Assembly (NCBI GenBank): GCA_021157965.1 | Contig: JAGGVO010000041.1 | Coordinates: 124,001 to 188,000 of the forward strand | Direction of reading: 5' to 3' | Length of the DNA stretch: 64,000 nucleotides | DNA from: Candidatus Neomarinimicrobiota bacterium | GTDB lineage: Bacteria > Fidelibacterota > Fidelibacteria > Fidelibacterales > Fidelibacteraceae | Shown here: in pieces, positions 1 to 64,000 of the stretch | Layout: every line of letters begins with the position of its first letter | Numbering within the stretch: the stretch's first letter is position 1 | Made by a program: the position numbers and the translations under genes | Notes under the pieces: model-generated | What the model was told of the DNA's origin: nothing | Database searches by the model: none | What the model saw: the letters and a program-made list of their open reading frames with translations, nothing else

Positions 1-1
1 G

Positions 2-964
2 GACAACATGGATGTCCTGAATGAAGAGAGCCCCCGGAATTTCCAATTGAGTCCCGTAGATCGACCCGATCTGGGCATAACCGGCAATTATAATCACCGC
101 GCCTTTTCCGTTGTGGCGAGAAAAGATACCGTCGTGATAGGGACCGCCGGCGGCGTGAATCTTTCCACCGACTCCGGTAAAACATGGCGGCGGTATACCG
201 CACAAAACTCCGATTTAAGCGGCAATTTTATTGTAGCCCTTCATTTGGGAAAAGACGGAACCCTCTATGCTGCGGCCCTGCCGGCCGTGGGTGCCGGAGA
301 ATTCCAAAGCCTTAGCTATACTGTCAAAGGAACATTCGGCGCCCTTCACTGGGAAAATACCCTCCGTGATAAACGGCTCTATAATGTCTCTACCTGGAAA
401 AATCAGATTTTTGCCGCCACGGCCACAGGATTGTGGGTGTCAGGCGATGGCTGGAACTGGGTCCCCATACACTATCCCAAAGATTATGCAACAGGTGACC
501 GGCTTTATTCAGATGAAATATACGCTGCTGCGGTTGATCCTCTGGAACGCTTATGGGTTGGTACAGGTGATGGACTTGCCATGACCGAGGACAACGGCCT
601 TAACTGGCGAATAATACGAAAGGTTGCGCACATTGGTCCGCCCGGGGATTTTAAAGTTTCTGCCTATCCGAACCCCTTTTCACCCGGCAGAATGAATGTT
701 TTTGAAGGGGAAGGTCATGTACGGTTTCATGTGTTAATTCCGGAAGAAGGAACCCTGTCACTGGATGTGTTTGATTTTGGGATGACCCGCGTGAAAACTA
801 TTCTTCGGGAAGCCGACATCTTTCCCGGGGAGAAGGATTTTACATGGAACGGAAAAAACGGCCTGAACAACATGGTGGCAAACGGGACATATTTTGTTCG
901 TGCGGTTTTTCATGGCCGGGGAACGGAACGGGTGGCATGGACAAAAGTGATTATTCTGGAGTGA
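2..964 (+). CDS. Secreted propeller protein with C-terminal FlgD-like sorting domain (5' partial)
   Basis: The frame is open to the left edge, so this is probably the C-terminal part of a longer protein; the first ATG is at 8. The visible part has repeated strand-turn motifs of the propeller/BNR type (GTAGGVNLSTDSGKTW and VGTGDGLAMTEDNGLNW, about residues 48-63 and 186-202 from that ATG). These motifs are typical of exported sensors or sialidase-like propellers. The last 95 residues begin with AYPNPFSPG and contain a FlgD-like Ig fold (FTWNGKNGLNNMVANGTYF), which in FCB bacteria serves as a C-terminal secretion or anchoring signal. The stop overlaps the start of the next gene (TGATG), so the two are probably co-transcribed. 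The ligand or enzymatic role cannot be told from this fragment. Confidence 0.75.
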   Translation, partial: DNMDVLNEESPRNFQLSPVDRPDLGITGNYNHRAFSVVARKDTVVIGTAGGVNLSTDSGKTWRRYTAQNSDLSGNFIVALHLGKDGTLYAAALPAVGAGEFQSLSYTVKGTFGALHWENTLRDKRLYNVSTWKNQIFAATATGLWVSGDGWNWVPIHYPKDYATGDRLYSDEIYAAAVDPLERLWVGTGDGLAMTEDNGLNWRIIRKVAHIGPPGDFKVSAYPNPFSPGRMNVFEGEGHVRFHVLIPEEGTLSLDVFDFGMTRVKTILREADIFPGEKDFTWNGKNGLNNMVANGTYFVRAVFHGRGTERVAWTKVIILE

Positions 965-1902
965 TGATGATAAGGAAATCCGTCATATTACATGGGCTTA
1001 TGTGGGTTTGCATTCTGACGTTATCTTTGTCTGCCGCGCCCTTGCAGGAAGCAGGGGGATATGCGGGATCTTATCTCAGAATGCCCTTGTCTGCCCGTGC
1101 GGCAGCCTTGGGGAATGCCGTGGGTGCGTTGAAGGAATCTCCGGAGGCCTTTACGGAAAATCCGGCCCTTTTGGGCCACCTGACCGAACGCAATTTCGGT
1201 TCTTCATTTCAGTTTTTAAGCCTGGACCGTTCACTTCACATGATTGATATAACGATTCCCGTCCCTCCGACGGCCGGCCTGGCCATTGCCTGGGTCCATG
1301 CCGGGGTAGGTAATATTCAGGAACGGAATTTTGCCAATGAGATCACAGGTGAACTGCAAACTTCCCAGGATGCCCTTTTTGTGGGGTTTGCCAACCGGAT
1401 ATGGAAAAGCCTGAGCATCGGAATTAATACCAAAATCTTTATAGATCAACTCCCGGATGTAACGGCAACCGGTTTCGGGTTGGATGTGGGAGCTTTTTAT
1501 GCTCCTTTTGATTTTCTTTCCCTGGGATTTTCCGTAAAGGACATTAACAGTAAAATAAACTGGAATACAAAAGATATTTATGAATTCGGTTCTCAACGGA
1601 CCGATACCTATCCAACGCTGTATCAGGTATCAGGCGCGTTTCAATTTAATAATCATGTGTTTATCACAGCCGCTTACCGTGGAAGTTTTGATATTTTTCC
1701 TACCTTTCATGCAGGGATGGAAGTCCGTGCCGGAAACCACCTGGCTGTCAGGGGCGGCGTGGATAACCGGATGCCTGTCCTGGGCCTGAGCACCCGTTAT
1801 CCGGTATGGAGACATATTGAAACGCAGATAGATTACGCCTTTCTCTTTGGACGATATAATGAAGGAATCAGCCATGCATTTTCATGGATATTTACATTTT
1901 AA
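964..1902 (+). CDS. PorV/PorQ-like outer-membrane beta-barrel protein
   Basis: 312 residues when started at the ATG that overlaps the upstream stop; a GGAG lies six bases upstream. The frame stays open further upstream inside the previous gene, but the start at 964 is directly followed by a signal peptide (MMIRKSVILHGLMWVCILTL, cleavage near SLSAAP). After the signal comes AGSYLRMPLSARAAALGNA and later TENPALLG, the hallmark start of the PorV/PorQ (UPF0164) barrel family, which escorts type IX secretion substrates or sits beside them in the outer membrane. Alternating hydrophobic strands continue to a C-terminal aromatic residue (FSWIFTF), as in outer-membrane barrels. It follows a protein with a C-terminal sorting domain, which fits a substrate/partner pair. 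Family assignment is firm; its exact role is inferred. Confidence 0.8.
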   Translation: MMIRKSVILHGLMWVCILTLSLSAAPLQEAGGYAGSYLRMPLSARAAALGNAVGALKESPEAFTENPALLGHLTERNFGSSFQFLSLDRSLHMIDITIPVPPTAGLAIAWVHAGVGNIQERNFANEITGELQTSQDALFVGFANRIWKSLSIGINTKIFIDQLPDVTATGFGLDVGAFYAPFDFLSLGFSVKDINSKINWNTKDIYEFGSQRTDTYPTLYQVSGAFQFNNHVFITAAYRGSFDIFPTFHAGMEVRAGNHLAVRGGVDNRMPVLGLSTRYPVWRHIETQIDYAFLFGRYNEGISHAFSWIFTF

Positions 1903-2743
1903 ACGAATCATTGCCCTTTCTGCTTTTTGTTTGGCAACTCTCCTCCATGCCGGATCCGGCCTGACAGTGCTCTCTCTCCCGGAAGATCCGGTGAACGGAT
2001 GGTATGTCGCATCTCCGGGGGGGCTTCCCAATGCCGTCTCGCAGCCGGTTTTTCTTCCCGAAAGTCCCGTCTCCTGGCACGGCATGCACGGATTCTGGAT
2101 GTTTGATACGCCCTATTCCCGGGTGATGGGTGGAAACCGCAAGTTTTTTGGAGGCGCATCTTTTTTAAAAACTGAGGGAATTGAAATCCGGACGGATATG
2201 GCACAGGAGGAACCCATTGGAGAAACAGGGTATTATAACGGGACACTTTTCGTGGGCAGGGAATGGATAATTTCGCAGGATTTGCGGGTGGGAACCACAG
2301 CCCAGCTGGTGTTCGAACGCCTGTACCACGCGTCTGCCCTTGGAAGTGCACTGAATCTTGCCACGGCCTGGCGTGTCAATGAATTCGGCCTGCTGACGGC
2401 CGGCGTCCGGAATCTTGGAAAAATGCAGGATTTATATAAATCGGCAACCCACCTGCCCCTGGATGTGTATACCGGTTTTTCCGCCGGTATGAAAGGATTT
2501 CAGGCCGGTCTTTCCATTCATCTCGACGACGAAGCCGCTGTATATGGCACAGGTTTAATCCGTTATGACACGAATGGGGTCTTTTCCGCAGGATTTTCCT
2601 ATTCAGGGTTGAACAATAGCTGGCATATCGGCGGAAATCTTCGTTATCAACAGTTTCGCTTTGGGGTGGGACGGTTTTTTATGCAGGATCAGATTGCCTG
2701 TCCCGTGGTTTTGAGTATTGCTTATATGCCGGAAGGAGACTGA
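1874..2743 (+). CDS. Exported beta-barrel-like protein, function unknown
   Basis: 289 residues. The start at 1874 is chosen over the in-frame ATG at 1859 because AAGGA lies seven bases upstream and a clean signal peptide follows (FKRIIALSAFCLATLLHAGS). The mature part opens with GWYVASPGGLPNAVSQPVFL, a pattern resembling the NPA/GG region of PorV-type barrels, and the rest alternates short beta strands with Gly/Asn turns. It overlaps the previous barrel gene by 29 bases, so the two are probably translated together. No enzyme motif is seen. It is best described as a second PorV-like or PorP-like outer-membrane protein in the same transcription unit. Confidence 0.65.
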   Translation: MHFHGYLHFKRIIALSAFCLATLLHAGSGLTVLSLPEDPVNGWYVASPGGLPNAVSQPVFLPESPVSWHGMHGFWMFDTPYSRVMGGNRKFFGGASFLKTEGIEIRTDMAQEEPIGETGYYNGTLFVGREWIISQDLRVGTTAQLVFERLYHASALGSALNLATAWRVNEFGLLTAGVRNLGKMQDLYKSATHLPLDVYTGFSAGMKGFQAGLSIHLDDEAAVYGTGLIRYDTNGVFSAGFSYSGLNNSWHIGGNLRYQQFRFGVGRFFMQDQIACPVVLSIAYMPEGD

Positions 2744-2794
2744 TCCGTTAAAATGTCTCTGTAATACGGACAGGAGAATCTGTAAATTTTAACA

Positions 2795-3397
2795 GTGAAA
2801 CGATTACATGTATACATATTCCCCTTTTTGCTTCTTTCTTTGATTGCGGGATTGATGTCCTGTGGGGAACTTTTGGGCGTGCGGGATCCGGAACCGCCGG
2901 ACCGCCCCACTGAATCTCACTGGACACCGGCCACAACCCCTCCCCTTGTGATTGAAAATTTGAAACAGGCTTTTCAGCATCGTGAGTTCGAAACCTATAT
3001 GAAATGCCTGAGCGATACCCACAACTACAATCTGCCGGCGTTTCGGTTTCAGCCTTCCGCCGTATCATCTGTAAAATATCCGGGGAAATTTGATACGTGG
3101 AGCTCCGCCGATGAGCAAATCTGGTTTCAATCCCTTCTGGCTGCCTGTCCGCCGGATTCCCAGTTAAGCGTGACTATCACCGAGGATGAACCCTTTGTAG
3201 AATCTCTCGATTCGGTGGAATATCAGTTCACCTATACCCTTGATGTGCACCATAACCGCCAGGGGCCTCCCCGTCGGTATGAAGGAAAAGGGGTATTTAA
3301 AATGGTTCGGGACAGCCGGAATTACTGGCTGATCTATTTTTGGGAGGATATCAGTACGGGTGAACCGGACTGGACCGATCTGAAAGCACTATTCTGA
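2795..3397 (+). CDS. Lipoprotein with NTF2-like fold (probable), paralogue of the next gene
   Basis: 200 residues from a GTG start. The N-terminus is a lipoprotein signal with lipobox LMSC, so the mature protein should be anchored by its cysteine in the inner leaflet of the outer membrane or facing the periplasm. The first third carries VIENLKQAFQHREFETYMKC, a pattern of paired helices typical of small NTF2/SnoaL-like lipoproteins. The rest is beta-rich and ends with NYWLIYFWEDISTG. The next gene has the equivalent segment, VLDNFRYAYIYRDSLVYSTL, so they look like diverged tandem duplicates. Stop and start overlap (TGATG). No catalytic residues are evident and the function is unknown. Confidence 0.65.
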   Translation: MKRLHVYIFPFLLLSLIAGLMSCGELLGVRDPEPPDRPTESHWTPATTPPLVIENLKQAFQHREFETYMKCLSDTHNYNLPAFRFQPSAVSSVKYPGKFDTWSSADEQIWFQSLLAACPPDSQLSVTITEDEPFVESLDSVEYQFTYTLDVHHNRQGPPRRYEGKGVFKMVRDSRNYWLIYFWEDISTGEPDWTDLKALF

Positions 3398-3963
3398 TGA
3401 AAAAGGCTATTATCACAACGACTTTTTTATGTTTTTTTATGACAGCCGTCTCATGTCATAATATTTTTGCACCGGAAACAGGAGATATTGGCAAATCCGG
3501 TCTCTTGTATAATCCTGTTATGAGCCGCCCTGCCCATGTGCTTGATAATTTCCGCTATGCCTATATTTACAGGGACAGCCTGGTTTATTCCACTCTTATT
3601 GACAGTCAGTTTGTCTTTGTTTACTATGAACCGGACGATGAGGGTGGCGGGGGACATTATGAGTCCTGGCCCCGGGATGTGGAACTCCGTGCGACGGGCG
3701 GACTTTTCAGAGCATTCCGGCCGATAGACCTGATCTGGAATTCCACCCTGGACAGCTCTTTCAGCTATATGAAGGGTGATACGCTGTTCAAAACGCAAAA
3801 AACATGGTTTGACAGTTCAAACTATGCCGAAATTGCAAAATCCTTTCAGTTGAACCTGGGGGATAATCTGGTCATTATCGGTTCGGCAATTTTTAATTTC
3901 GCCCGGAGTCCCTGGGATGACCAGTGGCGTATTGTGAAATGGCATGATGAATCCAGTTTTTAG
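3397..3963 (+). CDS. Lipoprotein, function unknown, paralogue of the preceding gene
   Basis: 188 residues with a lipoprotein signal peptide (lipobox AVSC, followed by HNIFAPETG). It shares the helical VLDNFRYAYIYRD segment and the overall plan with the gene just upstream, including a beta-rich C-terminal half. A glycine-rich DDEGGGG loop precedes the beta-rich half. It overlaps the upstream stop by one base and the next start by 20 bases, so it lies in a tightly packed operon with the deacetylase-like gene. The arrangement suggests envelope proteins made together. The sequence does not show what it binds or does. Confidence 0.65.
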   Translation: MKKAIITTTFLCFFMTAVSCHNIFAPETGDIGKSGLLYNPVMSRPAHVLDNFRYAYIYRDSLVYSTLIDSQFVFVYYEPDDEGGGGHYESWPRDVELRATGGLFRAFRPIDLIWNSTLDSSFSYMKGDTLFKTQKTWFDSSNYAEIAKSFQLNLGDNLVIIGSAIFNFARSPWDDQWRIVKWHDESSF

Positions 3964-5047
3964 TAAAAGATCAAATAAGACTGTCTGGTACCGGGATAAG
4001 CGCCTGGAACGACGCATCTTGAAAGTCCTCGCTATACTTGTGTTCACAACGCTGCTGATGCTGCATGTAAAACCGGAGGAAGAAGAAAAAACAAGTGTCC
4101 ATGATTTTATGGATCAGACCGTTTTATTTTTACAGGATTCGGTTCGGTATTTACGTCCGGTAAAGATGGATATCTCTCCCGACGATTCCGTCTGGTCCCT
4201 TGAGTATGAATATCCGAAAGGAAAAGTCTTCCGGGAGGATTTGTATCGTTTTGGACTCTTTTGCGGGGATCACCTGAAAGCCTGTTCTGCACGGCTGGAT
4301 TCTCAGAAAACACGCATTGCTCTCACAATCCGGGATCAGAAAGGGAACCCGGAGGGACGCATTATCCTCCGGCCGGCCATAGATACGGTGAAAGGCCGTA
4401 TATGTCTGATTATTGATGATTTCGGGTATGCCTATGGCGCAACGGAAAAAGGATTTCTCAATCTCAGGGCTCCGGTGACCTTTTCCGTGATTCCGGGGCA
4501 TACTCACTCAAAAAACCTGGGCAGACTGGCACAACGGCGGGGACATCCGGTTATGATTCACATGCCTATGGAACCTCTGGAATACCATGGCGGGGAAGAA
4601 GCCTATATGATTATGGACGGTATGGACCGGCATGAGGTTGAATATCGGATTTTGAAAGCCATTGCCGAGCTTCCCATGGCCATTGGGATGAACAACCACA
4701 TGGGCTCCCGGGTAACAGGTTCTTCAGGGATGATACATAAAATTGCCGATGTTCTGGAAGAAACAGCTCTCTTTTTTTTGGATTCTTATACCGTGAACAA
4801 GACCGTTGTCCCGGGGGTGATGAGGGCTCATAACATCCGGGTTTATCAGCGGGATATCTTCATTGATCACGAAAATACCGAAAGCAATATCCGCCGACAG
4901 ATCGGTAAAATGGCCCGGATTGCAGAAAAAAAAGGGGTTGTGGTGGCTATCGGGCATGACAGGCCTCTCACATTGAAAATACTTGCGGAAATGATTCCAA
5001 AACTTGAAAAAGAAGGTTTTTATTTTATATCACCGGGAGAGTTATGA
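3944..5047 (+). CDS. Divergent polysaccharide deacetylase family protein (YibQ-like)
   Basis: 367 residues. An N-terminal membrane anchor (ILKVLAILVFTTLLMLHV, about residues 26-43) leads to a periplasmic region of about 110 residues. The catalytic-type domain then starts at GRICLIIDDFGYAYGA (about 150). Markers of the divergent polysaccharide deacetylase family (PF04748) are IDDFGY, the VIPG strand, HMPMEP, the NNHMGSR motif and the late IGHDRP segment. Relatives with this fold act on cell-surface polysaccharide or peptidoglycan, but biochemical proof for the family is thin, so the substrate is open. Two adjacent ATG codons (3944, 3947) are possible starts. The next gene overlaps by ATGA. Confidence 0.85.
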   Translation: MMNPVFSKRSNKTVWYRDKRLERRILKVLAILVFTTLLMLHVKPEEEEKTSVHDFMDQTVLFLQDSVRYLRPVKMDISPDDSVWSLEYEYPKGKVFREDLYRFGLFCGDHLKACSARLDSQKTRIALTIRDQKGNPEGRIILRPAIDTVKGRICLIIDDFGYAYGATEKGFLNLRAPVTFSVIPGHTHSKNLGRLAQRRGHPVMIHMPMEPLEYHGGEEAYMIMDGMDRHEVEYRILKAIAELPMAIGMNNHMGSRVTGSSGMIHKIADVLEETALFFLDSYTVNKTVVPGVMRAHNIRVYQRDIFIDHENTESNIRRQIGKMARIAEKKGVVVAIGHDRPLTLKILAEMIPKLEKEGFYFISPGEL

Positions 5048-6060
5048 AAAGTTCAGAACATATTGTAGCCAGGGCGGAGGTTCTCCGCGGCGGGCGGATT
5101 GAAAGTGTTCACCATGCCGAAATCAGCGTTGTGGATAAAGAGGAAAATGAAATACTTCATACACCCGAAACCGGTTTATATACTTACTTGCGATCCAGCG
5201 CTAAACCATTTCAGGCAACAGTGATTCTTGATACCGGGACGGATAAGGCATTTCATTTACCGGATCAATGGATTGCCCTGGCCTGTGCATCCCACAACGG
5301 TGAAGCGGTACACGTGAGAATTGTCCGGAAATATTTAAAGCGTATCGGCCTGGATGAATCTGCCCTGCAATGTGGGTCTCATGTGCCGCTGGTTTATTCT
5401 GTCGGAGGTCAAAAAGGAGCGGTCAAAACCGAGTATTCTCCTGTGTATCACAATTGTTCGGGAAAACATACAGGAATGCTTTCAGTATGCCGGCATCTTG
5501 GCGAAGACACTGCTGCCTATTTGGCTTTTGACCATCCTGTGCAGAAAGCAATCCGTGAAAAAATCAGTAAATACTCCGGCGAAACCACGGTCCCTTTGGC
5601 ACTTGACGGGTGTACCGCACCGGTTTTTTATGTGTCCGTACGGGGAATGGCCCGGATGTACCGGCATCTTGCCATGGGATCCGATGAAAGTCTTGAAAAA
5701 ATCCGGAATATTATGACATCCAACCCCTACCTGATTGCCGGTAAAGGGCGATTTGACACGGCTTTGATGGAAAGAACCCATGGAAAAATCGTGGCCAAGG
5801 TGGGCGCCGAAGGGGTACAGGGATGCGCCGTGAGACTCCCCGACGGAAGACGCTATGGCATCAACATTAAAGTCCTCGATGGAAACCGTCGGGCGCTGGT
5901 TCCGCTCCTGATTGAAACCCTTGTCCGTTTAAATGTTCTAACTTCTGAAGAATTGAAAAAACTGGAGTCTTTTCATCATCCGGTCCTTACGAATCATGCA
6001 GGACACCGGATCGGCGAAATACGGCCGGTCATTGAAAGCAAAACAAAAACAGGGGCATGA
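5044..6060 (+). CDS. Asparaginase II family protein
   Basis: 338 residues, full length for PF06089 (L-asparaginase II, the type found in Rhizobium etli and many anaerobes), which is unrelated to the E. coli AnsA/AnsB fold. Family landmarks are LRSSAKPFQA near residue 50, ACASHNGE near 80, HNCSGKHTGML near 138 and DGCTAPVFYV near 190. The expected reaction is hydrolysis of L-asparagine to aspartate and ammonia in the cytoplasm; no signal peptide is present. The start has a good Shine-Dalgarno (GGGAG) and overlaps the deacetylase stop by ATGA. With the formiminotransferase-cyclodeaminase and peptidase genes elsewhere in the window it fits an amino-acid-fermenting lifestyle. Confidence 0.9.
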   Translation: MKSSEHIVARAEVLRGGRIESVHHAEISVVDKEENEILHTPETGLYTYLRSSAKPFQATVILDTGTDKAFHLPDQWIALACASHNGEAVHVRIVRKYLKRIGLDESALQCGSHVPLVYSVGGQKGAVKTEYSPVYHNCSGKHTGMLSVCRHLGEDTAAYLAFDHPVQKAIREKISKYSGETTVPLALDGCTAPVFYVSVRGMARMYRHLAMGSDESLEKIRNIMTSNPYLIAGKGRFDTALMERTHGKIVAKVGAEGVQGCAVRLPDGRRYGINIKVLDGNRRALVPLLIETLVRLNVLTSEELKKLESFHHPVLTNHAGHRIGEIRPVIESKTKTGA

Positions 6061-6144
6061 AGAAATAACAATCTTTTTCTGCCCATTTAACGACAAAAGA
6101 TTGTATCTTTTAAGCCCCAAAAAAATCAAATATGAGGTGATATC

Positions 6145-8664
6145 ATGAAAATTATCTCCAAAAGTGTTGCTGTCGTGCTTGTCTTGGCAAGTCTGGCCAT
6201 GGGTCAGCTTTTTATTAATGAAATTGATTATGACCAGCCCAGCACAGATAATGCTGAATTTCTGGAAATTGCCGGTCCGGCTGGAATATATACAAATGTC
6301 ACGGTCGAACTGGTGAATGGAAATACAACCCCGGGGTCCGTTTACCAAACTGTAGATATCCCGTCGCTGACCCTTGCAGATGAAACAGACGGTTATGGTT
6401 TTTTTGTAATTGGGGCAGCTACGGTTTCCAATGTAGACCTGACCCCGTCGGGATGGCCTGCAGAAAACATCATTCAAAATGGATCACCGGATGCCATTGT
6501 TTTAAAGATAAATGGAACGATTGTGAATGCCGTATCCTATGAAGGTTCCATGAATGATGAAGATGGAAATCCGATGGAAGTGGCTTCCGCTTCGGAGGAT
6601 GTGTACGAAGGAAGCGAAGGAGAATCACTGAGCCGGCTTGGTCTTCAGGGAAGCCCCTGGCAGGTTGCGGCTATTACTCCCGGGGCTGCGAATGTGGATC
6701 AGATCTTTGAGGAAGTTAATTATGCCCCGGTTGCCATAGCCGGTGAGGATGTGGTCGTTCGCGTGAATGATGTCGTAACTCTGGACGGAAGTGCATCCTA
6801 TGATCCGGACGGAACGATCAGTTCCTATTCCTGGACGCAACTTTCCGGAACGTCAGTCTCCCTGAATAATGCCAATGCTGCCGTTGCAACATTCACTGCG
6901 CCTGCCACAGCATCTGAGCTCACGTTCCGGCTTGAAATCACGGATGATGGCGGAATTACCGCCGATGATACTGTTGCTGTTTCGGTGGTGGATATCTCCG
7001 AATCATATATCATTATCAGCGAATATGTTGAGGGATCATCAAGCAACAAATATCTTGAAATTGCTAATATTGGTGAAGAAACTGTCGATTTGAACGCCGA
7101 AGGTTATACCATGGGTTTGGCATCAAACGGCAGTGGCGAGTTTTCAGTTGTTCTTGAAGATTGGGGACATTTAACCGTACTGAATCCTGGTGACGTGATT
7201 GTATTGGCTGCAGAAAAGCACACGCTGTATTCAACACCGGATACGGTTTTTGCCTATCCTTCGGTCGTCCATTATAACGGCAATGACGCTGTTGCTCTTT
7301 TTCATAAGGGTGTGATTGTGGATATCGTCGGAGAACCAGACAATTCTTCGGATATTATTAAAGATTTAACATTAAGACGCAAGAATTCCGTATCTGTCGG
7401 AAACCCTGTTTTTACCATGGAAGAATGGACACAATTAGGTCTGGATGATGTCAGCGGACTTGGCATGCACGGAGGTGCCGATGCGCCTTCCTTTGAAAAT
7501 GCCGCCCGGACACCGGAATTTGTTACCTCTGCCAATGCCATTGAAGTATCCGTCGATATTATTCCCGGTGAAAATGCTCCGGCCATCACGGCCATGGATA
7601 TTGAATATGGAACCGACGGAAGTTTTCTGAACACCGTGGGGACGGGCAATACATGGAATGATCATGACAATACCTGGATGGGCGAAATTCCCGCCCAGGC
7701 CGGGAATCAGAAGATTAATTACCGCTTTGTGGCCATTGATGGCGATGGCAATGAACATCGCTCCGGTGCTTATTACGTCCTCATTGCCTCCGCCACGCCC
7801 ACACCGATCTCGGATATTCATGACAATATTGAAACCTGGGACGGACAGATTAAAACCATTCATGGCGTGATGACCATTGGATCCAATGTGATTCAGACGG
7901 ACCGGACAAACGCCTATATCCAGGATACATCCGGGAACGGACTTAATTTATATGACCCCACGCTGTATCCCGATCTGGAACGTGGCGCCGAAGTGACGGC
8001 TGTGGGTGAAGTGGATCTCTATTATACAACCATTGAATTGAAAAATTTCAGTTATCAGATTACAGCCACAAGCCAGCCCCTCCCAGATCCGGCTGAAATT
8101 TCGGTTACGGAAGCAAATTCCGCAGAGTGGGAAGGCACCCTCATTAAAGTGCCAGGCGTTGTTAGCAGCATCAATTCCTATTCGAGTAATACAGCCGTGA
8201 CGATCACCGATGGAACCGACAGCCTGGAAGTGGTTTTCTGGAATTCCACAGGAATTGATATTGCCGAACTCAATGTAGATCGGGAAGCCGTCTTTATGGG
8301 AGTCGGAAGTCAGTATGCCTCTAAATATCAGCTCATTGTGGGATATCAGGAAGATTTTGGCGTGGCTAACAGTGTGAGCGATCATCAGACAGGACTTCCC
8401 CAGACATTTGAATTATTCCAGCCCTATCCCAACCCCTTCAATGCCAGGGCTACCATTCAGTGGTCTCTGCCTGAAGCTGCTGACCTGACCGTGGACATTG
8501 TCAATCTGACCGGCCAGGTTGTAGAAACCCTGCACCAGGGTCATCTGAGCGCCGGTATGTATTCCTATACCTGGAATGCCGATGCCTTTGCCTCAGGGAT
8601 CTATGTGGTCAGAATGCGGACTGCTGACAGGGTTTTTCATCGGAAACTTGTATTACTTAAATAA
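6145..8664 (+). CDS. Secreted multidomain protein: lamin-tail, PKD-like, lamin-tail, OB-fold, T9SS sorting domain
   Basis: 839 residues with a signal peptide ending at SLAMGQ. Domains in order: a lamin-tail domain (LTD) at about 21-185 (LFINEIDYDQP, AEFLEIAG); a PKD/Ig-like domain at 192-283 (APVAIAGEDVVVR, LDGSASYDPDGTISSYSWTQ); a second LTD at 288-400 (YIIISEYVEGSSSNKYLEIA); an Ig-like segment at 460-550; an OB-fold at about 560-740 (DGQIKTIHGVMTIGSN, YIQDTSGNGLNLYDP); and a type IX sorting domain at 758-839 (FQPYPNPFNARATIQW, SGIYVVRM). In other bacteria LTDs and this OB-fold often accompany extracellular nucleases and phosphatases, but no nuclease active site is visible here. It is followed without a gap by a shorter paralogue. 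The role inferred is an extracellular binding protein, possibly for nucleic acid. Confidence 0.85.
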   Translation: MKIISKSVAVVLVLASLAMGQLFINEIDYDQPSTDNAEFLEIAGPAGIYTNVTVELVNGNTTPGSVYQTVDIPSLTLADETDGYGFFVIGAATVSNVDLTPSGWPAENIIQNGSPDAIVLKINGTIVNAVSYEGSMNDEDGNPMEVASASEDVYEGSEGESLSRLGLQGSPWQVAAITPGAANVDQIFEEVNYAPVAIAGEDVVVRVNDVVTLDGSASYDPDGTISSYSWTQLSGTSVSLNNANAAVATFTAPATASELTFRLEITDDGGITADDTVAVSVVDISESYIIISEYVEGSSSNKYLEIANIGEETVDLNAEGYTMGLASNGSGEFSVVLEDWGHLTVLNPGDVIVLAAEKHTLYSTPDTVFAYPSVVHYNGNDAVALFHKGVIVDIVGEPDNSSDIIKDLTLRRKNSVSVGNPVFTMEEWTQLGLDDVSGLGMHGGADAPSFENAARTPEFVTSANAIEVSVDIIPGENAPAITAMDIEYGTDGSFLNTVGTGNTWNDHDNTWMGEIPAQAGNQKINYRFVAIDGDGNEHRSGAYYVLIASATPTPISDIHDNIETWDGQIKTIHGVMTIGSNVIQTDRTNAYIQDTSGNGLNLYDPTLYPDLERGAEVTAVGEVDLYYTTIELKNFSYQITATSQPLPDPAEISVTEANSAEWEGTLIKVPGVVSSINSYSSNTAVTITDGTDSLEVVFWNSTGIDIAELNVDREAVFMGVGSQYASKYQLIVGYQEDFGVANSVSDHQTGLPQTFELFQPYPNPFNARATIQWSLPEAADLTVDIVNLTGQVVETLHQGHLSAGMYSYTWNADAFASGIYVVRMRTADRVFHRKLVLLK

Positions 8665-10671
8665 ATGATTGGATACACTATGTTGACTTACCGTCGCGGC
8701 CGTTTGTGGCTTTTAACAGTAATGGTCATGTTGCCGGTCATGCTCTTGGGAGCACCGGATCACCTGTATATGTCAGAACTGGTGCTGTTTCCCAGCCAGG
8801 CGGAATATGTGGCCATTACAAACCCCACAAGCCAGTCTATCCAGTTGGGTGATTATTACCTGACGGATGCCACAGATACGGTCAATGGAAAATACTACTA
8901 TAACCTGCCGTCCGGGGCAGACTTCTGGTCCGAATCCTCATCGGATTTTGTAGCCCGTTTTCCCGACACAACCCTGAGTCCGGGAGATGTACTCATTGTA
9001 GGCCTGGCAAGGCGTTCTGACTATCAGGCCGAGTACGGAAATCCTCCCCATCTGGCTCTGAAAAATAACCTCCTGTCGGCATCATCCACCGTTTCCACCA
9101 TACCCACACGGCCTTACGGCTATATGGACGACTTCAAAGGCACCCTGGTTCTGTTTTATTGGGATGGATCATCCCCTACGGTTCAGGATGTGGACTATCT
9201 CCTGTACGGCGGATTGGATAAGGCTGTGGATAAAAGCGGTGTTTCCGGATATGCTTCTGATACACCCGTATCACAACAAACCTATGCAACCGTCCACGGT
9301 ATGGATCAGAAAATGGTTCACAGCGATGAAGGCAGCGAACCGCCTTTCGGGGGAAACGGGATTACAGGACATGACGAAACGGGAGAACCCCTGAATATTA
9401 CCTGGGATGTGGTGGATAAAACCGAATCCAAGCCGGATATCACCTCCGTGCAGGTCTTGCCGGCCAATCCCACGACAGAAGATACTCTTACATTTCAGGT
9501 GTCTGTAACGGATGAATCCGGAACTCTTGTTGTTTATCTGGTTACCCGCTTTGATGATGTTCGGAATGAACACACGATGAGTGAAGTAAGTACCGGAACT
9601 TATTCTTTTCAAATGCCCCCTCCGGAAAGTGCCGGACAGCTTTTGTACTATGCCAAAGCTGAAAACGGCTGGGGACTCATGGATTCATCCATTGTCCAAA
9701 GTGTGACAATCAGTGAACCGCCGGAAGTTTTGACTATCCGGGATGTGCGGGACAATTTTGATGCATACGATGGTGAAACGGTGACCCTGCGGGGTGTTAT
9801 GACCATCGGGTCAGGTAAACTCCGAACAGACCGGTTGTCTGCCTATTTTCAGGATGAATCGGGCCGCGGTATTAACGTTTACAGCCCCTCCATGATTGAC
9901 CTTCCCCGGGGAACCGATGTGGAAATCACCGGGACCCTGGAAGAATACCTCGGTGTGAAAGAGTTGGTGATCTCTTCCCATACTGTGATGGGTAAAGCAC
10001 AAGTTCCCGAACCGCTGAAAATTTCCATTGAAGTGTTGAAACGGGATCCTGCCGAATATGAAGGGACTCTTATGGAATTGTCCGGACGAATCTCTTCAAG
10101 GAGTGATAATATCGGCGGCGGTTCCAACATTGATATTGATGACGGGACCGGTTCGGTGACTATTCGTATTTGGAATTCCACCAATATTCTGGTGAATGAA
10201 TCCGGGAGTGTGATCAACGACGAGCTGGACAGTCTGCTTCAGTCCGGAAATATGATTTCAGTTAAAGCTGTTGGTGGAATCTACAATGAAAGCGCCCAGC
10301 TGCTGGCTGCCTATGCTGAAGATTTTGCTCCCTGGCAGGAAGGCACCGAATGGAATGCGGGGGTGTCCCTGGATATTGCCCCTTACCCCTTTGTGCCCCG
10401 GGCCGGCGAAACTCTTCAGTACACTTTCGGTTTTCCATCCGGCGTCAGACTCGTCCTAAGGGTCTATGATATGTCCGGCCGCCATGTGGCCACGCTCTTT
10501 GATGAATTTAAAGGACTCAGCCGGCAAATTACCAGAACCTGGGATGGCAGGGATGCTGCCGGAAGGCTCCTGACCCCCGGACAATATATCATGCACCTGG
10601 AAGGGACGGACAGGGAGACCGGAAAAGTCACTTACGACCTTGCACCTTTTGTAATTGCGGTAAGATTTTAA
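8665..10671 (+). CDS. Secreted lamin-tail/OB-fold protein with FlgD-like C-terminus
   Basis: 668 residues. The start directly abuts the upstream stop; an ATG at 8680 is an alternative, and the signal peptide (RRGRLWLLTVMVMLPVMLLG) follows either. An LTD occupies about residues 30-200 (YMSELVLFPSQAEYVAI, LSPGDVLIVG). An Ig-like region lies near 260-350, and an OB-fold near 355-540 begins with IRDVRDNFDAYDGETVTLRG, closely matching the upstream gene (SDIHDNIETWDGQIKTIHG). The C-terminal FlgD-like Ig domain (VYDMSGRHVATLF, TWDGRDAAGRLLTPGQY) replaces the canonical type IX tail. The pair therefore arose by duplication and then lost or gained outer modules. No catalytic residues are recognised. 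It is expected to be cell-surface or extracellular. Confidence 0.8.
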   Translation: MIGYTMLTYRRGRLWLLTVMVMLPVMLLGAPDHLYMSELVLFPSQAEYVAITNPTSQSIQLGDYYLTDATDTVNGKYYYNLPSGADFWSESSSDFVARFPDTTLSPGDVLIVGLARRSDYQAEYGNPPHLALKNNLLSASSTVSTIPTRPYGYMDDFKGTLVLFYWDGSSPTVQDVDYLLYGGLDKAVDKSGVSGYASDTPVSQQTYATVHGMDQKMVHSDEGSEPPFGGNGITGHDETGEPLNITWDVVDKTESKPDITSVQVLPANPTTEDTLTFQVSVTDESGTLVVYLVTRFDDVRNEHTMSEVSTGTYSFQMPPPESAGQLLYYAKAENGWGLMDSSIVQSVTISEPPEVLTIRDVRDNFDAYDGETVTLRGVMTIGSGKLRTDRLSAYFQDESGRGINVYSPSMIDLPRGTDVEITGTLEEYLGVKELVISSHTVMGKAQVPEPLKISIEVLKRDPAEYEGTLMELSGRISSRSDNIGGGSNIDIDDGTGSVTIRIWNSTNILVNESGSVINDELDSLLQSGNMISVKAVGGIYNESAQLLAAYAEDFAPWQEGTEWNAGVSLDIAPYPFVPRAGETLQYTFGFPSGVRLVLRVYDMSGRHVATLFDEFKGLSRQITRTWDGRDAAGRLLTPGQYIMHLEGTDRETGKVTYDLAPFVIAVRF

Positions 10672-10680
10672 GAGAAAATT

Positions 10681-11604
10681 ATGAAAAAAATGAAATACTT
10701 AAGCCTGTTACTTTTATTTCCCCTGTTGACAGGTATCGCCCATGGACAGGTTTTTACGGATTATTGGTACGGATCTGTAGCAGATGCCGGAATTGGCGGA
10801 TCGGGTACGGCGGTTTCCTCCGGTATCTGGAGTGTGGATGTAAACCCCGCCGGCCTGTCCGATTGGAAACGACCGGGATTTGCCGTGGATTATTCCCAGC
10901 CCTTTTCACAGTCCTTTACGAAAAATACCCGGGCTGTCCTTGCCGCCGCTCTGCCAGGATCTCTGGGGTCAGTGGCGTTGTCTGGCTATGCCGGTCAGAT
11001 GAGCTATTCGGGAAATAATCTCTCCTCGGAAATACGGGTGGCACTTTCCCATGCCTTTTATCTCCAGAAGGATCTTCGATCCTCCCTGGCTCTGGGATAT
11101 AATATCAACTACCTTCAGATGGATTACGGATCTCAATCCGCCGGACAAGCCGGGGATGGCTCAGACGGTGTATCTCTTGGATCGGGGGCAACCTGGGGAT
11201 TGGACGTAGGACTCAAGGCCAGTCTGCGCTCCCGGGCATGGGCCGGATTTTTTCTGAAAAATGTAAACGATCCCGCCCTTGGATCCTCCGGTACATCCCA
11301 GACGATTCCCTCCAAATTAGAAATCGGCATTGGATACCAGCCCTATTATGGCATGACCTCGACATGGTCGATTGAAAAAATTATGGGCCGGGATGAATTT
11401 CAGATCCATGCAGGACTCGAATATTATGTGCTGGAATGGCTGGTCCTCCGCACGGGAATTTCCCATGAACCCAGCCAGCTGGCCCTTGGAGCAGGAATCC
11501 ATACGGATTGGGGACATGTGGATTATGCCCTGATTACTCATCCCGTATTACCTCTGACTCACATGTTTTCCCTCCATTTTCAGATGAAACAACAAGACCG
11601 GTAA
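10681..11604 (+). CDS. PorV/PorQ-like outer-membrane protein
   Basis: 307 residues with a signal peptide (MKKMKYLSLLLLFPLLTGIA, cleaved near HGQ). The mature protein starts with the PorV/PorQ signature region: DAGIGGSGTAVSSGIWSVDV followed by NPAGLSDW. Strands continue to the C-terminus (HMFSLHFQMKQQDR). It sits between the two secreted LTD/OB proteins and a large helix-hairpin-helix barrel, with one base of overlap to the latter, so it is a likely outer-membrane partner for their export or anchoring. PorV-type proteins have a 14-strand barrel and in Porphyromonas carry type IX substrates to the sortase; transfer of that role here is inference. Confidence 0.8.
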   Translation: MKKMKYLSLLLLFPLLTGIAHGQVFTDYWYGSVADAGIGGSGTAVSSGIWSVDVNPAGLSDWKRPGFAVDYSQPFSQSFTKNTRAVLAAALPGSLGSVALSGYAGQMSYSGNNLSSEIRVALSHAFYLQKDLRSSLALGYNINYLQMDYGSQSAGQAGDGSDGVSLGSGATWGLDVGLKASLRSRAWAGFFLKNVNDPALGSSGTSQTIPSKLEIGIGYQPYYGMTSTWSIEKIMGRDEFQIHAGLEYYVLEWLVLRTGISHEPSQLALGAGIHTDWGHVDYALITHPVLPLTHMFSLHFQMKQQDR

Positions 11605-14075
11605 TGCTGATGAATGACACAGGTAAAATATGGCGTGCGGCAGCTATCCTCTTTCTGAGCCTGACCCTGCTTTTTGCTGAAAAACCGGATTTAAACACCC
11701 TTGACGCCAATGCCCTTTGCGAACTGGGACTCTCGAACGAGGCCGTCGAAGCTATTCTGAATTACAGGCTTTACCATGGCGGGTTTGAAAGTATCTATGA
11801 GCTGTCAACCCTGGAAGGGGTGAGCCACAAAGAATTTGTTCTGTTGAAAGAACACGTAGCCGTGTTCCCGATCCTCCTGACAGCGGAAGAACAGCGCATT
11901 GAGGATAATTACTATCAGCTTGAGCGGATGACCTTTTCTGAAGGATCATCAGAAGGACTGGTGGAAGAATGGATACGGCTGCTCAGTTCACCGGAAAATA
12001 TCAACCGTATGGATTATTTTGATTTTATGAACCTGCCCGGCGTATCTCCTGTGGATGCTGTAGCCGTGGAAAGATTCATTGCCTCAGACCAAACCATTAC
12101 ATCCGCCAGGGATCTCCGGAGCATTGAAAGCCTGTCCTATTACGGGTACAGAAATATCGGCGATTATGTCCGCTTTACAGATGATGAGGACAAAGGATGG
12201 CACGGATATTACAATACCACAGTGAAAAACTCCCAACAAAACATTGTCCCCGATGAAGATGCCGAATCCCTTCAGATTTTCCAGTCAAAAACAACCCCCC
12301 TGGATATCTATCACAAACTTTTAGTAAATAAAGGAAACACATGGTCCGGTGGTGTATCCTATAGCCGTCCGCTGGGACAGAATGATGAATATTATCAGCT
12401 GGGATCTTTGGGCCGGATTCCCAGAGTGAAAGCATTTTTATCGTATGAACCGGTCCGGAGCGGAGATTTCCGCTTGAATAAGCTGATTGCCGGGAATTAT
12501 GTGGCTGCTTTTGGCCAGGGGGTAATCATGGAATCAGTGGATTACTTTACCCCCCGTAAAAGCGGGTACGGATGGCGGAAAAGACTCTATGGTATTTCCG
12601 GTGATGTTTCCAAAAACACCTATGTTCCTCTTCGCGGGCTTACAGGGGAAATTCAATGGAAATCCCTTTATTTCACGCCATTTGTGAGTTTTGAATCCCG
12701 GGATGCCGTGTTGAATTCAGATGAATCGTTTTCCATGCTTATCCGCATGGAACCCCGGTATGAGTATGGTCTGAACGGTCAGCTTACAGAACCGTTGACA
12801 CGGACGGTGGATGAACTTCTTTACGGCTCCAATTTCAGGTGGAGGATCAACACAAGCACACATATAGGTATTACAGCGTATGAAAGTCTCTATGACAGAG
12901 AAAAGGAATTTCAAATACAGTCAGTTGTGTCGCCTGAAAATTTAAGATATTATCTGAATCACATAGGTAATTCCGCCGACACGGAAATTGCATCCATTTA
13001 CGAAAACAGCGGCGAATCGGCCCTCTGGAGCAAGGCAAAATCATACCGGCGGGTTCTGGGCGGAGATTTTTCCACAGTTTATAAAAACCTGGTACTCCAG
13101 GGTGAAATCGGAATTCTGGACCTGGACGGGGCTGTTTTTGATTTGAAGAAAGACCCCATGGCCTGGCTCGTGAATATGTACTGGCAGTTTGATAATTTTA
13201 ACATTCTTCTTCTTTATCGCGATTATGATCTGGCTTACGACAATCCCTACCAACGCTCCTTTTCCAATTATCAGCGGTATAAAAGCACGATTTTTGAGGA
13301 TGTTTTTTATTTAAAAGATCCTTCTCTGGGATTTCTCTACACTGGAGCGCCACAACCCCAGGCAGAGCGGGGTTTTTATTTCAACCTGCGATATCAGTTT
13401 CATCGTCAGTTTGTTACGACGGTTGAACATGATATTTGGACCCGTGTCGCGGATCAGTCCAAATATAACCGCCTGGTTTTTAATCTGGAATATCGTCCCG
13501 TGTTTAATTACCGTTTTCGCCTGCGGCAAAAGTGGCAAAGCCGCGGAGGACAGAATATTTTTTCACCGACAGGATATGAATCCACGGAAACCCGCCTGGA
13601 GGGAATCATGCGCATGTCCCGCCACAATGAACTCCGCCTTCTGCTGGCGACGGGATATACGGCTTTTAACCCCCGTCCCCGCCTGACTGCCAATACTGCC
13701 GGCGGAACTTCCATGGTGGGAAATGCCGGAAGTCCCAGTAAAGCGATTGCCGCACAGGTAAGGCACAATTTCAATGACCGTTTCAAAGTAATGGGACAAA
13801 TGATGATCTATGAAGGATTTATCTGGAATTTTGAGGATACGGACTTCCGTGTTTTTAACACCGATTCGGAAGCATTTCACGGATGGATTGCTTTTTTCTC
13901 CAGATTGAGTCCAAATTTATCTGCCCGGTTTAAATACTCCTTTGACCGTCATGGTATGATGGATAGCTATGTTGGCGGGACTGTAACCACCGTGTCCGGT
14001 GACTATGAAATAACTGATATTACGGCACGGAATACTTATAATGATTTCAGAATCCAGCTGGATTACCGTTTTTAA
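11604..14075 (+). CDS. Helix-hairpin-helix protein with large C-terminal beta-barrel
   Basis: 823 residues. The start at 11604 overlaps the upstream stop (TAATG) and leads straight into a signal peptide (WRAAAILFLSLTLLFAEK). Residues 27-88 are a ComEA-type helix-hairpin-helix pair (LNTLDANALCELGL, GGFESIYELSTLEGVS); a second one follows at about 130-190 (MNLPGVSPVDAVAV, ARDLRSIESL). From about 205 to the end the protein is a long series of amphipathic strands with aromatic girdles, ending in the outer-membrane-type C-terminus FRIQLDYRF. HhH modules normally bind DNA backbone without sequence preference. Putting them in front of an outer-membrane barrel suggests DNA binding on the periplasmic side. 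Such proteins are known in Bacteroidota-like genomes only as predicted proteins; a transport role is inference. Confidence 0.8.
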   Translation: MLMNDTGKIWRAAAILFLSLTLLFAEKPDLNTLDANALCELGLSNEAVEAILNYRLYHGGFESIYELSTLEGVSHKEFVLLKEHVAVFPILLTAEEQRIEDNYYQLERMTFSEGSSEGLVEEWIRLLSSPENINRMDYFDFMNLPGVSPVDAVAVERFIASDQTITSARDLRSIESLSYYGYRNIGDYVRFTDDEDKGWHGYYNTTVKNSQQNIVPDEDAESLQIFQSKTTPLDIYHKLLVNKGNTWSGGVSYSRPLGQNDEYYQLGSLGRIPRVKAFLSYEPVRSGDFRLNKLIAGNYVAAFGQGVIMESVDYFTPRKSGYGWRKRLYGISGDVSKNTYVPLRGLTGEIQWKSLYFTPFVSFESRDAVLNSDESFSMLIRMEPRYEYGLNGQLTEPLTRTVDELLYGSNFRWRINTSTHIGITAYESLYDREKEFQIQSVVSPENLRYYLNHIGNSADTEIASIYENSGESALWSKAKSYRRVLGGDFSTVYKNLVLQGEIGILDLDGAVFDLKKDPMAWLVNMYWQFDNFNILLLYRDYDLAYDNPYQRSFSNYQRYKSTIFEDVFYLKDPSLGFLYTGAPQPQAERGFYFNLRYQFHRQFVTTVEHDIWTRVADQSKYNRLVFNLEYRPVFNYRFRLRQKWQSRGGQNIFSPTGYESTETRLEGIMRMSRHNELRLLLATGYTAFNPRPRLTANTAGGTSMVGNAGSPSKAIAAQVRHNFNDRFKVMGQMMIYEGFIWNFEDTDFRVFNTDSEAFHGWIAFFSRLSPNLSARFKYSFDRHGMMDSYVGGTVTTVSGDYEITDITARNTYNDFRIQLDYRF

Positions 14076-14102
14076 TGACGCCTTGAATGATCGGAGCCAC
14101 AC

Positions 14103-15434
14103 ATGAAAAGAAAAGAAATACACAGGATGAAAAACATGAAAGTTCTGGCAGGCATACTGCTGATTGCTTCACTGGCCCATGGCCAGACATTTTATTCCAA
14201 TATCCTCCTGAACAGCAATCCTTATCACAGTGCCCGGGCCAATGCTTTGGGAGGAGCAGCCCTTGCGGAATGGGGGCATCCATCGGCCGTAACATCCAAC
14301 CCGGCCGTTGCTGCTAATATGCAGGGCCTTCGCCTTGTCTTGACAGGTAAAGGACTACATCTCCGGGAACGGCGGTCATTCCCTGTCCAGGATACTTTCG
14401 GTGATTTTTTAACAGATAACGATTATGTCCATAACCGCTACTGGATTTTCGATGCCGGCTTTTTAGCGGGATACGGCCGGAATACCTGGTCCGTTATGCT
14501 GGGATATACACCTGTCAACAATCTGAACTACACCTATGAAGAAGAAATTCGCACCGCCACATACGACTACAACCGGGATCCCCTGGTCGGCTATCATCAG
14601 GTTACTTTTTCCGGACAAATCAACGGTCTGAGTGTGGGAGGCGCCTGGTCTCCTTCCTCTCTGGACTGGCTTAACCTTGGTGCCGGTGTGACAAAACTTA
14701 TGGGAAGCCGCATTGAACGAGGACTCGGAGTAACGGTCATTGACCGCCCTGACGACCGTCTGGCATCGGATACTACCACGTACTCCCTGTTTGACACCGA
14801 TTTGCAAGGGGGCATGGATGTCCGGATGGGACTGGTTCTTAATCTGACAAAACGTCACACAATCCACCTGGCCTATACCCTGGCCGGAGAGATTGAATTT
14901 GAAAATCCGGGCGTGGTGGCTTATATGGACAGTTCTCTCGTGATGCCTGCCTATACCGTGGACCGGTCTATTGTAAAACAAACGGTCCAACGGCCCAATA
15001 CCCTGTCAATGGGACTGCGATATATCCCGGAAAATATTTTAAAAACTGAACTTTTTGCCCAGGCTGACCTGACCCTGTGGGGCGGACTTGAAAATGAATA
15101 CCGGGGTGCCGATACGACAACTTTTTCACCGGATTGGGATAATTGCTGGGCATTTCGAATCGGTGCCGAGCATGTGTTTTCTTCCGGAATTCCTATGCGG
15201 GCAGGATTTTCCTATACAGAAAGTCCCGTCCGAAACGAATTGAACCGAAGTGATATCTATTTCGGGACCGGTTATCAAATTGAAAATTTAATCCTGGATC
15301 TGAATGTTTCCTGGTATGAATCCATTTATCATTATAACGACATGTTCCCCATTGAAGGGGAAGTCAGGGTTTCCCGGGACAAGGTTCGGGAAGCCGGCGT
15401 GCGGGTCATGGCAACATTGACATATTCCCTGTAA
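14103..15434 (+). CDS. Outer-membrane beta-barrel protein (PorV/FadL-like)
   Basis: 443 residues. The start at 14103 has GGAG six bases upstream; an ATG at 14127 is possible. The signal peptide is MKVLAGILLIASLAHGQ. The mature N-terminus, NPYHSARANALGGAALAEWG followed by SNPAVAANMQG, matches the PorV/OmpP1-FadL-like pattern in which an N-terminal segment plugs the barrel. About 14 amphipathic strands follow and the protein ends in MATLTYSL. It lies 27 bases after the helix-hairpin-helix barrel and 18 before the 5'-nucleotidase, probably in one operon. The cargo is not known; FadL relatives take up hydrophobic compounds, PorV relatives serve secretion. Confidence 0.75.
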   Translation: MKRKEIHRMKNMKVLAGILLIASLAHGQTFYSNILLNSNPYHSARANALGGAALAEWGHPSAVTSNPAVAANMQGLRLVLTGKGLHLRERRSFPVQDTFGDFLTDNDYVHNRYWIFDAGFLAGYGRNTWSVMLGYTPVNNLNYTYEEEIRTATYDYNRDPLVGYHQVTFSGQINGLSVGGAWSPSSLDWLNLGAGVTKLMGSRIERGLGVTVIDRPDDRLASDTTTYSLFDTDLQGGMDVRMGLVLNLTKRHTIHLAYTLAGEIEFENPGVVAYMDSSLVMPAYTVDRSIVKQTVQRPNTLSMGLRYIPENILKTELFAQADLTLWGGLENEYRGADTTTFSPDWDNCWAFRIGAEHVFSSGIPMRAGFSYTESPVRNELNRSDIYFGTGYQIENLILDLNVSWYESIYHYNDMFPIEGEVRVSRDKVREAGVRVMATLTYSL

Positions 15435-15452
15435 AAACAACGGGAAAGACTT

Positions 15453-17093
15453 ATGCGACATTTGACATACATCTTATTATTCGTTCTGTTCACGGTTTCC
15501 GGATTGTTGGGAAGCCGGGAGTATCCTGAAGAGGAATATCAGAAGATTATAATTATTTTTACCAATGATATTCATGGGGGTGTGGACCGGATGGAAGCCC
15601 GGTTTATGAATCCCGAATTTCCACCGTTGATTGGCGGGGGTGCGGCAGTGGTTCATTACATTGATGCTGTCCGCGAAAAAGCTGAAAAAGAAAAAGCCCC
15701 GGTGCTGGTGGTGGATGCCGGTGATTTTTTCTCGGGCCGGCCTATTGGATCCCGAACAGAAGGAGAAGCGGTCATTAAGTATATGAATATGGCCAGATAT
15801 GATGCCATGACGTTGGGCAATCATGATTTCGATCTGGGGCTGGATGTGCTTAAGGCCCGGGCCGCCCAGGCAAATTTTCCCTTCCTCGCTGCCAATATTA
15901 TTCAGGATTCCACAGGACAGATTCCTGAATATGTGGAGCCCTACGTTATGATAGATGCTGCCGGAATTCAAATTGCCATCCTGGGGATTTCCACGACAGT
16001 CACTCCGGATTTAAGCTTTCCGGAACATGTGGCAGGACTCACCTTTCTGCCTGAAATTGAAACAGCCCAAAAGTGGGTACCCCGTTTAAAAGAGATGGGT
16101 GCCGACATTATCATTGTTGAAACCCATGCCTGGACACCCTACGACCGGAAAGCCGCCTATCAGGAACTTCTGGAAAACATGAGGCAAAAGGCAATTCGAC
16201 CGGATAAACACGGTCCCAATGCCCTGGAAATCGCAGCCATGACACCGGGTATCGATATTATATTTTCCGGTCATGTGCACAAGGGATTTTACAAACCTTA
16301 TGTGGATCCCGTCAATCATACCCTGATTTTTCAAAATTATGCCAACGGGACTAATGTGGGACATGTGAACATCTATATCCACAAAGAAACCAAAAAACTG
16401 GCCGGATATGATTTTGCCGTAGATAACAGCGCATTGATAACAATGGTAGAAGATGAATTCTGGCTGGATAAAAAGGCGGATTCTATTCTGTCTGCCGAAA
16501 AGGCCAAGGCCGAAGAAGGCTTTCATGATGTCCTGGCAGTACTGCCGAAACCTTTTCGAAGAAGCTCCGAAGGACAATCCCTGTTAGGAAATATGATCTG
16601 TGATGCTATGACCACCGTTGCCGGGGCGGATGTGGCATTTTCAAACTTCGGCGGGATACGCGCTGATTTAAATGCCGGGCCTCTTACACCAGCTGATCTT
16701 TTTAATGTGCTTCCCTTTGGGAATAATATTACCGTATTCCAGGTCTCCGGCTCCTTTATTGACAAGCTGATAGAAGACAGAGTTACAGGCAATTCGCGGG
16801 GAATGCAGGTGAGCGGCCTTAAAGTGACGGTGGACCGGCGCAAACCCAATGGCGACCGGGTTACCATTCATTCCATTCAGGGCAAACCCTTTGATCCGGA
16901 CGCGATGTATAAACTGGCTATATCCGACTACCTGGCTGAAGGAAATTCAGGCTATGGACGAGTGACAGAAATACCGGATGATCAACGTCTTGACACGGGT
17001 ATCATGATTCGTCAGGCGCTCCAGGAATATATTACGGATTATAAGGGGTTGGAAAAAACCTCGGTGGATGACCGCTGGGAAGAATTTGAATAA
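15453..17093 (+). CDS. Exported 5'-nucleotidase / 2',3'-cyclic phosphodiesterase (UshA family)
   Basis: 546 residues, the usual length for UshA-type enzymes. A signal peptide (HLTYILLFVLFTVSGLLG) directs it to the periplasm or surface. The metallophosphatase domain (about 30-320) shows all the metal-binding blocks: IFTNDIHGG, VVDAGDFFSG, LGNHDFD, VETHAW and FSGHVHKG. The C-terminal substrate-binding domain (about 350-520) has SNFGGIRADL and LPFGNNITVFQVSG, with the stacking region near the end (DYLAEGNSGYG). These enzymes strip phosphate from nucleotides, so the nucleoside can be taken up. It is the last gene of the exported-protein run and runs convergently against the hydrogenase operon, 26 bases away. 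Confidence 0.93.
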   Translation: MRHLTYILLFVLFTVSGLLGSREYPEEEYQKIIIIFTNDIHGGVDRMEARFMNPEFPPLIGGGAAVVHYIDAVREKAEKEKAPVLVVDAGDFFSGRPIGSRTEGEAVIKYMNMARYDAMTLGNHDFDLGLDVLKARAAQANFPFLAANIIQDSTGQIPEYVEPYVMIDAAGIQIAILGISTTVTPDLSFPEHVAGLTFLPEIETAQKWVPRLKEMGADIIIVETHAWTPYDRKAAYQELLENMRQKAIRPDKHGPNALEIAAMTPGIDIIFSGHVHKGFYKPYVDPVNHTLIFQNYANGTNVGHVNIYIHKETKKLAGYDFAVDNSALITMVEDEFWLDKKADSILSAEKAKAEEGFHDVLAVLPKPFRRSSEGQSLLGNMICDAMTTVAGADVAFSNFGGIRADLNAGPLTPADLFNVLPFGNNITVFQVSGSFIDKLIEDRVTGNSRGMQVSGLKVTVDRRKPNGDRVTIHSIQGKPFDPDAMYKLAISDYLAEGNSGYGRVTEIPDDQRLDTGIMIRQALQEYITDYKGLEKTSVDDRWEEFE

Positions 17094-17119
17094 AAGACTT
17101 AATACGACATCATAAGCTT

Positions 17120-18541
17120 TTAAGGATTACTTTGATTCAGAATTTTCTTTAGTTGCCGCAAGGCCAGCCTGGGGTTGTTTATCACGTTGGGACCGGCGAT
17201 GCATCCACCCTGGCAGGACATGACTTCTACAAAATTACCGGGACACTGTTTAGGATAACGCCGGATTTCCCGGAGGCTTTGCTTATCCAGGCCATCGATT
17301 TGGACTGTTTTCATGGTATGATTTGTCACGTTTTTCCGGACAGCTTCAGTTACACCGCCTGTGACGGCAAACCCCCGGCCAGCCGGTGACACATCTTCCA
17401 AAACGGCCTCATCCATTTTTTGAACATCAATTTTCAGGGCGACGAAGAGAGCTCCCAACTCTTCAATCGATAAAACCAGGTCAACAGTGTCATCTTTCCA
17501 TGCTTCATGCCGTTTGGAAACACAGGGGCCGATGAAAACAGTAACAGCTTCGGGATCATTCTTGCGAACCCTTTCCCCTGTATAATGCAGAGGTGTGGCG
17601 GTTTTGGAAACGTACGGTTTCAAATCCGGAAGGTGCTTGTTCACCGTTTCCACCCAGGCCGGACAACAGGAAGTTGTCATGAATGTATCCTCCTGAGCCA
17701 TTCTGGACTCCCATTCATGTGCTTCATGGTTTGCTGTTTCCATGGCCCCGCCGGCGACTTCCGTTACATCATCAAATCCCAGTTTTTTCAACGCAGTTAC
17801 CACCCGTCCTAAAGATGCTGAAAATTGACCTACGAGAGACGGTGCGATCATGGCAACACACCGGCGATTACTCTCCAGTGCTTTCAGGACATCCATCAAC
17901 TGGCTTCTTTCCATGATAGCACCAAAAGGACAAGCCCGCATACATTTTCCGCAATAGGTGCATTTATCGTAGTCTATCTCTTCTTTTCCCGAATCATCCT
18001 TACGGATGGCATCTACGGGACAGGCTTCTTCGCAGGGTACAGGCATATAAATGATAGCGTGATAGGGACACTCTTTCTGACATATTCCGCAGTTGATGCA
18101 CTTGTCATGCATAATGTGAGCCCTGCCATTCACAAATTCAATGGCTTCTTTCGGACAATTCAGCATACAAGGTCGGGCAACGCATCCCTGACAGGCATCT
18201 GTTACAACATAGTTAACCCGTACACAGGCGCTGCAAGCTTCGCCAATGACCGTAAGAAACGGATTTTGGGGCTTCTCTCTGTTCAGCGCATCTTTTGCGT
18301 AATCTTTCAGGGATTTGAGTTCATCCGTTTCGTCTTCAACACGGTGTCCCATTAAGGCCATTAACCGGTAACGAATCATTGCACGGTCTTTGTATATACA
18401 GCACCGGACGGATGTCCCTCCCCTGGGGAATAGCTCAAGCGGGATTCTTTCAAGGTTATCCAGTTTTTTTGAGACAAAAAGGGTGGATAACCGGGTAATC
18501 AGTTCCCTGCGGATGAGCGTTGCATTGTTGACATAATTCAT
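17120..18541 (-). CDS. [FeFe] hydrogenase, monomeric ferredoxin-type (group B-like)
   Basis: 473 residues. The N-terminal 100 residues have no cofactor motif. Cysteines at about 103-158 and 170-204 form several [4Fe-4S] sites (CINCGICQKECP, CTYCGKCMRACP). The H-cluster domain carries L1 TTSCCPAW (Cys292, Cys293), L2 FIGPCVSKRHEA (Cys340) and L3 MSCQGGCIAGP (Cys443, Cys447). Both L1 cysteines are present, including the proton-relay one, so catalysis of H2 formation or oxidation with ferredoxin is plausible. The L2/L3 spellings and ferredoxin-rich N-terminus fit group B. It is the promoter-distal gene of the rex/hydS operon, starts 10 bases after the 2Fe-2S gene and has an AGGGGG Shine-Dalgarno. 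The maturases HydE, HydF and HydG are not in this window. Confidence 0.92.
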   Translation of the reverse strand: MNYVNNATLIRRELITRLSTLFVSKKLDNLERIPLELFPRGGTSVRCCIYKDRAMIRYRLMALMGHRVEDETDELKSLKDYAKDALNREKPQNPFLTVIGEACSACVRVNYVVTDACQGCVARPCMLNCPKEAIEFVNGRAHIMHDKCINCGICQKECPYHAIIYMPVPCEEACPVDAIRKDDSGKEEIDYDKCTYCGKCMRACPFGAIMERSQLMDVLKALESNRRCVAMIAPSLVGQFSASLGRVVTALKKLGFDDVTEVAGGAMETANHEAHEWESRMAQEDTFMTTSCCPAWVETVNKHLPDLKPYVSKTATPLHYTGERVRKNDPEAVTVFIGPCVSKRHEAWKDDTVDLVLSIEELGALFVALKIDVQKMDEAVLEDVSPAGRGFAVTGGVTEAVRKNVTNHTMKTVQIDGLDKQSLREIRRYPKQCPGNFVEVMSCQGGCIAGPNVINNPRLALRQLKKILNQSNP

Positions 18542-18551
18542 CTGAGCCCCC

Positions 18552-18812
18552 TTATTTCTGAAGTATAAGAGATTCTATTTTCCGGATTATCCGGGAGATG
18601 GTTGCGTTTTCCATAATTTCGCCATCGATGCGGACAAACGGAGCCTTGCCCCGGGAGCGGTTTTCACAGTATTCCAGGCAGTTGCAACCTGTGATTATGA
18701 CGTTTTCCCGGAAATCTTCCGGAAGATAATCCTCCAGAAGCATCAGATCTGATCCCCCCATGACAAAACAATGGGTTCCCGTGCAGATTTCAACGGTAAT
18801 TTTTTCTTTCAT
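18552..18812 (-). CDS. Thioredoxin-like [2Fe-2S] ferredoxin (NuoE-like small protein)
   Basis: 86 residues with CTGTHC near the start (Cys10, Cys15) and GCNCLEYC (about 42-49), a four-cysteine set as in the thioredoxin-fold [2Fe-2S] proteins related to NuoE and HydC. It lies between the PP2C gene (9 bases) and the hydrogenase (10 bases), with GAGGTAAGGA before the ATG, so it is probably the electron-transfer partner of one of the hydrogenases. It is much shorter than NuoE and lacks the N-terminal helical part. A similar 88-residue protein is encoded near the promoter end of the same operon. Confidence 0.85.
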   Translation of the reverse strand: MKEKITVEICTGTHCFVMGGSDLMLLEDYLPEDFRENVIITGCNCLEYCENRSRGKAPFVRIDGEIMENATISRIIRKIESLILQK

Positions 18813-18821
18813 TCCTTACCT

Positions 18822-20009
18822 CTATATAAATGTTATGGTCACTTCCTTTAAATATTTTGTCTCCAAAAGCCGGGTAATCTGTTTAACAAGGTTTCGCCTG
18901 ATTTCCAATTCCACCGGGACATTGGGGTCCTGGTGAGCTTCATTGATTTTGGTTCCCACAAGAAAACTGATTTTATCCGAATTCAGAAAATGATGTATCA
19001 GCCGACCGGCTCCGTTGGAGGGCAGGTTATCCGGATTACAGCCGTTTTCCAGGATTTGTAAAACTTTACCCAGCGTTATGGATCCTTCAGTCACCAGATC
19101 CGCCCCTTCCATTGTGGATGTGGCAGGAATTTCCGGATCAAAATCTTTCAGATTCACCGTCAGCTTCCGGCCTGTTTCCCGGGCGATGATGTTTGCCGTT
19201 GTTCCTCCGCAAATAATACGCGTTCCCGGAAATGTATTGAAAAGATCTGCCATGCGGGAATCGTTCTTTTTGTCAATCGGCGGACCTGTGATTAAAAGCA
19301 GCTCTCTGGGATGACGTAAGGTCATGACTCCGCATGTCATGTCGTCATAGGGAGTTTTATGGTCATAAGCCAGAGCTTTATCCGTGATGATTCTGGCTAA
19401 AGTACGGGCATTGATTCCCGGCTGCTGTTTTAAGAGCTGACAGGCAAAATCGCTTAGTGCCTTCTCGCCCCACCCAAAGGGAAACTGTTTTGTGCCGATA
19501 CCGCTTTGTGTTATCCCGTCTGAAAGCAGGATAATTCTGTCTCCAAGCTCACCGTTGAACGCAGAGTAGTATAAGGTGTCGTGTATGCGATCCATACGCG
19601 TCAGGGACATTTCCTGCCGTTCTAAGGGCAGGGGCCGACCGTCCCGGATGACAATTGTCGGCGGGTTACCGTATTCCACCAGATAAACCCTGTTGTTATG
19701 GTCGATTTCGGCAATGGTAAACGTGGCATAGCTTATTTTTCTCTGACTGCAGACCGGCAGGGTGCGGATAATGGCCCGGGCAGTCTCTTTCAAATCATAA
19801 TGGTATGAAATATAATTTAAGGCCATGGTTGCCGTCATGGTGGACAATACATTGGCTTTCACACCGCTTCCCAACCCGTCGGAGAGGACAGATATAACCC
19901 GTTTCTCTTCTTTCAGCTTTCTTGAAAGAAAAGTATCTCCACAAACCAGTTGCCCCCGTTTGTGATATTGATGATGCTCCGTTTCAACGAAAATTTTATG
20001 TTTTTTCAT
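18822..20009 (-). CDS. SpoIIE-type PP2C serine/threonine phosphatase
   Basis: 395 residues from the ATG at 20009, which overlaps the hydS stop by 14 bases; the frame is open a further 27 codons upstream, but those would lie inside hydS. The PP2C core is visible as QLVCGDTFLSR, VISVLSDGLGSGVKAN (metal-binding Asp with the following Gly), ILLSDGITQSG and YDDMTCGVMTLR, the four acidic metal sites of PF07228. The C-terminal 120 residues (ELLLITGPPIDKK onward) contain conserved Cys and Gly residues and are not assigned. PP2C genes next to PAS-containing [FeFe] hydrogenases are a known neighbourhood and are thought to pass the H2/redox signal on by dephosphorylation. No kinase or anti-sigma partner lies next to it. 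Confidence 0.88.
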   Translation of the reverse strand: MKKHKIFVETEHHQYHKRGQLVCGDTFLSRKLKEEKRVISVLSDGLGSGVKANVLSTMTATMALNYISYHYDLKETARAIIRTLPVCSQRKISYATFTIAEIDHNNRVYLVEYGNPPTIVIRDGRPLPLERQEMSLTRMDRIHDTLYYSAFNGELGDRIILLSDGITQSGIGTKQFPFGWGEKALSDFACQLLKQQPGINARTLARIITDKALAYDHKTPYDDMTCGVMTLRHPRELLLITGPPIDKKNDSRMADLFNTFPGTRIICGGTTANIIARETGRKLTVNLKDFDPEIPATSTMEGADLVTEGSITLGKVLQILENGCNPDNLPSNGAGRLIHHFLNSDKISFLVGTKINEAHQDPNVPVELEIRRNLVKQITRLLETKYLKEVTITFI

Positions 20010-21732
20010 GCTTATTCTTGTCAGGTATATCCGATGCAAAGGATTTGACAATGGAATCCAGTACAACCTGTGTTTCGGACGCATTTTCACCCAGGAGATA
20101 AGCGATTTTTTGCACTGTCTCCAGATTTTTTTCTATCACGTTCCTTGTTTTCCGGATAATATGTTCCTTTTGCATGGCCGGTGTGGTGATATCCTGAAAA
20201 ACACCACCCACGATACGGTGTTTTTCGATGGTGAAGACAGATCCGTGAAGAATACGTTTATCATAGCGGATATCCTTATTCAGAATATCTTCACCATCTT
20301 CCAGAACTGTTCTGAAAAGATGGGCGAAAGGAATCACTTTTTCAAGCAATGCGCCTTCCATTCCCGGCCGTGCTTCGAAAACTTTCACACTGTCTTTCCC
20401 GATGAGCCGTGCAAAATTCCTGTTACATTCAACAATTTTTAATTCATCGTTGACAATCACAACACCCGAAGGAATAGAACGTAAAAGAGCATTGGCCTTT
20501 TTCTGGGCAAGTTTACGCATATAAGTCACGCACATTTCCCGTTCGGCCCTCCCGTTCAGTAATTGAATGGCGAAGTCTCGACAGCTATTGTATCCGCATC
20601 CGCCACAATTTAATTCATCTGAGGGGGTATATTTGCCTACCAGGTGTAAGGCGCGGGTGATGTCCGAATCAGAATATTCGGGCATGTGAACCGCTGTCTG
20701 TGAAAAAGTTTCTTCAATTTCTCTTCGGGGCGGCCGGGGAAGCTCTTCAGCAGGATATGCTGCCTGATTCAAAACAGCATACCTTTTAATGACCGTACTG
20801 CCGTTGTTCAGACGGGCAGGACCGTTAATACATCCCCCTTTGCATGTAAGCAATTCAATGAAGACAGGGCGGTCCGGCCGGAATTGTTCTAACCCGTTCA
20901 GAGCCATCTGTATATTTTCTACACCGGAAAAGGACATGAATGCAGGATCATGAAGTGAACATTCAGAACGCACGCCGGAAATCATCCCCCCTTCAACAGG
21001 GTACATAGCCCCTTCTCGCGCTGTTTCGGGGACAAATTTTTCTTCCGGTAATACAGGTTCTGATGCCGGATCAATTCCTTCCTGCTTAAACCAATCCAGG
21101 AGATTTTTAAAGGTAATAGCAGCATTGACCCGGTCAGGATGTCTGTCTGATTCATCCTTTTTTGCAATGCAGGGACCAATAAACACGACAGCGATGTCAG
21201 ACCCGTACATTTCTTTCAGAATGCCGGCATGGACCTGCATGGGTGATTGAAAGGATGTGACGGCCTCATGAAAAGCAGGGTAATGTTTTCGGATCAGCTC
21301 CACGGCGGATGGGCAGGCGGAAGACAGATAATATCCCGGTGTGGCATGGTCCAGCGTCCGGGCAATATGGGCAGATACTTCCTGAGCCCCCAGGGCGGTT
21401 TCTGAAACTTCAGAAAAGCCCAGACGCTTCAGGGCGCGAATCAGCTGAGATCTGTGGAGTCCCGGAAACTCGCTGATATAAGAGGGCGCCAGAGAAACAA
21501 ATACTTTTTCTTTCAACCGGATCAAATTTTTTACCCGTTCAATGTCGTTTCGGATCTTTTTTGCTCCGGACGGGCACACTTCCACGCAATGCCCGCAGAG
21601 AATGCAATCCCCGGAAATCACGGATGCTTTCCCTTCTTCAATTCGGATTGCCTTTACCGGACAGTGGCGAACACATTTATAACAGTCCTGACAATCGGTA
21701 ACACCGGTATAAATCGGATAGGAAGCATTCAT
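19996..21732 (-). CDS. hydS: Putative sensory [FeFe] hydrogenase HydS (group C, with PAS domain)
   Basis: 578 residues. Two [4Fe-4S] motifs start the protein (CQDCYKCVRHCP at 14-25, CILCGHCVEVCP at 43-54). The H-cluster domain follows, with L1 SSACPSAVEL (Cys140), L2 IGPCIAKKDE (Cys188) and L3 LTCKGGCINGP (Cys297, Cys301). Next is an extra Fe-S module (NCGGCGYNSC, Cys376/379/384 with Cys401) and then a PAS domain (about 410-520, IPSGVVIVNDELKIVECNRN). The residue that relays protons in catalytic enzymes (the first Cys of TSCCP) is alanine here, as in characterised HydS of Thermotoga. This points to a sensor with low turnover. A C-terminal helical tail carries no kinase domain, so output probably goes through the overlapping PP2C phosphatase gene. 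Confidence 0.93.
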   Translation of the reverse strand: MNASYPIYTGVTDCQDCYKCVRHCPVKAIRIEEGKASVISGDCILCGHCVEVCPSGAKKIRNDIERVKNLIRLKEKVFVSLAPSYISEFPGLHRSQLIRALKRLGFSEVSETALGAQEVSAHIARTLDHATPGYYLSSACPSAVELIRKHYPAFHEAVTSFQSPMQVHAGILKEMYGSDIAVVFIGPCIAKKDESDRHPDRVNAAITFKNLLDWFKQEGIDPASEPVLPEEKFVPETAREGAMYPVEGGMISGVRSECSLHDPAFMSFSGVENIQMALNGLEQFRPDRPVFIELLTCKGGCINGPARLNNGSTVIKRYAVLNQAAYPAEELPRPPRREIEETFSQTAVHMPEYSDSDITRALHLVGKYTPSDELNCGGCGYNSCRDFAIQLLNGRAEREMCVTYMRKLAQKKANALLRSIPSGVVIVNDELKIVECNRNFARLIGKDSVKVFEARPGMEGALLEKVIPFAHLFRTVLEDGEDILNKDIRYDKRILHGSVFTIEKHRIVGGVFQDITTPAMQKEHIIRKTRNVIEKNLETVQKIAYLLGENASETQVVLDSIVKSFASDIPDKNKHEKT

Positions 21733-21995
21733 TTGTTTCCTCCTTCCAATACGTGGAGGATTAAATCTTTAACAGAATCCGGATGAACTTCCGGATATTC
21801 CCGTCCGTTAATGTTGATGACCGGTCCCTTTGAACAGGAACCACTGCATAAGCGGCCTTCGATTGTAATCCAGTCCTCAAGGCCCTGCTCGCGGATGAAT
21901 TCCCGGAGAATCTGCAGATTGTATCGATTCCCCCGGCTAAAACAGGAACTGCCCATGCAGATTTCAAGATGCAGGGGCTGACGCTTTCTTTCCAT
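21729..21995 (-). CDS. Thioredoxin-like [2Fe-2S] ferredoxin, HydS-associated
   Basis: 88 residues from the ATG at 21995, which has AGGGAG just upstream; the much longer open frame before it runs antisense-like through rex in another frame and is not credible. Four cysteines, CMGSSC near residue 11 and CSGSC near 48, match the small thioredoxin-fold [2Fe-2S] proteins. Its start lies inside the end of rex and its stop overlaps the hydS start (ATGA), so rex, this gene and hydS are translationally linked. It probably shuttles electrons to or from HydS. It is a distant paralogue of the 86-residue protein further down the operon. Confidence 0.85.
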   Translation of the reverse strand: MERKRQPLHLEICMGSSCFSRGNRYNLQILREFIREQGLEDWITIEGRLCSGSCSKGPVININGREYPEVHPDSVKDLILHVLEGGNK

Positions 21996-22611
21996 TGTTC
22001 TCCCTGTTTTTGGTATAAAAAATAACGGTTTCCAGTTCAGATTCCAGGTCCACCTGATTGACAAATGCATCTTCAGGTACCCGCAAGGGTATGGAGGAAA
22101 AGGACATGAAGCCGCGGATCCCCAGTTGGTACAGATGATCAAAAACATCCTGTGCCACCGTATCGGGAACAGCCAAAATAGCATGGCGGATTCCGTTCTT
22201 AGGAATATATTCATCCATTTTTTTCGGAGGATATACCGGAACAGCCGTGTTTGAGATCGGGGTTTCGGCCAGGGGATCAAAGGCTGCGGCGATGCGTATC
22301 TTCCCTTTTTGAAAACCAGGATGCAATGAAAGGGCTTTGCCAAGGTTTCCATATCCGGCCAGTATCACGGGAACCGTCTGATCAAGGCCGAGAATTTCTC
22401 TTATCTTTTCAATCAGATCATGAATACGGTATCCTCCCCGTTTTTGTCCCCGGATTCCGAAAATGGAAAAGTCCTTCCGGACCTGGGCCGGCGTGGATCC
22501 GATGGCTTCTGCCAGTGTGTCAGCATGGACCCGGGCAATACCGATTGCATGCATCCGAACCAGGACCGATTTGTAACGGGACAGGCGGGTGATGTGATTT
22601 TGTACGTTCAT
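21964..22611 (-). CDS. rex: Redox-sensing transcriptional repressor Rex
   Basis: 215 residues. The N-terminal winged helix (about 1-80) has ITRLSRYKSVLVRMHA and STPAQVRKDFSIFG, the conserved DNA-recognition helix of Rex. The Rossmann domain begins with the dinucleotide loop VILAGYGNLGKAL (about 87-99), and the domain-swapped C-terminal helix is recognisable by VNQVDLESELETVIFY. Rex leaves its operators when NADH/NAD+ is high and so derepresses fermentative and hydrogen-evolving genes. The start at 22611 has AAAGGAG upstream; an in-frame start 17 codons earlier lies closer to the operator and is less likely. It is the first gene of the hydrogenase operon and is probably autoregulated through the operator 56 bases upstream. 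Confidence 0.95.
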   Translation of the reverse strand: MNVQNHITRLSRYKSVLVRMHAIGIARVHADTLAEAIGSTPAQVRKDFSIFGIRGQKRGGYRIHDLIEKIREILGLDQTVPVILAGYGNLGKALSLHPGFQKGKIRIAAAFDPLAETPISNTAVPVYPPKKMDEYIPKNGIRHAILAVPDTVAQDVFDHLYQLGIRGFMSFSSIPLRVPEDAFVNQVDLESELETVIFYTKNRENNGKKASAPAS

Positions 22612-22666
22612 TGACACTCCTTTTCTCACAAAAGTATACAAAAATAAAAAACAAAAACCCATAATA

Positions 22667-22684
22667 TTGTGAAATTATTCACAT
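22667..22684. promoter_or_regulatory. Rex operator upstream of rex
   Basis: TTGTGAAATTATTCACAT matches the Rex consensus TTGTGAA-N4-TTCACAA at all but the last base. It lies 56 bases before the rex start in the gap between rex (-) and the nucleosidase gene (+). A second half-site, ATTCACATT, lies at about 22699-22707. The direct reading is NADH-responsive autocontrol of the rex-hydS-hydrogenase operon; control of the divergent plus-strand gene is possible. Confidence 0.85.
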
Positions 22685-22795
22685 TAAAATTTAGAACATT
22701 CACATTATTCCTGTTTCCATTTAACAGGTTAATACAAAAGGATTGATTTTTTAGAAAAACAGGGAAAAGGAGTATGGATTATTCTAATTTACGGA

Positions 22796-23407
22796 ATGAC
22801 CGGTATTGCGTATGGAACGCTCATTGTGTTTGCCCTGAAAGGGGAACTGCATTCTGTGTTTCAAAAGATTGATTTGAAAGCCCGTTATTCCCTGAGCAAA
22901 AGAAAGCACTTATACCATGCTGAATGGCAAGATATTCCATTTTATTTGTTACAGACAGGGGTTGGCTCTGGTGCGGTCCGGGATGCTTTAGATGCTCTTC
23001 CCTCTGATATGGAGATTTCACGGATTGTAAATGCCGGGACCTGTGGTTCTCTGAGGGATGACCTGTCGCCGGGGGATATTGTTGTGCCGGAAAAGGTTAT
23101 TGCCGAATGGGATCATACGATTCAAAAACCCGGAAAAACACCCTCAGACATTCAGACTGTAAAAACCTGTATAACAGTTGGTTGCAGCCAAAATACAGTT
23201 GAATTCAGAGAAAGGTTGAAAAATCAATTCAAAGCGGATATTGTGGATATGGAAGCCTGGGCCGTGATGGACTGGGCATGCAGACATGGAATTCCTGCCT
23301 ATGTGCTCAAATGTGTCAGCGATCAGGTTGGTCCTCAATCATCTGTTGAATTGAAACAACACCTGTCTGACTGCTCGCAGACATTAGCCGAAGCCCTTTT
23401 ATCATGA
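22796..23407 (+). CDS. Nucleoside phosphorylase-superfamily protein (MTA/SAH nucleosidase-like)
   Basis: 203 residues, PF01048 fold. Markers are LLQTGVGSGAVRDALDAL (phosphate/ribose region), VNAGTCGSLRDDLSPGDIVV (base-binding strand) and ADIVDMEAWAVMDWA with the ribose-contacting Met-Glu pair. Then comes LKCVSDQV, whose Asp matches the catalytic Asp of MTAN/futalosine hydrolase. The enzyme should split an adenosine-type nucleoside; whether the substrate is methylthioadenosine, S-adenosylhomocysteine, futalosine or another nucleoside cannot be told. The strongest Shine-Dalgarno (AAAAGGAG, 22766-22771) lies about 25 bases before this ATG and at ideal distance for an out-of-frame ATG at 22774. 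The true start is therefore uncertain. Overlaps the next gene by ATGA. Confidence 0.85.
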   Translation: MTGIAYGTLIVFALKGELHSVFQKIDLKARYSLSKRKHLYHAEWQDIPFYLLQTGVGSGAVRDALDALPSDMEISRIVNAGTCGSLRDDLSPGDIVVPEKVIAEWDHTIQKPGKTPSDIQTVKTCITVGCSQNTVEFRERLKNQFKADIVDMEAWAVMDWACRHGIPAYVLKCVSDQVGPQSSVELKQHLSDCSQTLAEALLS

Positions 23408-24249
23408 AACCTGCAATGCGTATTTCTGTCATTATTCCCGTATATAATCGCGAACACACCATCCGGCGGGCCGTAGACAGCGTGTTGAAGCAGAGCCGGC
23501 CGGCAGATGAAATTCTTGTTGTTGATGACGGCTCAACGGACGGAACACCTTCTGTATTAGCGGATTATGGAGATAAAATTTGTGTAGTACATCAGGAGAA
23601 CAAGGGAGTTTCGGCCGCACGAAACCTGGGAATCCGGGCTTCATCCGGAAACTGGATTGCCCTTTTGGATAGTGATGATGAATGGCTCCGGGACAAACTG
23701 GCCCTGCAGGAATCCTGGTTAAAGGCAAACTCCTCTTTCCGGATCTGTCAGACACAGGAAATCTGGATTCGCCGGGGGAGGCGGGTAAATCCCATGAAAA
23801 AACACACGAAAGTTCACGGAGATATTTTCCTGCCCAGCCTGAAACGTTGTCTTGTGAGTCCTTCGGCCGTACTTTTTGAGCGGCGGCTTTTCGAGGAGAC
23901 CGGCGGCTTTGATGAGTCTCTTCCGGTCTGTGAGGATTACGATTTGTGGCTTCGGATTTCCCTCCGTGAACCGGTAGGTCTTCTGCCCGAAGCGGGCATT
24001 ATAAAATATGGAGGACACAAGGATCAGCTTTCCCGGTCCTTGTGGGGAATGGATCGTTTCCGCGTGAAGGCTCTGGAAAAATTGTTGAAAGACAATCCGG
24101 AACTTTCCAGGGATAAAAAAGTGGCCGTACTGCAAGAACTGATCCACAAACTGACGGTTTTATATCAGGGGGCTCTGAAACGGAAAGTTAACGGGAATAC
24201 GTGGGAAAAAAAGCTGGAAAGATATAACTTTATGCTTCAACAATTGTGA
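23404..24249 (+). CDS. Glycosyltransferase family 2 (GT-A)
   Basis: 281 residues. The GT2 core is complete: ISVIIPVYNREHTIRRAVDS at the start, EILVVDDGSTDGTP, GVSAARNLGIRASSG and the metal-binding IALLDSDDEW (DXD type, about residue 90). The acceptor-side motif VCEDYDLWLRISLREP (about 178) carries the usual ED catalytic pair. The last 60 residues are helical and charged. It transfers a sugar from a nucleotide donor to a cell-surface glycan or lipid acceptor, and is probably cytoplasmic or peripheral to the inner membrane as there are no membrane segments. Its neighbours (nucleosidase, MetX-like hydrolase) do not point to one pathway. Confidence 0.9.
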   Translation: MKPAMRISVIIPVYNREHTIRRAVDSVLKQSRPADEILVVDDGSTDGTPSVLADYGDKICVVHQENKGVSAARNLGIRASSGNWIALLDSDDEWLRDKLALQESWLKANSSFRICQTQEIWIRRGRRVNPMKKHTKVHGDIFLPSLKRCLVSPSAVLFERRLFEETGGFDESLPVCEDYDLWLRISLREPVGLLPEAGIIKYGGHKDQLSRSLWGMDRFRVKALEKLLKDNPELSRDKKVAVLQELIHKLTVLYQGALKRKVNGNTWEKKLERYNFMLQQL

Positions 24250-24272
24250 AACAATCGTCAGAGGAAAGAATC

Positions 24273-25286
24273 ATGAAATACAGATGGATGTTTCTCATAA
24301 TAATCAGTGTTTCCGTTCTTCATGGAGCGTCTCTCCAGCAATTTGCCGAGATCGGCGATTTCACACTTTTTGACGGAGATGTTATTGAGAATTGCCGTGT
24401 GGGATATCGCATTGTCGGGACTTTTCCCCGCGACGAAGATGAGATTGTTGTTTTTCCCACATGGTTCGGAGGAACGTCGGAGCATGTGGAAGGACTGATT
24501 CGGGCCTATAACTTTATTGACACGACGCGTTTTACGATCATTATTATGGATGCCTTCGGCAACGGCGTTTCCTCTTCACCGTCTAACAGTATTACGCAAA
24601 AAGACGACCTTTTTCCCGAGTTTACCATTCTGGATATGGTCCGGGCACAGTACCTGGTTCTCACACAAACCCTGCGCTTGAATCATGTATATGCCGTTGT
24701 AGGAGGATCCATGGGCAGTATGCAGGCATTTGAATGGTTGGTTACCTATCCCTCCTTTATGGATAAAGTGGTTGCTTATGTGAGTACACCCCGCATGACA
24801 TCCGGGGACTTGCTGCACAAAGAGTTTCAACTTCGGCTGATTCAAATGGCACGCACGTACCGGGTCCCCGAGAAACGCCTGATGATGTTGCTGGATATGT
24901 CCCAGGATTTGGTAGCCCGGACACCGGAATATCTGGTCACTGAGATACCGGTGGAGAAATTTGAGGATTACCTGGAGAAATTTGAGCAATCCTCCGGACG
25001 GGTATTTAACAGCTATAACTGGGAAAGTCAGTTGAAGGCCATGATGAACCACAATATTGGGAAACACTTTGAAAATGGTTATGATGAAGCGGTCTCGGAA
25101 GCTATTGCCGACCTTTTGGTCATTGTGAACCGCCGGGATCATCTGGTGATGCCACAACCGGCTTTGGATCTGGCAGATCGTTTAAATGCAGAGACTTTCA
25201 TTTTGGACAATAAATACGGACATCTGGGCATCACGCCGGAAATAGACAGGGTGATACCCGTCATTCACACATTTTTAGAAAGGTAA
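24273..25286 (+). CDS. Exported alpha/beta hydrolase of the MetX (homoserine acetyltransferase-like) family
   Basis: 337 residues. The ATG at 24273 has AGAGGAAAG before it; a GTG at 24246 in the same frame has none. Unlike cytoplasmic MetX, it begins with a signal peptide (YRWMFLIIISVSVLHGAS). The hydrolase core is intact, with VVGGSMGSMQAFEW giving nucleophile Ser146, acid Asp289 in VNRRDH and base His317 in YGHLG. The opening FGGTSEH and DAFGNGVSSSPSN segments correspond to the MetX oxyanion loop region. The export signal argues against methionine synthesis and for an envelope esterase, acyltransferase or lipase-like role. It starts 23 bases after the glycosyltransferase and ends six before the peptidase gene. 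Confidence 0.85.
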   Translation: MKYRWMFLIIISVSVLHGASLQQFAEIGDFTLFDGDVIENCRVGYRIVGTFPRDEDEIVVFPTWFGGTSEHVEGLIRAYNFIDTTRFTIIIMDAFGNGVSSSPSNSITQKDDLFPEFTILDMVRAQYLVLTQTLRLNHVYAVVGGSMGSMQAFEWLVTYPSFMDKVVAYVSTPRMTSGDLLHKEFQLRLIQMARTYRVPEKRLMMLLDMSQDLVARTPEYLVTEIPVEKFEDYLEKFEQSSGRVFNSYNWESQLKAMMNHNIGKHFENGYDEAVSEAIADLLVIVNRRDHLVMPQPALDLADRLNAETFILDNKYGHLGITPEIDRVIPVIHTFLER

Positions 25287-25292
25287 TATCAC

Positions 25293-26636
25293 ATGACGAA
25301 AAGACACATAACGACCCAATTTCTGTCCCAATGCAGGGGAAATTTAAAGGACAATCCTCCTAAACACGTTCTCAGGAACAGTATCATTCAAAACGGGATT
25401 GATAAAACGGTGTTGAACCATGATTCAACCGTTCAAAATATCTTTACATTCTCACATGAAATTCCTACCGGAAAAATCACCAATCAGGAGAAAAGCGGCC
25501 GGTGCTGGATATTTGCCGCCCTGAACACATTCCGTTTTGCAATAGCCCAAAAGATTAAAGTAAAGGATTTTGAACTTTCCCAGAGTTATCCGCTGTTCTG
25601 GGACAAATTTGAAAAATCCAATTATTTTCTGGAAAATATAATAGAAACCCGCAATGAAACTACAGACAGCCGGATTGTCATGTGGCTGATGAAGAATCCG
25701 GTACAGGATGGAGGCCAGTGGGATATGTTTGCAGGGTTGGTGGAAAAATACGGTATCGTTCCTAAACAGGCGATGCCCGAAACCTTTCACAGCAGCAATA
25801 CACATCGGATGAATCAACTATTGACCCTTAAACTCAGAGCCTCGGCGTCCCGGCTTCGGGAGATGGCTGCCAAAGGTGCCGGGGAGGATGATCTCCGGAC
25901 GGAAAAAGAACAGATCCTGGAAAAAATCTATGATATGCTGGTCTCCTTTCTGGGAAATCCACCGGTATCCTTTGATTTTGAATACCGGGATGATGATAAA
26001 AAATATCATGATGACCGGAACTTGACCCCCCTTACCTTTTATGAAAAATATCTGGATAAGAAGCCGGCAGATTATATCAGTGTAATTCATGCACCCACGG
26101 AAGACAAACCTTTCATGAAAACGTATACGGTTCAATTTCTTGGAAGTGTTTTGGAAGGTCGTCCGGTTAAATACCTGAATGTAGATATTAAAACCCTGAA
26201 ATCATTGGCCCTTGCCCAGCTAAAGGCCGGCGAACCGGTTTGGTTTGGGTGTGATGTGGGGCAATTGTCAGACCGGGAAAGTGGTGTTATGGATACGCAA
26301 CTTTTTTTGTATGAGGATGCCCTGGAGACCACTTTTGATCTTGATAAAGCCGGCCGCCTGAATTATGGCGAGAGTATGCTGACCCATGCCATGGTTTTTA
26401 CCGGCGTTCACTGTGTAAACGAAAAGCCGGTGCGATGGAAAGTAGAAAACAGCTGGAGCGAAAAATCCGGGAAAGAGGGTTTCTTTATTATGACGGATGA
26501 GTGGTTTGATGAATACAATTATCAGGTGGTAATTCACAAGAAATATTTAAGTCCGGAACTGCGTCAGGCAGCAGAGCAAAAACCGGTGGTTTTGAAACCC
26601 TGGGATCCCATGGGATCATTGGCTTTCCGGTTTTGA
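25293..26636 (+). CDS. pepC: Aminopeptidase C / bleomycin hydrolase (peptidase C1B)
   Basis: 447 residues, the normal length for this family. The papain-type catalytic triad is clear: Cys71 in KSGRCWIFAALN, His365 in THAMVFTGV and Asn386 in WKVENSWS. NQEKSGRCW and the PVQDGGQWDM segment are C1B signatures that separate it from secreted papains. No signal peptide is present, so it should work in the cytoplasm as a hexameric aminopeptidase that trims peptides taken up by the cell, in keeping with the peptide- and amino-acid-based metabolism suggested by other genes here. Its last 21 bases overlap the end of the convergent folC gene. Confidence 0.94.
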   Translation: MTKRHITTQFLSQCRGNLKDNPPKHVLRNSIIQNGIDKTVLNHDSTVQNIFTFSHEIPTGKITNQEKSGRCWIFAALNTFRFAIAQKIKVKDFELSQSYPLFWDKFEKSNYFLENIIETRNETTDSRIVMWLMKNPVQDGGQWDMFAGLVEKYGIVPKQAMPETFHSSNTHRMNQLLTLKLRASASRLREMAAKGAGEDDLRTEKEQILEKIYDMLVSFLGNPPVSFDFEYRDDDKKYHDDRNLTPLTFYEKYLDKKPADYISVIHAPTEDKPFMKTYTVQFLGSVLEGRPVKYLNVDIKTLKSLALAQLKAGEPVWFGCDVGQLSDRESGVMDTQLFLYEDALETTFDLDKAGRLNYGESMLTHAMVFTGVHCVNEKPVRWKVENSWSEKSGKEGFFIMTDEWFDEYNYQVVIHKKYLSPELRQAAEQKPVVLKPWDPMGSLAFRF

Positions 26637-27884
26637 CGGACTGGAGATTGTCTGATAGACATCGGGTGCAATATAGTGACTTCCGTAGATAAGGATCAAT
26701 CCGTCATCGGGTGTGCTTTGCAGGGCTTCCAGAATGGCGTGGCGCACGGAGGGAACAACGCAGGTGCCCGGTCGGTCGGCGGAGAGCTCCCGAAGGGCTT
26801 CAGGTGTCATACTCCGGTGGGATTTGACGGGCGTCAGATAACAGGCTCTGGCATGGGGTAAGAGGATATCCACAATTTCGTAAGTTTCTTTATCTCCCAG
26901 CATGCCAATGATTAATGTTAAAGGTTTTTTAGGATAAAGGTTCAGGACAAGTTCTTTTAACCGCTGCACCCCGGCCGGATTGTGGGCCACGTCGTAATAG
27001 ACCAGAGGTTTTTCCGATAACAATTCAAATCGCCCTTTCCACTGGACTGTTGTAAGTCCCTGAATGATAGCGGATAACGGCAGATTGTCCCCGGTGAAAA
27101 GTTCGCAGGCTTTTATTGCAAGGGCAAAGTTTTCCAATTGGTGAAAACCTGCCAGGGGTGTGTCCACCCATTCTCCCGTCTGTTGAAGGCAGAGAGACAT
27201 GCCCCGGGGATTCATACGCACATCCCGGACATACTCTTCGGGCTTGGTGATATAAAAGGGAGCTTTTTTATCTTTTGCTTTTTCTTCAAGCACATTCATA
27301 ACAAGCGGATCCTGATAACAGGTGACAAGAGGTGTTCCATTTTTGATAATTCCTGCTTTTTCTGTCGCAATCAGATCCAGCGTGTCACCCAGAATCCGGG
27401 TGTGATCCAGGTTTACGGATGTGATAACGGTAACCCGGGGTTTGAGGACATTGGTTGAATCCAGGCGTCCGCCCAGACCGGTTTCCACGATTGCGGCATT
27501 AACAGCGTTTTCCCGGAAAAGGTGAAAGGCAAGGCCCGTGGTGATTTCAAAAAAGGAAATGTCATGACTATCCAGCCATGGGTGCCACTGTGTGATCAAC
27601 GCTTCGATCCTGTCTTCAGACACAGGGTTCCCGTTGATCCGGATACGCTCATTAAAGTGAACAAGATGTGGAGATGTAAAACGTCCGGTCAGGTATCCGC
27701 CATGACGCAGGATTGCTTCACATAAAGCGACAACAGACCCTTTACCGTTAGTCCCGGCCACATGAATCGCCGGAAAAGTCAGTTCAGGATGATGAAGCCA
27801 TGCCATGAATTCCAGGGTCCGTCCGAGCCCCAGTTTCATCTGCCCGCCCAACCGGGCGTACAGGTCGTTTAAATAATCTCTCAT
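26616..27884 (-). CDS. folC: Folylpolyglutamate synthase / dihydrofolate synthase FolC
   Basis: 422 residues. The ATP-binding loop VAGTNGKGSVVAL (about 42-54), TSPHLVHFNERIRING, the ETGLGGRLDSTN segment and the ligase domain 2 motif VYYDVAHNPAGV (about 300) identify it. It adds glutamate to folates, and possibly to dihydropteroate, which retains them in the cell; the folate-dependent formiminotransferase-cyclodeaminase at 60.5 kb would use its products. The start overlaps the murI stop by ATGA. The C-terminus overlaps the convergent peptidase gene by 21 bases, leaving no room for a separate terminator. Confidence 0.93.
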   Translation of the reverse strand: MRDYLNDLYARLGGQMKLGLGRTLEFMAWLHHPELTFPAIHVAGTNGKGSVVALCEAILRHGGYLTGRFTSPHLVHFNERIRINGNPVSEDRIEALITQWHPWLDSHDISFFEITTGLAFHLFRENAVNAAIVETGLGGRLDSTNVLKPRVTVITSVNLDHTRILGDTLDLIATEKAGIIKNGTPLVTCYQDPLVMNVLEEKAKDKKAPFYITKPEEYVRDVRMNPRGMSLCLQQTGEWVDTPLAGFHQLENFALAIKACELFTGDNLPLSAIIQGLTTVQWKGRFELLSEKPLVYYDVAHNPAGVQRLKELVLNLYPKKPLTLIIGMLGDKETYEIVDILLPHARACYLTPVKSHRSMTPEALRELSADRPGTCVVPSVRHAILEALQSTPDDGLILIYGSHYIAPDVYQTISSPSKPESQ

Positions 27885-28738
27885 TGTTTTCGCAGAGAAT
27901 AACGGTTCAGAGTTTCTATGGATATTTTTTGTACATGATCCGGTTCATATCCAAGAAAGCGGCTGCTGATGGCCGTAAATTTCCGGGGATAATCGGTGAC
28001 ATAAAAAAGATCGGTTCCCGCTTTGGCCTGAGGATTTAACAAGTAATGGTGAGTCAGTGCTTCTTTTACAGAACGAGCCACAACCCGGGATGAATCCACA
28101 ATGTTGATGTGAGGCGGGAGGATGGCTTTCAAAGCCGGCTTCAGGATAGGATAATGGGTACATCCCAGGATAAGAGTGTCAATGTTCTGCCGAATCAAAG
28201 GATCCAGATATTCCCGGGCAATCTGTTGGGCCACCGGATGATCTTCCCATCCTTCTTCCACGAGAGGGACAAACAGGGGGCAGGCTGTAGCGTAGACCTG
28301 AATATCCGGATTTACTTTCTGAACCTGCGTTGTATAGGCACCACTTTCGATGGTTGCCGTTGTTCCAATGACGGCGATATGCCCGTTTTGAGTTGCATGC
28401 ACGGCTTTCTGAACACCGGGGTCGATGACATTAACAACGGGAAGATCTGTCAGTGAACGAACGGCATCCAGGGCAAGACTCGATGCCGTATTACAGGCGA
28501 TAACAATGGCTTTGACAGGTTGATCCAATAAAAACCGTGTAATTTGTGTGGCAAAATCGCGGATTGTATCGGTACTTTTGGATCCATAAGGGACCCGCGC
28601 TGTATCTCCAAGATAAATGATGTTTTCCGATGGTAACAGAGAGCGAATTTGACGATAAACGGTAAGTCCGCCCAGGCCGCTGTCGAAAATTCCCACGGGC
28701 AATGTGGCAAGGTCAGTGGTTGGGAATATCTTTTTCAT
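27881..28738 (-). CDS. murI: Glutamate racemase MurI
   Basis: 285 residues. The start at 28738 (MKKIFP) is preferred to an in-frame ATG 15 codons upstream because it gives normal family length; either lies inside the end of the amidase gene. Signatures are VGIFDSGLGGLTVYRQ, LGDTARVPYG, the first catalytic cysteine in AIVIACNTAS and the second in LILGCTHYP. It makes D-glutamate for peptidoglycan. Between folC and an N-acetylmuramoyl-alanine amidase gene it forms part of a cell-wall-centred operon. Confidence 0.95.
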   Translation of the reverse strand: MKKIFPTTDLATLPVGIFDSGLGGLTVYRQIRSLLPSENIIYLGDTARVPYGSKSTDTIRDFATQITRFLLDQPVKAIVIACNTASSLALDAVRSLTDLPVVNVIDPGVQKAVHATQNGHIAVIGTTATIESGAYTTQVQKVNPDIQVYATACPLFVPLVEEGWEDHPVAQQIAREYLDPLIRQNIDTLILGCTHYPILKPALKAILPPHINIVDSSRVVARSVKEALTHHYLLNPQAKAGTDLFYVTDYPRKFTAISSRFLGYEPDHVQKISIETLNRYSLRKQ

Positions 28739-30206
28739 ATTTATCTTTAAACTCTTTAATGGCCTGGAAAAGAGATTCAGCAACTTTCTGACGGTAAGAA
28801 GCCCGCTTCAGTTTTTGCAGGTCCGATTTGTTGGAAATAAAACTGACTTCTGTCAGGATATTTGGCATGGAAGCCCCCAATAGCACATAAAACCCGGCCT
28901 GTTTCACGCCGCGGGATGTTGTTTTCAGATTACGAATATAGTTTTTCTCCACCAGGGCTGCCAGATCTTCACTTTCTTTCATAAAGGTACTTTGAGCCAT
29001 AGCTGCCAGGATATACTGTTCGTTTGTAATTTTTTCATAGATTTCCTGGTTCTCTTCCAGCTGTATCACCTTGTTTTCTGTTTCGGCAATTTTTATCGCT
29101 TCTTCTGTCAGTCGGGGCGCCAGAAAAAGAGTTTCACTGCCTCTCACCCGTCTGTTATTATGACTGTTACAGTGAATGCTTATAAAAAGTTTTCCATTCG
29201 CGTTATTGGCTATTTTGGTCCGTTGGTGTAAAGGAATGAATATGTCGGTTTTACGGGTGTAAATCACATGAATACCCAGTTCCCTTTCAAGCATGCGCCC
29301 CAAACGGAGGGTGATGTCCAAAACGATATCTTTTTCCCGGGTTCCGTCTGCCCCTATGGCGCCGGGATCCCGCCCGCCATGACCTGCATCCAAAACAATA
29401 GTGTCGATCAGCCATTTTTCCGACGCTTCCCGGGTTTGTTCCGATGCAGATAAAGAGGATGGTTTCCTCAAATTGATATTTATACTCCGGCTTTCGGGAT
29501 CAATATAAAAATCGTATCCTGATATAGCATTCCGCAAGCGGATAGAAAGCTGGAAAGTTTCACCGGACTGAATGGGAATGATGCTGCGAAGAATGCCGGA
29601 ATTATAGGTCCTGTTGAGCTGTATAGTATCTCCGGTTGCCCCGTAAATGGTACAGTAAAGCCAACCGTTGCGGCCCTCCCAGATGTTGATGTCCCGTTCA
29701 CGGAATAATCTTGTGGTTTCAATACGAAGAGTTGATCCGTTTTTGAAATTCTGGATGACGAGATCCCGAATGCTATAGGATTCAGGCTCAAGAATCAGCG
29801 TTCGTCTTTCCGGGGAAAATGTCAGGTCCGGATAGATACGGGTGTGGAGAAAACGGATCCACTCATACAGGGGTATCAGGAGTTCATCTCCGAAACGCTC
29901 CACCGGAGCCGGAAGATGATAGGTGTTGACATCAAAATGAATAAAGGCACTTCCTCCGCGAATCGTAACCAGGCGCCCGCCCAGACGCCCGTTTACTGCC
30001 CGGATTGTTGTATCTGACGTGGGATTTTCACCAAGGTTTAGCAGAAATTCCGATGCAGAAATCCAGGGATAGCCATATAGCTTGTGCACGGAAATTTCAA
30101 CACCGGGATCCAGGGTTGTTTGCTTGACATTGATTGTTGCGGTTCCCTGTAACAGGACAGGAAAAATAAAAGCAAGCAGAAGTGTGTAGCGCCATTTTTT
30201 TACCAT
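28713..30206 (-). CDS. N-acetylmuramoyl-L-alanine amidase (Amidase_3) with N-terminal AMIN-like region
   Basis: 497 residues with a signal peptide (WRYTLLLAFIFPVLLQGTAT). The first 260 residues are beta-rich and hold a copper-amine-oxidase-like/AMIN-type region (GYPWISASEFLLNLGENP, LIPLYEWIRFL) that usually positions such amidases in the envelope. The catalytic domain (about 270-490) shows the zinc ligands and acid: His in VLDAGHGGRDPGA, Glu in TREKDIV, His in ISIHCNSH and the catalytic Glu in LTEVSFISN. It cleaves the lactyl-amide bond between muramic acid and the stem peptide, usually for daughter-cell separation. The murI start lies within its last codons. Confidence 0.92.
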   Translation of the reverse strand: MVKKWRYTLLLAFIFPVLLQGTATINVKQTTLDPGVEISVHKLYGYPWISASEFLLNLGENPTSDTTIRAVNGRLGGRLVTIRGGSAFIHFDVNTYHLPAPVERFGDELLIPLYEWIRFLHTRIYPDLTFSPERRTLILEPESYSIRDLVIQNFKNGSTLRIETTRLFRERDINIWEGRNGWLYCTIYGATGDTIQLNRTYNSGILRSIIPIQSGETFQLSIRLRNAISGYDFYIDPESRSININLRKPSSLSASEQTREASEKWLIDTIVLDAGHGGRDPGAIGADGTREKDIVLDITLRLGRMLERELGIHVIYTRKTDIFIPLHQRTKIANNANGKLFISIHCNSHNNRRVRGSETLFLAPRLTEEAIKIAETENKVIQLEENQEIYEKITNEQYILAAMAQSTFMKESEDLAALVEKNYIRNLKTTSRGVKQAGFYVLLGASMPNILTEVSFISNKSDLQKLKRASYRQKVAESLFQAIKEFKDKYEKDIPNH

Positions 30207-30217
30207 ATTGTTATAAT

Positions 30218-31618
30218 TTACCGGTTCATAGAATCCAAAGCAATTTGCAATTGGAGCACACCCCGATTATCCCCACGGCTTGTTGAAAATCCTATGCCGG
30301 TCTCCACCGATTTCATGGGAAAGAAAGTGGTGATGTCCAGGGCGGTAAAGCTTTCTTTTCCGGCTTTTTGGATAATAAGTTGTTTTCCACAATAGAGACG
30401 GGTGTACCACAATTCCGCTTCTCCCCCCATGATTTGGCTGACTTGTATTTTCAATGTTGCACGATTGTCTTTTAATGTCAGATGAAAAAGTCCGGCAGAT
30501 ACAGTGTGGCGGAAGTCTGTTGCCAACAGAAAGATGTTTTGCACTTCCATCCATGAAGTGACCGGCAGAAAGAAGGATTGTTTTAATGTGAACATGTGGC
30601 TTTTTATATACGTAAGAAGGGATGGCGGGGCTGATATCTCACGAATGGTATGTTCGGAACACAGACGAATGAGTGTCTCGGATTTCATGCTTCCAATGAT
30701 TGCGGAAAGGTATAGTTCTGTTTTTCTGTCATAACCGTCTCTTCTGTTTTGCTGTATCGTAGTTGTTTTAAGGGTATAACCGCTTTTTGCCCTGACAGAT
30801 AAGCCCCATCCGGCACCGGAGCACCCGGATTTGTCACCGCCGAACCAGGGATTTTTGCCGTAAAGGGGATTAAAACGGTCTGAAGTTGTGTATGCCAGAA
30901 AAATGATACCGCTGCTTTTTCTTTTGATTGTCAAAGCTCCGCTTGCATGTCCCCATTGTTTGAAATTGCACTGATATGATATGTTTGTTTCTACCAAAAA
31001 AGCTTCTCTGCAAATTTGAATCATCGCTTCCTGCCACTGGTCTGGACTTTGATAGAGAGCGATAGCCCTGTCTGGGCGGTGAATCTCCAGGGAAAACCCC
31101 ACGCCCCTTTCGCTGAGGAAAAGTGTTGCGGACGTGTTTCCCAGCCCTATGAAGGCATATCCCGAGAAAGGTGAATAAGTATAAGGCCCTTTTCGGATTG
31201 CAGTAGACGGTTTAAGTTGCATATTTCCTGGATACAAGGACCTGCGGGGCGTGGCTTTGCCGACAATCCACCCCCGGGCATGTGAAACCAATACCGGCCC
31301 GGTACTGAGAGATATATTGTTGGTTCTTGTGTGAAACGAGAAACCTGTCACGCTCTTCTCTATCCCGGCCCGTCCAAATGTTCGGAATGAGAATGCCGGA
31401 GTCAGTGATATATTGCAGCGGTGAGAATAGATAAAGTCGTTTCCTGAGCGGATTTGAAAACGGATATTCCCCGTCGCTACCGAATCCGGTTCCAGGCTGA
31501 GCAACTCCGGATCTTCCATGACCATGAATGATGTTTCGGCATATAGAAGACTCAGAATTCCCGGGACACAGAGGATCCGTAACATAAACCGATAGAGGGA
31601 TGCCATCGACACTGCCAT
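30218..31618 (-). CDS. Exported protein of unknown function, probably outer-membrane
   Basis: 466 residues. A signal peptide (FMLRILCVPGILSLLYAE) follows the start at 31618, which has GGAG nine bases upstream. The mature protein is rich in Ser, Thr, Gly and aromatic residues with alternating strands typical of a beta-barrel (SFHTRTNNISLSTGPVLVSH, ELYLSAIIGSMKSETLIRL). It ends ...LQLQIALDSMNR rather than in an aromatic residue. No family is recognised. It overlaps the next upstream gene (another exported unknown) by 67 bases and lies 11 bases before the amidase gene, so it is tied to a cell-wall operon. Confidence 0.6.
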   Translation of the reverse strand: MAVSMASLYRFMLRILCVPGILSLLYAETSFMVMEDPELLSLEPDSVATGNIRFQIRSGNDFIYSHRCNISLTPAFSFRTFGRAGIEKSVTGFSFHTRTNNISLSTGPVLVSHARGWIVGKATPRRSLYPGNMQLKPSTAIRKGPYTYSPFSGYAFIGLGNTSATLFLSERGVGFSLEIHRPDRAIALYQSPDQWQEAMIQICREAFLVETNISYQCNFKQWGHASGALTIKRKSSGIIFLAYTTSDRFNPLYGKNPWFGGDKSGCSGAGWGLSVRAKSGYTLKTTTIQQNRRDGYDRKTELYLSAIIGSMKSETLIRLCSEHTIREISAPPSLLTYIKSHMFTLKQSFFLPVTSWMEVQNIFLLATDFRHTVSAGLFHLTLKDNRATLKIQVSQIMGGEAELWYTRLYCGKQLIIQKAGKESFTALDITTFFPMKSVETGIGFSTSRGDNRGVLQLQIALDSMNR

Positions 31619-32325
31619 TGAAAGCTCCAGGAACGGTAAGAAAGTGAAAAAGAAGCATGGAGTGCGCGGCTCAGGCTAAACCAGGCCGCATGCCATGCCG
31701 TGAATTGTCCGGCGCTGAATGTTGTTCCCCACCCCCAATCCGGCGAAAACCCATCCCGGCAGTATACACCGGCTGTCAGGTAAAATTCAGGCAGGATATC
31801 CAGACCGAATGTACCGAACCATGCCGGCGTATTTAAAGCAGGACCTCCTTTCGGGAGAGTTAAGACTGGGATGAAAGAATATCCGAGGCTGGTATAGAAT
31901 TCGGGAACAGGGTGCAGCAGCAGCCGCCAGGACAAGGAAAACGCATGAACTGCCTTTGTCTCAGGTGTGGAAGCCCGCGTCCAGTTAAGAGCAAGGTAGC
32001 CTGTGAGCTGTGACGTGAAATGTCGGATAATCTGAGTGTCAAATTCCTGGGAAGCCAACAAATCATGGAACTGAAAAGAACAATCCAATCCGACAGATGA
32101 CGTTTTTTTATAGTTTAAAACCTGGAAACCGCCCTCTTTGATGAAAGGGGTGTGATATCCCCGGATCCGACAGGTGTTTTGTGAATTCACAAGAAGAGAA
32201 TCGGTGAAAAGTGTGATGTCAAGCCATGCAAGCCCGTCCCGGCCTATCGTTCGGGAAAAAAATTCCACTCCGGACAGGACGCCGGGAAGGAGGAAAAGAC
32301 AAAGAATCAAGCGTTTCGGTATCAT
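31552..32325 (-). CDS. Exported beta-strand-rich protein of unknown function
   Basis: 257 residues. Signal peptide LILCLFLLPGVLSGVE. The mature part is strand-rich with many Trp, Tyr and Phe residues (LTGYLALNWTRAST, YTSLGYSFIPVL, FSLSYRSWSFQW), as in outer-membrane barrels of 8-12 strands. It ends SSVSREF. It is the first gene of the minus-strand folC/murI/amidase run and shares 67 bases with the following gene. No homologous family is recognised. The ribosome-binding site is weak. Confidence 0.55.
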   Translation of the reverse strand: MIPKRLILCLFLLPGVLSGVEFFSRTIGRDGLAWLDITLFTDSLLVNSQNTCRIRGYHTPFIKEGGFQVLNYKKTSSVGLDCSFQFHDLLASQEFDTQIIRHFTSQLTGYLALNWTRASTPETKAVHAFSLSWRLLLHPVPEFYTSLGYSFIPVLTLPKGGPALNTPAWFGTFGLDILPEFYLTAGVYCRDGFSPDWGWGTTFSAGQFTAWHAAWFSLSRALHASFSLSYRSWSFQWQCRWHPSIGLCYGSSVSREF

Positions 32326-32413
32326 GGGAAAGTTTACAAAACAAAATCAATAACATCAACGTTATTATATATTTACTATATATTTTCAATTAAATAGTGA
32401 TATTCCACATTAT

Positions 32414-32668
32414 TCAGAGAATAAAATGAATGCCTGATTGTTTTAGCAGGAATTGTTTGTAAGAGTTTTTTTGTTCATCAGACAAAACAACAACATGGAG
32501 ATGTAAGCTTACATACTTTCCTTTTTTGCTTATATTCCCCGGTTTCAATGAATAGGAATCGGCATTGGGAATCAAAGAGGCAACAGCGGATTCAATCACA
32601 TGTGAATTTTCTCCGATGATACGGAAAGTCCAGGAGCAAGGGTATGTGATTTTGGGTTTACCGGGCAT
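32414..32668 (-). CDS. DUF493 (YbeD-like) small regulatory protein
   Basis: 84 residues from the ATG at 32668. The pattern KITYPCSWTFRIIGENSHVI, then SLKPGNISKKGKYVSLHLHV and a final KQSGIHFIL, matches the ferredoxin-like YbeD/UPF0250 fold (PF04359). E. coli YbeD is small and cytoplasmic and lies by lipB; the molecular role is unsettled. The open frame continues 60 codons upstream to an ATG at 32848 that overlaps a possible upstream stop (ATGA), but that extension has no resemblance to the family. The short form is preferred on family length. Confidence 0.75.
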   Translation of the reverse strand: MPGKPKITYPCSWTFRIIGENSHVIESAVASLIPNADSYSLKPGNISKKGKYVSLHLHVVVLSDEQKNSYKQFLLKQSGIHFIL

Positions 32669-33073
32669 ATCTTTTCTTTTTGAAAGAATGTTTTTTGGGA
32701 AGTTATGTGATTGTAGAGACAATGGAAAGAGGAGAGGGAATAGAATTCGAGCATTTTGAATTAATATATGATTAACAATATGATCTTGTTTTCCTGAGGA
32801 CCCGGTGCTATTTTTTCCCCGGGGGTGCAATAAAATAGTGATTTTCATATATTATAAACATCTTTTATCTTTTGGGCTGCAGGTCTCACAGAAAAAAGAT
32901 CCATCTCATGCATTGTAAAACTCTCAGAAAACGATGAAAGTTTACAGTTTTCTTCTATATAGATTCGCCCGTCAAAAACAGCGATATTGCCGGCATACTC
33001 ACAACTCAAGGCATAGTTACCGGGCAGGTTGTCACAGGCGGCGTACCGAGACACGGAACTTATAACTTGCCAC
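32669..33073. other. Intergenic stretch without a confident gene
   Basis: About 400 bases between the DUF493 gene and the outer-membrane protein gene. Two minus-strand frames are open here: a 60-codon extension of DUF493 and a frame of up to 110 codons (32845-33177) that begins inside the next gene. The second encodes Cys-rich, non-repetitive sequence (YAACDNLPGNYALSCEY) without a recognisable domain. Neither is supported by a good ribosome-binding site. Confidence 0.4.
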
Positions 33074-34450
33074 TCAAAAAACATATTCCATCCGCAAAGA
33101 CACAAAATCATTGTTGTTGTATTGTCCGAACAATGTCCCCGGTTCTCCTTCAAAAAGGCGATAAATACCGATGGCATATAATCCTTCGGTTAATTTTTGA
33201 TTCAATTTCAGGGTGATCATATAATCTTTTGCATCCACATTATAGACACACTGAATTTCCGGCTTAAACTGTTCCCTGAAAAAACTGTCCGCCAGGCGGG
33301 CGGTAACCAGGTGGTAATCATAGTAATTATTCAGAATACCGCCTTCAAAGAGAGCCGGTTCCAGTCCAAGCTGATTCGCCAGTCCTTGCGCAATGTCTTC
33401 AAAGCAGGGCATCATGGGATTCATTTTCTCGTCCGGGACAAAGTCCTTCTGATATTGAATATTCAGGTTGAGATTGTGAAGAGGAAGGTTCATGTCTCCG
33501 CCCAACAATATGGACCATTTCGAATTCTGGATACCCGGTTTGTTTCCTTTCGTATCGGAGGTGATATACCGGGCAGCTTCTCCCCGGAGATTCACTTTTC
33601 CCAAAGCTGTTCCACCTTCCAGACCGATAACCGTTACCGGATTATTCTGAAGTTTAATTGTACCTGCCGGATAAAGGGAATTTGATAGGTCGGGGATAAA
33701 CTGTACTGATGGAATGCGCAGTTTGCCCCGGTACCAGGAAAGTCCCAAATCAAAACGCCCCACCGTTTGTGTCCACCGGGCGGCAAATTGTCCGTCATGG
33801 AGCTTATGATAGCTTTCTTCTGACATTAAAATTCCGGGACAGGCATCCAGAATGGTGTTTAAGGCTTGATATACCTGGGGCTGCCAGGGGCCGGATGCGG
33901 GGAATGTCATTTTAGAAAAACCGGGAGTGTAAATAAGTTCCAGATTGGCATTCCATTTATATGGGCCTACGATAGTGTTGATTCTCAGCATGTTTTCACC
34001 ACGTCGCCTTCGCAGGTAATCAGGAAAGAAAAAATCCCGGTAATCATCTGCATTGATTAAATCCACAATGTGGAGTTCGTCACCCTTACCCCATACAATC
34101 ACCTGGTTTCCTGCGTGTATCTGAAAACGTCCCAGGTAGGCAGACACATAGAGTTCTTTCAGGCTCAGGTTTACATCATCGTTGTGTTGAATCCGGAAAT
34201 CCCCCTTCATGGCCAGTTTTTCTTTGTCAATATTAAAAGCCAGATCCAGAACATGGATTGTTTCATAGTCCGCCGGAGCCGGGTCCTTCATAAAAAAACG
34301 GGGTTCAAATTCATAGTATCCGGACCAGGTTAAAGGAGAAGATATGAGTTCTTCTTCTGTTTCAAATAATTCACCGGTATTAAAAGCACTTTGTCCTGTT
34401 AATGCTGTAGCAGTTAAAAAAAGACAAAAGAAAAAAAAGCGTTTTTTCAT
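33074..34450 (-). CDS. Outer-membrane protein of an RND export cluster (DUF1302-like)
   Basis: 458 residues with signal peptide RFFFFCLFLTATALTGQS. The mature protein is a predicted barrel: YYEFEPRFFMKD, LKELYVSAYLGRFQIHAGNQ, then VIVWGKGDELHIVDLINADD, whose GNQ.VWGKGD segment resembles DUF1302 family proteins. The C-terminus VSLRMEYVF is a classic outer-membrane sorting end. It is the last gene of a TetR, RND exporter, LolA-like, barrel series; in such clusters the barrel and LolA-like protein are thought to complete the route of a lipid or hydrophobic cargo across the envelope. Residue-level function is unknown. Confidence 0.75.
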   Translation of the reverse strand: MKKRFFFFCLFLTATALTGQSAFNTGELFETEEELISSPLTWSGYYEFEPRFFMKDPAPADYETIHVLDLAFNIDKEKLAMKGDFRIQHNDDVNLSLKELYVSAYLGRFQIHAGNQVIVWGKGDELHIVDLINADDYRDFFFPDYLRRRRGENMLRINTIVGPYKWNANLELIYTPGFSKMTFPASGPWQPQVYQALNTILDACPGILMSEESYHKLHDGQFAARWTQTVGRFDLGLSWYRGKLRIPSVQFIPDLSNSLYPAGTIKLQNNPVTVIGLEGGTALGKVNLRGEAARYITSDTKGNKPGIQNSKWSILLGGDMNLPLHNLNLNIQYQKDFVPDEKMNPMMPCFEDIAQGLANQLGLEPALFEGGILNNYYDYHLVTARLADSFFREQFKPEIQCVYNVDAKDYMITLKLNQKLTEGLYAIGIYRLFEGEPGTLFGQYNNNDFVSLRMEYVF

Positions 34451-34461
34451 GATATGACCTC

Positions 34462-35268
34462 CTATTCTGCACGGCCGGTCTGCAGAAAATTTCGGGTAAA
34501 CCGGCGCGGATCAATCTTTTTGTTGTATTCGATAAACGGAAGTCCGTCCCCATTACGAAGAATGGTTAAAAGGGTTACATGGTTTTCCCGGACATTTTTC
34601 ATTTCCGTTTCAAATACTGTCCAGATGCCGTCTATTTTCCCGATGTTTTGCTTTACGAGCATTATTTTCAGCAGTTCTCCGTTTTTTTTGTTGTAGAATT
34701 CCACCCGGAGAGGTATCAGATGTTCCTTGCTGATCCAGGAGACCAGTTTGTCATAAGAACTTTTATCGGGTTTGGTACTTTTGCTTTCCACAACCCAGCA
34801 TGGATATGTGCCCAGTGTATCTTCCCGGAGGAGTGTATGTTTTTCATTTTCCCGGTTATTCTGAAGTTGCATATCGTCATAGGTAAAATCCGATCCCATA
34901 AAGGAAGAACTTCCTTCTGAAGCGGCAATGCGGCGGACCTGGCCAAGGGCCGGAAGATAAATCCACTGATCGTCATCCCGGCCTGCCTGCTCAATTTGCA
35001 AGAACCGGGTTCCTTTAACGGTTGCCGGCGATTTAAATTCCATTACGCTTTGGTGAAGATTTTTTTCCTTGTCATACAACATGGTCCAGGTTTCGATGAT
35101 TCGTTCAGTTTCTTCCCCCTTTTTATCGATCAGAGTCATTTTCATGATGGAATGCATGGTTTTTCCCTGATCCCGGGCATCCATTTTGTCAATGATATCC
35201 TGTCCTGTCAAAGCCCATGCTGTCTGAGAAAACAGGAACAGAGAAAGGAAAAAGCATGTGAATTTCAT
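34462..35268 (-). CDS. Outer-membrane lipoprotein-sorting (LolA-like) protein
   Basis: 268 residues. Signal peptide TCFFLSLFLFSQTAWALT. The LolA-like fold (PF17131 type) is recognised from DIIDKMDARDQGKTMHSIMK, FKSPATVKGTRFLQIE, DDQWIYLPALGQVRRIAASE and SFMGSDFTYDDM. These proteins are half-open barrels that carry lipid-like cargo through the periplasm; this subgroup nearly always lies beside an RND/MMPL exporter, as here, where it starts with an ATGA overlap on the exporter stop. The cargo is unknown. Confidence 0.88.
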   Translation of the reverse strand: MKFTCFFLSLFLFSQTAWALTGQDIIDKMDARDQGKTMHSIMKMTLIDKKGEETERIIETWTMLYDKEKNLHQSVMEFKSPATVKGTRFLQIEQAGRDDDQWIYLPALGQVRRIAASEGSSSFMGSDFTYDDMQLQNNRENEKHTLLREDTLGTYPCWVVESKSTKPDKSSYDKLVSWISKEHLIPLRVEFYNKKNGELLKIMLVKQNIGKIDGIWTVFETEMKNVRENHVTLLTILRNGDGLPFIEYNKKIDPRRFTRNFLQTGRAE

Positions 35269-37934
35269 TGTTTCCTCCCTGATTTAAGAATGAACTGTGG
35301 TTTAAATGTGTTCAAAAGAGCCGGTAGGACTGTTATTGCGCCGACAGAGGATGTTAACATCGTCAGAGCGATGAGTATTCCCAGGTTTTTCAGAGGTGTA
35401 AAGTTGGAATATATGAGGACGGCAAATCCGGCACCGACGGCAATGGCATTGAAAAGAATTGCCTTGCCGGCGGTTGTGAGGGTGTTTTTGGTCACAATTT
35501 CCAGGTTGCTCGTCTTTTCCCGTTCACGGCAATAGGCACTGAGAAAATGAATGGTGTAATCAATGCCGATGCCGATAGCTATGGATGCAACCATGGAAGA
35601 TCCCATGTCCAGCTTGATATTAAAAAAGCCCATTACACCGAAATTTATCAGGAGCGAAAGGGAGAGAGTGATGAGACCGTACAGGCCTGCCAGAAAGGAG
35701 TGATAAGAAAGGGCAAGGATAGAAAAAACAATCAGAAAAGATGTGATGATGCTACTGGCTTGGGAACGGATGACCAGATTATTGACGGAACATGTCAGTT
35801 TTCCCAGACCGGTAACCCGTACGGTATATCCTTTCGGAAATGTGTTCCTGGCGTAATCCAGGATTTTTTCTTCTACGTCCAGTACGGAGGCATTTCTTGG
35901 GGATTTAATCTGTACTATCATTCGTGTTTGGGATGGTTCCAGCGGGTCATCGGCAAATTCGCCCAGGGAACCGCTGTAAAGTAAAAGATACTGGGAAATC
36001 AGATTTTGAAGTTCTCCACGGGCTGCCGGGTATTTGGACGCATTGGTTGGAATTTCATAATATGCCGCCCCTTTATAATTGGTCCGCCGTGCCAATTCAT
36101 CGATCAGCTGGTCTGCCGTAAGTATTCCGGAGCTGTGATCCCTGCGAATGTCATGAAGAATGGTCATGAAGTTTTCTTCCGAAAGAGTTGGATAGTCAGT
36201 ATCAGAGGTAATTATCGGCATTTCTTCTTCTGAAGTTGTTTGAGGTTCCAAAGCTGACTCAATATCCTCAAAAGTAAACCCTGTATCCTCCGGGACTTTT
36301 TTGTTTGATTCTTCAAACGCCTCAAATGAAAAGCCGGTATCTTCCTGAATGTCTTGTGCTGTGGATTTCTGTGTTTCTTCCTCTTTTTCCGGAGGGATAT
36401 GCATGATCTGATTCATGCGTTTGATCAGATCGGTGAGAGTTATCACCTTTCCTACCTGGGGGACTTCCTGCTCCAGATAGTCGGCACAATTGTCTACTGC
36501 CTGGAGAATTTCCGGATTCAGGAGGGATCCCTTTTCTCCGCCGTCAATAATCACGCTCAGCAGGGTTGTACCGCCGAATGTTTCATTCTGAAAACGGTCT
36601 GCCTGAGCTATAGGTGTTTCGGGACGGAAGTTTTCAATCATGTTTGTGTCAACGAGAATCCGGGGAATTCCTGCGAAACAAAGGGCAACAATTGCAAGAG
36701 TTATCAGTAAGTTACGAACGCTGTGACGAGCAAAGGAATCGTAAAAAAAGAGAAGAAAACGATCCATTCGTGAGTGATGTTGTTTTGAAATTGATGAATT
36801 CTTTTTTTTTAATTGATGCCGTCGGAGAATGAGCAGAGACGGTATAAATAAAAGGGTAATTCCCAAAGCGGTTAAGACACCGAAAGCCAGGAAAATTCCG
36901 CTTTCCCGAAGGGGAATAATAGAGCCGCTGAACAGGGATCCGAACCCAACCATCGTGGTCAGTGCCGCAAGGGCAATGGGTTTTCCCACCTGGTGTAAGA
37001 CATTTTGGATGACCTTGCGATGCTGCTCCTGTGTATCTACCGAGTGCCCCAAATTTAGAATTTCGTCATAGTAGTGACTCAGCAAATGAATGCAGTAGGC
37101 ACTTCCCACACTGATGAGTATAACCGGAATAGCTGTTCCCACCATGGTTAGATGTACGTCAAGAAAACTCATGAACCCCAGCGTCCAGATACTGGACATG
37201 GCCACGGTGAGCAGGGGTAAAACAACACCGGCGGGGGTTCGAAAGGAGAAAAAAAGGATAACAATGATGACCAGAACGACAACAGGAATCAGTTGTTTTA
37301 TGTCGCTGTACATCTTTTCCTTGAGGAGGACAGAAATGGCAGGTGCACCGGCTATGTAGGTTTCAAGATTGCCCATATCCCTGTCGTTTAAGACAGTCAG
37401 AGTTTTTTCATAGACACTTTCGAGTTTTTCCACTTCCAGCCCGGATTCCATATAGAGGATAATCTGGGTGGATTTCATGTTTTCACTATAGAGCATCAAC
37501 CGGTACATATCCGGCCAGGAAAGAAGACGGGATTTCAGTGTATTAACCATATTACCATCTGCTTCCCCTTTGGGAAGGAGGGGCTCTACAATCAGTCCTT
37601 CCGGTGACCCGGTGATGTAATCGGCATTGGTCAGGCTTATGACGGAACGAATCAGGGGGATAGTATCCAGATGACGGGTAAGATCGTCAATCAGCGTCAG
37701 GGTTTCGGGTGTCAGGATGCTGCCATAAGGGTTGTGCAGGGCAATGACCATGGCATCGGTATTTTCATAGACATCCTGCATGGCATCATAAGCGGTTTTT
37801 GCCGGGTTGTTTTCGCCCAGAAACAAAGAAAGATCATTGTTGACACGGATATTGGGCAGTTCAAGTCCAAAAAATATTGTTATGAGAATCGTTATGATGA
37901 TAATTGTTCTGGGATATTTTAACATCTTATGCAT
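35265..37934 (-). CDS. RND superfamily exporter (MMPL/HpnN-like)
   Basis: 889 residues with two repeats of six membrane segments. Segment 1 (TIIIITILITIFFGLELPNI) is followed by a periplasmic loop of about 170 residues, then a five-segment block (about 210-370). The second half repeats this (ITSFLIVFSILALSYHSFLA onward). Family motifs are VILISVGSAYCIHLLSHYYDE and SIAIGIGIDYTIHFLSAYCRE in the fourth segments. The second periplasmic loop has an acidic, probably disordered insert near 505-575 in which EDTGF[ST]FE occurs twice. It should export a hydrophobic substrate using proton or sodium flow. It begins three bases after the TetR gene, so the regulator probably controls it. Confidence 0.92.
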   Translation of the reverse strand: MHKMLKYPRTIIIITILITIFFGLELPNIRVNNDLSLFLGENNPAKTAYDAMQDVYENTDAMVIALHNPYGSILTPETLTLIDDLTRHLDTIPLIRSVISLTNADYITGSPEGLIVEPLLPKGEADGNMVNTLKSRLLSWPDMYRLMLYSENMKSTQIILYMESGLEVEKLESVYEKTLTVLNDRDMGNLETYIAGAPAISVLLKEKMYSDIKQLIPVVVLVIIVILFFSFRTPAGVVLPLLTVAMSSIWTLGFMSFLDVHLTMVGTAIPVILISVGSAYCIHLLSHYYDEILNLGHSVDTQEQHRKVIQNVLHQVGKPIALAALTTMVGFGSLFSGSIIPLRESGIFLAFGVLTALGITLLFIPSLLILRRHQLKKKNSSISKQHHSRMDRFLLFFYDSFARHSVRNLLITLAIVALCFAGIPRILVDTNMIENFRPETPIAQADRFQNETFGGTTLLSVIIDGGEKGSLLNPEILQAVDNCADYLEQEVPQVGKVITLTDLIKRMNQIMHIPPEKEEETQKSTAQDIQEDTGFSFEAFEESNKKVPEDTGFTFEDIESALEPQTTSEEEMPIITSDTDYPTLSEENFMTILHDIRRDHSSGILTADQLIDELARRTNYKGAAYYEIPTNASKYPAARGELQNLISQYLLLYSGSLGEFADDPLEPSQTRMIVQIKSPRNASVLDVEEKILDYARNTFPKGYTVRVTGLGKLTCSVNNLVIRSQASSIITSFLIVFSILALSYHSFLAGLYGLITLSLSLLINFGVMGFFNIKLDMGSSMVASIAIGIGIDYTIHFLSAYCREREKTSNLEIVTKNTLTTAGKAILFNAIAVGAGFAVLIYSNFTPLKNLGILIALTMLTSSVGAITVLPALLNTFKPQFILKSGRKQ

Positions 37935-37937
37935 CTT

Positions 37938-38531
37938 TTATTCCTTACTGAAGAGTTGACGGGTGAATGCGGAAACCATATATGCCACTTCGCGCTTCTG
38001 GATAGGAGTGTGTATTTGCAGAACAACCCGGATCATAAAACTGTCTGCAATGCCCCACAGGCCATGGACCATGTTATCGGTTTCTTCATCGGTCAGTGTT
38101 ATTTCTCCCTTCTGTCGGGCCCATTCAAAAACCTCGCGGATGCTTTTTGAATGACGGATAAACGTGTCCCGAAGCAGAGGGTAAATTTCCGGATCATCGA
38201 TTTCACTCAGGACTTTGTGCATCACCCTGAAAAAGGGGGCATCCTGCCGGAGGGATAAAAAGAAACTGTCTACAAATCCCTCGAGATTTGTTTTTAAATC
38301 CTGGTTCGGCAACGCTTTGGAAAAGATACGGTTAGCGATGGACTGTCCATAAAAGTCCAATACTTCAAACAGGAGATGACGTTTATTTTTAAAATACCGG
38401 TAAATAGTCCCTTCGGCAACGCCTGCCAGTGCAGCTATCCGTGCTGTGGTCATATTTTGAAAATTGCCGCTTTCAAGCAACGCATAAGCGGCCTGTAAAA
38501 TTTGGAAGTATCGTTGTTGCTGTTTTGTCAT
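37938..38531 (-). CDS. TetR family transcriptional regulator
   Basis: 197 residues from the ATG at 38531. A GTG 15 codons upstream lies within a palindromic operator and is not favoured. The N-terminal helix-turn-helix is clear (ILQAAYALLESGNFQNMTTA, then RIAALAGVAEGTIYRYFKNK). The remaining 140 residues are helical and form the ligand-binding domain, with no recognisable ligand class. It is the first gene of the export operon. With the perfect palindrome 33 bases upstream it is probably an autorepressor released by the exporter's substrate. Confidence 0.92.
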   Translation of the reverse strand: MTKQQQRYFQILQAAYALLESGNFQNMTTARIAALAGVAEGTIYRYFKNKRHLLFEVLDFYGQSIANRIFSKALPNQDLKTNLEGFVDSFFLSLRQDAPFFRVMHKVLSEIDDPEIYPLLRDTFIRHSKSIREVFEWARQKGEITLTDEETDNMVHGLWGIADSFMIRVVLQIHTPIQKREVAYMVSAFTRQLFSKE

Positions 38532-38563
38532 TATGCTTTTATCCTGCCTGTTTATATTTTGCA

Positions 38564-38577
38564 AGTGAGCGCTCACT
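38564..38577. promoter_or_regulatory. Probable TetR operator (perfect 14-base palindrome)
   Basis: AGTGAGCGCTCACT is a perfect inverted repeat 33 bases before the tetR start. It matches the TGAGTGAGC..GCTCACTCA type of operator bound by many TetR/AcrR regulators. No other copy was noticed in the window. Confidence 0.7.
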
Positions 38578-38711
38578 CATTGTTAATATAATTTTTTGAA
38601 ACAAAAGAAACAAATTTTTAAACGACGAAACATTCATGAATTCATAAATCTTTTAATTTACCGCCTATGGTGGTTTTCGGGACTATCGCATTGATCCGGG
38701 ATGGATATATT

Positions 38712-38832
38712 AAACATTCCGGCACTGCTTCGCAGTGTTCAAATACCTTCGGCTTTCAAAAAAACCTTAAACACCGAAGACAATTGAATTTTGAAATGCC
38801 ATGAAATAGCGCTTGAATGCCGAAGGCGCTGG
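38712..38832 (+). repeat. Dispersed intergenic repeat, family 1, copy A
   Basis: The main feature of the roughly 350-base gap between tetR and the DUF2238 gene. The segment contains CGGCTTTCAAAAAAA, TTAAACACCGAAGACAA and GAATTTTGAAATG. The reverse complement of 48805-48951 has the same blocks in the same order with small changes. The two copies are about 10 kb apart in opposite orientation. There is no ORF, transposase or target-site duplication. Confidence 0.75.
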
Positions 38833-38924
38833 ACTTCTCCCCCTCGCCCCCTTCCTACTCTTTCCTTTGAAATGAAAGTTTAATTACAGAAATTAAAACA
38901 GCGTATCCTTTATGGTGTAAATAT

Positions 38925-39668
38925 ATGCAGACACGACGGAAAAAGAATAAAAAGAAGATTATCACCCCGGGCGCCATAATCTGGCTGATTCGGATTATGC
39001 TGATCAGTTCCATTCTCCTGAACGGTCTTGTAGTGGTTCTGGATATCTATAAGGATGCCGAGGTCAATGAAGGAGAGGTTCTTGAAGCAACCGCCAATCA
39101 GTCCGAACTGGTTTTTCTGGCTATCCTGGCTTTGATCCTGTCCTTTTTGCCAGATTATATTGAGAAGTGGCGACATATTCATTTTCCCCAACAGCTCGAG
39201 CTTCTATTGATTCTGTTTATGTATGCCGGCGTGTATCTCAGCGCCCGTTTCGATATGTATTACCGGTTTTTCTGGTGGGACGATCTTCTGCATACCCTTT
39301 CCGGTGCCATGATCGGTTTTATTGGTTTTTTAATTGTCTATAAAATAAATCATAAATACAGCATGGATTTTAACCCACTTCTGATTGCTGTTTTTGCATT
39401 CACTTTTTCCGTGACGATTGCTGTAATATGGGAAATATTTGAATTTCTAATGGATGTCTATTTTGGAACGGCCATGCAGAAGTGGGATTTACCGGAAGGG
39501 ACCAGCCTGATCGGTCGTTCTTATCAGGGGAGTGGACTCAGGGACACGATGTCCGACCTGATTCTGGGAAGTGCCGGCGCCCTGGTGACCTCCGTCATCT
39601 CTTATTTTCTGTATAAAAATGAGAAACGGAAAACGCTCAAATTAATGAGAGAAGTTTTTCCCGAATAA
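38925..39668 (+). CDS. DUF2238 (YjdF-like) integral membrane protein
   Basis: 247 residues with about six membrane segments after a basic N-terminus (TRRKKNKKK). Family motifs are FFWWDDLLHTLSGAMIGFIG, VIWEIFEFLMDVYFG and the late DTMSDLILGSAGALV. The conserved Asp/His/Glu residues inside the membrane segments (WDDLLH, EIFEF, DTMSDL) suggest a membrane-embedded metal or proton site. The function of this family is not established. It stands alone on the plus strand between minus-strand operons, with a repeat-containing leader upstream. Confidence 0.82.
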   Translation: MQTRRKKNKKKIITPGAIIWLIRIMLISSILLNGLVVVLDIYKDAEVNEGEVLEATANQSELVFLAILALILSFLPDYIEKWRHIHFPQQLELLLILFMYAGVYLSARFDMYYRFFWWDDLLHTLSGAMIGFIGFLIVYKINHKYSMDFNPLLIAVFAFTFSVTIAVIWEIFEFLMDVYFGTAMQKWDLPEGTSLIGRSYQGSGLRDTMSDLILGSAGALVTSVISYFLYKNEKRKTLKLMREVFPE

Positions 39669-39710
39669 ACGGGGTGGGGAAAACTACATTTATATATAAT
39701 AATTTAATTT

Positions 39711-41390
39711 TTATGTGTTTTTTGGGATTTCAATTTTAAATTCCGTTCCTTCTTTACGGTCGATATCCAGCGTTCCTTTCAACTGGCGGACCAGGAGGGA
39801 TATCAGTTTTAACCCGAGTCCGGGTATTGTTTTTTCCATGGCTTCTTCAGGAAGGACATTTCCGTTATCCCTGTAGATGAGTGTAAGAGACTCATTTGCA
39901 ACCCTGAAGATGATATCAATCTGGCCGCTTGTTCTGTCGGAAAAGGCATACTTGTAGGAGTTCGTTAACAGTTCATTCAGAATAATGCCAAGCTGAAACA
40001 TGATTTTTGAATCCAGGATTTCATCATCAAGCTGTCTGATAATTTGTATTTTCGATTCATTATCATAGGATGAGATAATATAGTCAATCAGTTGGTTCAG
40101 ATAATCAGCCGAAGAAATATTGGTAAAATCGTTGGTATGCATGAGTTTGTCGTAGATCATCATCATACCTGAAACTTTATTTTTAGCTTCCTGCAGAACC
40201 GCAACCGCTCCTTTGTCTGCCATGCTCCGGGCCTGGAGGGTTAAAAAGCCTGCGATGGTATTCATGTTGTTTTTAATGCGGTGATGGACTTCCCGGAGGA
40301 GAATTTCTTTTTCAGCCAGCAGATTGCGGATTTCCTCTTCATCGGCCATTTGGGTCGTAATATCCCTGAGGATCAGAAGTGTCCCGTTATTTTCCCCCAT
40401 ATAATCCAGTATTTTAGAGGCGCGAATTTCCAAAATGATTTCTTTCCCGTTTTGTTTGTAAGGAATTATAATCTTTTCATCATTATGATGAAAATTAAGG
40501 ATTTTTTGAAACATTTCCTGGTTAAAGAGAGATGCTGCATCAGACCCCTTCTGTGTGTGCGCCTTTCCCAAAAGGCGAACAGCCGCCTGATTACAGTCTG
40601 TGATAAGATTTTCCCGGTTTAGGATCACAACCCCGTCCTGCATGGATTCAAAAACAGTTTTTGTAGCCGCCGGAAGGAGCTCGAAAAGTTTATAAGCATA
40701 GACGTTATAGATAAATATCAGCGCGGCTGCCAGGATTCCGAATGGACCAAAATCAATTTTCAGATTATTATGGGATGTCAGATTAATGATGAGAGCTATC
40801 CACGGAAACAATGAACCAATAAAAAGAAGGGAAAACCGTTTCCGGACTTTCTCATTGCATGAATACCAGGCATAGAAAAGGAGTATGGTGCCGATGAGAA
40901 AGCAAATATTTGTATAAGATAAGAAAATCCAATACCAGGGCCCTCTGCCAAAGGTCAAAAGGGACAGATGTTCCAGTTTAATGAGCCCCAGATTTTTGTA
41001 ATAAAGCTCATGGGCCGGGTTGGAATTGACAACGAAGAGAGTTATTAGCGAGAACAATATCATGAATGTTGCAATATACCGGCGGTGTTTCATAAAACGT
41101 CCCGTGTATTCCATGATAAAAAGCACCCACAAGGTCCCCAGAAAGGCTAAGCCGATATACTCAATGGACACGAACATAAAAGCTGTATCTACATCGGAGC
41201 TGTGTACTTCAAAATAGTAACCGAATGTATAAACAGCCGATGCAATCATGAGTAATGAAAAGAAAAACCCGCCCCGAACATCCCTGTTCCGGTCACTGAT
41301 AAGCCCAAATAACAGATACCCGGCACCAAAGATAGGCAGGAAATTGATGATGATTTGAAATGAATCTGCACTGAAGTCCGGATTGTACAT
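39711..41390 (-). CDS. Sensor histidine kinase (7TM, PAS, HisKA_2, HATPase)
   Basis: 559 residues. The N-terminal 225 residues contain seven membrane segments of the histidine-kinase 7TM type, with SIEYIGLAFLGTLWVLFIMEYTG as the signature region (about 75-97). A PAS domain follows (about 235-345, VFESMQDGVVILNRENLITD). The dimerisation domain is HisKA_2, with phosphoacceptor His in LLREVHHRIKNNMNT. The ATPase domain has ILNELLTNSYKYAFSD (N box), YRDNG and GLGLKLISLLV. Its C-terminal half closely resembles the next gene, so they are paralogues. No response-regulator gene is adjacent except the receiver domain fused to that next kinase. Confidence 0.9.
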   Translation of the reverse strand: MYNPDFSADSFQIIINFLPIFGAGYLLFGLISDRNRDVRGGFFFSLLMIASAVYTFGYYFEVHSSDVDTAFMFVSIEYIGLAFLGTLWVLFIMEYTGRFMKHRRYIATFMILFSLITLFVVNSNPAHELYYKNLGLIKLEHLSLLTFGRGPWYWIFLSYTNICFLIGTILLFYAWYSCNEKVRKRFSLLFIGSLFPWIALIINLTSHNNLKIDFGPFGILAAALIFIYNVYAYKLFELLPAATKTVFESMQDGVVILNRENLITDCNQAAVRLLGKAHTQKGSDAASLFNQEMFQKILNFHHNDEKIIIPYKQNGKEIILEIRASKILDYMGENNGTLLILRDITTQMADEEEIRNLLAEKEILLREVHHRIKNNMNTIAGFLTLQARSMADKGAVAVLQEAKNKVSGMMMIYDKLMHTNDFTNISSADYLNQLIDYIISSYDNESKIQIIRQLDDEILDSKIMFQLGIILNELLTNSYKYAFSDRTSGQIDIIFRVANESLTLIYRDNGNVLPEEAMEKTIPGLGLKLISLLVRQLKGTLDIDRKEGTEFKIEIPKNT

Positions 41391-41412
41391 GGTTGTCCTT
41401 CTCTTTATGATT

Positions 41413-44400
41413 TTATTTCATTGGAAAAGTAATGATACACTGCGTACCTCCCTGCCCGTGCAGTGTGATTGAACCTTTTAACTGGTCTGTGAGCAAATAA
41501 ATCAATTTTAAACCAAAGCCACCAGTTTGATCCTGAAGGGGTTTTTGGGTAAAACCAACGCCATTGTCGGAATAATGCAGGGCCAGGGTGTTGGAATCCT
41601 TTTGTAAGAACTCAAGGGTTATTTGGCCCTGACGGCCTTCGGGGAATGCGTATTTATAAGAATTGGTCAGGAGTTCATTGATGATCAGCCCGATAGTAAA
41701 CAGCGTATTGGGATCTAATGTCAGGTCCTGAATGTGTTTTTGTATTTTAACTTTCCCGGGTTCGTTGAATGAAACACTTACTTTTTGAATTAAATCATCC
41801 AGGTAAAAGCGCGTGGAAATTTCCCGGAAGTTGTCAGATTTAAAGAGTTTGTCGTAAATAGAAACCATGGTTTTAATCCGGTTTTGGGCATTCCTGAGGG
41901 CGGAAGCGGCTATTTCGTCATCCAGTTGTTTTTCCTGCAGGGATAAGAGGTTTGCCAGGGTGTTCATGTTGTTCTTTGTTCTGTGATGGATTTCCCGAAG
42001 AAGGATTTCCTTCTCCTTCAAAAGGTTTTCTATTTCTATGTACGCTTTTTTTCTCGATGTGATATCGCGGATAAATCCTTCCAGAGCAATAATTTCCCCA
42101 TTTTCTGAAAAAACACCCTGCCCCTGTTCATGAACCCATTTTTCCTTCTGATTTATATCATGAATCCGATATTGGATGCTGAAGTGTTTCTTCTCACGGA
42201 CACATTTTTGAATATCATCCCATACCATTTGTCGGTCATCGGGATGGATGATTTCGTTATACAGTGTTGACCTTACATAAAAATCTTCAGGGGGGTAACC
42301 GGTGAGTTTGATGGAACCGGGACTGACAAATTCCATCGGCCAGCCCGGTTTGTTTTTACACCGGTAAACCATACCGGGCAGATTGCCGATAAGTGTGTTG
42401 AGCATTCGCTCGCTTTCCCGGATTTTTTCCCGGATCTTATATTTTTCCGTCACATTGGAGAAGACGAGAATCACACCGCGGATTTGACCGTTTTTATCCA
42501 CGATGGGGGCCGCACTGTCCGATATGTGATATTCTTTTCCGTCTTTGGCAATCAGCACGGTATGATTCGCCAGTCCGGCAAGTTTGCCTGTTTTCAGGAC
42601 GATGGCAACAGGATCCATAACCTTCTGGCGTGTATGCACATTGATGATGTGAAAAACCGTGTGCAACGGGTGTCCTTTTGCTTCATCAAAGCGCCAGCCC
42701 GTCAGATTTTCCGCCACGGGGTTCATCTGTGTGATGTTGCCTTCAATATCTGTAGCAATCACGGCATCTCCGATGGAGTGAAGGGTGATGGACAGATATT
42801 CTTCTCTTTCGCGAAGGGCTTCTTGGGCTTTTTTCCGCGCGGTGATATCATGGACAATGGAATAGAGAAGATGTTTTCCGCCGATGTCGATGGGACCGCT
42901 GTATACCTCCACATCCCGGATTTTTCCGTTGGCAAGCCGGTGTTTAAAAACGAATTGCTTTTTCCCTCCAGTCTGTGCTTCTGTCATTGCTGCTTTGATT
43001 TTTTCAAATGGGAGGGTGTTGATTTCAGATATATTCATTCCACGAAGTTTTTCAATTGGCCAGCCATAATAAGCAACTGCCGCCCGGTTCGCGTTTGTGA
43101 TGTTGCCTGTTTCAGGGTCTAAAAGGATCATGACAGAATTATTATCGTTGAAAAGGGCTTTATATCTGGATTTGCTTTCTTTCAGGATGGTTTCCTGTTT
43201 CAAGCGTTCAGTAATATCCCAGGCCACTGCAATCACAACTTTTTTACCAAAATAGGTGCCCGGTGAAAGACTGATTTCTTTGGGAAAAATCGTGCCGTCC
43301 TTTTTACGGGCCCGGAATATCAGCCGTTCCCGATTTCCGTTGTATGCATTTTTAATCTGTTGATCAATAGTCTTTAAATCATTTTTGCCTGGAGCTGCCA
43401 GAAAATGGTGGGTTTTACCAAGGATTTCTTTCTTGCTGTACCCGTACATTTCTTCGACCGTGTCATTCATAAACAGAATGATTCCCTCCGGATCTTGTAT
43501 AAAAACAGCTTCAGAAATGCTGTTGATTATATCTTTGTACGTTTTTTCCGAAAGTTTCAGTTTTTCTTCGGCAGTTTTACGGTCTGTGATGTCTGCAATG
43601 GATATCAGCCCCGCCGGTTTTCCCTGATAAGTTATTGACCGTCCGTTCAGATACACCCAGCAATCTGATCCGTTTTTTTTCTTAATGATGAGTTCATAGG
43701 AATTCGTGGTTTCCTGGCCGGATTGCCTTTTCAATCCCCGATCTTTTACCAAAGACTTATAATCAGGATGAACAATCTCCCAGAATTTTTGCCGATAGAG
43801 TTCTTCTGCACTGAATCCGGAGATTTGTTCGCCGGCAGGGTTGGTATAAACCCAATAGTTATCCTGGTAGATCATGATGGCAAAAGGTGAGGCTTCAGCG
43901 AGTGAACGAAATTTTTCTTCGCTTTCCTTTAATTGGTTTTCAATACGAGTCTGCTCTGTAATATCCCGTATATAAGCGCCAACCCCCATTTTATTCCGGG
44001 CAAGAGGAACCGGGAAATTTCGGGTTTCATAGATTTTCCCGTCAATCTCCTCCTTTGAGATGATGATTTTATTTTCCCGGATGGCCAATTCGTCTGACCT
44101 GCGGTACTTTTCGGCATGTTGGCGGGGTAACAGATCAAAATCGGTTTTACCCAGAATCTCCCGCTTTCTTCTGTTAAAAAATCGGGCATTGGCATCATTG
44201 ATCAGTATGTAACGGAATGATTCATCTTTCAGATATGCAAAATCATCAATAGAATTGATAAAGATTTCGTGTTTGCGTTCACTCTCTTCCAGGGCACAGA
44301 GCTGTTTTTGGAGTTTTATATGGGCATCATGAAGCTCAAACGCCATCTCAATGGATGAGAGAAGGACAAAATCACCGGAGTTTTTTATTACATAACCATA

Positions 44401-44703
44401 CCGGGTGATAGTGCGGACCTTTTCAACCATTTCTTCTTCAGAATGTGATGTCAGAAACACAATGGGTATGCTGTGCTTTTTAAGAATGATTTTTGCGGTT
44501 TCCGGTCCGTCCATGCCCGGTCCCAGGTCAATATCCATTAAAATCAGATCAATATCCGCATGATTGTTCACGATTTCCAGGGCTGATTCGCCACAATCAG
44601 CGATCCGTGTTTTATACCCGTGATCTTCAAGGAGCATGGCTGTATCCAAAGCAATCAGATGTTCGTCTTCGACAATGAGGATTGTCAGATTTTTTTTAAT
44701 CAT
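41413..44703 (-). CDS. Hybrid sensor: receiver domain, six PAS domains, HisKA_2 histidine kinase
   Basis: 1096 residues. An N-terminal receiver domain (about 7-125: ILIVEDEH, phospho-acceptor in LILMDIDLGPG, FLTSHS, switch Lys in YVIKNSG) is followed by six PAS domains at roughly 140-255, 262-380, 385-505, 510-635, 640-765 and 770-890. Several of these end in the PAC motif DITxRKxAEE. The transmitter has His in LLREIHHRTKNNMNT, the N box LIINELLTNSYKYAFPE, DNGVGF and GGFGLKLIYLL. No membrane segment is visible, so it should sense cytosolic signals, probably redox or small ligands. A receiver in front of the kinase is the reverse of most hybrids; it may take phosphate from the 7TM kinase encoded 22 bases downstream. 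Confidence 0.9.
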   Translation of the reverse strand: MIKKNLTILIVEDEHLIALDTAMLLEDHGYKTRIADCGESALEIVNNHADIDLILMDIDLGPGMDGPETAKIILKKHSIPIVFLTSHSEEEMVEKVRTITRYGYVIKNSGDFVLLSSIEMAFELHDAHIKLQKQLCALEESERKHEIFINSIDDFAYLKDESFRYILINDANARFFNRRKREILGKTDFDLLPRQHAEKYRRSDELAIRENKIIISKEEIDGKIYETRNFPVPLARNKMGVGAYIRDITEQTRIENQLKESEEKFRSLAEASPFAIMIYQDNYWVYTNPAGEQISGFSAEELYRQKFWEIVHPDYKSLVKDRGLKRQSGQETTNSYELIIKKKNGSDCWVYLNGRSITYQGKPAGLISIADITDRKTAEEKLKLSEKTYKDIINSISEAVFIQDPEGIILFMNDTVEEMYGYSKKEILGKTHHFLAAPGKNDLKTIDQQIKNAYNGNRERLIFRARKKDGTIFPKEISLSPGTYFGKKVVIAVAWDITERLKQETILKESKSRYKALFNDNNSVMILLDPETGNITNANRAAVAYYGWPIEKLRGMNISEINTLPFEKIKAAMTEAQTGGKKQFVFKHRLANGKIRDVEVYSGPIDIGGKHLLYSIVHDITARKKAQEALREREEYLSITLHSIGDAVIATDIEGNITQMNPVAENLTGWRFDEAKGHPLHTVFHIINVHTRQKVMDPVAIVLKTGKLAGLANHTVLIAKDGKEYHISDSAAPIVDKNGQIRGVILVFSNVTEKYKIREKIRESERMLNTLIGNLPGMVYRCKNKPGWPMEFVSPGSIKLTGYPPEDFYVRSTLYNEIIHPDDRQMVWDDIQKCVREKKHFSIQYRIHDINQKEKWVHEQGQGVFSENGEIIALEGFIRDITSRKKAYIEIENLLKEKEILLREIHHRTKNNMNTLANLLSLQEKQLDDEIAASALRNAQNRIKTMVSIYDKLFKSDNFREISTRFYLDDLIQKVSVSFNEPGKVKIQKHIQDLTLDPNTLFTIGLIINELLTNSYKYAFPEGRQGQITLEFLQKDSNTLALHYSDNGVGFTQKPLQDQTGGFGLKLIYLLTDQLKGSITLHGQGGTQCIITFPMK

Positions 44704-44740
44704 GAAATCTCCGAAAAAGTTAATGTGTCACTTGCCTGGA

Positions 44741-44776
44741 TTTCAATCCCCGGGGATTAAGCGGGGGAATGGAAAT
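44741..44776. repeat. Short GC-rich palindromic intergenic repeat
   Basis: TTTCAATCCCCGGGGATTAA followed by GCGGGGGAATGG lies in the 153-base leader before the hybrid sensor gene. Related segments recur at about 60005-60044 (AATTCCCCCGAACTAAAATC, CGGGGCTTTCAATCCCCC) and 60251-60278 (TTTCCCGGACTGAAGTCCG), and in degraded form near 46970. They can form hairpins and may be a mobile REP-like family. Confidence 0.5.
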
Positions 44777-44856
44777 TTAGATACCGCCAAATATAACTAT
44801 AGAGAGAATTTAAATCGATTGATAAAATGGAAAAAGGAAACGCTTCAGTATGCAGA

Positions 44857-46719
44857 TCAGGCATTTTGATTGAAGCGGTCTCGTGAAGAAAGAAGGATTA
44901 TATCGCGTAAACCCTGTTCGTTAGTGGCTTTATGCCAGCGTTTTTCAAAATCTTTTTTCTGCACGATTTGGGCAATGGCAGCCAGGGCTCTTAAATGGAA
45001 ACTCCGCTGGTCCCGGGTTCCCGCAATGATAAAGAGATTTTTTACTCCAGGGTAATCCTCTGAGAATTTAATCCCCTCTTTTGCCCTGACGATGAGTAAT
45101 TCAAAACGGTTCGTTCCCTCTACAATGACATGAGGAACAGCAAGAAAAGGCGTTAAAAGAGTGCTGCTTTCTTCCTCTCGTTTTTTAAGGAGTTCTGTCA
45201 GTTTCTTTTCATCAATATTCAGGCGCCCTGAGAGTATTTTCGCACTAAGCCGGAATAATTCATCCCGTGTAACTGCTGCTTGCAGGTCCAGTATGGGAGC
45301 TTTTTCCACCAGCTGATCAAAACGGTCCATACTGATATCGTCCCTTTCCCGGATAATTTGTTTCAGTTCTTCTTCCAGAGAGCCGGTAACCAGTTGCTTG
45401 TTTGTGATACGTGAGACAAGATGAAGGAGGGCGGATTCTTTATTAACCACTTTCCGGGCAAAAAACCAGTAATAAGTAAAGGCGATAAAAATCAGGATGG
45501 CACTAATCAGATAAGCATCGGATCCCACTTCGTACAAGACGAATATCAGGCCGGTAATACCCACAACCTGAAGCCAGGGATAGAGAGGTGATTTGTACAG
45601 GGGCCGATAATTGTGAAGAGCGCTTTCCCTCAAGATAATTACGCCAAGGCAGGCAAGGATGTAAGTCAGCATTAAAACCGTGGATGCTGCCTCCACCAGG
45701 ATTTTCAGGTCCAGAAAAAGGCTGAGGACCATGAAAAGGCCGGTTACCAGAACAGCGACGTGGGGTGTTTGAAACCGTTTGTTAATTCTGGAGAGTTGTT
45801 CGGGCAGCAGATTGTCGCGGCTCATGGCAAGCAGGTAGCGCGATGCGGACATGAGTCCTGCATTGGCCGTCGATACAAAGGCAAGAATAGCCCCGATACT
45901 CATGGCAATAAAACCTGTTTGGCCTAAAAGTTGTTTACCCCCCAGTGAAATGGGGATCAGCGAATTGTCCAGTTTTTCCGGGTCTAATATCCCGCTGGTG
46001 ACGGTGATTGTCAGGGCATAGATGAGAATGACGGTCGACAGGGAGAGCAGAATTCCCCGGGGCATGGTATTACCCGGATCCCGGACTTCCTCGGCCATAC
46101 TGGCGACCTTGAGCAATCCCCCATAGGAGACAAAAACCAGTCCCGTTGCAGAGAAGACCGGTGCAATTCCTTTCCGGGCAATGGGTATCAGATTGGATAT
46201 AATAATTTTTGGAAAACCGACGATGATATAGATCACCAGCAAAATAAGAAGTCCGGCCACGAGCCATGTCTGCGCCCGGGCCGCCTGTTTGACCCCCAGG
46301 GTATTCAAGATGACGAATAATATAACAAATCCTGCCCCAATCAACAGACCGTTTAAATCGATGATGAGCCGGAAAAAGGTAGTCATACCTACAATGGCAA
46401 AGGAACTTTTCAGGGTAAGGGAAAACCAGCTCAGCAGGCCGGCAACAGAGCCCACACCCGGGCCAAATCCCCGCATTACAAAAAAATAATCGCTTCCCGC
46501 CTTGGGCATGGCCGAGGAAAGTTCCGCCATGCTAAGGGCACCGATCCCTGCCAGCAAACCGGCCATCACATAAGACCATATCACGGCTGGCCCTGCAACC
46601 GAATGAGCCAGCCCCGGAAGAATGAACAGCCCTGAGCTGATCATGGCTCCTGTGGCAATGGTAAAGACATGGACAAGTTTTAGCCCTTTGTTCAGATCGG
46701 AAGAGGTATGCTCAGTCAT
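44857..46719 (-). CDS. APC family amino-acid permease fused to PTS EIIA-like domain
   Basis: 620 residues. Residues 1-430 hold about 12 membrane segments of the amino acid-polyamine-organocation family (VFTIATGAMISSGLFILPGL, PKAGSDYFFVMRGFGPGVGS, FVSYGGLLKVASMAEEVRDP). After a linker of about 45 residues, the C-terminal 150 residues (from about 470) resemble the PTS fructose/nitrogen EIIA fold. They include TPFLAVPHVIVEGTNRFELL, where His aligns with the phosphorylated His, followed by VRAKEGIKF and FIIAGTRDQRSFHLRALAAI. EIIA parts fused to permeases are thought to gate transport by phosphorylation or nucleotide binding. No other PTS gene is nearby, so a non-PTS use is possible. Confidence 0.88.
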   Translation of the reverse strand: MTEHTSSDLNKGLKLVHVFTIATGAMISSGLFILPGLAHSVAGPAVIWSYVMAGLLAGIGALSMAELSSAMPKAGSDYFFVMRGFGPGVGSVAGLLSWFSLTLKSSFAIVGMTTFFRLIIDLNGLLIGAGFVILFVILNTLGVKQAARAQTWLVAGLLILLVIYIIVGFPKIIISNLIPIARKGIAPVFSATGLVFVSYGGLLKVASMAEEVRDPGNTMPRGILLSLSTVILIYALTITVTSGILDPEKLDNSLIPISLGGKQLLGQTGFIAMSIGAILAFVSTANAGLMSASRYLLAMSRDNLLPEQLSRINKRFQTPHVAVLVTGLFMVLSLFLDLKILVEAASTVLMLTYILACLGVIILRESALHNYRPLYKSPLYPWLQVVGITGLIFVLYEVGSDAYLISAILIFIAFTYYWFFARKVVNKESALLHLVSRITNKQLVTGSLEEELKQIIRERDDISMDRFDQLVEKAPILDLQAAVTRDELFRLSAKILSGRLNIDEKKLTELLKKREEESSTLLTPFLAVPHVIVEGTNRFELLIVRAKEGIKFSEDYPGVKNLFIIAGTRDQRSFHLRALAAIAQIVQKKDFEKRWHKATNEQGLRDIILLSSRDRFNQNA

Positions 46720-47315
46720 GGCACTTCCTGTATCATATATGGGATGTAAAAGTTACGGCGTTATATGAATATAAAACCCCAGATTTCGAAATGAAATAAA
46801 ATGATTTAGAAAAACACCTGCGACGGAAGTATAAAAAGGAAACGGGAAATTTTTAAAGGTGTATGTTTATAGAAATTGCCATGAAAGCCCTGCTCCGGTT
46901 CATTTTGGCATGGTTTTATGACCCAATACGGAAATTCATATATTATTAATTTCCTATTCGCGACGCCCCCACCCCGGGGATAAAATATATCTGTAAATGG
47001 TAAATGTCAAGATTATACCGTTATTTATATAACACAATATATCTATTAAGTCAATATGGCTTTCTGCCTGATGCAAGATCGTTGTTATACATTTCTTACT
47101 GAACATTTTACCGGAATTTTCACTAAAAACGACGTCATCGGTCCACCCTTCTTTGCTTAGAATTCATTTATCCCGATATTTTGTCCGGAATATTTGAAGC
47201 CGGGTTTGTCTGGTTTAATGAAAAGTTCCTCGTTAGATATTAGTATCTATTTAATTGGTAAATTGTATTCACGATTATTTTTTTCTAATTAAATGTTAAT
47301 TTTTAAAAAAGAGTA
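46720..47315. other. 596-base intergenic region, AT-rich, nothing recognised
   Basis: No open frame of useful length on either strand. It contains a GC-rich patch (GCGACGCCCCCACCCCGGGG, 46961-46980) resembling the palindromic repeat at 44741 and a small inverted repeat GATATTAGTATC near 47240. The rest is AT-rich. It is downstream of the minus-strand GltS-like gene and upstream of the permease gene, so it should include the permease promoter and a transcription end, but neither can be placed. Confidence 0.4.
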
Positions 47316-48710
47316 TCATGATTTTTTGGAGAGTGGTTTTATATACCCTATAAGCCGCCAGACAAACAGCAGGATCACCAGATAGGCAATCATGGCACCA
47401 AATGCAATCCAATAGCCGGTGATAGAGTTATTGAAGAAAACAATAGGCAGATTGAGAATGATGAGCAGCGGAAAGCCCAAAAAGAGGGCAATACCGCCGC
47501 CATAGGCAAGATCTTCTGCGGCCGGGGTTTCAAATTCCGGATCGGTGATGCGAATAAGCACCAGACCTGAATTAATTGTACCTGTCATTTCACCGAAAAT
47601 CCCGATAAATCGTTCAAAATAGTAATCATCAAAAGCCCGCCTGGATGTCCATCGGATAATCAGAAAGGTTGTAAAAGCGGCAATACCTGACATTACAAGG
47701 ATGGGCAGCCAATACTGGCCGATCACCGTAATACTGATGGCGGCCACCGAACCGGTGATCAGATAATCCACACTCACACCGGAAGCCCGGTTCATCAGCC
47801 CCTTATCGATGACATAACTTTTTTTTGTCACATCCAGGATGCGTCTGGCGCCCACGGCAATCAGAAGGGCAATCACAAAGTGAAAAGACCACAGGGTATC
47901 GGAAAATTCCCCGAGTCCCCCCGACTCCATCAGGAGTGTAACTCCCCGGATAAGCAGATATGTCAGAAGGTAAATGGTCCCGATGAGTCCGACCTGAAAA
48001 GCCATAGGTTCGATGGCTTCCGGGGAAAGGGTAAGAAATCCGGCAACACCTGGTGAATTTTCTTTTACAATACCGGTCCGGATGTCTCGATTCAGACTGT
48101 CTTTCCCTTTAATCAGGGCTGTTTCGCCCCGCAGGATGCCCCTGTTGACCAGGATAATGCCGGCAACGTAGGCAATCAGAAAGCCGATCACAGCAAAAGT
48201 GAGTCCGATCATGCCCCCATTTACCAAACCGGCTTTTTCCCAGCTGTGTCCCATGGTGTAAGCAATTCCGGGGCCCATACCAAAGCCCAGGGGAACCAGA
48301 AAACCGATACCTGCAAAAAAGTCCGGATTGAACAGATAGATTATAATAAAAGCTACAATAAGCCCGGCCAGGGCCTGGGTAATGTAACAGGTAAGTTCAA
48401 TAAAGGCTTTGCTGACAGGTCCTTTACCAAATGAAGACTTTGACTGCTTTAAACCCAAGACGATAAAGGTCAGGGCCAGCAGATGGTAGACATACATTCC
48501 CAGCCTGTCTCCGTCCAGGGGAATAATATTCAGAACCTGGTTTCCCAAAATTAAACCGATAAAACCCCCAATAATGTTGTTGGGGATAAGAAAGCGTTGA
48601 AAAAAAGGGATATAACGACGCAGAATCGTCCCTACTATCAGAAAAAGACTCAGAAACGTAAAATCAAGAACTACATCCTTCAAATTGAGTGTAAGATCCC
48701 AAGGTGTCAT
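47316..48710 (-). CDS. Sodium/glutamate symporter-like (GltS family) transporter
   Basis: 464 residues with 11-12 membrane segments. The two inverted repeats typical of the ESS/GltS fold are seen: RRYIPFFQRFLIPNNIIGGF with LGNQVL in the first half, and PFGFGMGPG-like VPLGFGMGPGIAYTMGHSWE and FGEMTGTINSGLVLIRITDP in the re-entrant loops. It probably imports glutamate or a related dicarboxylate with Na+. A central loop of about 40 residues (RGETALIKGKDSLNRDIRTG) is longer than in E. coli GltS. The start has AGGAGG at good distance. It is monocistronic, with a family-1 repeat upstream. Confidence 0.85.
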   Translation of the reverse strand: MTPWDLTLNLKDVVLDFTFLSLFLIVGTILRRYIPFFQRFLIPNNIIGGFIGLILGNQVLNIIPLDGDRLGMYVYHLLALTFIVLGLKQSKSSFGKGPVSKAFIELTCYITQALAGLIVAFIIIYLFNPDFFAGIGFLVPLGFGMGPGIAYTMGHSWEKAGLVNGGMIGLTFAVIGFLIAYVAGIILVNRGILRGETALIKGKDSLNRDIRTGIVKENSPGVAGFLTLSPEAIEPMAFQVGLIGTIYLLTYLLIRGVTLLMESGGLGEFSDTLWSFHFVIALLIAVGARRILDVTKKSYVIDKGLMNRASGVSVDYLITGSVAAISITVIGQYWLPILVMSGIAAFTTFLIIRWTSRRAFDDYYFERFIGIFGEMTGTINSGLVLIRITDPEFETPAAEDLAYGGGIALFLGFPLLIILNLPIVFFNNSITGYWIAFGAMIAYLVILLFVWRLIGYIKPLSKKS

Positions 48711-48804
48711 GATATCCTCCTGTGTCGGTTTGGTAGTAGCCGCCGTGTAATATAAGATAAAATGAGAAGAAGATTAATAATGAGGGTGCGACAGGGAAAA
48801 TTAC

Positions 48805-48951
48805 ATCGCCTTCGACGTTCAATAGCTTCGCTGCGCTCAGCATTCAAGTGTCATTTCGTGACATTCCAAAATTCCGTTGTCTTCGGTGTTTAAAGTGTTT
48901 TTTTTGAAAGCCGAACGCAGTGAGGCACTTCGAAGCAGTATTGGAATATTT
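48805..48951 (-). repeat. Dispersed intergenic repeat, family 1, copy B
   Basis: Read on the minus strand it has TTCGGCTTTCAAAAAAAACA, TTTAAACACCGAAGACAACG and GGAATTTTGGAATGTCACGA, the same series of blocks as copy A at 38712-38832 on the plus strand. It fills most of the space between the GltS-like gene and the terminator of the first RRM gene. Short GCTTCGCTGCGCTC and TTCGAAG palindromes inside it suggest a hairpin-forming element. Confidence 0.75.
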
Positions 48952-48982
48952 TATAAAGCCATCACAATATTTATAGTGCAAT

Positions 48983-49012
48983 AAAAAAAGCCCCCGCTGT
49001 AATCGCGGGGGC
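48983..49012 (-). terminator. Rho-independent terminator of the first RRM gene
   Basis: Minus-strand hairpin with an 8-base stem GCCCCCGC/GCGGGGGC and a 7-base loop, followed by seven T. It lies 30 bases after the RRM stop. A textbook intrinsic terminator. Confidence 0.9.
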
Positions 49013-49041
49013 AGGATTGTCCGGATCAATATGGGAATTGA

Positions 49042-49305
49042 TCAGAAGCGACGGTTTTCTTCGCGACGGGGACGTGCCTCATTGACACGCAAAGCGCGGC
49101 CGGAGAGCTCTTTTCCGTTGAGTTCTTCCATTGCTTTCCGTGCTTCTGCATCATCGCTCATTTCGACAAAACCGAATCCCTTGGAACGGCCGGATTCACG
49201 ATCAGTAATGATGCGGGCCGATTCCACGCTACCATAACCCTCGAACAATGTTTTCAGTTCTTCTTCCGACGTCGTCCAGGGCAGGTTTCCTACATAGATA
49301 TTCAT
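49042..49305 (-). CDS. RRM-type RNA-binding protein, paralogue 1
   Basis: 87 residues from the ATG at 49305, preferred over an ATG eight codons upstream because AGAGGA lies at ideal distance. A single RRM fills the protein: RNP-2 is IYVGNLPW (3-10) and RNP-1 is KGFGFVEM (about 42-49), with a short basic tail (ARPRREENRRF). Such small RRM proteins in cyanobacteria and other bacteria bind single-stranded RNA and are often cold-induced. A second copy lies about 0.6 kb away on the same strand with a similar leader. It has its own terminator, so it is a single-gene unit. Confidence 0.93.
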   Translation of the reverse strand: MNIYVGNLPWTTSEEELKTLFEGYGSVESARIITDRESGRSKGFGFVEMSDDAEARKAMEELNGKELSGRALRVNEARPRREENRRF

Positions 49306-49349
49306 ACGAATCCTCTGCTTATCTGTCATGAATTAAAACCAGATCGTCA

Positions 49350-49390
49350 GGCCATGACAGCCAACCTGTAAATCTGCGTCCTGAGGACGG
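49350..49390 (-). promoter_or_regulatory. Conserved leader element, copy 1 (before RRM paralogue 1)
   Basis: On the minus strand it reads CGTCCTCAGGACG (a perfect hairpin half-pair), then GGTTGGCTGT and GGCC, 44 bases before the RRM start. The same blocks stand 43 bases before the second RRM gene. Shared position and order point to an RNA leader element, perhaps bound by the RRM proteins themselves or responsive to temperature. Confidence 0.6.
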
Positions 49391-49583
49391 TTATCAAATG
49401 AAATCTGCTTCAGAACATGGTTAACCATCCCTGAAACGTTGAAAAATAATAACAATTGATGTAAATGCATTCTTTTTTTTAGAAATATGAAGATTTATTT
49501 CCGAAAAACAGCTGAAAAGTGATCAAAATGGACAATATTTTAGGGATTTTACGCTGGAATTCGTTTTTTTATGGCTAAAAATA

Positions 49584-49610
49584 GAAAACCCCCTCCGTGA
49601 GGAGAGGGTT
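49584..49610 (-). terminator. Rho-independent terminator of the second RRM gene
   Basis: Minus-strand hairpin AACCCTCTCC-TCAC-GGAGGGGGTT with one mismatch, then a short T run (TTCTAT). It lies about 30 bases after the RRM stop. Confidence 0.8.
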
Positions 49611-49639
49611 TAAAGTCTGATCGCATATTTTATGACAGA

Positions 49640-49912
49640 TCAGTAGCGCCTGCGCCGGGAATCGTTATCGGAAGCGGGACGGGCTTCATTCACCCGGAGT
49701 GCCCGGCCTTCCAGTTCTTTTCCGTTGAGGGCTTCAATAGCTTCCTGTGCCTTTGATTCGTTACTCATTTCAACAAATCCAAAGCCTTTTGAGCGACCTG
49801 AATTACGATCAGTGATGACACGGGCGGTATCCACCGTTCCGTATTCACCAAAAAGGTTCTTCAGAGTTTCTTCATTGATGCCCCAGGCCAGGTTTCCTAC
49901 ATAGATATTCAT
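49640..49912 (-). CDS. RRM-type RNA-binding protein, paralogue 2
   Basis: 90 residues from the ATG at 49912, which has AAGGA at good distance; an in-frame ATG 17 codons upstream would extend into the conserved leader. RNP-2 is IYVGNLAW and RNP-1 is KGFGFVEM; the tail is short and basic (ARPASDNDSRRRRY). It is highly similar to paralogue 1 (ARVITDRNSGRSKGFGFVEM against ARIITDRESGRSKGFGFVEM), a recent tandem duplication. It probably binds RNA in the cytoplasm and may take part in cold or stress response by analogy. Confidence 0.93.
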   Translation of the reverse strand: MNIYVGNLAWGINEETLKNLFGEYGTVDTARVITDRNSGRSKGFGFVEMSNESKAQEAIEALNGKELEGRALRVNEARPASDNDSRRRRY

Positions 49913-49955
49913 ATCAATCCTTATTGTCTGTTGTGATGTGTTCATCAGTTCCCCC

Positions 49956-49996
49956 GGCCACAACAGCCAACCGGTTGAATCCGCGTCCTGTGGACG
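49956..49996 (-). promoter_or_regulatory. Conserved leader element, copy 2 (before RRM paralogue 2)
   Basis: Minus-strand blocks CGTCCACAGGACG, GGTTGGCTGT and GGCC repeat those before paralogue 1 at nearly identical distance from the start codon. The hairpin-forming CGTCC/GGACG is kept although the central bases differ, suggesting that structure is conserved. Confidence 0.6.
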
Positions 49997-50309
49997 ATGA
50001 TAGCGTCAAGCCGGATTTTCTCCGGCAATTTCTTTCGACTTAACCTCAATATCAGGCTCATCTAAGAAAACAATGAAATGTACGGCAAATATTTTACATT
50101 ACAAGCTTTTTATTTCAAAAAATTTTTTTCACATACAAGATCCTTATCTGTTTGTTGTCTTTCGTCCAAGGCTCTTTTGTTGATTTACCCTCTTATTTGA
50201 TTTACCTTCAAATACGGGTTTATGAGAAAAAGGCGGTTGATGGCGGCAGTTTGAATGACAATGAATACCGTCCGGTTTTTCCGGTTATAATGAATGAAAG
50301 GAGATTTTC
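49997..50309. other. Divergent promoter region between RRM paralogue 2 and mscS
   Basis: About 310 bases with no open frame. CCGGATTTTCTCCGG near 50012-50026 is a small inverted repeat. It should contain promoters for both directions, but no clear -35/-10 pair could be fixed by eye. GAAAGGAG before 50310 is the mscS ribosome-binding site. Confidence 0.4.
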
Positions 50310-51233
50310 ATGGAAAAATTGATCCAACCCCTGAAAGATATCAATTGGATTGATTTGGGTTTAGAAGCTGTAAAAGTTGTCTTAATTCTGGTTGTTGCCT
50401 GGATTATCATTAAAATCATCAAACGATCCCTGAGAAGCGTGGAAAAGCGTATGGTTGAAACCCGCATGATGGAAGGGGAAATTGCTACAGATTCCAGCAA
50501 ACGAGTCCAAACTCTGATGAATTTGACCAGTCAGGGTGTGACTATTTTATTATGGGCTGTGGTGGTTCTTATGGTTTTAACCCAAATCGGTGTGGAGATT
50601 GGTCCGTTACTTGCCGGCGCCGGAATTTTCGGTTTAGCCGTAGGTTTTGGTGCACAGAACCTGGTAAAGGATGTGATATCCGGTTTTTTCATGATTCTTG
50701 AGGATCAAATCCGCGTAGGAGATGTGGCGATCCTGAACGGGACCGGCGGACTTGTGGAAAAGATGAATTTCCGGGTGACGGTTTTACGAGACCTTTCCGG
50801 AACGGTTCATGTTTTTCCGAACGGAAGTATAACGACCCTGAGCAATATGACCAATGAATGGTCAGCCTATGTGTTTAATGTGGGCGTTGCTTACAAGGAA
50901 AATACTGATAAAGTAACAGAGGTGATTCGGGAAGTTTTGGACGGCCTGAAAAAAGATGAATTTTATGGCTCCAGTATCCTGGAAACGGAGATTTTCGGTG
51001 TGGACGGACTGGGAGATTCGGCGGTTACAATTAAAGGCCGGATCAAAACCATTCCCCTGAAACAATGGGCAGTCGGCCGGGAATTTCTCCGCCGTGTCAA
51101 ACTGGAATTTGATGCTCGTGATATTGAAATCCCTTATCCTCATCAAACGCTCTATTTCGGTGAAACCAGTAAACCCTTTGAACTTCAGATTATGGAAAAA
51201 TTTTCCCGGGAAAACAAAGGTGTTGACCACTAA
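50310..51233 (+). CDS. Small-conductance mechanosensitive channel (MscS family)
   Basis: 307 residues. Membrane segments are near 20-37 (AVKVVLILVVAWIIIKII), 70-90 (LLWAVVVLMVLTQIGVEIG) and the pore-lining TM3 (LLAGAGIFGLAVGFGAQNLV) with its typical Gly/Ala packing. The beta domain begins ISGFFMILEDQIRVGDVAIL; the cytoplasmic alpha/beta domain ends near 280. The channel opens on membrane stretch to release solutes at osmotic downshock. It stands alone, transcribed on the plus strand between minus-strand genes, with GGAG eight bases before the ATG. Confidence 0.93.
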   Translation: MEKLIQPLKDINWIDLGLEAVKVVLILVVAWIIIKIIKRSLRSVEKRMVETRMMEGEIATDSSKRVQTLMNLTSQGVTILLWAVVVLMVLTQIGVEIGPLLAGAGIFGLAVGFGAQNLVKDVISGFFMILEDQIRVGDVAILNGTGGLVEKMNFRVTVLRDLSGTVHVFPNGSITTLSNMTNEWSAYVFNVGVAYKENTDKVTEVIREVLDGLKKDEFYGSSILETEIFGVDGLGDSAVTIKGRIKTIPLKQWAVGREFLRRVKLEFDARDIEIPYPHQTLYFGETSKPFELQIMEKFSRENKGVDH

Positions 51234-51262
51234 ACAAAATCGAGTTGTATAAAGACCCATTG

Positions 51263-51862
51263 TTACTCTGTTTCAACGAGTTTGGAATACAAGACTCCGG
51301 CTTTTGCCTTGAGCTCTTTTATCGATCCGTCATTGTGGATTATATAGTTTGCACGGCGGATCTTTTCTTTTTCCGGCATTTGAAGTGACATTCTGAAAAG
51401 AATCTGTTCTCTGCTGAGGATCCCACGTTGCATGGCCCTTTCAACCCGATATGATTTGGGTGCAGTGACCACGAGGATGGCATCATACAAGTTTTCAGAA
51501 CCTGCTTCAAAGAGCATGCTTGCTTCGATGACCAGAAGAGCCGGATTTTTTTTCGCGGCGGCCCGGTAAATTTCACCGATTCTTTCCTTCACAAGGGGGT
51601 GGATCAGAGTATTGAGCATTTCCTGGTTTTCCCGGGATGCAAAGGCCCTTTCCGCCAGAAGGGCTTTGTTGAAATCATTCTTTGAAGGGTAGATATCCTT
51701 GCCAAAAAGAATGCGGATTTTATCTTTCACGGTGTCGTCGCTGCGGATGATTTCTTTTGCAATGGAATCGGCATCATACACATCGGCCCCCCATTCTTTA
51801 AAGAAAGCGGCGACAGTCGATTTTCCCGCTCCAAGTCCACCCGTAAGCCCAAGGAAAATCAT
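51263..51862 (-). CDS. coaE: Dephospho-CoA kinase CoaE
   Basis: 199 residues. The P-loop is GLTGGLGAGKST (5-16), followed by DVYDADSIAKEIIRSD (substrate Asp), LIHPLVKERI and the lid region RAMQRGILSREQILFRM. It carries out the last step of coenzyme A synthesis in the cytoplasm. It starts seven bases after the adk stop with GAGGA before the ATG, so the two nucleotide-kinase-like genes probably form an operon. Confidence 0.95.
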   Translation of the reverse strand: MIFLGLTGGLGAGKSTVAAFFKEWGADVYDADSIAKEIIRSDDTVKDKIRILFGKDIYPSKNDFNKALLAERAFASRENQEMLNTLIHPLVKERIGEIYRAAAKKNPALLVIEASMLFEAGSENLYDAILVVTAPKSYRVERAMQRGILSREQILFRMSLQMPEKEKIRRANYIIHNDGSIKELKAKAGVLYSKLVETE

Positions 51863-51869
51863 GAGATCC

Positions 51870-52520
51870 TCATAATGTATTCAAAACACTTTCCAGCCGT
51901 TTTGTAATTGCTTCAATCTCTCCCTCACCGGAAACCCGGCGTAAAAGCCCGTTTTTCTCATAATAATCTATCAGGGGATAGGTGTTTTTCCGATAAACAT
52001 CAAATCGCTTAAGAATGGTTTCCCGTTTATCATCTTCCCGCTGAAATAAGTCCGTGCTGCCGCAATTCGGGCAAACAGCATTATCCGGCTTCCCGCCCGG
52101 GAAAGAGGGGGTTGCGGCGCAGTTCCTGCATGTCCAACGGCTGGTCAAACGGCGAAGCAGCTCCTCTTCGGGGACATCAATCAGGATGGCTGCGTCCAGA
52201 GGTGCCTGAATTTTTGTCAGCATGATATCCAGTGCTTTGGCCTGGGGGAGTGTCCGGGGGAATCCGTCCAAAATATACCCCTTTCCCGCTTTTTCAAATT
52301 CACTTACCTTTTTTTCCAGGATATCTATCATAATGTTGTCCGGAACCAGCATGCCCCGATTCATATAAGCGGCTGCTTTTTTTCCCAGAGTGCTTTGTTT
52401 TTCTGTTTCGGCCCTTAAAAGATCACCGGTGGAAAGTTTAATCAGTGATAACTGCTCTTTTAAAATATCTGCCTGGGTGCCCTTTCCGGATCCGGGTGCT
52501 CCAAGAAATACAAGTCTCAT
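51870..52520 (-). CDS. adk: Adenylate kinase with zinc-binding lid
   Basis: 216 residues. P-loop GAPGSGKGT (7-15), ILDGFPRTLPQA (about 83-94), LID domain with Cys131, Cys134, Cys150 and Cys153 (CRNC ... CPNC), which bind a structural zinc as in Gram-positive and many anaerobe enzymes. It equilibrates ATP, ADP and AMP. Upstream lie about 200 bases and the SPW-gene terminator, so the adk-coaE promoter should be in 52521-52660. Confidence 0.96.
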   Translation of the reverse strand: MRLVFLGAPGSGKGTQADILKEQLSLIKLSTGDLLRAETEKQSTLGKKAAAYMNRGMLVPDNIMIDILEKKVSEFEKAGKGYILDGFPRTLPQAKALDIMLTKIQAPLDAAILIDVPEEELLRRLTSRWTCRNCAATPSFPGGKPDNAVCPNCGSTDLFQREDDKRETILKRFDVYRKNTYPLIDYYEKNGLLRRVSGEGEIEAITKRLESVLNTL

Positions 52521-52664
52521 GCTTCAGTCTCCTTTGTTTGCGGGATTTTATGATAAATATGACATGAATGCAAGATATGGGAAAGAAGTCCCTGGAATCT
52601 GTATGTGGTTCTTCCGGCAAAATTGTCAAGAACCTTCGCTTGCGAAAGAATATCCGTCATAAAA

Positions 52665-52694
52665 CAAAACGGCAAAGAAAACTTTGCCGTTTTG
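52665..52694 (-). terminator. Intrinsic terminator after the SPW gene
   Basis: A perfect 13-base stem, CAAAACGGCAAAG / CTTTGCCGTTTTG with a four-base loop, lies 23 bases downstream of the SPW-protein stop. Its own sequence provides T runs on both strands, so it could also work in the plus direction, but no plus-strand gene ends here. Confidence 0.85.
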
Positions 52695-52717
52695 TATATA
52701 CTTTGTGATAAGAGGAT

Positions 52718-53023
52718 TTATGCTGTGGTTTTGGTTTCTCCAGGTGTTTTTTGAAGGGCAAGAATAAGGGATAGAATCAGGACGGCAAGCCCGGCAATAA
52801 TGAAGTTGATTTGTACTATCAGTGATGGGAACAGTCCGCTGATAAAAATCCAGATTCCCAAGATTCCAGCGACAATCGCCGGCCATTTTTTTGAAGCGGT
52901 AAATCCGAGCAACGCTATCAGTATTCCTGCAATGATCATATTCCAGTTTACCTGTACACCAGGTATAAAACCGGAAACCACAAGCCATAATCCAAGAATC
53001 ACATTAACCCATGCTTGCCACAT
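52718..53023 (-). CDS. SPW repeat membrane protein
   Basis: 101 residues from the ATG at 53023, which has a perfect AGGAGGT; an ATG 18 codons upstream has none. Two SPW-type repeats are seen: WQAWVNVILGLWLVVSGFIP and WPAIVAGILGIWIFISGLFP, each followed by a second hydrophobic segment, giving four membrane helices. The protein is small and inner-membrane; its function is not known. It is a single-gene unit with its own terminator. Confidence 0.85.
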   Translation of the reverse strand: MWQAWVNVILGLWLVVSGFIPGVQVNWNMIIAGILIALLGFTASKKWPAIVAGILGIWIFISGLFPSLIVQINFIIAGLAVLILSLILALQKTPGETKTTA

Positions 53024-53238
53024 TTGGCACCTCCTTTTTTTTTGTGACATTTTGAGTTTGTTATTATCAAATGTCATCGATATTTGTCTTTCCCTCTTTA
53101 CTTAAAGTCTGAAAAGCCAAGATATGTGTCCGGTCGAATATTCATAGTTACGCCTTGTATGATAAGGTAGCAGCTGTATTTCTGTTTTTCAAGTAAAATT
53201 TTATATCATTTTACTTGTTTTCTATCTTGTAATAATTT

Positions 53239-53745
53239 TTAATATGTCTCCAGTGCTTTCAGAGCAGCATGATAATCCGGTTCCCGTGTAATTTCAGGAA
53301 CCAGTTCCCGGTATACAATGACCCCATCGGGATTGATAATTAGCACAGAGCGGGCCAGGAGTCCCGCCATAGGTCCGTCTTCAATCCGCACGCCGTAATC
53401 TTTCCCGAAATCTCCATTCCGCAGTTCACTGAGGGATATCACATTGTTGATCCCTTCTACAGTACAAAATCGTTTATGGGCAAAGGGAAGATCCTTTGAA
53501 ATACATAAAATGCGGGTGTTTTTCAGTTTTACCGCCAGCGTGTTAAAGCGCCGGACGGACATCGCGCATACGTCCGTATCCAGGCCGGGGAAAATATTCA
53601 GCAAAAGGGTTTTCTTTTTGAAATCTTTCAGTGAAACATCTTTCAGATCCGTTGTGGTGAGAAGAAAATCCGGAGCTTTATCATTTTCACGGGGAAGATT
53701 TCCATGTGTATGTATGGGATTGCCTTTTAATGTAATTTGCGCCAT
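53239..53745 (-). CDS. tpx: Thiol peroxidase Tpx (atypical 2-Cys peroxiredoxin)
   Basis: 168 residues from the ATG at 53745 (a GTG directly before it is possible). The peroxidatic site is Cys60 in FPGLDTDVCAMSVRRFN and the resolving one Cys94 in HKRFCTVEGI, the spacing of Tpx. It reduces hydroperoxides with electrons from thioredoxin and protects an oxygen-sensitive cell. AAGGAG precedes the start. It is monocistronic, divergent from nothing and followed by about 215 bases of unassigned sequence before the SPW gene. Confidence 0.95.
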   Translation of the reverse strand: MAQITLKGNPIHTHGNLPRENDKAPDFLLTTTDLKDVSLKDFKKKTLLLNIFPGLDTDVCAMSVRRFNTLAVKLKNTRILCISKDLPFAHKRFCTVEGINNVISLSELRNGDFGKDYGVRIEDGPMAGLLARSVLIINPDGVIVYRELVPEITREPDYHAALKALETY

Positions 53746-53873
53746 CACAGACTCCTTGTGTGCCAGATTTTATAGATTAGAGAAAAAACCGGTAAGAAGG
53801 TTTCAGGATATGTGGTCTCCGGATAAATTCAGAGGACCGGACAGTGAAAAAAAGCTCTTCTGCAAAAGAGGGG

Positions 53874-54815
53874 TTATTCTCTTTTAGCAATACGCTTGAT
53901 ATCATCTATTTGTGCAATGGTTTTTTTGTATCCTTCCGCGATAATTTCTTTTCCCATATCGAAATCCATGAGTCTAATGTGGCCCAGATCCGGCGCGATG
54001 AGGATATCAGGTGGATTCAGTTTGAGTCCCAGCCGGGAAATCTGCATTTCCATGATATCCAAAGACTGGCGGTAGACATCAAGAAAGCCGGGAATTTCCT
54101 CCTTTTTATCTGAAGTTCCGGGTTCAATTTTAAACCAGACCTGGAGCAGGGATTCCACCGAGGGGAAGCGGCCGGGAAATTTCTCAAAGATAGCTTTATT
54201 CAGAGCTTTATCCCGTTTTTCTTCCTGTTTGGATTTTTTTCTTTTTTCCCGACGTTGTATCAGGCAGTGATTCAGATCCACGGCGATGATCACCTCGGCG
54301 CCCATCTCTTTTACCACATTCACAGGGACGGGATTCAGGAGTCCGCCATCCACACAAAGGTGTTTTTTTATTTCGACGGGACGGAAAATGCCCGGGATGG
54401 AGATGCTGGCACGGACGGCTTCTTTGACAGATCCTTTTGAAAAAATGATTTCCTCTCCGGTTTTCAGATCGGCTGCCACCACCCGGAGAGGGATTTTTAA
54501 ATCCTCAAACTTTTGGACTGTCATCATGTTTTCGGCCAGATTCATCACCTTTCGCCCTTCCAGGAATCCTGTAAGGCTTATGGAGAAATCCAGCAGGGAC
54601 ACCACCCGTTTCCAGTCCATGTCCAGCACGGTTTGTTGAAATTCCTCTATATGGCCCGAAGCAAAAATAGCGCCTACATAAGCGCCGATACTGGTTCCTG
54701 CCACATAATCCACAGGAATGTCATGTTCCCGAAGGGCCTGAATCACGCCGATATGGGACCATCCCCGGGAAGAACCGCTTCCCAGGGCCAGTCCGACTTT
54801 TTTCCGCCGGCTCAT
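53874..54815 (-). CDS. Patatin-like phospholipase (RssA/NTE type)
   Basis: 313 residues. The Ser-Asp dyad is Ser42 in AGTSIGAYVGAIFASG and Asp156 in LCVDGGLLNPVPV; the oxyanion loop is LGSGSSRGWSHIGV (about 11-24). The 110 residues after the patatin domain include a lysine-rich stretch (RREKRKKSKQEEKRDKA) that may bind membrane or nucleic acid. There is no signal peptide. It should hydrolyse phospholipid or other acyl esters at the inner face of the membrane. It overlaps the S9 peptidase stop by ATGA. Confidence 0.92.
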   Translation of the reverse strand: MSRRKKVGLALGSGSSRGWSHIGVIQALREHDIPVDYVAGTSIGAYVGAIFASGHIEEFQQTVLDMDWKRVVSLLDFSISLTGFLEGRKVMNLAENMMTVQKFEDLKIPLRVVAADLKTGEEIIFSKGSVKEAVRASISIPGIFRPVEIKKHLCVDGGLLNPVPVNVVKEMGAEVIIAVDLNHCLIQRREKRKKSKQEEKRDKALNKAIFEKFPGRFPSVESLLQVWFKIEPGTSDKKEEIPGFLDVYRQSLDIMEMQISRLGLKLNPPDILIAPDLGHIRLMDFDMGKEIIAEGYKKTIAQIDDIKRIAKRE

Positions 54816-56773
54816 TCGGCAGGCTCCAGGAGAAATTTTTCGAAAAAGAGCATAAGGCTTTGAGTGTAAAAATCCCGATTATTTTTCTTGCGAAAACCGT
54901 GCCCCTCATCCTTGGCCAAAAGGTACCAGGTTTCCGTATCATTTTTTTTCACTGCACTCAGAATCTGTTCGGCTTCGCTTGCCGGAACCCGGGGGTCATT
55001 GAGTCCCTGAACGATGAAAAGAGGTGTGGAAATTTTGTACGCATTATTCACGGGCGCAATGGATTCCAGGAAAGCCCGCATGTCAGGATCCCTTTCATCC
55101 CCGTATTCCGCCCGGCGCAAATCCCGCCGGTAAGATTTCGTATTTTCCAGGAAAGTGACAAAATGGCTGATTCCAACAATATCCACACCGGCTTTCAGGC
55201 GGTCGTTATAGTGTGTCAGGCTTGCAAGGACCATATATCCGCCATAAGATCCGCCCCATACGGCCACACGGTTTTCATCCAGTTCCGGCTGTTCTGCAAT
55301 CCAGTCCAGCAGGGCGCCGATGTCACAGACCGATTGTTCCCGCTTGTAGCCGTTATCCAGAAGAAGGTAGGATTTTCCATACCCGGCAGATCCCCGCACA
55401 TTCGGAGCCAGAATGGACACGCCCATATCATTCAGGATATATTGGAAGGTGGATGAGAAGGAGGGTCTGAACTGACTTTCAGGTCCGCCGTGAATATAGA
55501 TGATGACAGGTGCTTTTGCCTCATTGCTTTTGCCCTTGTAGTAAAAAGCGGGGATTTTCCGGGGCGTTCCGTCAGGCAGGGAATCGAAGGTTGTATAGTG
55601 GATGAGTTTCGGCACTACAAAACTTTCCGTATTGAGTCCGCCCACTTCGCTGGCAGTCCACCGTGTGAGGGTGGCATTGGTCAGGCGGATGGAATAGACA
55701 TCCGTGGGGTTTTGGGGTGTATTCAGGCTGATAGCCAGCTCTGTACCGTCCTTGTTAAATCGCAGACCTCCGATGATTCCATCCGGGATTTTGGGAAGAT
55801 TCAGGCGTCTGCCGCTCCGGAGATTCAGGACGGATAAGCGGCTCAGACCGTCTTCATTGGTCACCAAGGCTAAAAGCATGCCATCCCGGCTGACGGTAAA
55901 TCCGCTGACATCCCAGGAAGTTTTCAGCGGAAGCGGTTTGATGTTTCCGCTTGACACATCGTAACAGCGCAGGGTTTGAAATTCTGAATTTTCATCGGAT
56001 GTAAAGTAAATTTTATCACCCGGGAGAGGCCATTTGGCGCTGCCGTAGGCAATGTTTTCCGGAGACGGGTGTATTTGGGTTAACTCGCCGCTTTGCACAT
56101 CCAGGATATACAGATAGGATTCATTAATGGAGATATAATTCAGGAGGATGAGTTTATCGTTTGCGGGAGACCAGTCGAGGGGTTCCCAGTATCCTTCCAG
56201 CCGAGCTGCCATCCTGGCGTTGCTTAAATCATCCGCCGGCGCCACATATATGTCATAGTCCGTGCCATTCCGCCGGGTTCCGGGATAGGCCAGGAGCGAA
56301 CCGTCGTTGGACCAGAGAGGGGTTCCGTGGCGGGCATTTCCGTCTGTAATCATGGTCACCCGGCCATCCTTCAGATTCATGGCAAAAAGCTGGTATGCTT
56401 CGTTGCCGCCCACATCCTTCATAAAAACCACAACAGGATTATTTTCGTCCGGACACACGGCAACATCTCCTACCGGTTCATCAAAAAAGGTGAGCTGGTA
56501 GCGGGTACCGCCGGGTGTGCTGACCTTATGAAGCTGGGATGTTTCACCGAAACGGGTGGAAATCAGCATACCTCCACCGGGAAGCCAGTCTTCAAAATAA
56601 GCCGAACGGACATTTTGGTACTGGTTCAGCCGGTCTTTCAGCGCTTCAGGGATCGGAGGGATATTTTCCATCACCAGATTACCCAACTCGGTTCGGTCCG
56701 CCTCAGAAACCGTTCCGCAGGCATTCAAACCGATGAAGATCACAAGAATCCAGACAGAATATTTCAGTTTCAT
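54812..56773 (-). CDS. Lipoprotein S9 family prolyl oligopeptidase/dipeptidyl peptidase
   Basis: 653 residues from the ATG at 56773 (GAAAGGG upstream). The frame stays open 72 codons further, through a tandem repeat, but that region is not protein-like. The signal peptide ends in lipobox LNAC, so the enzyme is anchored in the envelope. A WD40/TolB-like propeller covers about 50-390 (FSPDG-like WSNDGSLLAYPGTRR, FTVSRDGMLLALV). The alpha/beta hydrolase domain has nucleophile Ser in VWGGSYGGYM, Asp in GLNDPRVPASEA and His in DEGHGFRKK. It cleaves short peptides, in keeping with the other peptidases of this genome. The patatin gene follows with overlapping stop and start. Confidence 0.93.
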   Translation of the reverse strand: MKLKYSVWILVIFIGLNACGTVSEADRTELGNLVMENIPPIPEALKDRLNQYQNVRSAYFEDWLPGGGMLISTRFGETSQLHKVSTPGGTRYQLTFFDEPVGDVAVCPDENNPVVVFMKDVGGNEAYQLFAMNLKDGRVTMITDGNARHGTPLWSNDGSLLAYPGTRRNGTDYDIYVAPADDLSNARMAARLEGYWEPLDWSPANDKLILLNYISINESYLYILDVQSGELTQIHPSPENIAYGSAKWPLPGDKIYFTSDENSEFQTLRCYDVSSGNIKPLPLKTSWDVSGFTVSRDGMLLALVTNEDGLSRLSVLNLRSGRRLNLPKIPDGIIGGLRFNKDGTELAISLNTPQNPTDVYSIRLTNATLTRWTASEVGGLNTESFVVPKLIHYTTFDSLPDGTPRKIPAFYYKGKSNEAKAPVIIYIHGGPESQFRPSFSSTFQYILNDMGVSILAPNVRGSAGYGKSYLLLDNGYKREQSVCDIGALLDWIAEQPELDENRVAVWGGSYGGYMVLASLTHYNDRLKAGVDIVGISHFVTFLENTKSYRRDLRRAEYGDERDPDMRAFLESIAPVNNAYKISTPLFIVQGLNDPRVPASEAEQILSAVKKNDTETWYLLAKDEGHGFRKKNNRDFYTQSLMLFFEKFLLEPAE

Positions 56774-56855
56774 GGCAAGCCCTTTCGTTTTATTTCCAAG
56801 CGCAAAAATCAAAATAAAAAAGAATATTGAGAAGAGAAAGGGAAACAAAGTGTTA

Positions 56856-56990
56856 GTTGGCAGTCGGCAGTTGGCAGTTGACAGTCGGCAGTTGACAGTT
56901 GGCAGTTGACAGTCGGCAGTTTCCAAGTCCCGGCATCCGTTTAATCCACTCAAAAACACCAGCCGCGAAGCGGCGCTAACTTCCAGCATC
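56856..56990 (-). repeat. Dispersed repeat family 2, copy C, with nine 7-base tandem units
   Basis: 56856-56918 is nine head-to-tail copies of GTYGRCA (GTTGGCA, GTCGGCA, GTTGACA). The following 70 bases, read on the minus strand, have CTGGAAGTTAGCGCCGCTTC, GCTGGTGTTTTTGAGTGGAT and GGGACTTGGAAACTG. Copy D at 60062-60164 (+) has the same blocks. A shorter related segment is at 57369-57397. The rest of the gap up to the tRNA gene (56991-57242) shows nothing recognisable. Confidence 0.75.
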
Positions 56991-57242
56991 TAAAGAATGA
57001 ATGACCCTGGTTTCGTATAATGTTCTGCACACAATCGCTGATTTGCAGCATTCAAACACTTTTGTAATCGTCTTAATCCTGTATTGTAAATTAAAATTAT
57101 TAGGATATTAGAAAGTTACGTCAACACGGCACTGAACTGATTTTGATAGTCTGTAGCCAGAAAGTGATTTTTAATTGAAAAAGCGTCTCAGATGGCGACG
57201 AAATAATATTGTAAAAAAGAGGCATATATGCTTAAGGGTGTG

Positions 57243-57317
57243 TGGGAGCTACAAGATTCGAACTTGTGACCCCCTGCTTGTAAGGCAGGTGCTCTGGACC
57301 AGCTGAGCTAAGCTCCC
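57243..57317 (-). tRNA. tRNA-Val (anticodon TAC)
   Basis: Cloverleaf on the minus strand: acceptor stem GGGAGCT/AGCTCCC, D arm with TAGCTCAGCTGG, anticodon stem CCTGC/GCAGG around CTTACAA giving anticodon TAC, T arm ACAAGTTCGAATCTTGT. The discriminator base is A; the CCA end is not encoded. Confidence 0.95.
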
Positions 57318-57506
57318 CTTGAAAAGCCAAGAATTTTACGATTAGACGTTATATTATGCAAGGGAAAAGTCAGTTGGCAGTCATCAGTCGATAGTCTGGA
57401 CGCCGGATTATTGTATGTTTTGGGATACGCTGCCTTTCTTATACTCTTTTACTTGTATTATGTATCATTTCCCGGCATCTCCGCGCATTCTGCGGGAGGA
57501 ATCAAC

Positions 57507-58298
57507 TCAGAACTTCGTCCTCTTTTTCTTCACAATCAGCACAACAATGCCTCCCACAATCATGATAAAGCACAGGAGCTGTCCCATGGTGACCCAATTG
57601 AAAAAGAGAAAACCCAGTTGTTCATCCGGTTCCCGGAAAAATTCGATGATAAAGCGCCCGACACCGTAAAAAATGAGTCCGGCAGCAAATTTTACATGTC
57701 CGGCCACCTCTTTTTTGTGAAGCCAGAAAAGAAAAAGAAAGAGAAGGAGTCCTTCAGCCAGGGCTTCATAGAGCTGAGATGGGTGGCGGGGAATACCACC
57801 CGAACCGGGGAAAATGATAGCCCAGGGGACATCAGCCGGCCGACCCCACAACTCCCCATTGATAAAATTTCCCAGACGTCCGAAAAAGAGTCCAACCGGC
57901 GCAATGGTTGTAAACTCTCCGATCAAATCCCAGAATTCAATCCGGTGTTTCCGGGCGAACCAAATAACAAACAGGATAATGGCGATAGCTCCGCCGTGAA
58001 AGGACATCCCCCCGTGCCAGGTCATGAAGATTTCTGCGGGATTTTTCAGGTACCAGGAGAGATTGTAAAAAAGAACGTATCCCAGACGGGCACCCACCAG
58101 CAGACTGATAATGGCGCCCGTAAAGAGGGAGTCCAGTTGTTCCACCGTCATTTTCAAATTTCCCCGGCGGATGACATGCTTCATCCAATAGTAAAAACAG
58201 ATAAACCCCAACACGTACATGAGCCCGTAATAACGGATCTCAAAACTGCCGATTTTAAAAAGATAAGGCTTTAAGTTGTGGACCCATGTCAGAATCAT
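57507..58298 (-). CDS. lgt: Prolipoprotein diacylglyceryl transferase Lgt
   Basis: 263 residues from the ATG at 58298 (AAGGAG upstream); the frame is open 41 codons further but without family similarity. Seven membrane segments. Landmarks are WHGGMSFHGGAIA (about 94-106), the Lgt signature GRLGNFINGELWGRPAD (about 139-155), HPSQLYEALAEG and the late GVGRFIIEFFREPD. It adds diacylglycerol to the lipobox cysteine of lipoproteins such as the ones encoded at 2.8-4 kb and 56.7 kb. Its promoter probably lies beside the candidate origin. Confidence 0.95.
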   Translation of the reverse strand: MILTWVHNLKPYLFKIGSFEIRYYGLMYVLGFICFYYWMKHVIRRGNLKMTVEQLDSLFTGAIISLLVGARLGYVLFYNLSWYLKNPAEIFMTWHGGMSFHGGAIAIILFVIWFARKHRIEFWDLIGEFTTIAPVGLFFGRLGNFINGELWGRPADVPWAIIFPGSGGIPRHPSQLYEALAEGLLLFLFLFWLHKKEVAGHVKFAAGLIFYGVGRFIIEFFREPDEQLGFLFFNWVTMGQLLCFIMIVGGIVVLIVKKKRTKF

Positions 58299-58709
58299 GG
58301 TGAACTCCTTCCATGTTTTCGGGAATTTAAAAGATTCGGACCTGGAAAAAAAGAAAGGTGCTTGGAAATAACCCGGAAAACTTTCAATGTCCTCCCCCGC
58401 ACTCATACCATCCTTCGACACATTACAAAAAGACTGTTTGATGTAAACCGTTTATATAACGCAAAATCAGTGATATAAACAAATGCCTCTTCAGGTTATC
58501 CACAAGGGATGTGGATAAGTGTGGATAATAATATTTTTTTAAAATTCCGGCATTCTGCTGATTACCAGCAGGTTGCGTTATAGTAGAATTGGTATGTCTC
58601 AATGTGTGTACACAGGTTATCCACATTATGAACATTGCGTTGGAAAAGCGATCCGGACTTGCTGAAAAGCCATTCCGTCAGTAGATTTCATGAAAAAAAA
58701 GAGGAAAAT
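58299..58709. other. Candidate chromosomal replication origin (DnaA-box cluster)
   Basis: Non-coding gap of about 410 bases. Four perfect DnaA boxes (TTATCCACA) are present: 58496-58504 (+), 58510-58518 (-), 58520-58528 (-) and 58617-58625 (+). An AT-rich stretch, TAATATTTTTTTAAAATT (58529-58546), starts directly after the third box, the usual place of a DNA unwinding element. A palindrome TGTGTACACA lies at 58604-58613. Genes left of this point are mainly on the minus strand and right of it mainly on the plus strand. No dnaA or dnaN is in the window, so the call rests on the boxes and the strand switch. Confidence 0.65.
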
Positions 58710-59225
58710 ATGATCAGGACAGCATTACCGGGAGTCAGCCTCCGTTTTGCAAATTCCGGAGATTCGAAACAGATTTCAGAATTTATCAGGGAGCTGGCGG
58801 TGTATGAACGTATGAGCGGTGAGGTGCTTGCCACGGAAGAATCGGTAAAGAATACATTATTCGGAAAAAAGGTCTATGCTGAGGTGATATTTGCTGAATT
58901 GGATGGAAAAGCTGTGGGATTTGCCCTCTTTTTTCATAACTATTCTACCTTTGTTTCCAGGCCGGGACTCTATCTTGAGGATATCTATATTTACCCGGAA
59001 TACCGGGGGCGTGGTATCGGCAAGATGATGATGACTTATCTGGCAAAGCTTGCGATGGAGCGGGGCTGCGGTCGTTTTGAGTGGTCGTGCCTGAAATGGA
59101 ATAAGTCTTCCCTGGATTTTTACGCCTCTTTGGGAGCCGAAACCATGAATGAGTGGGTCACCCTCAGGGTAAGTGGTGAAAAATTAAAAGATCTTGCCGG
59201 TCTTTTTAATCAGCAGGAGGATTGA
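58710..59225 (+). CDS. GNAT family N-acetyltransferase
   Basis: 171 residues from the ATG at 58710 (AGAGGAAAA upstream); the open frame extends 25 codons further into the origin-like region without support. The acetyl-CoA site is YLEDIYIYPEYRGRGIGKMM (R/Q-x-x-G-x-G/A motif RGRGIG), followed by WNKSSLDFYASLGAE, the motif B region of the spermidine/diamine acetyltransferase-like subgroup. The acceptor is not known; small amines are likely from that likeness. It is the first plus-strand gene after the candidate origin. Confidence 0.9.
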   Translation: MIRTALPGVSLRFANSGDSKQISEFIRELAVYERMSGEVLATEESVKNTLFGKKVYAEVIFAELDGKAVGFALFFHNYSTFVSRPGLYLEDIYIYPEYRGRGIGKMMMTYLAKLAMERGCGRFEWSCLKWNKSSLDFYASLGAETMNEWVTLRVSGEKLKDLAGLFNQQED

Positions 59226-59891
59226 TTACTGCCGCCATGCCAGCACCCGGGGTAAGATAAATTCCGCCAGATGGTGTGTATCTGCCTCTGTGCCTGAATA
59301 ACAATACGAGAGAGCTATTGTAATAAGCGGTGCATTTTTTATAAGATCTTTCATTTCGTTCAAAAAGCGGAGGATTTCATCATCAGTCCACAAATTTCCC
59401 TGTCCGAAAAAGGTGGCTCGGTTAAACACATCCACATCCAGGTCCAGGGCAGTTTTTACAGGATTGATTTGGCGTAAAGCCGCAGGAATATCCGGGTGGA
59501 TATATTGCCTGACATCCTTTTGGATCAGGACCTCCGGATTCAGTCCCTGCTCTGTGTTCCGCTGGTAGCAGTAAAAATGAATGCCTTTGAAAAAATTCCC
59601 CCGGACCGCCGGGCTTATGAAGGAATCCTTTCGGATCAGGCGATCTTTTGAGATGACTTTTTTCAATGCATCCGGATTGGCGAGGAGCCTGAACAGAGAA
59701 TTGTTATCGCCGGAAAAATCATCAGCTCCATCCCAGTGATAATCCACATGAAAAAGAGTCTCCGGGAGGATATCCCTGTGTGTCGCCCAAACCCACAGCG
59801 CCCATTTATGATCATCCATGACCCACACCCCGGGGGCAATTTCGAGGCAGGCATCGTTGTTTCCTTCTCTTGGGTAATCGGGACATTGCAT
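59226..59891 (-). CDS. UPF0489 family protein
   Basis: 221 residues. The pattern VWVMDDHKWALWVWA, LFHVDYHWDGADDFSG and ALDLDVDVFNRATFF (with paired Asp/His positions as in the ureohydrolase fold) matches UPF0489 (C5orf22-like). SYCYSGTEADTHHLAEFILP closes the fold. The conserved Asp and His residues suggest a metal-dependent hydrolase, but no activity is established. It is convergent to the GNAT gene with no gap between stops. The ribosome-binding site is poor (TTTCCCC before the ATG). Confidence 0.8.
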   Translation of the reverse strand: MQCPDYPREGNNDACLEIAPGVWVMDDHKWALWVWATHRDILPETLFHVDYHWDGADDFSGDNNSLFRLLANPDALKKVISKDRLIRKDSFISPAVRGNFFKGIHFYCYQRNTEQGLNPEVLIQKDVRQYIHPDIPAALRQINPVKTALDLDVDVFNRATFFGQGNLWTDDEILRFLNEMKDLIKNAPLITIALSYCYSGTEADTHHLAEFILPRVLAWRQ

Positions 59892-60371
59892 GGGGAAAGA
59901 TAAAGAGAAAATGCTGAATTTTAAATGAGCAATTGGACGGGGGCGGGAGGGGATTCAGGAGTGGGGAAGAAAGTAACGCGTGACGCGTGACGAGTTGACG
60001 CTTCAATTCCCCCGAACTAAAATCCGGGGCTTTCAATCCCCCAATCGAATCAATCCTTTTTTGGAAGCTGGAAGTTAGAAGTTGGCGTCGCTGCGCTCCT
60101 GGTGTGTTTGCGTGGATTAGAGGGCGTTGGGACTTGGGAACTGACGCCTGACGCCTGCCAACTTAAAAAGTAACGCGTGACGCGTGACACGTGACAAGTT
60201 GACCGATCCTGACGCTGTCGCCTGACGACTGTCGACTTCTCACTGTCACCCCAATTTCCCGGACTGAAGTCCGTGCTTATGTCTCTCCGTTACACCTGTC
60301 CATCATCCCTCTCTCTTTTATCTCCGTTCTAAAACGTGTAAATTATATAATCACACCATCAGGGAGAGAGC
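59892..60371. repeat. Repeat-filled intergenic region (family 2 copy D and other elements)
   Basis: No gene in about 480 bases. It contains two copies of TAACGCGTGACGCGTGAC (from 59974 and 60170), each followed by a GAGTTGAC or AAGTTGAC tail. The CCCCCGAACTAAAATCCGGG palindrome type lies near 60009. Family 2 copy D is at 60062-60164 (CTGGAAGTTAGAAGTTGG, CTCCTGGTGTGTTTGCGTGG, GGGACTTGGGAACTG). CGCCTGACG-type short repeats run to about 60232. The region looks like an accumulation site for small non-coding repeats. Confidence 0.7.
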
Positions 60372-60545
60372 ATGCATATTCCAAGACCCGGAAAATACGT
60401 GATTCATGACGAGGATGAAGAAAAGCGTTTTGATTTTTCAAAGTATCTAAGGCGGCGGAAACCCTCCCGATCATTCCGGGGAACGCTGATTATGCTGATT
60501 ATTGTGGTGGTGGTTTATTTTTTTCTTCAGAGTTTATTGAAATGA
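60372..60545 (+). CDS. Small single-pass membrane protein, function unknown
   Basis: 57 residues: a charged N-terminal half (HDEDEEKRFDFSKYLRRRKP) and one hydrophobic C-terminal helix (TLIMLIIVVVVYFFLQSLL) ending in Lys. AGGGAGAGAG precedes the ATG, and the stop lies seven bases before the formiminotransferase-cyclodeaminase start, so it is probably co-expressed. Basic residues before the helix predict the N-terminus in the cytoplasm. It resembles small membrane accessory proteins in size only; no family is recognised. Confidence 0.65.
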   Translation: MHIPRPGKYVIHDEDEEKRFDFSKYLRRRKPSRSFRGTLIMLIIVVVVYFFLQSLLK

Positions 60546-60552
60546 GGTGACT

Positions 60553-62232
60553 ATGAAATTAGTGGAATGTGTCCCGAATTTTAGTGAGGGACGTGATAAG
60601 CAGTTGATTGATGAAATTGTCCGGGATATTGCATCGGTCGAAGGGGTCCGGGTGTTAGATACCGATCCCGGTGTGGATACAAACCGGACGGTGGTAACTT
60701 TTGTCGGAGAACCGGAGGCAGTCCTGGAGGGTGCTTTCCAGGGGATTAAATCGGCAGCCGAACGCATTGACATGCGCCATCATACCGGTGCCCATGCCCG
60801 GCTGGGGGCAACCGATGTGTGTCCCTTTGTACCCGTAACCGGAGTCACTGTGGATGAGTGCATTGATTTGGCTAAGCGTCTTGGCCGGCGGGTGGCGTCT
60901 GAACTGGGAATTCCCGTCTACCTTTATGAAAAAGCCGCGACCCGTCCCGAAAGGCAAAATCTGGCGGATATCCGGGCCGGAGAGTATGAAGGACTGGCAG
61001 AAAAACTTGAAGATCCCGAATGGGTCCCCGATTTCGGAGAAGCCGTTTTCAATGAACGGTCCGGTGCCACAGTTATTGGTGTACGGGAATTTCTTATTGC
61101 CTATAATGTAAATCTGAACACCCGGGATCGGAAACTGGCCCATGACATTGCTCTGGATATCCGGGAAAAGGGTCGGGCAAAACGGGATGATAAGGGAAAA
61201 ATCATTCGTGATTCAGAGGGAAAGATTGTCAGGGTTCCCGGATTGCTTCGGGAATGCAAGGCAGTTGGCTGGTATATGGAAGCCTTTGATTGTGCCCAGG
61301 TATCGATTAATCTGACCGATTACCACATAACGCCTGTTCATAAGGCCTTTGAAACGGTGGCGGAAGAAGCGGCGAAGCGGGGATTGCGGGCCACCGGGTC
61401 GGAACTGGTTGGACTCATCCCCCTGGAGGCGATTCTTCAGGCGGGAGATTATTATTTGAAGCGCCAGGGGAAATCCCCGGGATATCCTGAAAAAGAACGG
61501 GTACGTATGGCCGTACAAAGCCTGGGGCTCTCGGAACTCACTCCTTTTAATCCGGAGAAAAAAATTATTGAATATTGTGTGCAAAATAATGAAGAAGAAC
61601 CCCTTTCCGGTATGAAAATCCGTGATTTTGCCGATTTGCTGTCTATTGATACGCCTGCACCCGGTGGAGGAAGCGTGAGCGCTCTGGCCGGTGCCCTGGC
61701 GGCAGGGCTCGCATCCATGGTGGCACATTTGACGGCAGGTAAAAAAGGATATGAGAATGTCCGGGAAAGAATGCTTGTCCTCCCGACGGAAGCACAGGAA
61801 TTGAAAGACAAACTTCTTTTAGCTATTGATGAGGATACCCAAGCCTTTAATGCGGTGATGGAAGCCTATCGCCTGCCTAAAAAAAGCGATGAACAAAAGA
61901 AAGCCCGGGAAAAAGCGGTTGAAAAGGCCGTGAAACATGCTTGCCGTATTCCCCTAAAAGTCATGGAACTCTCGTACCAGGCTCTTTGCTTATGCCGTGA
62001 GGTGGAAGAAAAGGGAAATGTAAATTCACAATCTGATGCAGCGGTGGGTGTTTTGATGGCACAGACTGCCATGAAAGGCGCCGCCCTGAATGTCCGAATC
62101 AATCTGAAAGATCTGAAAGATGCGGATTTTCAGGAAAAGATGAACCGGACAATGAAATCCCTTCTGGAAAAAATGGAAGAAGAATCAGGAACTAATTCGC
62201 AAGGGACCGGGTTTCAAGGATGTGATCCTTGA
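60553..62232 (+). CDS. Bifunctional glutamate formimidoyltransferase / formimidoyl-THF cyclodeaminase
   Basis: 559 residues from the ATG at 60553 with GAGGTG upstream (a GTG two codons earlier is possible). The N-terminal formiminotransferase half (about 1-320) starts LVECVPNFSEGRDKQLIDEI and has HHTGAHARLGATDVCPFVPV with the catalytic His. The cyclodeaminase half (about 355-540) starts at IRDFADLLSIDTPAPGGGSV, its conserved folate loop. The enzyme moves the formimino group from formiminoglutamate (histidine breakdown) to tetrahydrofolate and releases ammonia, giving methenyl-THF. In bacteria the two parts are often separate; the fused form is as in animals and some anaerobes. No other hut gene lies in the window. 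Confidence 0.94.
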   Translation: MKLVECVPNFSEGRDKQLIDEIVRDIASVEGVRVLDTDPGVDTNRTVVTFVGEPEAVLEGAFQGIKSAAERIDMRHHTGAHARLGATDVCPFVPVTGVTVDECIDLAKRLGRRVASELGIPVYLYEKAATRPERQNLADIRAGEYEGLAEKLEDPEWVPDFGEAVFNERSGATVIGVREFLIAYNVNLNTRDRKLAHDIALDIREKGRAKRDDKGKIIRDSEGKIVRVPGLLRECKAVGWYMEAFDCAQVSINLTDYHITPVHKAFETVAEEAAKRGLRATGSELVGLIPLEAILQAGDYYLKRQGKSPGYPEKERVRMAVQSLGLSELTPFNPEKKIIEYCVQNNEEEPLSGMKIRDFADLLSIDTPAPGGGSVSALAGALAAGLASMVAHLTAGKKGYENVRERMLVLPTEAQELKDKLLLAIDEDTQAFNAVMEAYRLPKKSDEQKKAREKAVEKAVKHACRIPLKVMELSYQALCLCREVEEKGNVNSQSDAAVGVLMAQTAMKGAALNVRINLKDLKDADFQEKMNRTMKSLLEKMEEESGTNSQGTGFQGCDP

Positions 62233-62392
62233 ATGATTCGCCTGCTTCGCTTCCCCCGGAGTAAACCGGACAAGGCTGTATAAGCAATGGTTGTTCACTC
62301 TATAACTACAAAAAAGATGTGGACTTAATGAGTAGCAATTCCCATTTTATAAAGTATTCTTACAATGATCATGATAAAAGAGAAAGGGTTAT

Positions 62393-63955
62393 ATGACTAA
62401 AACGAGCATTCTTTTCCATTTCGACACCGGGTCTGGACAAACCCGGGAGCAGTTGAAAGCCACCGTACAGGCGATGATTCAGCAAAGAAACAATGATATC
62501 GAATTAATTGGTATAACCAATGAACCGGAGGAATTAAAAAAGCTGGTACAGGTGTCCAGGCCTTTGAAAACAGTTCCTGCCGGTAAAAAGGACGGATTGT
62601 CTGTCATGTTGAACAAAGCCCTGAAAGTGAGTGAAGGGGAATTTATTCTTCTGCTGGATAATGTGACAACACCGGTTTTGTTGCGGAAAGCAGCTGTAGA
62701 TGCTTTTATGATGGCAGCAGAGCGAAATCCCGATGCCGGTCTTTTTTATGCCAGTTATGAACTGGAAGACCAGGGAAAGGTGGAAGAAAAGCATTTGCTC
62801 GATCACCATATTGGCCGTGTTCGTGATAACATGGATTTCGGGAAAGCGTTTTTTATACGGAAAGATACCCTTGAAGCTGTGGGTGGTTTTGACGAATCGG
62901 TCAAATACAATGTGCTGTATGATATGCGCTTGAAATTGTCCGAGAAGCAGCGTGTTGTTCGTATAGCTAACCGCTATAACGGTTCACTGTACCGGGTCCA
63001 GTCTGCTGGTAAAAAAGCAAATGTTTTCGATTATCTTCTGGCAGGGAAAGAAGTGCAGCTTGAAGCGGAGCGGGTTGTTACCGAACATCTTAAACGGATT
63101 GATGCATATCTGGCACCCGGGATTTTCCGGGATCACGAACCGCCGCCGGCAAAAGAACCGGAACTGATTGCGTCTGTTATTATTCCTGTCGGATTCCGGC
63201 CGGAATTTATCGGTACTGCTATTGAAAGTGTTCAGGCGCAGTCCATTCAGAACATTGAATGTATTGTCATGGTTAACGGCGGAGATGAAGACCCGACAGC
63301 AGATGTGGTACGGAAATACATGAAAGGCGGAGAAAAATATGACAGAGAAAAGCCCGAAGTCCGCCTGGTGGTTCTGGATATCAATAATATCGGACTCTGC
63401 CTGAATATCGGTTCCAAACTGTCCCGGGCCAAATACTATGTCCAGTTGGATTCAGACGATCGTTTGAAACCCGATGCAGTGGAAAAGGTGCTGAAGGTTT
63501 TTGAATCCGATCCGGAAATCGGCATGGTGATTGGCTCTTATGAAGTCTGGGAAAAGAAAGACAGCGGCGAATTGGTCCGGATGAAAGAGATCCCGGTTGT
63601 GACCCATGATGAATGGACGGATGATAACGGTCGGAACAATTTACTCCGGATTAACGGAGCCGGAGCTCCCCGGTGTATTCCCATTCACGTAATCAAAGAG
63701 ATGGGTTATTTCAGTATCAATGACGATCCTCATGCCCGGAACTATGGTGAGGATTATGAAATGGTCAATAAAATTGCCGAATATTACCGGATTGGCCGTG
63801 TGTGGGATCCCATTTATGAAGTGGTACGTCACGGTGGTGGTACGGACCATGCTATTGATCAGAATACCGTTGATCGGAATGATAATGCTAAAGACGACAT
63901 GCGCCGGGAGGCCATACTGCGGCGTCAGGTTTTCAACCGGAACCGGAAAAAATAG
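62393..63955 (+). CDS. Glycosyltransferase with two GT2-like domains
   Basis: 520 residues. The first GT-A-like domain (1-about 215) has FILLLDNVTTP in the DXD place and is probably degenerate, with GKAFFIRKDTLEAVGGFDES near the acceptor site. The second (about 260-500) starts ASVIIPVGFRPEFIGTAIES and has the metal motif YYVQLDSDDRLKPDA, the acceptor loop RNYGEDYEMVNKIAEYYRIG and a His-Gly-Gly-Gly segment. The second is therefore likely to be the active one. The protein has no membrane helix. Donor and acceptor sugars are unknown. It stands about 160 bases after the formiminotransferase gene, with AAAGGG before its ATG. Confidence 0.85.
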   Translation: MTKTSILFHFDTGSGQTREQLKATVQAMIQQRNNDIELIGITNEPEELKKLVQVSRPLKTVPAGKKDGLSVMLNKALKVSEGEFILLLDNVTTPVLLRKAAVDAFMMAAERNPDAGLFYASYELEDQGKVEEKHLLDHHIGRVRDNMDFGKAFFIRKDTLEAVGGFDESVKYNVLYDMRLKLSEKQRVVRIANRYNGSLYRVQSAGKKANVFDYLLAGKEVQLEAERVVTEHLKRIDAYLAPGIFRDHEPPPAKEPELIASVIIPVGFRPEFIGTAIESVQAQSIQNIECIVMVNGGDEDPTADVVRKYMKGGEKYDREKPEVRLVVLDINNIGLCLNIGSKLSRAKYYVQLDSDDRLKPDAVEKVLKVFESDPEIGMVIGSYEVWEKKDSGELVRMKEIPVVTHDEWTDDNGRNNLLRINGAGAPRCIPIHVIKEMGYFSINDDPHARNYGEDYEMVNKIAEYYRIGRVWDPIYEVVRHGGGTDHAIDQNTVDRNDNAKDDMRREAILRRQVFNRNRKK

Positions 63956-63959
63956 AGAA

Positions 63960-63981
63960 CCGGACCTCTCTTCCTGTCCGG
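63960..63981 (+). terminator. Possible hairpin after the glycosyltransferase gene
   Basis: CCGGAC / GTCCGG stem with a ten-base loop five bases after the stop codon; the following bases are A-rich rather than T-rich, so it is a weak terminator candidate near the window end. Confidence 0.3.
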
Positions 63982-64000
63982 AAAAGGGGTGAGCAATATA

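Follow-up and report, generated by a model that had tools for sequence, protein, structure and literature searches.

Low turnover and a positive H-cluster potential are among the traits of the group C sensory [FeFe] hydrogenases, or HydS. By definition, proteins of this group (M2f) have a PAS domain after a Cx2Cx4Cx16C motif in their C-terminal part (PMC8163306), and HydS homologues whose activity has been characterised turn over H2 at a slow rate (PMC11376134). The latter source describes the route by which group C hydrogenases hand on their signal as unknown (PMC11376134). For TamHydS, a group D protein, published work argues against signaling through a redox change of the C-terminal cluster (PMC13104023).

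Two described gene clusters and one family of switches provide the closest points of reference. In Ruminococcus albus 7 (pRUMAL01) the order is rex-adhE-phosphotransferase-[2Fe-2S]-[2Fe-2S]-hydS-PP2C-hydA2. In co-culture, a condition that keeps H2 low, this cluster was reported to be reduced 111-fold (PMC6776011). The hfsABCD operon of Thermoanaerobacterium saccharolyticum encodes HfsB, a PAS hydrogenase, HfsC, a serine phosphatase, and HfsD, a HydA2-like protein (PMC11837493, PMC5707799); deletion of hfsB raised hydrogenase activity and ethanol, and hfsC and hfsD were required (PMC5707799). In RsbP and RsbU of Bacillus subtilis, a PAS domain or other sensor, a helical linker and a SpoIIE-type PPM phosphatase together form a switch. 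The substrate of these phosphatases is a phosphorylated STAS anti-anti-sigma protein. Activation of PPM phosphatases is described as driven by the linker (PMC12143880).

The locus considered here lies in a 64,000-nucleotide stretch of a Candidatus Neomarinimicrobiota contig (the window). Reading along the minus strand from position 22611 to 17120, the genes are rex, a [2Fe-2S] protein, hydS, a PP2C phosphatase, a second [2Fe-2S] protein and a group B [FeFe] hydrogenase, in that order:

22667..22684, no strand assigned: Rex-box-like palindrome TTGTGAAATTATTCACAT, probable Rex operator, one mismatch to TTGTGAANNNNTTCACAA
21964..22611, minus strand: rex, NADH-responsive repressor, 215 aa (PF06971 and PF02629; NF003995)
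21729..21995, minus strand: first thioredoxin-like [2Fe-2S] protein (NuoE-like), 88 aa, adjoining HydS (PF01257, 33.8 bits)
19996..21732, minus strand: hydS, group C sensory [FeFe] hydrogenase, 578 aa (PF02906, PF04060, PAS_8)
18822..20009, minus strand: SpoIIE/RsbU-type PP2C, 395 aa (PF07228)
18552..18812, minus strand: second thioredoxin-like [2Fe-2S] protein, 86 aa, adjoining the group B hydrogenase (PF01257, 21.2 bits)
17120..18541, minus strand: group B [FeFe] hydrogenase, 473 aa (TIGR04105)

The first-pass annotation had described six overlapping or nearly abutting genes, with one small [2Fe-2S] protein for each hydrogenase, and this layout holds: all six are found by domain matches, the first three junctions are overlaps of 32 nt (rex/[2Fe-2S]), 4 nt ([2Fe-2S]/hydS) and 14 nt (hydS/PP2C), and the last two are gaps of 9 and 10 nt. 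A minus-strand scan revealed no terminator-like site between the six genes and one weak site within rex, while promoter and terminator scans of the region returned no more sites than shuffled sequence. PADLOC gave no match.

The operon is of the R. albus hydS-hydA2 or hfsABCD kind, a layout described before in gut fermenters and in heat-loving ones. As in R. albus 7, rex comes first and is followed by small [2Fe-2S] genes, hydS, a SpoIIE-type PP2C bearing the same C-terminal domain, and a TIGR04105 hydrogenase in last place. Identities between the two are 32% for HydS, 33% for PP2C and 36% for the hydrogenase. The R. albus cluster differs in having adhE and an APH-like phosphotransferase, both absent from the window operon, and in placing both [2Fe-2S] genes ahead of hydS; the phosphotransferase, used as a query in the window's own genome, found nothing in a search run without a positive control. 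The resemblance to hfsABCD, drawn from its description, lies in the joining of a PAS hydrogenase with a phosphatase and a further hydrogenase in one operon, whereas published accounts describe no rex there and liken HfsA to part of hydrogenase large subunits. The arrangement typical of hydS/hfs operons, with PP2C directly after hydS and a catalytic [FeFe] hydrogenase behind, is present when the window is set against locus L035. In a Bacteroidia genome (G543, locus L061), the last five genes of the window operon recur in the same order; that locus has no rex ahead, and its HydS has cysteine at the proton-relay place where the window protein has alanine.

The HydS of the window has two [4Fe-4S] motifs, an H-domain, the Cx2Cx4Cx16C motif (C376, C379, C384 and C401), a PAS domain with a DIT motif and a C-terminal helix. 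Pfam matches include PF02906 (159 bits), PF04060, PF00037/PF13237 and PAS_8 (23.4 bits, cut-off 21.8), and the SSACP, GPC and TCKGGC motifs retain all four H-cluster cysteines. These features bear out its naming as a sensory hydrogenase. Judged by description, the [4Fe-4S] motifs, H-domain, four-cysteine motif and PAS domain are shared with the group C protein TmHydS of Thermotoga maritima, which has been studied biochemically. The place of the proton-relay Cys299 is taken by alanine (SSACPS), a substitution given for about 43% of sensory hydrogenase sequences (PMC10055695); the cysteine is retained in the HydS of L061, L035 and L037, so its loss is not universal. Mean conservation is lower in the helix (0.43) than in the Fe-S regions (0.55-0.58), so the helix is not the best conserved part. 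The predicted structure of HydS is poor (mean pLDDT 53) and was left out of the argument.

Rex matches NF003995 with 175.7 bits (cut-off 126). Its start at 22611 is preceded by an AAAGGAG-like site, and an in-frame ATG upstream at 22662 is the less likely start. The palindrome, 55 nt ahead of the start, was scored against TTGTGAANNNNTTCACAA, which we take to be the Rex-box consensus. Across the 2.3 Mb genome, 15 sites have at most two mismatches and two of them have one; the second of these falls within a pepD-like frame, leaving the site upstream of rex as the only non-coding one of the two. When the region was shuffled 300 times, a match as good as that in the real sequence arose once. The other rex-linked loci that were scanned yielded no Rex box. 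With a family match and, under the assumed consensus, a Rex box in its own promoter, the protein is placed among Rex repressors, and the earlier suggestion that it acts on transcription gains a predicted operator.

The first [2Fe-2S] protein has its cysteines as C-x4-C and C-x3-C. The second falls below the PF01257 cut-off (21.2 against 24.8 bits), yet its cysteine spacing is NuoE-like and it can be aligned with its counterpart at L061. The hydrogenase at the end of the operon, which had been called catalytic-type, is indeed a hydrogenase, but its match to TIGR04105 (544.4 bits, cut-off 450) places it in group B and not in the prototypical group A. By family it is a probable ferredoxin-dependent H2 producer. 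The same genome encodes two more [FeFe] hydrogenases, both of group A6, so hydrogenase maturation in the host is likely.

The PP2C gene product matches PF07228 with 55.9 bits (cut-off 25), and its predicted model (pLDDT 78) resembles the solved structures 3pu9 (Z 22.5) and 5ucg (Z 21.6) in a VIA-align check over residues 3-234. The metal-binding aspartates D44, D164, D222 and D223 are invariant in all 26 loci compared, as expected of the phosphatase it had been taken for. Residues 1-234 make up the catalytic domain, and the fold begins at residue 7; the fused N-terminal sensor and linker of the RsbP/RsbU type is thus missing. In those proteins linker and phosphatase form one chain, whereas in the window the PAS domain and helix belong to a separate gene, hydS. 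Also unlike RsbP and RsbU, the window protein has a C-terminal domain of its own (residues 236-395), conserved and with no Pfam match. This domain has invariant G-P, T-E-G and N-centred motifs. Against Pfam, nothing credible appeared for 8 of 10 members tried (E up to 5); NCBIfam matches of the ten were scattered (E 0.0019 or worse) and judged to be chance, and neither phosphoheptose isomerase (E 0.036, profile against solved structures) nor methylglyoxal synthase (Foldseek E 0.0089) was a convincing identity. A search of viral models gave PP2C matches and weak rows only. The domain, of alpha/beta type, may nevertheless have an already known fold.

The first-pass annotation noted that no phosphatase target is encoded nearby, and the operon itself indeed has no kinase or substrate gene. 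To call it a full signaling unit was therefore an overstatement, though the single tight operon stands. A search of the genome for a kinase or anti-sigma partner, as had been proposed, came up empty: there was no Pkinase match, and none of the 20 HATPase_c_2 matches was a stand-alone RsbW-like kinase. One SpoIIAA/RsbV-like STAS protein above cut-off, G000:C28:11330, is encoded on another contig and is the only obvious candidate substrate.

The pairing of hydS with PP2C recurs in distant genomes and is thus beyond chance. A PAS-helix sensor lies directly upstream of PP2C in 24 of the 26 loci, which are not independent events (two sets are near-identical: L092-L094, and L100 with L102); the two without an adjoining sensor are L036 and L062. 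L101, with an unassigned 102-aa frame between HydS and PP2C, is counted among the 24. The 26 remained after merging L006/L008/L014 into one locus, dropping L040, L041 and L075 as repeats of L013 and L012, L057-L059 as repeats of L060-L062 and L076-L091 as repeats of L092-L107, and leaving out as other PP2Cs that of G008 (26 bits, lacking the C-terminal domain) and weak matches of G245 and G246. One contig scan, its profile made from two aligned sequences, gave three loci, and for Firmicutes the survey drew on three plasmid-collection records. HydS and PP2C have co-evolved: their pairwise distances correlate (r = 0.894, reached by 0 of 5000 permutations) and their trees agree in the starred groups. 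HydS without the phosphatase was sought in Neomarinimicrobiota and the three Firmicutes records; both HydS-bearing Neomarinimicrobiota genomes have PP2C directly downstream. Outside that phylum, HydS and PP2C of Acetoanaerobium lie about 880 kb apart. In three close relatives, the sensor consists of PAS and helix only, and one of these proteins (L092) matches R. albus HydS over precisely those parts (E 1e-20); the helix thus survives the absence of the hydrogenase.

The account we favor, with moderate confidence, is a split switch of the RsbP/RsbU type, in which the conserved C-terminal helix of HydS drives a linker-less PP2C in trans and Rex sets expression. Going by its family and the palindrome, Rex would repress the operon from the upstream site and release it at high NADH; the group B hydrogenase, by family again, would then discard ferredoxin electrons as H2. 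HydS, which has the residues for an H-cluster, would work as a slow H2 or redox sensor because alanine replaces the proton-relay cysteine, and a small [2Fe-2S] protein may also feed it electrons. The state of the head would be turned into a movement of the PAS domain and of the helix after the DIT motif. That helix would act on PP2C in trans, much as RsbP is controlled in cis through its PAS-coil and RsbU through its linker; its docking, and the sign of its effect, we infer. PP2C would dephosphorylate Ser/Thr of a protein encoded elsewhere, possibly the STAS protein.

It is less probable, though worth real weight, that the signal is not H2 but NADH/ferredoxin redox state, relayed to the sensor by the small [2Fe-2S] protein, with the H-cluster as one of several means of setting the redox state of the PAS head. 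Of the 13 PP2C loci in the window's half of the tree, 10 have a thioredoxin-like [2Fe-2S] gene ahead of the sensor, among them all three PAS-only loci, which retain no hydrogenase, and the HydS of L012 and L013 have lost the H-cluster cysteines while keeping Fe-S motifs, helix and downstream PP2C. That said, 19 of 21 full-length HydS retain all four of these cysteines, which would be unexpected if H2 chemistry were useless, and since the PAS-only loci are near-identical and L012 and L013 are sisters, the exceptions amount to about two events. We consider it improbable that HydS partners the adjoining hydrogenase in electron transfer or catalysis and that PP2C is a separate regulator sharing the operon. 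The slow H2 turnover of characterised homologues (PMC11376134), the presence of a group B or HydABC-type hydrogenase beside HydS in 16 of 26 loci and the separated genes of Acetoanaerobium would fit such a role, but PP2C follows HydS whatever hydrogenase is near, follows PAS-only proteins with no adjoining hydrogenase, and matches HydS in its distances.

HydS occurs in 2 of 245 Neomarinimicrobiota genomes, so the operon is patchy in the phylum and possibly acquired from elsewhere. That the operon was recently imported, or is an assembly chimera, and does nothing for its host is very improbable. Full-length PP2C is found in 2 of 199 genomes of the phylum, and among the genomes listed full-length HydS is absent from all 5 of the same genus, all 13 of the same family and the 1 of the same order, but the operon sits in the interior of a 322 kb contig, its GC (0.475) is near that of the window (0.462), GC at the third codon positions of the four long genes departs from the window mean by no more than 1.5 standard deviations, all frames are open, key residues are intact and a Rex-box-like site stands ahead.

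The split switch offers a specific, testable proposal for the signal output of group C hydrogenases, a PAS-helix that works in trans on a SpoIIE-type PP2C lacking a linker, and the PAS-only sensors and the heads lacking H-cluster cysteines are natural controls for it. The arrangement is now extended to Neomarinimicrobiota and Bacteroidota, and the C-terminal domain of PP2C is a pointer to an undescribed domain on a phosphatase. The same phosphatase is found with alternative heads, namely a PAS-only protein accompanied by a [2Fe-2S] one, and a hydrogenase-derived head without an H-cluster. More tentatively, then, the conserved core could be the split PAS-helix/PP2C switch itself, with the hydrogenase as one exchangeable head and the C-terminal domain perhaps serving as a metabolite input; if so, the switch would integrate redox state or H2 with a metabolite.

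The six genes that the first-pass annotation had taken for a full redox/H2 signalling unit are all real frames on the minus strand, and the observation itself is confirmed, its interpretation partly supported. Successive junctions from rex on are overlaps of 32, 4 and 14 nt and then gaps of 9 and 10 nt, and the genes on both sides have the opposite orientation:

22611-21964, minus strand, rex
21995-21729, minus strand, NuoE-like [2Fe-2S] protein gene
21732-19996, minus strand, hydS
20009-18822, minus strand, PP2C
18812-18552, minus strand, second [2Fe-2S] protein gene
18541-17120, minus strand, hydrogenase gene (TIGR04105, group B)
end at 17093, opposite to the operon, flanking 5'-nucleotidase-like gene
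start at 22796, opposite to the operon, flanking nucleoside phosphorylase-like gene

The last operon gene, described at first as a catalytic-type [FeFe] hydrogenase, matches TIGR04105 and belongs to group B, not A.

This layout is already known in kind, since several precedents resemble it. The order in Ruminococcus albus 7 is rex-adhE-phosphotransferase-[2Fe-2S]-[2Fe-2S]-hydS-PP2C-hydA2 (hydA2 matching TIGR04105 at 577 bits), that in Monoglobus is [2Fe-2S]-hydS-PP2C-group B hydrogenase, and hfsABCD, in passages of PMC11837493 and PMC5707799, combines a PAS hydrogenase, a phosphatase and a hydrogenase. According to passages of PMC6776011, the R. albus cluster falls 111-fold when an H2 consumer is grown alongside, and a phosphatase is its likely output. 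The nearest layout found is that of L061, a locus of the Bacteroidia genome G543, which has the window's five post-rex genes in identical order and a hydrogenase matching TIGR04105 at 534 bits.

The host genome (2.3 Mb, 96% complete; window at G000:C41:124001-188000) encodes four [FeFe] hydrogenases: besides the pair in the operon there are two from group A6, each of which is accompanied by NuoE- and NuoF-like genes. Of 199 genomes from the host's phylum, Neomarinimicrobiota, 2 carry a full-length PP2C; a third match, in G008, was set aside as lacking the C-terminal domain. The FeS-PAS-helix part of HydS is matched over most of its length in 2 of 245 phylum genomes (28 have any match, the remainder being weak or covering at most one third of the query), and no such match was found in the genomes listed nearest the host (5 of the same genus, 13 of the same family, 1 of the same order). 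The GC content of the operon is not an outlier, and its patchy occurrence may reflect import or repeated loss.

A palindrome at 22667-22684, a putative Rex site, has one mismatch to TTGTGAANNNNTTCACAA, the Rex-box consensus. The whole host genome holds 15 sites with two or fewer mismatches, against 8 for a control pattern; the second of its two one-mismatch sites falls within a pepD-like frame. No comparable site was found ahead of the two group A6 operons or of the second of the genome's two rex genes (on C15), nor within four mismatches at the rex-linked loci L012, L035 and L100; L098 has one with three. The second rex (L073 1009-1812, G000:C15) and a TrkA/potassium-channel-like gene are transcribed divergently.

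The comparison took in 26 loci encoding a PP2C that carries the C-terminal domain (window, L012, L013, L014, L035, L036, L037, L060, L061, L062, L092-L107). At 21 of them the gene immediately upstream, in the same orientation, encodes full-length HydS, counting L101, where a 102-aa frame intervenes; at three it encodes a 168-aa PAS-plus-helix protein; and at two it encodes neither, namely Acetoanaerobium, whose HydS is ~880 kb distant, and L062, a second PP2C copy in G543. The latter (L062 7400-9226) has no hydrogenase nearby and is preceded by a 208-aa protein without Pfam match; the 2.6 Mb Acetoanaerobium noterae 'plasmid' (L036, NZ_CP154629.1) looks like a chromosome deposited as a plasmid. 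Rex is nearby at six of the 26 loci (window, L012, L035, L098, L100, L102), four have a group B hydrogenase further on (window, L061, L035, L037), and HydABC-type genes stand beside the HydS/PP2C pair at 12 (L014, L096, L097, L099-L107). In the half of the PP2C tree holding the window, 10 of 13 loci have a small [2Fe-2S] gene ahead of the sensor gene. Distance matrices of HydS and PP2C across 21 loci correlate at r = 0.894 (maximum of 5000 label permutations, 0.497), and groups starred in both trees are the window+L014+L061 type, L012+L013+L060, R. albus+Monoglobus and 13 other Bacteroidota, with branching inside the window's 7-row group open in the PP2C tree.

The phosphatase model (4-row alignment, mean pLDDT 78, pTM 0.75) has a SpoIIE/RsbU fold at residues 3-234 (3pu9, Z 22.5, rmsd 3.1, 212 aligned; 5ucg, Z 21.6, rmsd 2.8, 204 aligned) and an alpha/beta domain at 236-395, for which no convincing relatives emerged by sequence or fold. 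This C-terminal domain (window 18822-19304) belongs to no Pfam family and is kept at 26/26 loci; in the 17 of 395 Bacteroidota genomes that have it, it always sits in a frame of 384-447 aa, that is, together with PP2C. Its invariant Gly-Pro and Thr-Glu-Gly and near-invariant Asn suggest, from sequence conservation, a ligand or phosphate site. Unlike RsbU and RsbP, in which a linker activates the phosphatase according to passages of PMC12143880 and PMC3183031, the window's PP2C has no N-terminal linker. HydS ends in a DIT motif and helix (V-I-x-K-N-x6-Q-x-I-A-x-L-L-G-E in the window), and that helix probably takes the missing linker's place, acting in trans.

The kinase or anti-sigma partner of PP2C, proposed as something to seek in the genome, was looked for there. 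No Pkinase-family protein was found in the host genome (control positive in 12 of 14 genomes), and no stand-alone RsbW was seen, since all 20 HATPase_c_2 matches lie in open frames of at least 272 aa. Two STAS matches were obtained, of which one exceeds the cut-off; it is a SpoIIAA/RsbV-like protein of 165 aa, encoded on contig C28 and bearing a D-S-T-G motif. Two adjacent minus-strand frames at window 39711-44703 (559 and 1096 aa) carry histidine-kinase-type ATPase domains; the start of the longer resembles a response regulator, and the pair is ordinary two-component signalling.

The sensor itself varies across the family. All 21 HydS keep the four-cysteine FeS motif and 19 keep the four H-cluster cysteines, which are lost in L012 and L013. 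These two HydS-like proteins (L012 8121-9992, L013 377-2236) retain Fe-S motifs, helix and PP2C partner; at L013, frames that by sequence appearance are hypE-, hypA- and hypB-like ([NiFe] hydrogenase maturation) come directly after. Related Bacteroidota genomes carry a three-gene set of [2Fe-2S], PAS-plus-helix and PP2C genes with no hydrogenase alongside (L092 5512-7455, L093 5751-7694, L094 7021-8970). Their 168-aa proteins match PAS_9, PAS or PAS_4 above cut-off and no hydrogenase or Fe-S model; that of L092 aligns with HydS across PAS and helix (E 2e-9, window; E 1e-20, R. albus). As the three genomes are close relatives, these PAS-only sensors count as one event. What is gained beyond the known layout is this family-wide view of HydS/PP2C loci, which points to a phosphatase switch that is split and whose heads can be exchanged.
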